NCBI GenBank assembly: GCA_015487985.1
Contig: WFOP01000066.1
Coordinates: 1-11,919 of the forward strand
DNA length: 11,919 bases
Origin: Hyphomicrobiales bacterium
GTDB taxonomy: Bacteria; Pseudomonadota; Alphaproteobacteria; Rhizobiales; Devosiaceae
Reading direction: 5' to 3'
In this document: piece after piece, positions 1-11,919 of the stretch
Position numbering within the stretch: the first letter of the stretch is position 1
Layout: the number at the start of each line of letters is the position of its first letter
Notes under the pieces: generated by a model
Databases searched by the model: none
Told to the model about the DNA's origin: nothing
What the model saw: the letters and a program-made list of their open reading frames with translations, nothing else
Made by a program: the position numbers and the translations under genes

Positions 1-1005
1 AAGCGCGAAGGTAAACACAAGGGCGACGACCAGAACCGCGCCCTTGACGAAATCTTGCGTGTAATAGGGCGCGTTCATCATCGTGAGGCCCTGAAGCAGA
101 ATGCCGATAAACAATGCGCCGATAATCGTGCCGAAAACATTGGGTTTGGCGGCCCCCAAAACTGCAAATCCAATGAGTGCGGCGGCCACGGAATCAAGAA
201 GAAGATTATTCCCCGAGGCAATATCACCACGCCCCAGCCGTGCAGCAAGCAAAATGCCGCCAATGGATGCCAGCACCCCTGAAATCATATAGGCCAGCAC
301 CTTGTAACGTTTGACGTTGGTGCCCGCCAGTTCAGCAGCGCGCTCGTTGGAGCCGATTGCATACATCAGTCGCCCGTGGCGCGTCAGTTCCATGAAAACC
401 CACACAAGCAGGCCAATAACCAACAACACCACCACCGAAACCGGGATGAGATTGTCGATAAAAAAATCGAATTTGTGGCGGCCAAGGTAAAGAAAGCCGG
501 GGGAGAATACCCCTTCGGTCACGCGACCGTCCGGCATCACCATACCGGTGGAAATAGAGCGCCCTTCCGTGGGGATGCGTTGCAAACCCACCAGCAGAAA
601 CATCATGCCAAGGGTTGCCAACAGATCCGGCACCTTCATTTTAACGATCAGCAACCCGTTCACCAGCCCGACCATGGCCCCCATTATCAGGCAAAAAATC
701 ACCGCCCATGCCGCACTCATCTCCCACACCACCATCACATAAGAAGACAGCATCAGCGCAGAGGTGGCGGTGGAGCCAATGGAAAGATCAAATCCATCCA
801 CAACGAGTGTGGCGGTAACTCCAAGGGCCAGAATTCCCGTGATTGCCACGGACTGAAAAATAAATACGGCGCTGAACGGGGTGGCAAAATTCTCCGTAGC
901 CAAACTGAAGAAAATCAGCATCGCGGCCATCAGGGCCAGAAATCCGTACTTGATCGCCAGTTCCATCAGCGTCAATCGCGCTCTTTTTTTAACTTCACCC
1001 TGCAT
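1..1005 (-). CDS. RbsC-type ABC sugar importer permease (3' end cut off)
   Basis: This is the inner-membrane permease of a CUT2/ribose-type ABC importer, working with the ATPase encoded just upstream. I read 335 residues from an ATG at 1003-1005 to the window edge with no stop. E. coli RbsC has about 320 residues, so only a short C-terminal tail is probably missing. The protein is very hydrophobic, with roughly eight to ten membrane segments. Family motifs are visible: GFDLSIGS at residues 71-78 (GIDLSVGS-like), the cytoplasmic coupling loop GSNERAAELAGTNVKRYK at 218-235, DSVAAALIG at 271-279, and a final helix after PYYTQDFVKGA. Its start overlaps the ATPase stop by 11 bases, so translation is probably coupled; I see no strong ribosome-binding site of its own. 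Specificity cannot be read from the permease; MTR or 5-deoxyribose is inferred from the divergent mtnKA genes. The substrate-binding protein is not in the window and may lie to the left. Confidence 0.92.
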   Translation of the reverse strand, partial: MQGEVKKRARLTLMELAIKYGFLALMAAMLIFFSLATENFATPFSAVFIFQSVAITGILALGVTATLVVDGFDLSIGSTATSALMLSSYVMVVWEMSAAWAVIFCLIMGAMVGLVNGLLIVKMKVPDLLATLGMMFLLVGLQRIPTEGRSISTGMVMPDGRVTEGVFSPGFLYLGRHKFDFFIDNLIPVSVVVLLVIGLLVWVFMELTRHGRLMYAIGSNERAAELAGTNVKRYKVLAYMISGVLASIGGILLAARLGRGDIASGNNLLLDSVAAALIGFAVLGAAKPNVFGTIIGALFIGILLQGLTMMNAPYYTQDFVKGAVLVVALVFTFAL

Positions 1006-2509
1006 TTAACTGTCTACTTTCACCGGCACCGGCCACCTGGGCCAGAACCATGTTCAAATTCAGGTTTTCATTTCTGTGTTCGCCCTTGATGGTGTGATCC
1101 ACCATCACCACGATCCGGTCTGCAATTTCCACCGCTTCATCCATTTCTGCCACCATTACAACTGTTGCCCGCCCCCTGGCAGTTTCCCGGATTTTGCTGC
1201 CAATGTCGCGCCTTGCCTGTATATCCACCCCCTGAAACGGTTCATCCAGCACCAGCAGATTGGCGGCTTCCGCCATCCAGCGCCCTACCATCACCTTTTG
1301 CTGGTTTCCCCCGGAAAGAGAACTGATATCATCCGTTTCATGCTGGCAGACAATCCCCAACTCATCCACCATCCGGCGTGTGGTTCTGGCTTCGCTTTGC
1401 GGATTCAGGAAACCGGACCAGGCATGTCTGCGGGTAAAAGGCAATGTAATATTTTTTGTAATATCAAACCCTTGAACGACCGCATTGCTGGCACGATCCT
1501 TTGGTGTCCGAAAGACCCCTGCCCTGATTGCGGCTGCCTGATTGGGCGGGTCATAGGGGGCGCCCCTCAACAACATCCGACCGGCCGCAGGTCGTTTTTG
1601 TCCATAAAGAACATCGGCCAGTTCTGATTTTCCGCTCCCCACCAGGCCGGTGACGGCCACAACCTCCCCGTCACAAAGGTCCAGTGAAAACGGCTCGCTA
1701 TCGTTCGTCAACGCCAGTTCCTGAAGTTGCAGAACAGGGGCACCGGCGGGGGGAATATCAATTTTCATTTCACTAATCGCGCGACCCAGCATTGCTTTTA
1801 CCGCCCCCTCATAATCCAGCGGGGCCTCTTCAAAAACACCGGAAATCCTGCCATCGCGCATGGAGACAATGCGATCGGCAATTCGCTTGATATCGGAACT
1901 GCGATGGGAAATATAAAGGATTGCCACCCCCTGATCCCGCAGGCGGTCAATCAAATCAAACAACCGACCCGCTTCCTTGGCGCTCAATGAAGAAGTCGGT
2001 TCATCCAGAATCAGCAACTTGGGTTCATGGGCCATGGCGCGGGCGATTGCCACCAGTTGGCGATCTGCCAGCCCCAGTTCCCCCACCATGCGACGCACAT
2101 CGACATCAAGTCCGATGGTGGCGGCCAGTTCACGCGCCTGCCCTCGTATTTTTTTCATATTCATAAAAAACCCGCGCCCATGGGCGAATTCATCCAGCAT
2201 CAGGTTGCTGGCCACATCCAGATCCGGCACAACGCCGTCATTGATATTCTGATGCACTGTCACCACACCGGCGCGAATCGCCTGTGCGGGGGAATCGGGC
2301 CTGAATGGTGATCCATAAAGACTTATCTGGCCCCCGTTGGCCTGATGCACTCCGCACAATATCTTTACCAGCGTGGATTTTCCGGCGCCATTGGCCCCCA
2401 TCAGGGCGGTCACCTGCCCCCTGGGCAATTCAAGGTCAATGCCGCGCAGCACATTATTGGCACCGAACGCCTTTGTGAGCCCCTGAATTTTGACAGCCTT
2501 GTCCTGCAC
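995..2509 (-). CDS. RbsA-type double ATPase of ABC sugar importer
   Basis: This is the cytoplasmic energising subunit of a ribose/CUT2-type importer. Its 504 residues hold two fused nucleotide-binding domains, the usual RbsA/MglA/XylG length and layout. Domain 1 has Walker A GANGAGKST (38-46), Walker B LLILDEP (165-171) and switch His202, but its signature is degenerate (LGLADRQ, 145-151). Domain 2 has Walker A GLVGSGKSE (288-296), a canonical signature LSGGNQQ (398-404) and Walker B LLVLDEP (418-424). As in RbsA relatives, domain 2 lacks a switch histidine (VAEMDEA). The start is GTG at 2507-2509: a GGAGGG site (2514-2519) lies four bases upstream, and an in-frame TAA follows further upstream, so no longer start exists. 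It is the first gene of a leftward operon with the permease and diverges from mtnK. Substrate assignment is by context only. Confidence 0.95.
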   Translation of the reverse strand: MQDKAVKIQGLTKAFGANNVLRGIDLELPRGQVTALMGANGAGKSTLVKILCGVHQANGGQISLYGSPFRPDSPAQAIRAGVVTVHQNINDGVVPDLDVASNLMLDEFAHGRGFFMNMKKIRGQARELAATIGLDVDVRRMVGELGLADRQLVAIARAMAHEPKLLILDEPTSSLSAKEAGRLFDLIDRLRDQGVAILYISHRSSDIKRIADRIVSMRDGRISGVFEEAPLDYEGAVKAMLGRAISEMKIDIPPAGAPVLQLQELALTNDSEPFSLDLCDGEVVAVTGLVGSGKSELADVLYGQKRPAAGRMLLRGAPYDPPNQAAAIRAGVFRTPKDRASNAVVQGFDITKNITLPFTRRHAWSGFLNPQSEARTTRRMVDELGIVCQHETDDISSLSGGNQQKVMVGRWMAEAANLLVLDEPFQGVDIQARRDIGSKIRETARGRATVVMVAEMDEAVEIADRIVVMVDHTIKGEHRNENLNLNMVLAQVAGAGESRQLNAG

Positions 2510-2552
2510 GTTTCCCTCCGGTTAAAACAGACTAACGAGACAAACTGTCCTT

Positions 2553-2570
2553 TGTCAACAATTATTGACA
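2553..2570. promoter_or_regulatory. Candidate operator and back-to-back -35 boxes between importer and mtnK
   Basis: The sequence TGTCAA-CAATTA-TTGACA is an 18-base near-perfect palindrome with one mismatched pair in the spacer. It lies in the 103-base divergent gap. Each arm, read outward, is also a consensus -35 box (TTGACA). On the + strand it is followed 17 bases later by a weak -10 (AAGATT, 2588-2593). On the - strand a weak TAGTCT lies about 18 bases downstream of the arm. A further direct half-site TTTGACT follows at 2571-2577. Related half-sites occur upstream of the SorC regulator and aldolase genes, so I infer a SorC-type operator covering both divergent promoters. The palindrome is seen; its role is inferred. 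Confidence 0.5.
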
Positions 2571-2602
2571 TTTGACTGTTATTGGCCAAGATTAGAAAAA
2601 AC

Positions 2603-2607
2603 GGAGG
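2603..2607 (+). promoter_or_regulatory. Ribosome-binding site that fixes the mtnK start
   Basis: GGAGG sits five bases before ATG 2613-2615. A longer in-frame reading could begin at TTG 2565, but that codon lies inside the palindrome and has no Shine-Dalgarno sequence, so the ATG is preferred. Confidence 0.8.
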
Positions 2608-2612
2608 ATGAA

Positions 2613-3869
2613 ATGGCGTTAAAATCTGATAACTACCGACCATTGACGGTTGAATCACTGCCGGAACGTCTTGGGAAAGTCGATGCGATTACTACCCTTC
2701 TGGGGGTCGATACAGGCACATGGGATTGCAAGGAGGTCGGGGACGGCAATCTCAACCTTGTCTTTATTGTCACCAGCGGGCGCGGGGCAATTATCGTCAA
2801 ACAGGCCCTGCCCTATGTGCGCCTGGTGGGGGATAGCTGGCCCCTGCCTCTCAAACGCGCGTTTTTTGAATATCACGCCCTGATCCGTCAGGCGGAACGG
2901 GCGCCGGGGATGGTGCCTGAGATTTATCATTTTGATGAAGAACAGGCGATTATTGCCATGGAGTTCTTTACTCCACACATCATCCTGCGGCACAAATTGA
3001 TGGCTCAGGAAAGGGTAAAAGGACTTGGGGAGGCCCTTGGCACCTTCCTTGCCCGCACACTTTTTCTCGGCTCGGATCTTTCAATGGATACCGCCAAAAG
3101 AAAACATGATGTGGCGCTGTTTGTTGAATCGGTTGAATTGAATGACATCACCGAAACGCTCATATTCAGCGATCCATATTTTGATGCCGAGCGCAATCAC
3201 CACACGCCGGGACTGGACCCGATTGTGGCGCGGTTGCGCGCTGATGTGGACCTCAAAGTAGAAGCGCATCACCTCAAGGCCAAATTTGCCAACAATGCCG
3301 AAACCATGTTGCACGGGGACTTCCACACCGGCTCTGTGATGGTAACCGAAAACGATACAAAAATCATTGATCCTGAATTCGTGCTGTATGGTCCCATGGG
3401 GTTTGATGTGGGCATGCTGCTGGGGAATTTCTGGATGGCCTATTTCGCCCAACCCGGGCACGGCAACAATGCTGACTATCAGGCATGGATTCTTGAAACC
3501 ATTGCCCGCATCTGGAATACGTTCGTCGCTGAGTTCAGCCATCTCTGGCGCACCGGGCGCACCGGCATCCTGTATGAAGAGGCCTTGTTCAAAGACCAGC
3601 AACTGGGTCTCGAACAGGCGTTGGGTCATCGTCTTTGTGCCATCTGGGAAGATGCGCTGGGTTTTGCCGGCGTCGAGATGATCCGGCGAACCCTCAGCCT
3701 TGCCCATATCGCTGAAAATGACATGATTGAAGACGAAGTCCTGCGCGCGCAATGCGAGGCGCGAGGTTTGGAACTCGGGCGGTTTCTTGTCGTCAATCGT
3801 GCCCGAATGGGGGACATTTCCCAGGTCAATGATCTGGCGCAACAAATCAACAAAGGGGCAACGTCATGA
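2613..3869 (+). CDS. mtnK: S-methyl-5-thioribose kinase
   Basis: This cytoplasmic enzyme phosphorylates 5-methylthioribose at C1 with ATP, giving methylthioribose 1-phosphate. MtnK-like kinases can also take 5-deoxyribose. The product has 418 residues, slightly longer than the roughly 400 of characterised MtnK. It has the aminoglycoside-phosphotransferase-like kinase fold: a glycine-rich nucleotide loop DGNLNLV (44-50), the conserved lysine in IVKQ (61-64), the catalytic loop HGDFHTG (234-240, Asp236) and the metal-binding IDPEF (252-256) followed by YGPMGFDVG, which is diagnostic for MtnK rather than other members of the superfamily. The stop overlaps the mtnA start in ATGA, so the two are co-translated. 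It diverges from a sugar importer, which suggests that MTR or a relative arrives from outside the cell rather than only from internal nucleosidase action. In-vivo substrate preference is not decidable here. Confidence 0.95.
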
Positions 3870-4966
3870 AAGTAGACGGCAAGCATTACCGTTCGATCTG
3901 GTTCAACCGGCAAACCGGCACAACTCAAATTATTGACCAGCGCTGGCTGCCCCACGATTTTGTTGTGGTCGATCTTGAGAGCCGCGCTGACTTTGCCGCT
4001 TCAATTTCCGACATGCTGGTGCGTGGTGCACCGCTGATCGGGGCCACCGCCGCTTTTGCCATGGCTGCCGAAATGAAACGGGACCCCTCAGATGCCAATC
4101 TTGATGCGGCGTGGGAGGAATTGCACGAAACCCGCCCCACAGCCATTAATCTGCGCTGGGCATTGAATGAAATGCGCGACCTGCTGCGCCCCCTTCAAGA
4201 ATCCGAACGCGCACAAGCTGCCCACAAACGGGCGCTGGAAATAAGCGAAGAAGATGTTGAAACCAACCGTATGATCGGTGTACACGGGTTGGAAATCATC
4301 CGCAGGATTGCCGCTGAGAAAAAACCCGGGGAGGTTGTAAACATTCTCACCCATTGCAATGCGGGCTGGCTGGCAACGGTGGATTGGGGCACCGCCACCT
4401 CCCCCATGTATCACGCTCAACTGGCGGGCATACCAATTCATATCTGGGTTGATGAAACCCGCCCCCGCAATCAGGGGGCGCTTCTGACAAGCTGGGAAAT
4501 GAACAGCCACGATATCCCGCACCATCTGATTGTTGATAATGCCGGGGGCCACCTGATGCAAAAGGGGCAGGTTGATCTGGTGATTGTGGGCACCGACCGC
4601 ACCACGGCCCATGGCGATGTATGCAATAAAATCGGCACTTATCTCAAGGCGCTGGCTGCCCACGACAACGATGTGCCATTCTATGTCGCCCTGCCCTCCC
4701 CCACCATTGACTGGACGGTGAAAGACGGGCTGAGGGAAATCCCCATTGAGGAGCGTGATGACAATGAGGTTACCCATGTGCAGGGCAAGCTGGCGGACGG
4801 CAGCGTTACTTCCGTGCAGATAAGCCCGGATGGGACACCGGGGGGCAATCCCGCTTTTGATGTGACGCCGCGCCGCCTTATTACAGGGCTGATTACCGAG
4901 CGGGGGGTCTGCGAGGCTTCGCCTGAAGGGTTGGCCGCAATGTTCCCCGAACACGTTATCAGATGA
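3866..4966 (+). CDS. mtnA: S-methyl-5-thioribose-1-phosphate isomerase
   Basis: This enzyme converts the aldose methylthioribose 1-phosphate to the ketose methylthioribulose 1-phosphate, the step before aldol cleavage; 5-deoxyribose 1-phosphate is an alternative substrate in related pathways. The 366 residues match the family length. MtnA/eIF2B-like motifs are present: RGAPLIG (53-59), [10 protein letters not shown] with the likely catalytic Cys164, ETRPRNQG (197-204), the catalytic Asp244 in [14 protein letters not shown] (250-259) and NPAFDVTP (328-335). In the usual ANGDVANKIGTY stretch it reads [12 protein letters not shown], so a histidine replaces the common asparagine. The start overlaps the mtnK stop by four bases. 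No convincing terminator follows before the convergent regulator gene. The related eIF2B alpha-type or ribose-1,5-bisphosphate isomerase families are less likely given the motifs and mtnK linkage. Confidence 0.95.
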
Positions 4967-5011
4967 CCGTGTAAACCCGTTGCCCGCCTGACATTCCCCT
5001 GTTTTGCATCA

Positions 5012-5069
5012 ACGACCTGTACCAAAAGCGATCCGTGCAAGGGCGGCCTGTGCCCAAAGCAACCTGTGC
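5012..5069. repeat. Degenerate 27-base direct repeat, period 31
   Basis: Bases 5012-5038 and 5043-5069 align at 20 of 27 positions, sharing the core CCTGT(A/G)CC(A/C)AAAGC. A further CCTGTGCC begins at 5063. It lies in the 112-base convergent gap between mtnA and the regulator gene, where no clear terminator hairpin is visible. Function is unknown; it may be a decayed duplication. Confidence 0.4.
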
Positions 5070-5078
5070 CATGGCATT

Positions 5079-6047
5079 TCAGCCCCCGGCCAACATGGCA
5101 CGGGCGGTTCCCGCACTGGTCACCACATGGGTGACATATCCCCCGGCGATGGCCGCCAGCATGGGTGTGACCTTGTCGTCTCCGTCAGAAACCAGCAATC
5201 CCATGTCCAGTCCCTGCAATTTTTCCAGCGTCACCCCGATCATGCGATCATCAAGCGGGCCGGGAATGGCCTTGCCGGCGGCATCGATGAAACGTCCGCA
5301 AAGCACGCCGGTGGCTCCCTGCCCCACATACCAGGCAAGATCCTGAGCGCTGGCCACACCGGAGCCGACAATATGACTGTCAGGATCACATGAACCGGCG
5401 GCAAAAATGGCTTTGTTACAGTGGCTTAGCGCCTCCAGTTGATTATGGATAATCGGTTCCTGACGCAAGCGCGCAGCAAGGGCGGGATCGCTCAATACGG
5501 CTGGGGCATGCAGATTGATACATTTCGCCCCGAGATTTTGCGCCATGTGGGCTGAGCAGATTTCTGCTGTAAAGCCATACGGCGTCGCCATGGAGCCAAC
5601 CAGTTGCGAGACGGTAATATCCTTTATGCACGTCTGATCCAGTGCTTCGGCCACTTCGTAAACCGTGCGCCCCCAAGCCACCCCCAGCCTGTCATCTGAT
5701 TCCAGAAGGCTTGGCAACCATTGTGCCGCGCCGCGTGCAACCCGAATAAGGGTATCTTCACCGGTTGAACCGTCGGGAACGACAAATGCCGCTTTCAAAC
5801 CGAAACGTTCGCGCAATTCTTCAGCAAGCCGGTGTCCGCTGAAAACCTCGGGGGCGAGACTGATCCGAATATACCCCATTTCCCGCGCTTCCTGCAGGTA
5901 GTTAACCACCGTGGCGCGCGACACATTCAGCCTTTTGGCAATTTCAGCCTGATTCAACCCGTCATGGTAGTACATCCACGCCGCCTCGATTACAACGCTC
6001 TCTCCGCTCACCTGTCCGGCGTTTCGCCTGCGGATCATACTGCCCAT
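5079..6047 (-). CDS. SorC/DeoR-family sugar-binding transcriptional regulator
   Basis: This is a DNA-binding regulator whose C-terminal domain resembles sugar-phosphate isomerases and binds a phosphorylated sugar effector. The 322 residues are typical for the SorC/LsrR/DeoR(Bsu) group. A helix-turn-helix lies at about residues 31-52 (LNQAEIAKRLNVSRATVVNY). The effector domain begins near residue 70 and carries the family pattern LGVAWGRTVYEVAEAL, CSAHMAQNLGA, SGVASAQDLAWYVGQGATGVLCGRFID and a C-terminal KVTPMLAAIAGGYVTHVVTS. The ATG start (6045-6047) has an AAAGGAG site five bases upstream. It diverges from the aldolase-dehydrogenase fusion and converges on mtnA, so its likely targets are its own promoter, the fusion gene and the importer/mtnK gap. 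A ketose 1-phosphate such as methylthioribulose 1-phosphate is a reasonable effector, but this is inference. Activator or repressor mode is not visible. Confidence 0.9.
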   Translation of the reverse strand: MGSMIRRRNAGQVSGESVVIEAAWMYYHDGLNQAEIAKRLNVSRATVVNYLQEAREMGYIRISLAPEVFSGHRLAEELRERFGLKAAFVVPDGSTGEDTLIRVARGAAQWLPSLLESDDRLGVAWGRTVYEVAEALDQTCIKDITVSQLVGSMATPYGFTAEICSAHMAQNLGAKCINLHAPAVLSDPALAARLRQEPIIHNQLEALSHCNKAIFAAGSCDPDSHIVGSGVASAQDLAWYVGQGATGVLCGRFIDAAGKAIPGPLDDRMIGVTLEKLQGLDMGLLVSDGDDKVTPMLAAIAGGYVTHVVTSAGTARAMLAGG

Positions 6048-6065
6048 GTCAACTCCTTTTGTTTA

Positions 6066-6094
6066 TTTGACACTAAGTACTGACTTTTGTCAAA
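6066..6094. promoter_or_regulatory. Candidate operator with overlapping face-to-face promoters
   Basis: TTTGACA (6066-6072) and TGTCAAA (6088-6094) form a perfect 7-base inverted repeat with a 15-base spacer, in the gap between the regulator and the aldolase fusion. On the + strand TTGACA (6067-6072) has a poor -10, TCAAAA, 17 bases on (6090-6095). On the - strand TTGACA (6093-6088) has TCAAAT 17 bases on (6070-6065). Each -35 thus overlaps the opposing -10, so the two promoters would exclude one another. A second possible + strand -10 is TAAAAT (6112-6117). The half-site matches that in the importer/mtnK gap. Confidence 0.45.
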
Positions 6095-6127
6095 AACTGT
6101 GCTTAAAGACATAAAATTTTCAAAACC

Positions 6128-6132
6128 GAGGG
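6128..6132 (+). promoter_or_regulatory. Ribosome-binding site of the aldolase fusion
   Basis: GAGGG lies nine bases before ATG 6142 but only three before the in-frame GTG 6136. Spacing therefore favours the ATG start. Confidence 0.55.
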
Positions 6133-6141
6133 TGTGTGGAT

Positions 6142-8208
6142 ATGGTCCTTAACAGATGGAATGATGCTGAGGCAAAAAAATTTATGGCGGCGGCCGGCGA
6201 TGATCCGGCAGACCGCGAATTGGCCCTGAGGGTTTACACGTCACGCCTGATCGGAAGCGACCTTAATCTGGTGCTGCATGGGGGGGGCAATACATCGTGC
6301 AAACTGGAACGGGCAGACATTTTCGGCAAGCCCGAGCGGGTGCTGCATGTCAAGGGCTCAGGCTGGGATCTGGGTGTAATCGAGGCGGCCGGTTTGCCCG
6401 GCGTACGCCTTGACCCGCTGCTTGAATTGCGTGCGCTGACAAAGCTGTCCGATGAAGACATGGTGAACCTGCAACGGGCCAACCTGCTGGACAGCGCCTC
6501 CCCCAATCCTTCGGTTGAAACTCTTTTGCATGCATTTCTGCCCCATAAATATGTTGACCATACCCATGCCTCGGCGATGCTGGCGTTGGCGGACCTGCCC
6601 AATGTGGAGGCCGTGGTCAAAGAAATTTTCGGGAACCGGCTGGTTTGTGTTCCCTTTATCATGCCCGGTTTTGAATTGGCCAGAGCCGCAGCGGATGTTT
6701 ACGATGCCAACCCGGAGGTCGAAGGGCTTATTCTGATAAACCATGGTCATTTTGCTTTTGGCGACAGTGCGCGCCAAAGCTATGATCGCCTGATTGCCCA
6801 CACCAACGAGGTGGAGGCATGGCTGGAAAAAACCAGCGGACAGGTGCCCGCACAGGCTGAGGGGTTTTCTGCGGACATGGAGGCGAAGGCGGCGGATATT
6901 CTTCCTGCGCTGCGTGGAATCATTGGGGCGCGCAATGCCAGGTTCACCGGCAATGAGGACTTCGCGATGCCCGTCATGAACCTGCGCACCGGCAGAAATG
7001 TGCAGGAGTTTCTCCGGCGTGACGATCTTGTGCCCCTCAGCCGGCGCGGGGTGGCAACGCCGGACCATGTTATTCGCACCAAGAATTATCCACTGCTCAT
7101 TACCAGTGAAATCTTGGCGGGGGGGCGCGCGGCAGTGGCGCGGGCGGTGGATGAATATATCAAGGAATATACAGAATATTTCACCACCAACAATGCACGT
7201 CTTGGAGGCGTCAAAACCATGTTGATGCCAACCCCCAATCTCGCGTGGATCGAGGGGGTTGGTGTTGTGGGCATCTCGGCCAATGCAAAGGCCGCTTCAG
7301 CGGCCAGCGATCTGGCGGCGCAAAATATGAACGTAATGACCAACGCGCAAGCATGCGGGGGCTTTCATCCCGTCAGCCCCGAACAGTTGTTTGACATGGA
7401 ATACTGGTCGCTGGAACAGGCCAAGCTGGGCAAAGGAAAACCACCTGCCATGCAGGGGCGAGTCGTGATGATTACCGGGGGTGGCGGGGCCATCGGATTG
7501 GCCACAGCACAATCTTTTGCCGCGCTGGGGGCTGATATTTTCATTGTTGAACTTGAACAGGGCGCACTGGATAATGCGCTAAAAACCCTTGGCGCAGGTC
7601 ACAGCGGCATCGTGATGGACATCACCGGACAGGGGGCGGCAGAAAGGGCAATCGATGCCTGTATCCGCTCCTTTGGCGGGCTTGATATTCTGGTTTCCAA
7701 CGCCGGAGCCGCCTGGAGCGGGGAGATGATCGAGTTGTCCGAGGAAACCTTGCGCAAAAGTTTTGAGCTGAATTTCTTCGCCCATCAGAGTTTTGCCAAA
7801 GCGGCGGCCAACCTGTTCAAAACGCAGGGGCGCGGCGGACAGATTTTATTCAATGTTTCAAAACAGGCGGTCAATCCGGGAAAGGGCTTTGGGGCCTATG
7901 GCCTGCCCAAGGCGGCGACATTTTTCCTGCTGCGCCAGTTGGCGCTGGAGTTGGGGCCTGAGGGTATTCGTGTCAACGGCGTCAATGCCGACCGTATCCG
8001 CTCGGGCCTGCTGGACGAAGATTTTGTTGCAAAACGCGCCAGAGCGCGTGGAATTGACGAAAAAACCTATATGGCGGGCAATCTGTTGCGCCGGGAAGTT
8101 GAAGCCAGACATGTGGGGGACGCGTTTCTGGCGCTGGCCCTTAGCGAACGCACAACCGCCCATGTCATGACGGTGGATGGGGGCAATATCGAAGCGGCCC
8201 TCAGGTAA
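6142..8208 (+). CDS. Bifunctional class II aldolase / short-chain dehydrogenase fusion (RhaD-like)
   Basis: This is a two-domain cytoplasmic enzyme of 688 residues. The N-terminal part (about 1-400) is a class II, metal-dependent sugar-phosphate aldolase: phosphate loop GGGNTS (47-52), proposed catalytic Glu126 in PSVETLLH, metal ligands His140 and His142 in DHTHASAM, and the third, His201, in NHGH. The C-terminal part (about 438-688) is a classical SDR: TGGGGAIG (445-452), NAG (520-522), Asn544, Ser573, Tyr586 and Lys590 (YGLPK) with Ser 13 residues before Tyr, and VDGGN (678-682). All key residues are intact. The layout matches the rhamnulose-1-phosphate aldolase/lactaldehyde dehydrogenase fusions. 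Linkage to mtnK and mtnA suggests instead that it cleaves methylthioribulose 1-phosphate (or 5-deoxyribulose 1-phosphate) to DHAP and (methylthio)acetaldehyde (or acetaldehyde), which the SDR half then oxidises or reduces. No isomerase or kinase for rhamnose is nearby. Domain calls are firm; substrate is inferred. Confidence 0.93.
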   Translation: MVLNRWNDAEAKKFMAAAGDDPADRELALRVYTSRLIGSDLNLVLHGGGNTSCKLERADIFGKPERVLHVKGSGWDLGVIEAAGLPGVRLDPLLELRALTKLSDEDMVNLQRANLLDSASPNPSVETLLHAFLPHKYVDHTHASAMLALADLPNVEAVVKEIFGNRLVCVPFIMPGFELARAAADVYDANPEVEGLILINHGHFAFGDSARQSYDRLIAHTNEVEAWLEKTSGQVPAQAEGFSADMEAKAADILPALRGIIGARNARFTGNEDFAMPVMNLRTGRNVQEFLRRDDLVPLSRRGVATPDHVIRTKNYPLLITSEILAGGRAAVARAVDEYIKEYTEYFTTNNARLGGVKTMLMPTPNLAWIEGVGVVGISANAKAASAASDLAAQNMNVMTNAQACGGFHPVSPEQLFDMEYWSLEQAKLGKGKPPAMQGRVVMITGGGGAIGLATAQSFAALGADIFIVELEQGALDNALKTLGAGHSGIVMDITGQGAAERAIDACIRSFGGLDILVSNAGAAWSGEMIELSEETLRKSFELNFFAHQSFAKAAANLFKTQGRGGQILFNVSKQAVNPGKGFGAYGLPKAATFFLLRQLALELGPEGIRVNGVNADRIRSGLLDEDFVAKRARARGIDEKTYMAGNLLRREVEARHVGDAFLALALSERTTAHVMTVDGGNIEAALR

Positions 8209-8216
8209 AACAAAAT

Positions 8217-8240
8217 GTTGCCCGCGCTCTGGCGGGCAAC
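8217..8240 (-). terminator. Intrinsic terminator at a convergent junction
   Basis: A perfect 9-base stem, GTTGCCCGC / GCGGGCAAC, encloses a 6-base loop (8226-8231). Read on the - strand it is followed by ATTTTGTTTT, a U-rich tail, so it should stop transcription coming leftward from the M20 genes. On the + strand, after the aldolase fusion, no U-run follows, so any effect there would be weaker. It is the only convincing terminator in the window. Confidence 0.8.
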
Positions 8241-8267
8241 ACCTGATCAAGCCCTCAAAAGGCCGCT

Positions 8268-9440
8268 TTAGCTTGCGGGCATGCCCTGTTCGATGATTTT
8301 CACCCAATAGGAACAACCCGCCGGGATCAACTCATCGTTAAAGTCGTAGTCGGGATGGTGCAAGGTGGCCGTGTCGCCATTCCCCACAAACACAAAAGCA
8401 CCGGGACGCGCCTCCAGCATATAGGAGAAGTCCTCCCCCCCCATAACCGGTGGTGTGTCCGTATGAACCATGTCACCACCTGAAACATCTTCAGCAATTT
8501 TTGCTGCAAATTCGGTTTGTTTCTCATGGTTTTTGGTTACGGGATAGCCAAGATTATAGTCGATTTTTGCGGTTGCCCCAAACGCCTCAGCGGTGCTTTT
8601 TGCGATAGCCCTGACCCGCTCTTGTGCCATTTCACGCACTTCGGGGGTCAGGGAGCGGCAGGTGCCGCGAATTTCAACCCGCTGGGGAATGATATTGTAG
8701 GCCTTGCTCTCGGTTTCAAAGCTGGTGACAGAAAGAACCAGAGAGTCCAGCGGGTCGGTATTGCGCGAAACAACCGATTGCAAGGCCACAACGATATGGC
8801 TGGCAACCAGTGTCGTATCAATGCAGGCCTTGGGATTGGCCGCATGGCCACCCTTGCCTTCAACATGGATGGTGAACTGGTCAGTAGCGGCCATTAACGG
8901 GCCCACGCGCATGGCGAATTCGCCAACCTTGAGGCCGGGATAATTATGCATGCCATAGACTTCCTGAATGTCAAACCGTTCCATCATGCCATCGTCGACC
9001 ATTTCCTTGCCGCCGCCGCCGCCTTCTTCTGCGGGCTGAAAAATCACCACAGCCGTCCCGTCAAAATTGCGGGTTTCAGCCAGATAGGCGGCCGCCCCCA
9101 GCAACATGGCGGTGTGTCCGTCATGGCCGCAGGCATGCATCGCCCCTTCAATTTTGGAGGCGTGGGGCACCCCTGAAGTCTCCGTCATGGGCAGGGCATC
9201 CATATCCGCGCGCAGGCCTATAACCTTGCCCGAGCCGCCCTGCTTGCCTTTAATCACCCCGACCACGCCGGTTCGCCCGATGCCGGTAACCACTTCATCA
9301 CAGCCAAACTCGCGCAGCTTCTCAGCCACGAAAGCCGAGGTGCGGTGGGTATCGAACAGGATTTCAGGGTTTTCGTGCAAATCACGTCGCCAGGCGGTGA
9401 TATCCTTGTGCATTTCTGCAAAACGGTTTATTTTTGGCAT
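8268..9440 (-). CDS. M20D metallopeptidase / amidohydrolase (HipO-like)
   Basis: This is a metal-dependent hydrolase of the M20D group, which removes acyl groups from N-acyl amino acids (hippurate hydrolase, IAA-amino acid hydrolase, N-acetyl-diaminopimelate deacetylase). The 390 residues match the family. Visible motifs are RADMDALP (77-84), HACGHDGH (102-109, ligands Cys104 and His106), catalytic Glu138 and ligand Glu139 in PAEEGGGG, His165 in GMHNYP, the dimerisation-domain GKGGHAA (195-201), MGGEDF (333-338) and the final ligand in LHHPDYDF (His361 or His362). No signal peptide is seen, so it is cytoplasmic. The ATG start has a CGGAG site six bases upstream that lies inside the end of the preceding ArgE-like gene, one base away, indicating an operon. 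The exact acyl substrate cannot be told from sequence; context with the Dpp-like transporter suggests imported N-acylated or dipeptide compounds. Confidence 0.93.
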   Translation of the reverse strand: MPKINRFAEMHKDITAWRRDLHENPEILFDTHRTSAFVAEKLREFGCDEVVTGIGRTGVVGVIKGKQGGSGKVIGLRADMDALPMTETSGVPHASKIEGAMHACGHDGHTAMLLGAAAYLAETRNFDGTAVVIFQPAEEGGGGGKEMVDDGMMERFDIQEVYGMHNYPGLKVGEFAMRVGPLMAATDQFTIHVEGKGGHAANPKACIDTTLVASHIVVALQSVVSRNTDPLDSLVLSVTSFETESKAYNIIPQRVEIRGTCRSLTPEVREMAQERVRAIAKSTAEAFGATAKIDYNLGYPVTKNHEKQTEFAAKIAEDVSGGDMVHTDTPPVMGGEDFSYMLEARPGAFVFVGNGDTATLHHPDYDFNDELIPAGCSYWVKIIEQGMPAS

Positions 9441-9441
9441 G

Positions 9442-10623
9442 TCAGTCTCCGATTAGTTTGTGATGGCTCAACTTGGTAATAATCCGGCGGACAAACTCCG
9501 TTCCGCTCTGGAATTGCTCTCTGGTAATATATTCGTTGGGCTGGTGGGCCTGTTCTATAGAACCTGGGCCACAAACCACAACGGAATAATTTTTGCGCTG
9601 GAACTGGCCAGCCTCGGTACTATAAGAAACCACATGGGTGCCGTTGTCACCTGTGATTTGACGGGCCAGTGTTTCAGCAGAGCCGTTTTCTTCGGGGCAC
9701 AGCGCCGGAATCATGTCCCGCGCAACGATTTCAATGCCGGTTTCTGGGCTGATTTCATGCATTTGTGCTTCAACCTGTTCCGCAAAATCCCTGTAACGGC
9801 GGAACCAGTCCTCAGGATTTTGTGAAGGCGGGCATCTGATGTCACAGGAAAAACTGCAATCCCTGGCGGTGATATTCGTTGCTGATCCCCCTTTTATGGT
9901 CCCCACATGCAGGGTGGTGAATGGCGGCTCAAACATAGAATCAACCCCATTGGGGGTGCCGGCCTTGTTTTCTTCGAATCGGCAACGCAGCCATTCAATC
10001 AGCCTTGCCCCAACCATGACCGCCGACACCCCTTTGTGCATCAGGGAAGAATGCACCTCAAGCCCGCGAATATTCGTTGTAAAGCCCATTGAACCTTTAT
10101 GCCCGGTCACAACCTTCATCATGGATGGCTCCCCCACCACCACGACCGACGCCCTGGGCAGGGTTTCACGCATTTGAGAGATCATATGCGGCGCCCCAAG
10201 GCAGCCAATCTCCTCGTCGCAGGAAAGCGCTATCTGAATCGGGCGCTTGAGGTCGGCTTTTACCATTTGGGGAACCAGAGACAAAACGATGGCGTTGAAG
10301 CCTTTCATGTCGCAGGTACCCCGTCCAAAATATTTTCCGTTTTTTTCCACAACCAAAAACGGATCGGTGTCCCAGTTCTGCCCCTCCACCGGCACCACAT
10401 CCGTGTGACCTGAAAATATAACACCCCCCTCAATATCGGGACCGATATGGGCATAAAGGTTGGCCTTGGTGCCTGATTTATCATAAACCAAATGCGATTT
10501 TACCCCATATCCGGCCAGATATTTGCGAACAAATTCCACCAGTTCCAGATTGCTCCGGCTGGAGACAGTGGGGAATGCAATCAGCTTTTCCATCATCTGC
10601 AAGGCAGTAAATTTATTTGACAC
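9442..10623 (-). CDS. M20A metallopeptidase, acetylornithine deacetylase (ArgE)-like
   Basis: This is a zinc-dependent deacylase/peptidase of the ArgE/DapE group with 393 residues. Motifs are SGHTDVVPV (71-79, ligand His73 and Asp75), GRGTCDMKG (100-108, bridging Asp105), CDEEIGC (135-141, catalytic Glu137 and ligand Glu138), GEP (164-166, Glu165), EVHSS (189-193, His191) and GPGSIEQAHQPNEYI with the last ligand His360. The ArgE type is favoured by this C-terminal motif. The start is GTG (10621-10623) with AAAGGGGG four bases upstream; the next ATGs (residues 10 and 11) have no such site. It is followed one base later by the HipO-like gene and diverges from a Dpp-like transporter. This setting points to catabolism of imported N-acyl amino acids or peptides rather than arginine biosynthesis, so I leave the gene symbol blank. 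Confidence 0.92.
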   Translation of the reverse strand: MSNKFTALQMMEKLIAFPTVSSRSNLELVEFVRKYLAGYGVKSHLVYDKSGTKANLYAHIGPDIEGGVIFSGHTDVVPVEGQNWDTDPFLVVEKNGKYFGRGTCDMKGFNAIVLSLVPQMVKADLKRPIQIALSCDEEIGCLGAPHMISQMRETLPRASVVVVGEPSMMKVVTGHKGSMGFTTNIRGLEVHSSLMHKGVSAVMVGARLIEWLRCRFEENKAGTPNGVDSMFEPPFTTLHVGTIKGGSATNITARDCSFSCDIRCPPSQNPEDWFRRYRDFAEQVEAQMHEISPETGIEIVARDMIPALCPEENGSAETLARQITGDNGTHVVSYSTEAGQFQRKNYSVVVCGPGSIEQAHQPNEYITREQFQSGTEFVRRIITKLSHHKLIGD

Positions 10624-10672
10624 GCGGCCCCCTTTAAAACGGTCTAAGCTGAGACCAGCCTGAGCAAAAAAG

Positions 10673-10692
10673 CAAGAACCTTCAAGAACCTT
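10673..10692. repeat. Perfect tandem 10-base duplication upstream of the transporter operon
   Basis: CAAGAACCTT occurs twice head to tail, ending two bases (A and T) before the candidate -35 box TTGACC. Its place upstream of that -35 fits a regulator-binding site, but no known motif is recognised. Confidence 0.85.
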
Positions 10693-10693
10693 A

Positions 10694-10722
10694 TTGACCC
10701 TCGCGCGTGATTAAACCATGAT
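10694..10722 (+). promoter_or_regulatory. Candidate promoter for the Dpp-like operon
   Basis: TTGACC (10694-10699, 5 of 6 matches to the -35 consensus) and CATGAT (10717-10722, 4 of 6 to the -10 consensus) are 17 bases apart. Transcription would begin near 10729, inside the first 21-base tandem repeat, leaving a leader of about 75 bases before the ATG. Confidence 0.45.
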
Positions 10723-10761
10723 AGCCAATAATAAAACGGCGATAGCCAATAATAAAACGGC
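10720..10761. repeat. Perfect tandem 21-base duplication in the transporter leader
   Basis: Bases 10720-10740 and 10741-10761 are identical, head to tail with no spacer. The unit begins GATAGCCAATAATAAAA and ends CGGC. A small GC hairpin (CGGCG / CGCCG, 10761-10774, 4-base loop) starts at the last base of the second copy. The unit is close to two helical turns, so the copies would present the same face of the DNA. Confidence 0.95.
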
Positions 10762-10803
10762 GGCGGGACCGCCGACAAATAAATCCCTTGGGGAGGGAAC
10801 TGA

Positions 10804-11811
10804 ATGCAGGACGCGCGCGCCACAATTTTGGATGTGGCGAATTTGAAAACCGTGTTTAATACACGCGATGGCATGGTGCATGCGGTTAATGATGTGAGTT
10901 TTTCCCTGAAAGCAGGTGAATTACTTGGAATTGTGGGTGAGAGTGGTTCGGGCAAGTCCGTCACCATGATGTCCCTTCTCAAACTGCTGCCCTCTCCGCC
11001 AGCTGAAATCACCGATGGCGAAATCCGGTTTGACGGACGCGAATTGCGCGAAATTTCCGACGATGAACTGCGCAAGGTGCGCGGTGGCGAGATCGGTTTT
11101 ATCTTTCAGGACCCCATGACCTCGCTCAACCCGGTGTTTACGGTGGGCTTCCAGATTATGGAGCCGTTGCGCCTGCATATGGGGCTAAACAAGAAGGATG
11201 CACGCATACGGGCCGCCGAACTGCTCGAACTGGTGGGCATTCCGGATGCGGCCCCGAGATTGCGCGACTATCCACACCAGTTTTCCGGCGGCATGCGTCA
11301 GCGGGTGATGATTGCCATTGCACTGGCATGTGATCCCAAGGTGCTGATTGCAGATGAGCCGACAACCGCGCTGGACGTTACTATTCAGGCGCAGATTCTT
11401 GAACTGATCAAAGAGTTGCGGCACAAGCTGGGCATGGCGATTATCTGGATTACCCACGATCTGGGGGTGGTTGCTGAAATTGCCGACAGGGTCGCTGTAA
11501 TGTATGCGGGCCAGATTGTGGAACATGCTCAGGTTTCAGAGCTTTTTTCCAATCCCTTGCACCCCTATACCCGCGCACTTCTTGAAACCCTGCCCCGGAT
11601 GGGCGGCGAGCGGGCCCAGCGCCTTCGCTCCATTGATGGTCAGCCCCCGAATCTGGATCATGAACCGGTGTCGTGCGAATTTGCGCCGCGCTGCAAGCAT
11701 GTCATGAGCCGTTGCACACAGGAAAATCCAAAACGGATAGCGGTTAGCAAAGATCATGATGTGGCCTGCTGGTGGACACCTGGCCAGAAAGGGAGCGATA
11801 ATGATGGCTGA
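10804..11811 (+). CDS. Oligopeptide/dipeptide ABC transporter ATPase, DppD/OppD-like
   Basis: This is one of the two ATPases that drive a peptide-type (Dpp/Opp) ABC importer at the inner membrane. The 335 residues are typical for DppD/OppD. In order: Walker A GESGSGKS (45-52), Q-loop FQDPMTSLNP (101-110), signature FSGGMRQR (160-167), Walker B VLIADEP (180-186), D-loop ALD (189-191) and switch His218. The C-terminal oligopeptide domain has NPLHPYTRALLETLP (250-264) and a four-cysteine cluster (Cys291, Cys297, Cys304, Cys322), the pattern in this family linked to an iron-sulfur site. A GGAGGG site lies six bases before the ATG. The gene is first in a rightward operon and overlaps the next ATPase. 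It diverges from two M20 hydrolases, suggesting that transported peptides or acyl amino acids are their substrates. Permeases and binding protein are outside the window. Confidence 0.95.
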   Translation: MQDARATILDVANLKTVFNTRDGMVHAVNDVSFSLKAGELLGIVGESGSGKSVTMMSLLKLLPSPPAEITDGEIRFDGRELREISDDELRKVRGGEIGFIFQDPMTSLNPVFTVGFQIMEPLRLHMGLNKKDARIRAAELLELVGIPDAAPRLRDYPHQFSGGMRQRVMIAIALACDPKVLIADEPTTALDVTIQAQILELIKELRHKLGMAIIWITHDLGVVAEIADRVAVMYAGQIVEHAQVSELFSNPLHPYTRALLETLPRMGGERAQRLRSIDGQPPNLDHEPVSCEFAPRCKHVMSRCTQENPKRIAVSKDHDVACWWTPGQKGSDNDG

Positions 11812-11919
11812 AACCGCCCTTGATGCCGGCAAAGAACCGCTGGTGCGCGTTCGCGATTTGAAAATGCACTTCCCCATTTACAAGGGACTTCTGAAAAAAC
11901 AGGTGGGGGCGGTTAAAGC
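11801..11919 (+). CDS. Peptide ABC transporter ATPase, DppF/OppF-like (5' fragment)
   Basis: Only the first 39 codons are present before the window ends. The reading includes EPLVRVRDLKMHFPIYKGLLKK, matching the start of DppF/OppF ATPases (L-V-x-V-x-x-L-x-x-x-F-P-V/I), just before the first domain would reach its Walker A. The start may be ATG 11801 (GGGAG five bases upstream) or the adjacent ATG 11804. It overlaps the DppD-like gene by 8 to 11 bases, the usual coupled arrangement of the paired ATPases. The family call rests on this short stretch plus position. Confidence 0.8.
   Translation, partial: MMAETALDAGKEPLVRVRDLKMHFPIYKGLLKKQVGAVK

Follow-up and report, generated by a model that had tools for sequence, protein, structure and literature searches.

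A predicted uptake and oxidative cleavage locus for 5-methylthioribose and related sugars in a Hyphomicrobiales bacterium

The window, the whole stretch of 11,919 nucleotides analysed here (contig WFOP01000066.1, assembly GCA_015487985.1), opens inside a sugar importer. An RbsC-like CUT2 permease gene (1..1005, minus strand; PF02653, 138 bits) has lost its 3′ end at the contig start and overlaps by 11 bases the gene for an RbsA-like CUT2 ATPase with two ABC domains (995..2509, minus strand; PF00005, 163 bits in two stretches). The NCBIfam RbsC, GguB and AraH models all match the permease under their cut-offs, and the top model for the ATPase is AraG, with 398.5 bits against a cut-off of 689. 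On the plus strand follow mtnK, for a 5-methylthioribose (MTR)/5-deoxyribose kinase (2613..3869; TIGR01767, 469.7 bits, cut-off 275), with GGAGG immediately 5′ of it, and mtnA, for 5-methylthioribose-1-phosphate isomerase (3866..4966; TIGR00512, 419.5 bits, cut-off 279), the two genes overlapping by 4 bases. Their products are 43% (MtnK) and 61% (MtnA) identical to those of E. coli EcN. Beyond them lie a gene for a SorC-type, MtnR-like regulator (5079..6047, minus strand; PF04198, 181.6 bits) and one for a bifunctional class II aldolase–SDR fusion (6136..8208, plus strand; NF006192, 862.8 bits, cut-off 639). An Rfam scan of the window returned zero models above the gathering score.

This layout bears out the importer diverging from mtnK-mtnA that an earlier sequence-only reading had described. 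The SorC-type sensor and the fusion that it placed after mtnKA are also there, but the regulator lies on the opposite strand. The gene order is found again in MAGs and isolates of Rhodobacterales, and Rhizobiales plasmids carry the gene set as well; since the order recurs in relatives and the fusion keeps its expected catalytic residues (see below), the cluster is more than a chance arrangement.

The window has part of the importer, with a truncated permease gene and no binding protein gene; the cluster is thus self-contained, as the same reading had called it, with respect to its gene set but not to its contig. The last 155 residues of a binding protein, 92–93% identical to the protein of a related locus (L002), are encoded at the end of another contig of the same bin (C108), indicating that the assembly broke inside that gene. 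For the full-length sister binding protein, the best PDB match is the 5-methylthioribose-binding protein 4ry8, followed by 5ulb, a Yersinia sugar-binding protein. We surveyed 48 genomes: 47 chosen via the fusion gene, plus the window's own bin, which is 83% complete, so that absences in it alone are weak evidence. The binding protein is present in 23 of the 24 genomes with mtnK over the cut-off and in 0 of the remaining 24, among them G006 with its partial mtnK, in a set that rests on 47 of 80 loci, hand-picked, mostly alphaproteobacterial and related to each other, which makes p-values for this co-occurrence optimistic. Together with the resemblance to 4ry8, this co-occurrence supports the proposal that the sugar would be imported from outside by a dedicated transporter.

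Which sugar is the main substrate is a separate question. It is possible, if doubtful, that the locus serves chiefly 5-deoxyribose, a waste product of radical SAM enzymes, with DHAP and acetate feeding carbon and energy metabolism and MTR secondary. The Bacillus thuringiensis kinase accepts both MTR and 5-deoxyribose (PMC6079011), the E. coli shunt processes both (PMC12632272), and Synechococcus elongatus excretes 5-deoxyribose (PMC8102628), as excerpts of these sources describe; acetate, moreover, is able to enter metabolism. Against this stands the sister binding protein, which is nearest to an MTR-binding protein and so favours MTR over 5-deoxyribose.

Ordinary internal methionine salvage, with an importer that just recaptures leaked MTR, would also employ mtnK and mtnA, and in five loci (L037, L039, L040, L041 and L050) an MTA phosphorylase gene is followed by mtnA and the fusion, with no importer match in the locus. 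However, the acireductone dioxygenase MtnD (PF03079) was found in 0 of the 48 genomes, the 83%-complete bin of the window included (5 of 14 control genomes were positive), and an MTA nucleosidase over the cut-off in 0 of the 24 genomes having mtnK over the cut-off, which leaves free MTR without an evident internal source. Matches to the nucleosidase at E≤0.001 do occur in 35 of the 48 genomes, all except two under the cut-off (in the window's bin, 54.6 bits against 73.8), and the wider phosphorylase superfamily is found in 48 of 48; these genomes may therefore carry a divergent MTA nucleosidase. The co-occurrence of binding protein and mtnK also speaks against internal salvage, which we regard as improbable; the genomes support scavenging rather than plain methionine salvage, as had been suggested.

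The fusion, which starts at GTG 6136 or ATG 6142, carries in a single frame an aldolase domain (PF00596, residues 34–223) and an SDR domain (PF00106, residues 442–624). In an alignment of 85 rows, 84 or all 85 conserve each of H142, H144, H203, N522, A523, G524, S575, Y588 and K592, the positions that we take to be catalytic. The same two-domain architecture is found in RhaEW, a rhamnulose-phosphate aldolase fused to a lactaldehyde dehydrogenase (PMC3870299), and the fusion is 33% identical over its full length to a RhaEW-like homologue whose locus, judged by eye, looks rhamnose-type. These likenesses are what would favour a rhamnose-type pathway in which the fusion is RhaEW and its neighbours are incidental. 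However, the fusion scores 437.4 bits with the RhaEW model TIGR02632 (RhaD_aldol-ADH), under the equivalog cut-off of 567.75; it is linked to mtnA instead of rhamnose genes, and none of the nine genes in the window codes for a rhamnose isomerase or kinase; it forms a tree branch separate from RhaEW; and in two loci (L014 and L016) the fusion gene is preceded by the same palindrome as mtnK. On the family cut-off, the neighbouring genes and the tree we reject the rhamnose pathway, which we consider extremely improbable.

Because the fusion falls under the RhaEW cut-off, its substrate and the direction of its SDR step could differ from those of RhaEW. SDRs can operate in both directions, which counts in favour of the same system running reductively: the SDR would convert the aldehyde to 2-(methylthio)ethanol or ethanol, and fusing the domains would serve only against aldehyde leakage. 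The shunt aldehyde does become an alcohol in R. palustris and in aerobic E. coli, according to excerpts of the published accounts (PMC5893883, PMC10986504). RhaEW, in contrast, is a characterised enzyme of the same architecture that oxidises, and is inactive with NADH in the portion of the source available (PMC3870299). By analogy with RhaEW we lean towards an SDR half that oxidises the aldehyde, and hold reduction to be the less probable direction.

Linkage of the fusion to mtnKA depends on how closely related the fusions are. Among close relatives (fusion identity at least 55%, with at least 3 kb on each side), 22 of 24 loci have mtnA no more than 5 kb from the fusion; of the 25 loci with enough flank whose fusion has less than 55% identity, just 9 have mtnA near it, and S. 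meliloti 1021 keeps the importer, the regulator and mtnKA with the fusion not nearby. Shinella sp. H4-D48 carries the binding protein, mtnK and the fusion. Linkage across Alphaproteobacteria is thus supported among the close relatives, while homologous loci without linkage, which the earlier reading had named as counter-evidence, do exist in S. meliloti 1021 and among the more distant fusions and speak against it in part.

The regulator is 35% identical over its full length to E. coli YjhU/MtnR (323 positions, E 2e-73), with which it has the PF04198 sugar-binding domain in common. A predicted operator (2550..2574), a GTCAA-N6-TTGAC palindrome with flanks, lies in the divergent promoter region between rbsA and mtnK, and a palindrome of this type is present in 17 of 17 homologous regions. 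Across 1.41 Mb of loci we count 28 sites, 25 preceding genes of the system and 3 elsewhere; in relatives, a single palindrome stands ahead of importer/mtnK, mtnA, fusion or transketolase genes. A putative second operator (6066..6095), with TTGACA and TGTCAA half-sites, lies in the divergent region between the regulator and the fusion; at least one such hexamer occurs in 18 of 22 of these regions, and none in 4 of 22. The shared sites suggest that the genes are probably co-regulated. The sequence TTGTCACATGACAA, upstream of EcN mtnK, is a candidate E. coli operator with TGTCA half-sites in common.

In the fusion tree the window falls within a set of Rhodobacteraceae MAGs, whereas the bin looks like Devosiaceae. 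Mis-binning was considered and rejected: the tetranucleotide profile of the window correlates with the bin at 0.96 (0.88–0.96 for seven other contigs of the bin; 0.86 for L002), and C108 holds the binding-protein tail. These two observations make acquisition of the locus by transfer likelier than contamination. In a genome of the bin's family (G063), the fusion is placed as on a Mariluticola halotolerans plasmid.

The nearest known system is the DHAP shunt (MtnK or MtnP, MtnA, and Ald2 or DrdA), described, as far as the excerpted sources go, from E. coli, Rhodospirillum rubrum, Rhodopseudomonas palustris and Bacillus thuringiensis (PMC10986504, PMC12632272, PMC5893883, PMC6079011). As there, a kinase and an isomerase over their family cut-offs are joined by a third enzyme with a class II aldolase superfamily domain and by a SorC/MtnR-type regulator; sugar transporter genes adjoin some of the published clusters in these excerpts. 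In contrast, the window's aldolase forms one protein with an SDR, and BLAST comparison with Ald2, which neighbours mtnKA in EcN, gives no match at E up to 1; the importer is an ABC type, where EcN has a GRP-family transporter; and the end product is probably oxidised. MtnK and MtnA, the MtnR-related regulator and the mtnA–fusion linkage nevertheless agree with the DHAP-shunt-like chemistry proposed earlier, and the predicted function is DHAP-shunt-like, with an aldolase of another subfamily than Ald2. Among the matches listed in the open-licence literature, none treats such a fusion in an MTR or 5-deoxyribose role.

MTR uptake itself has precedents. MtrACB, a predicted MTR ABC transporter of Bacillus cereus and gammaproteobacteria, is described in the excerpted source with S-box or metboxes and mtnBCD genes (PMC3228920). 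It resembles the window's system in being a sugar-type ABC importer that accompanies mtnK-mtnA (here with an RbsC-type permease and an RbsA-type double ATPase), but the window has an MtnR-like regulator and the fusion, and no acireductone dioxygenase. The MTR influx transporter MtrA (YfnA) of Bacillus subtilis also takes up MTR; the excerpt names a single gene (PMC5743806), a description that sets it apart from a CUT2 ABC importer.

Some relatives, Mariluticola and Shinella sp. WSC3-e among them, carry a variant in which a RuBisCO-like protein stands with a split transketolase under the regulon's palindrome. The RuBisCO-like protein (best PDB match 3qfw) scores over 300 bits in 12 of the 48 genomes, and a relative of it adjoins a cupin in Terrarubrum. 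The RuBisCO-like protein recalls the MTA-isoprenoid shunt, which comprises MtnP, MtnA, the DeepYkr RuBisCO-like protein and a cupin in the excerpts of PMC5893883; unlike in that shunt, a split transketolase adjoins it in the relatives. We tentatively suggest that the MtnR-like regulon is built in modules, with more than one outlet for (methylthio)ribulose-1-phosphate. R. palustris RLP1 converts the ketose-1-phosphate to 1-(methylthio)xylulose-5-phosphate. The RuBisCO-like protein of the variant might form the same product, and the split transketolase, a thiamine enzyme, might then break it into glyceraldehyde-3-phosphate plus a methylthio-enamine, from which methanethiol would be lost while an acetyl unit remains. 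This activity would amount to a "methylthio-phosphoketolase", and the whole to an undescribed oxygen-independent, cupin-free route from a waste sugar to methanethiol. Among the matches listed in the open-licence literature, none treats the combination of RuBisCO-like protein, transketolase and mtnA. Such a module was rejected for the window's locus: a RuBisCO-like match is absent from the window's bin (83% complete) at E up to 0.001, and none lies in the 11.8 kb around the C108 fragment.

Our main reading, to which we assign a probability of about 0.75, is that the locus carries out substrate-induced scavenging of external 5-modified riboses, chiefly MTR and probably also 5-deoxyribose, through an oxidative DHAP shunt under MtnR-like control. 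Gene identities, order, co-occurrence, the shared palindrome and the homology of the regulator are direct results of the sequence comparisons; the substrate, the order of reactions, the direction of the SDR step, repression and the inducer we infer. The binding protein, encoded on the neighbouring contig, would act with the permease and the ATPase to import the free sugar, MtnK would phosphorylate its C1, and MtnA would isomerise the product to 5-(methylthio)ribulose-1-phosphate. The fusion's aldolase domain would split this into DHAP and (methylthio)acetaldehyde or acetaldehyde, and its SDR domain would most likely use NAD+ to turn the aldehyde into (methylthio)acetate or acetate. The MtnR-like SorC protein is predicted to repress both divergent promoters via the TTGACA/TGTCAA operators, and a phosphorylated intermediate presumably releases it. 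The importer and the DHAP shunt are of known kinds; this system is new in its fusion and its predicted regulon, and in the way these are combined.

MTR and 5-deoxyribose derive from the waste of polyamine, quorum-signal and radical SAM chemistry and are excreted by some cells. If the variant in the relatives is as we suggest, it would release additional methanethiol, which is central to the sulfur cycle, and would give these RuBisCO-like proteins a non-cupin partner. If the fusion oxidises its aldehyde, the ethanol dead end of aerobic E. coli would be bypassed. If the main reading is true, MTR and 5-deoxyribose would be a traded source of carbon, and perhaps of sulfur, among marine and soil Alphaproteobacteria.

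The importer diverging from mtnK-mtnA, the SorC-type regulator and the aldolase-SDR gene described in the sequence-only reading are all present in the window, and the main points of that reading proved right overall. The window is complete contig C66, of 11,919 bases, from a 2.07 Mb bin (G000) that is 83% complete. It carries a CUT2 permease truncated by the contig start, a CUT2 ATPase, mtnK and mtnA (overlapping by four bases), the regulator, and the fusion of a class II aldolase with an SDR (6136-8208, forward strand). A gap of 103 bases separates permease and ATPase from the divergent mtnKA, and one of 88 bases separates the likewise divergent regulator and fusion. Two M20 peptidase-family genes, one scoring above the cut-off for acetylornithine deacetylase, and a Dpp-type ATPase occupy 8268-11811, and no link between them and the sugar cluster (1-8208) was seen. 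Contig C108 of the same bin terminates in the last 155 residues of a binding protein, 92-93% identical to that of the related locus L002; a gene resembling a transporter, of MFS type by eye, adjoins this fragment, oriented towards it, and the 11.8 kb of C108 examined hold no RuBisCO-like or transketolase match. The gene content of C66 and the C108 fragment therefore give this genome the set binding protein-permease-ATPase, mtnK-mtnA, regulator and fusion. MTR importers adjoining mtnK were predicted earlier (PMC3228920, in excerpt), and an MTR transporter of B. subtilis has been reported (PMC5743806, in excerpt).

The fusion scores 862.8 against NF006192 (cut-off 639) and 437.4 against the RhaEW model TIGR02632, under its cut-off of 567.75. 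A homologue with 33% identity over the full length, from another genome of this family (L107), has by eye the neighbours of a rhamnose-type locus: genes for a DeoR-type regulator and a sugar-binding protein, and one resembling an isomerase. Residues H142, H144, H203, N522, A523, G524, S575, Y588 and K592, which we take to be the aldolase histidines and SDR residues, are conserved in 84 or 85 of 85 aligned rows (from 88, short ones removed). BLAST gave no match, at E up to 1, between the fusion and the aldolase adjoining mtnKA in E. coli EcN. Chloroflexus RhaEW forms DHAP and lactate with NAD+, yields no detectable products without it and is inactive with NADH (PMC3870299, in excerpt). Because RhaEW oxidises in this way, we infer that the DHAP shunt of this cluster would be an oxidative one. 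In aerobic E. coli, ethanol is the final product from the acetaldehyde (PMC10986504, in excerpt).

Linkage of fusion and mtnA holds for most close homologues but not throughout. In a GTDB genome scan for the fusion, mtnA lies less than 5 kb from it in 49 of the 80 loci taken (the best 80 of 111), and in 31 of the 49 with at least 3 kb of flank on both sides. Sorted by fusion identity, the latter give 22/24 at 55% or above, 2/7 at 45-55% and 7/18 below 45%; S. meliloti 1021 pSymB (L127) has importer, SorC regulator, mtnK, mtnA and palindrome together, with no fusion match within the 22 kb examined. The full gene order, binding protein included, is seen again in Rhodobacterales, among them L002, L008, L011, L013, L018, L019, L021, L025, L027 and L031, and a plasmid of a named isolate, Shinella sp. 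H4-D48, holds exactly the window's gene set, arranged differently. The order MTA phosphorylase, mtnA, fusion occurs in L037, L039, L040, L041 and L050 (the phosphorylase of L039 reaches 514 against the NF006492 cut-off of 437). Among 61 genomes chosen by relatedness and not by fusion, a fusion ortholog (>700 bits; that of G053 in two pieces) occurs in nine, all nine with mtnA (E up to 1e-30); 13 have mtnA alone and 39 lack mtnA. Fisher's test gives 2.9e-5, or 2.2e-4 counting a partial, internal-stop match in G055, values that kinship makes optimistic. In betaproteobacterial loci L056, L062, L066, L067, L068, L073, L074, L075, L080 and L081 a conserved gene immediately precedes the fusion, with mtnA behind in most; its L073 member matches TANGO2 (PF05742).

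Within the window's genus, mtnA is found in three of seven listed genomes (G000, G052, G053). A fusion tree, built by a quick method with SH-aLRT support and subject to long-branch warnings, places the window among Rhodobacteraceae MAGs, in a six-member set; its genus-mate G052 belongs to a four-member set together with one Marinosulfonomonas and two Hyphomicrobiales MAGs. Patchiness within the genus (G048-G053) and this position among Rhodobacteraceae MAGs suggest that the cluster was likely transferred horizontally, between orders. The window's composition agrees with its bin.

Along its length the regulator shares 35% identity (E 2e-73) with E. coli YjhU, named MtnR, a DHAP-shunt repressor (PMC12632272, in excerpt). 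The palindrome GTCAA-N5/6-TTGAC occurs in all 17 rbsA-mtnK divergent regions that could be delimited. In 1.41 Mb of loci, two site-repeating loci left out, 28 copies were found; ten approximate first-order shuffles of the sequence gave 0-7 each, with a mean of 1.7. Of the 28 real copies, 25 precede rbsA/mtnK, mtnA, fusion or transketolase genes and three lie elsewhere. At least one TTGACA/TGTCAA hexamer is present in 18 of 22 regulator-fusion regions. The palindrome stands ahead of importer/mtnK in S. meliloti 1021 and in 6/6 named-plasmid loci of such layout examined (L102, L104, L106, L125, L126, L131). On the Mariluticola plasmid (L102), an annotated class D beta-lactamase gene (4785-5588) lies directly upstream of the regulator. 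Upstream of mtnK in EcN (L133), TTGTCACATGACAA has TGTCA half-sites in common with the alphaproteobacterial operator, and is a possible MtnR site.

Relatives carry a further gene set, a RuBisCO-like protein with two transketolase halves. Of 48 genomes, 12 have the RuBisCO-like protein at more than 300 bits, and the 83% complete bin G000 has no match to it; ten Rhodobacterales genomes among the 48 have the trio, eight of them on the same contig as mtnA and fusion (contig ends separate them in G028 and G029). The trio lies downstream of importer genes on the same strand in L017, L025, L027, L033 and L097, and is directly preceded by the palindrome in L098 and L099; none was found before it in L100. 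In Phaeovulum veldkampii (L030) it diverges from mtnA with the palindrome between, and neither MtnK nor binding protein was found there. Mariluticola, Shinella WSC3-e, Ensifer adhaerens, Rhizobium rosettiformans and Pararhizobium have the order mtnK, mtnA, transketolase N, transketolase C, RuBisCO-like. The last two genes adjoin in 22 of 24 plasmid records (each with a RuBisCO-like hit of E 1e-40 or lower; several come from close strains); the RuBisCO-like gene lacks an adjacent transketolase C in Shinella zoogloeoides and in Terrarubrum, where a cupin gene follows it, as in the MTA-isoprenoid shunt. No cupin is among the annotated neighbours of the trio in L102, L106, L125 and L126. RuBisCO-like and split transketolase genes stand beside importer, mtnK or mtnA in L017, L025, L027, L030, L033, L097, L098, L099, L102, L104, L106, L125 and L126.

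The best PDB match of the RuBisCO-like protein is 3qfw (207 bits), presumably R. palustris RLP1. RLP1 isomerises methylthioribulose-1-phosphate to 1-(methylthio)xylulose-5-phosphate (PMC5893883, in excerpt). On the model of the thiamine chemistry of phosphoketolase and sulfoacetaldehyde acetyltransferase, we propose that the split transketolase would cleave this product, expelling methanethiol.

A single fixed role for the trio is disfavoured by three contexts. In Vibrio nigripulchritudo (L123) it accompanies an FGGY kinase, with no mtnA in the stretch examined. In Paracoccus seriniphilus (L128) and Marinovum algicola (L129) the transketolase pair lies near an FGGY or xylulose-type kinase and adjoins a molybdopterin-type oxidoreductase and a class II aldolase-type gene, with no RuBisCO-like match in the stretches examined. 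In two uncultured Alphaproteobacteria (L043, L044) the fusion is followed by split transketolase and RuBisCO-like genes among a PfkB kinase, Gfo/Idh-type genes and an isomerase-like TIM-barrel gene, with no mtnKA match; here the trio may serve another sugar. A Ponticoccus alexandrii plasmid (L103, 3428-13131) combines a BMP-type importer, phosphorylase, amidohydrolase, mtnA, molybdopterin oxidoreductase, split transketolase and RuBisCO-like gene, with an operator-like palindrome at 4532 between the BMP-type binding protein and phosphorylase genes and no fusion in the stretch examined; it looks like a nucleoside-importing version of the system.

DHAP shunts with a nearby transporter gene and MtnR repressor are already published. 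As far as our searches of the open-licence literature go, the aldolase-SDR fusion as the putative cleaving enzyme, the predicted MtnR-like regulon of Alphaproteobacteria and, in relatives, the alternative RuBisCO-like/transketolase branch are new. Beside importer, mtnK or mtnA genes, the trio is, from its gene context, a candidate new branch of MTA/MTR metabolism.
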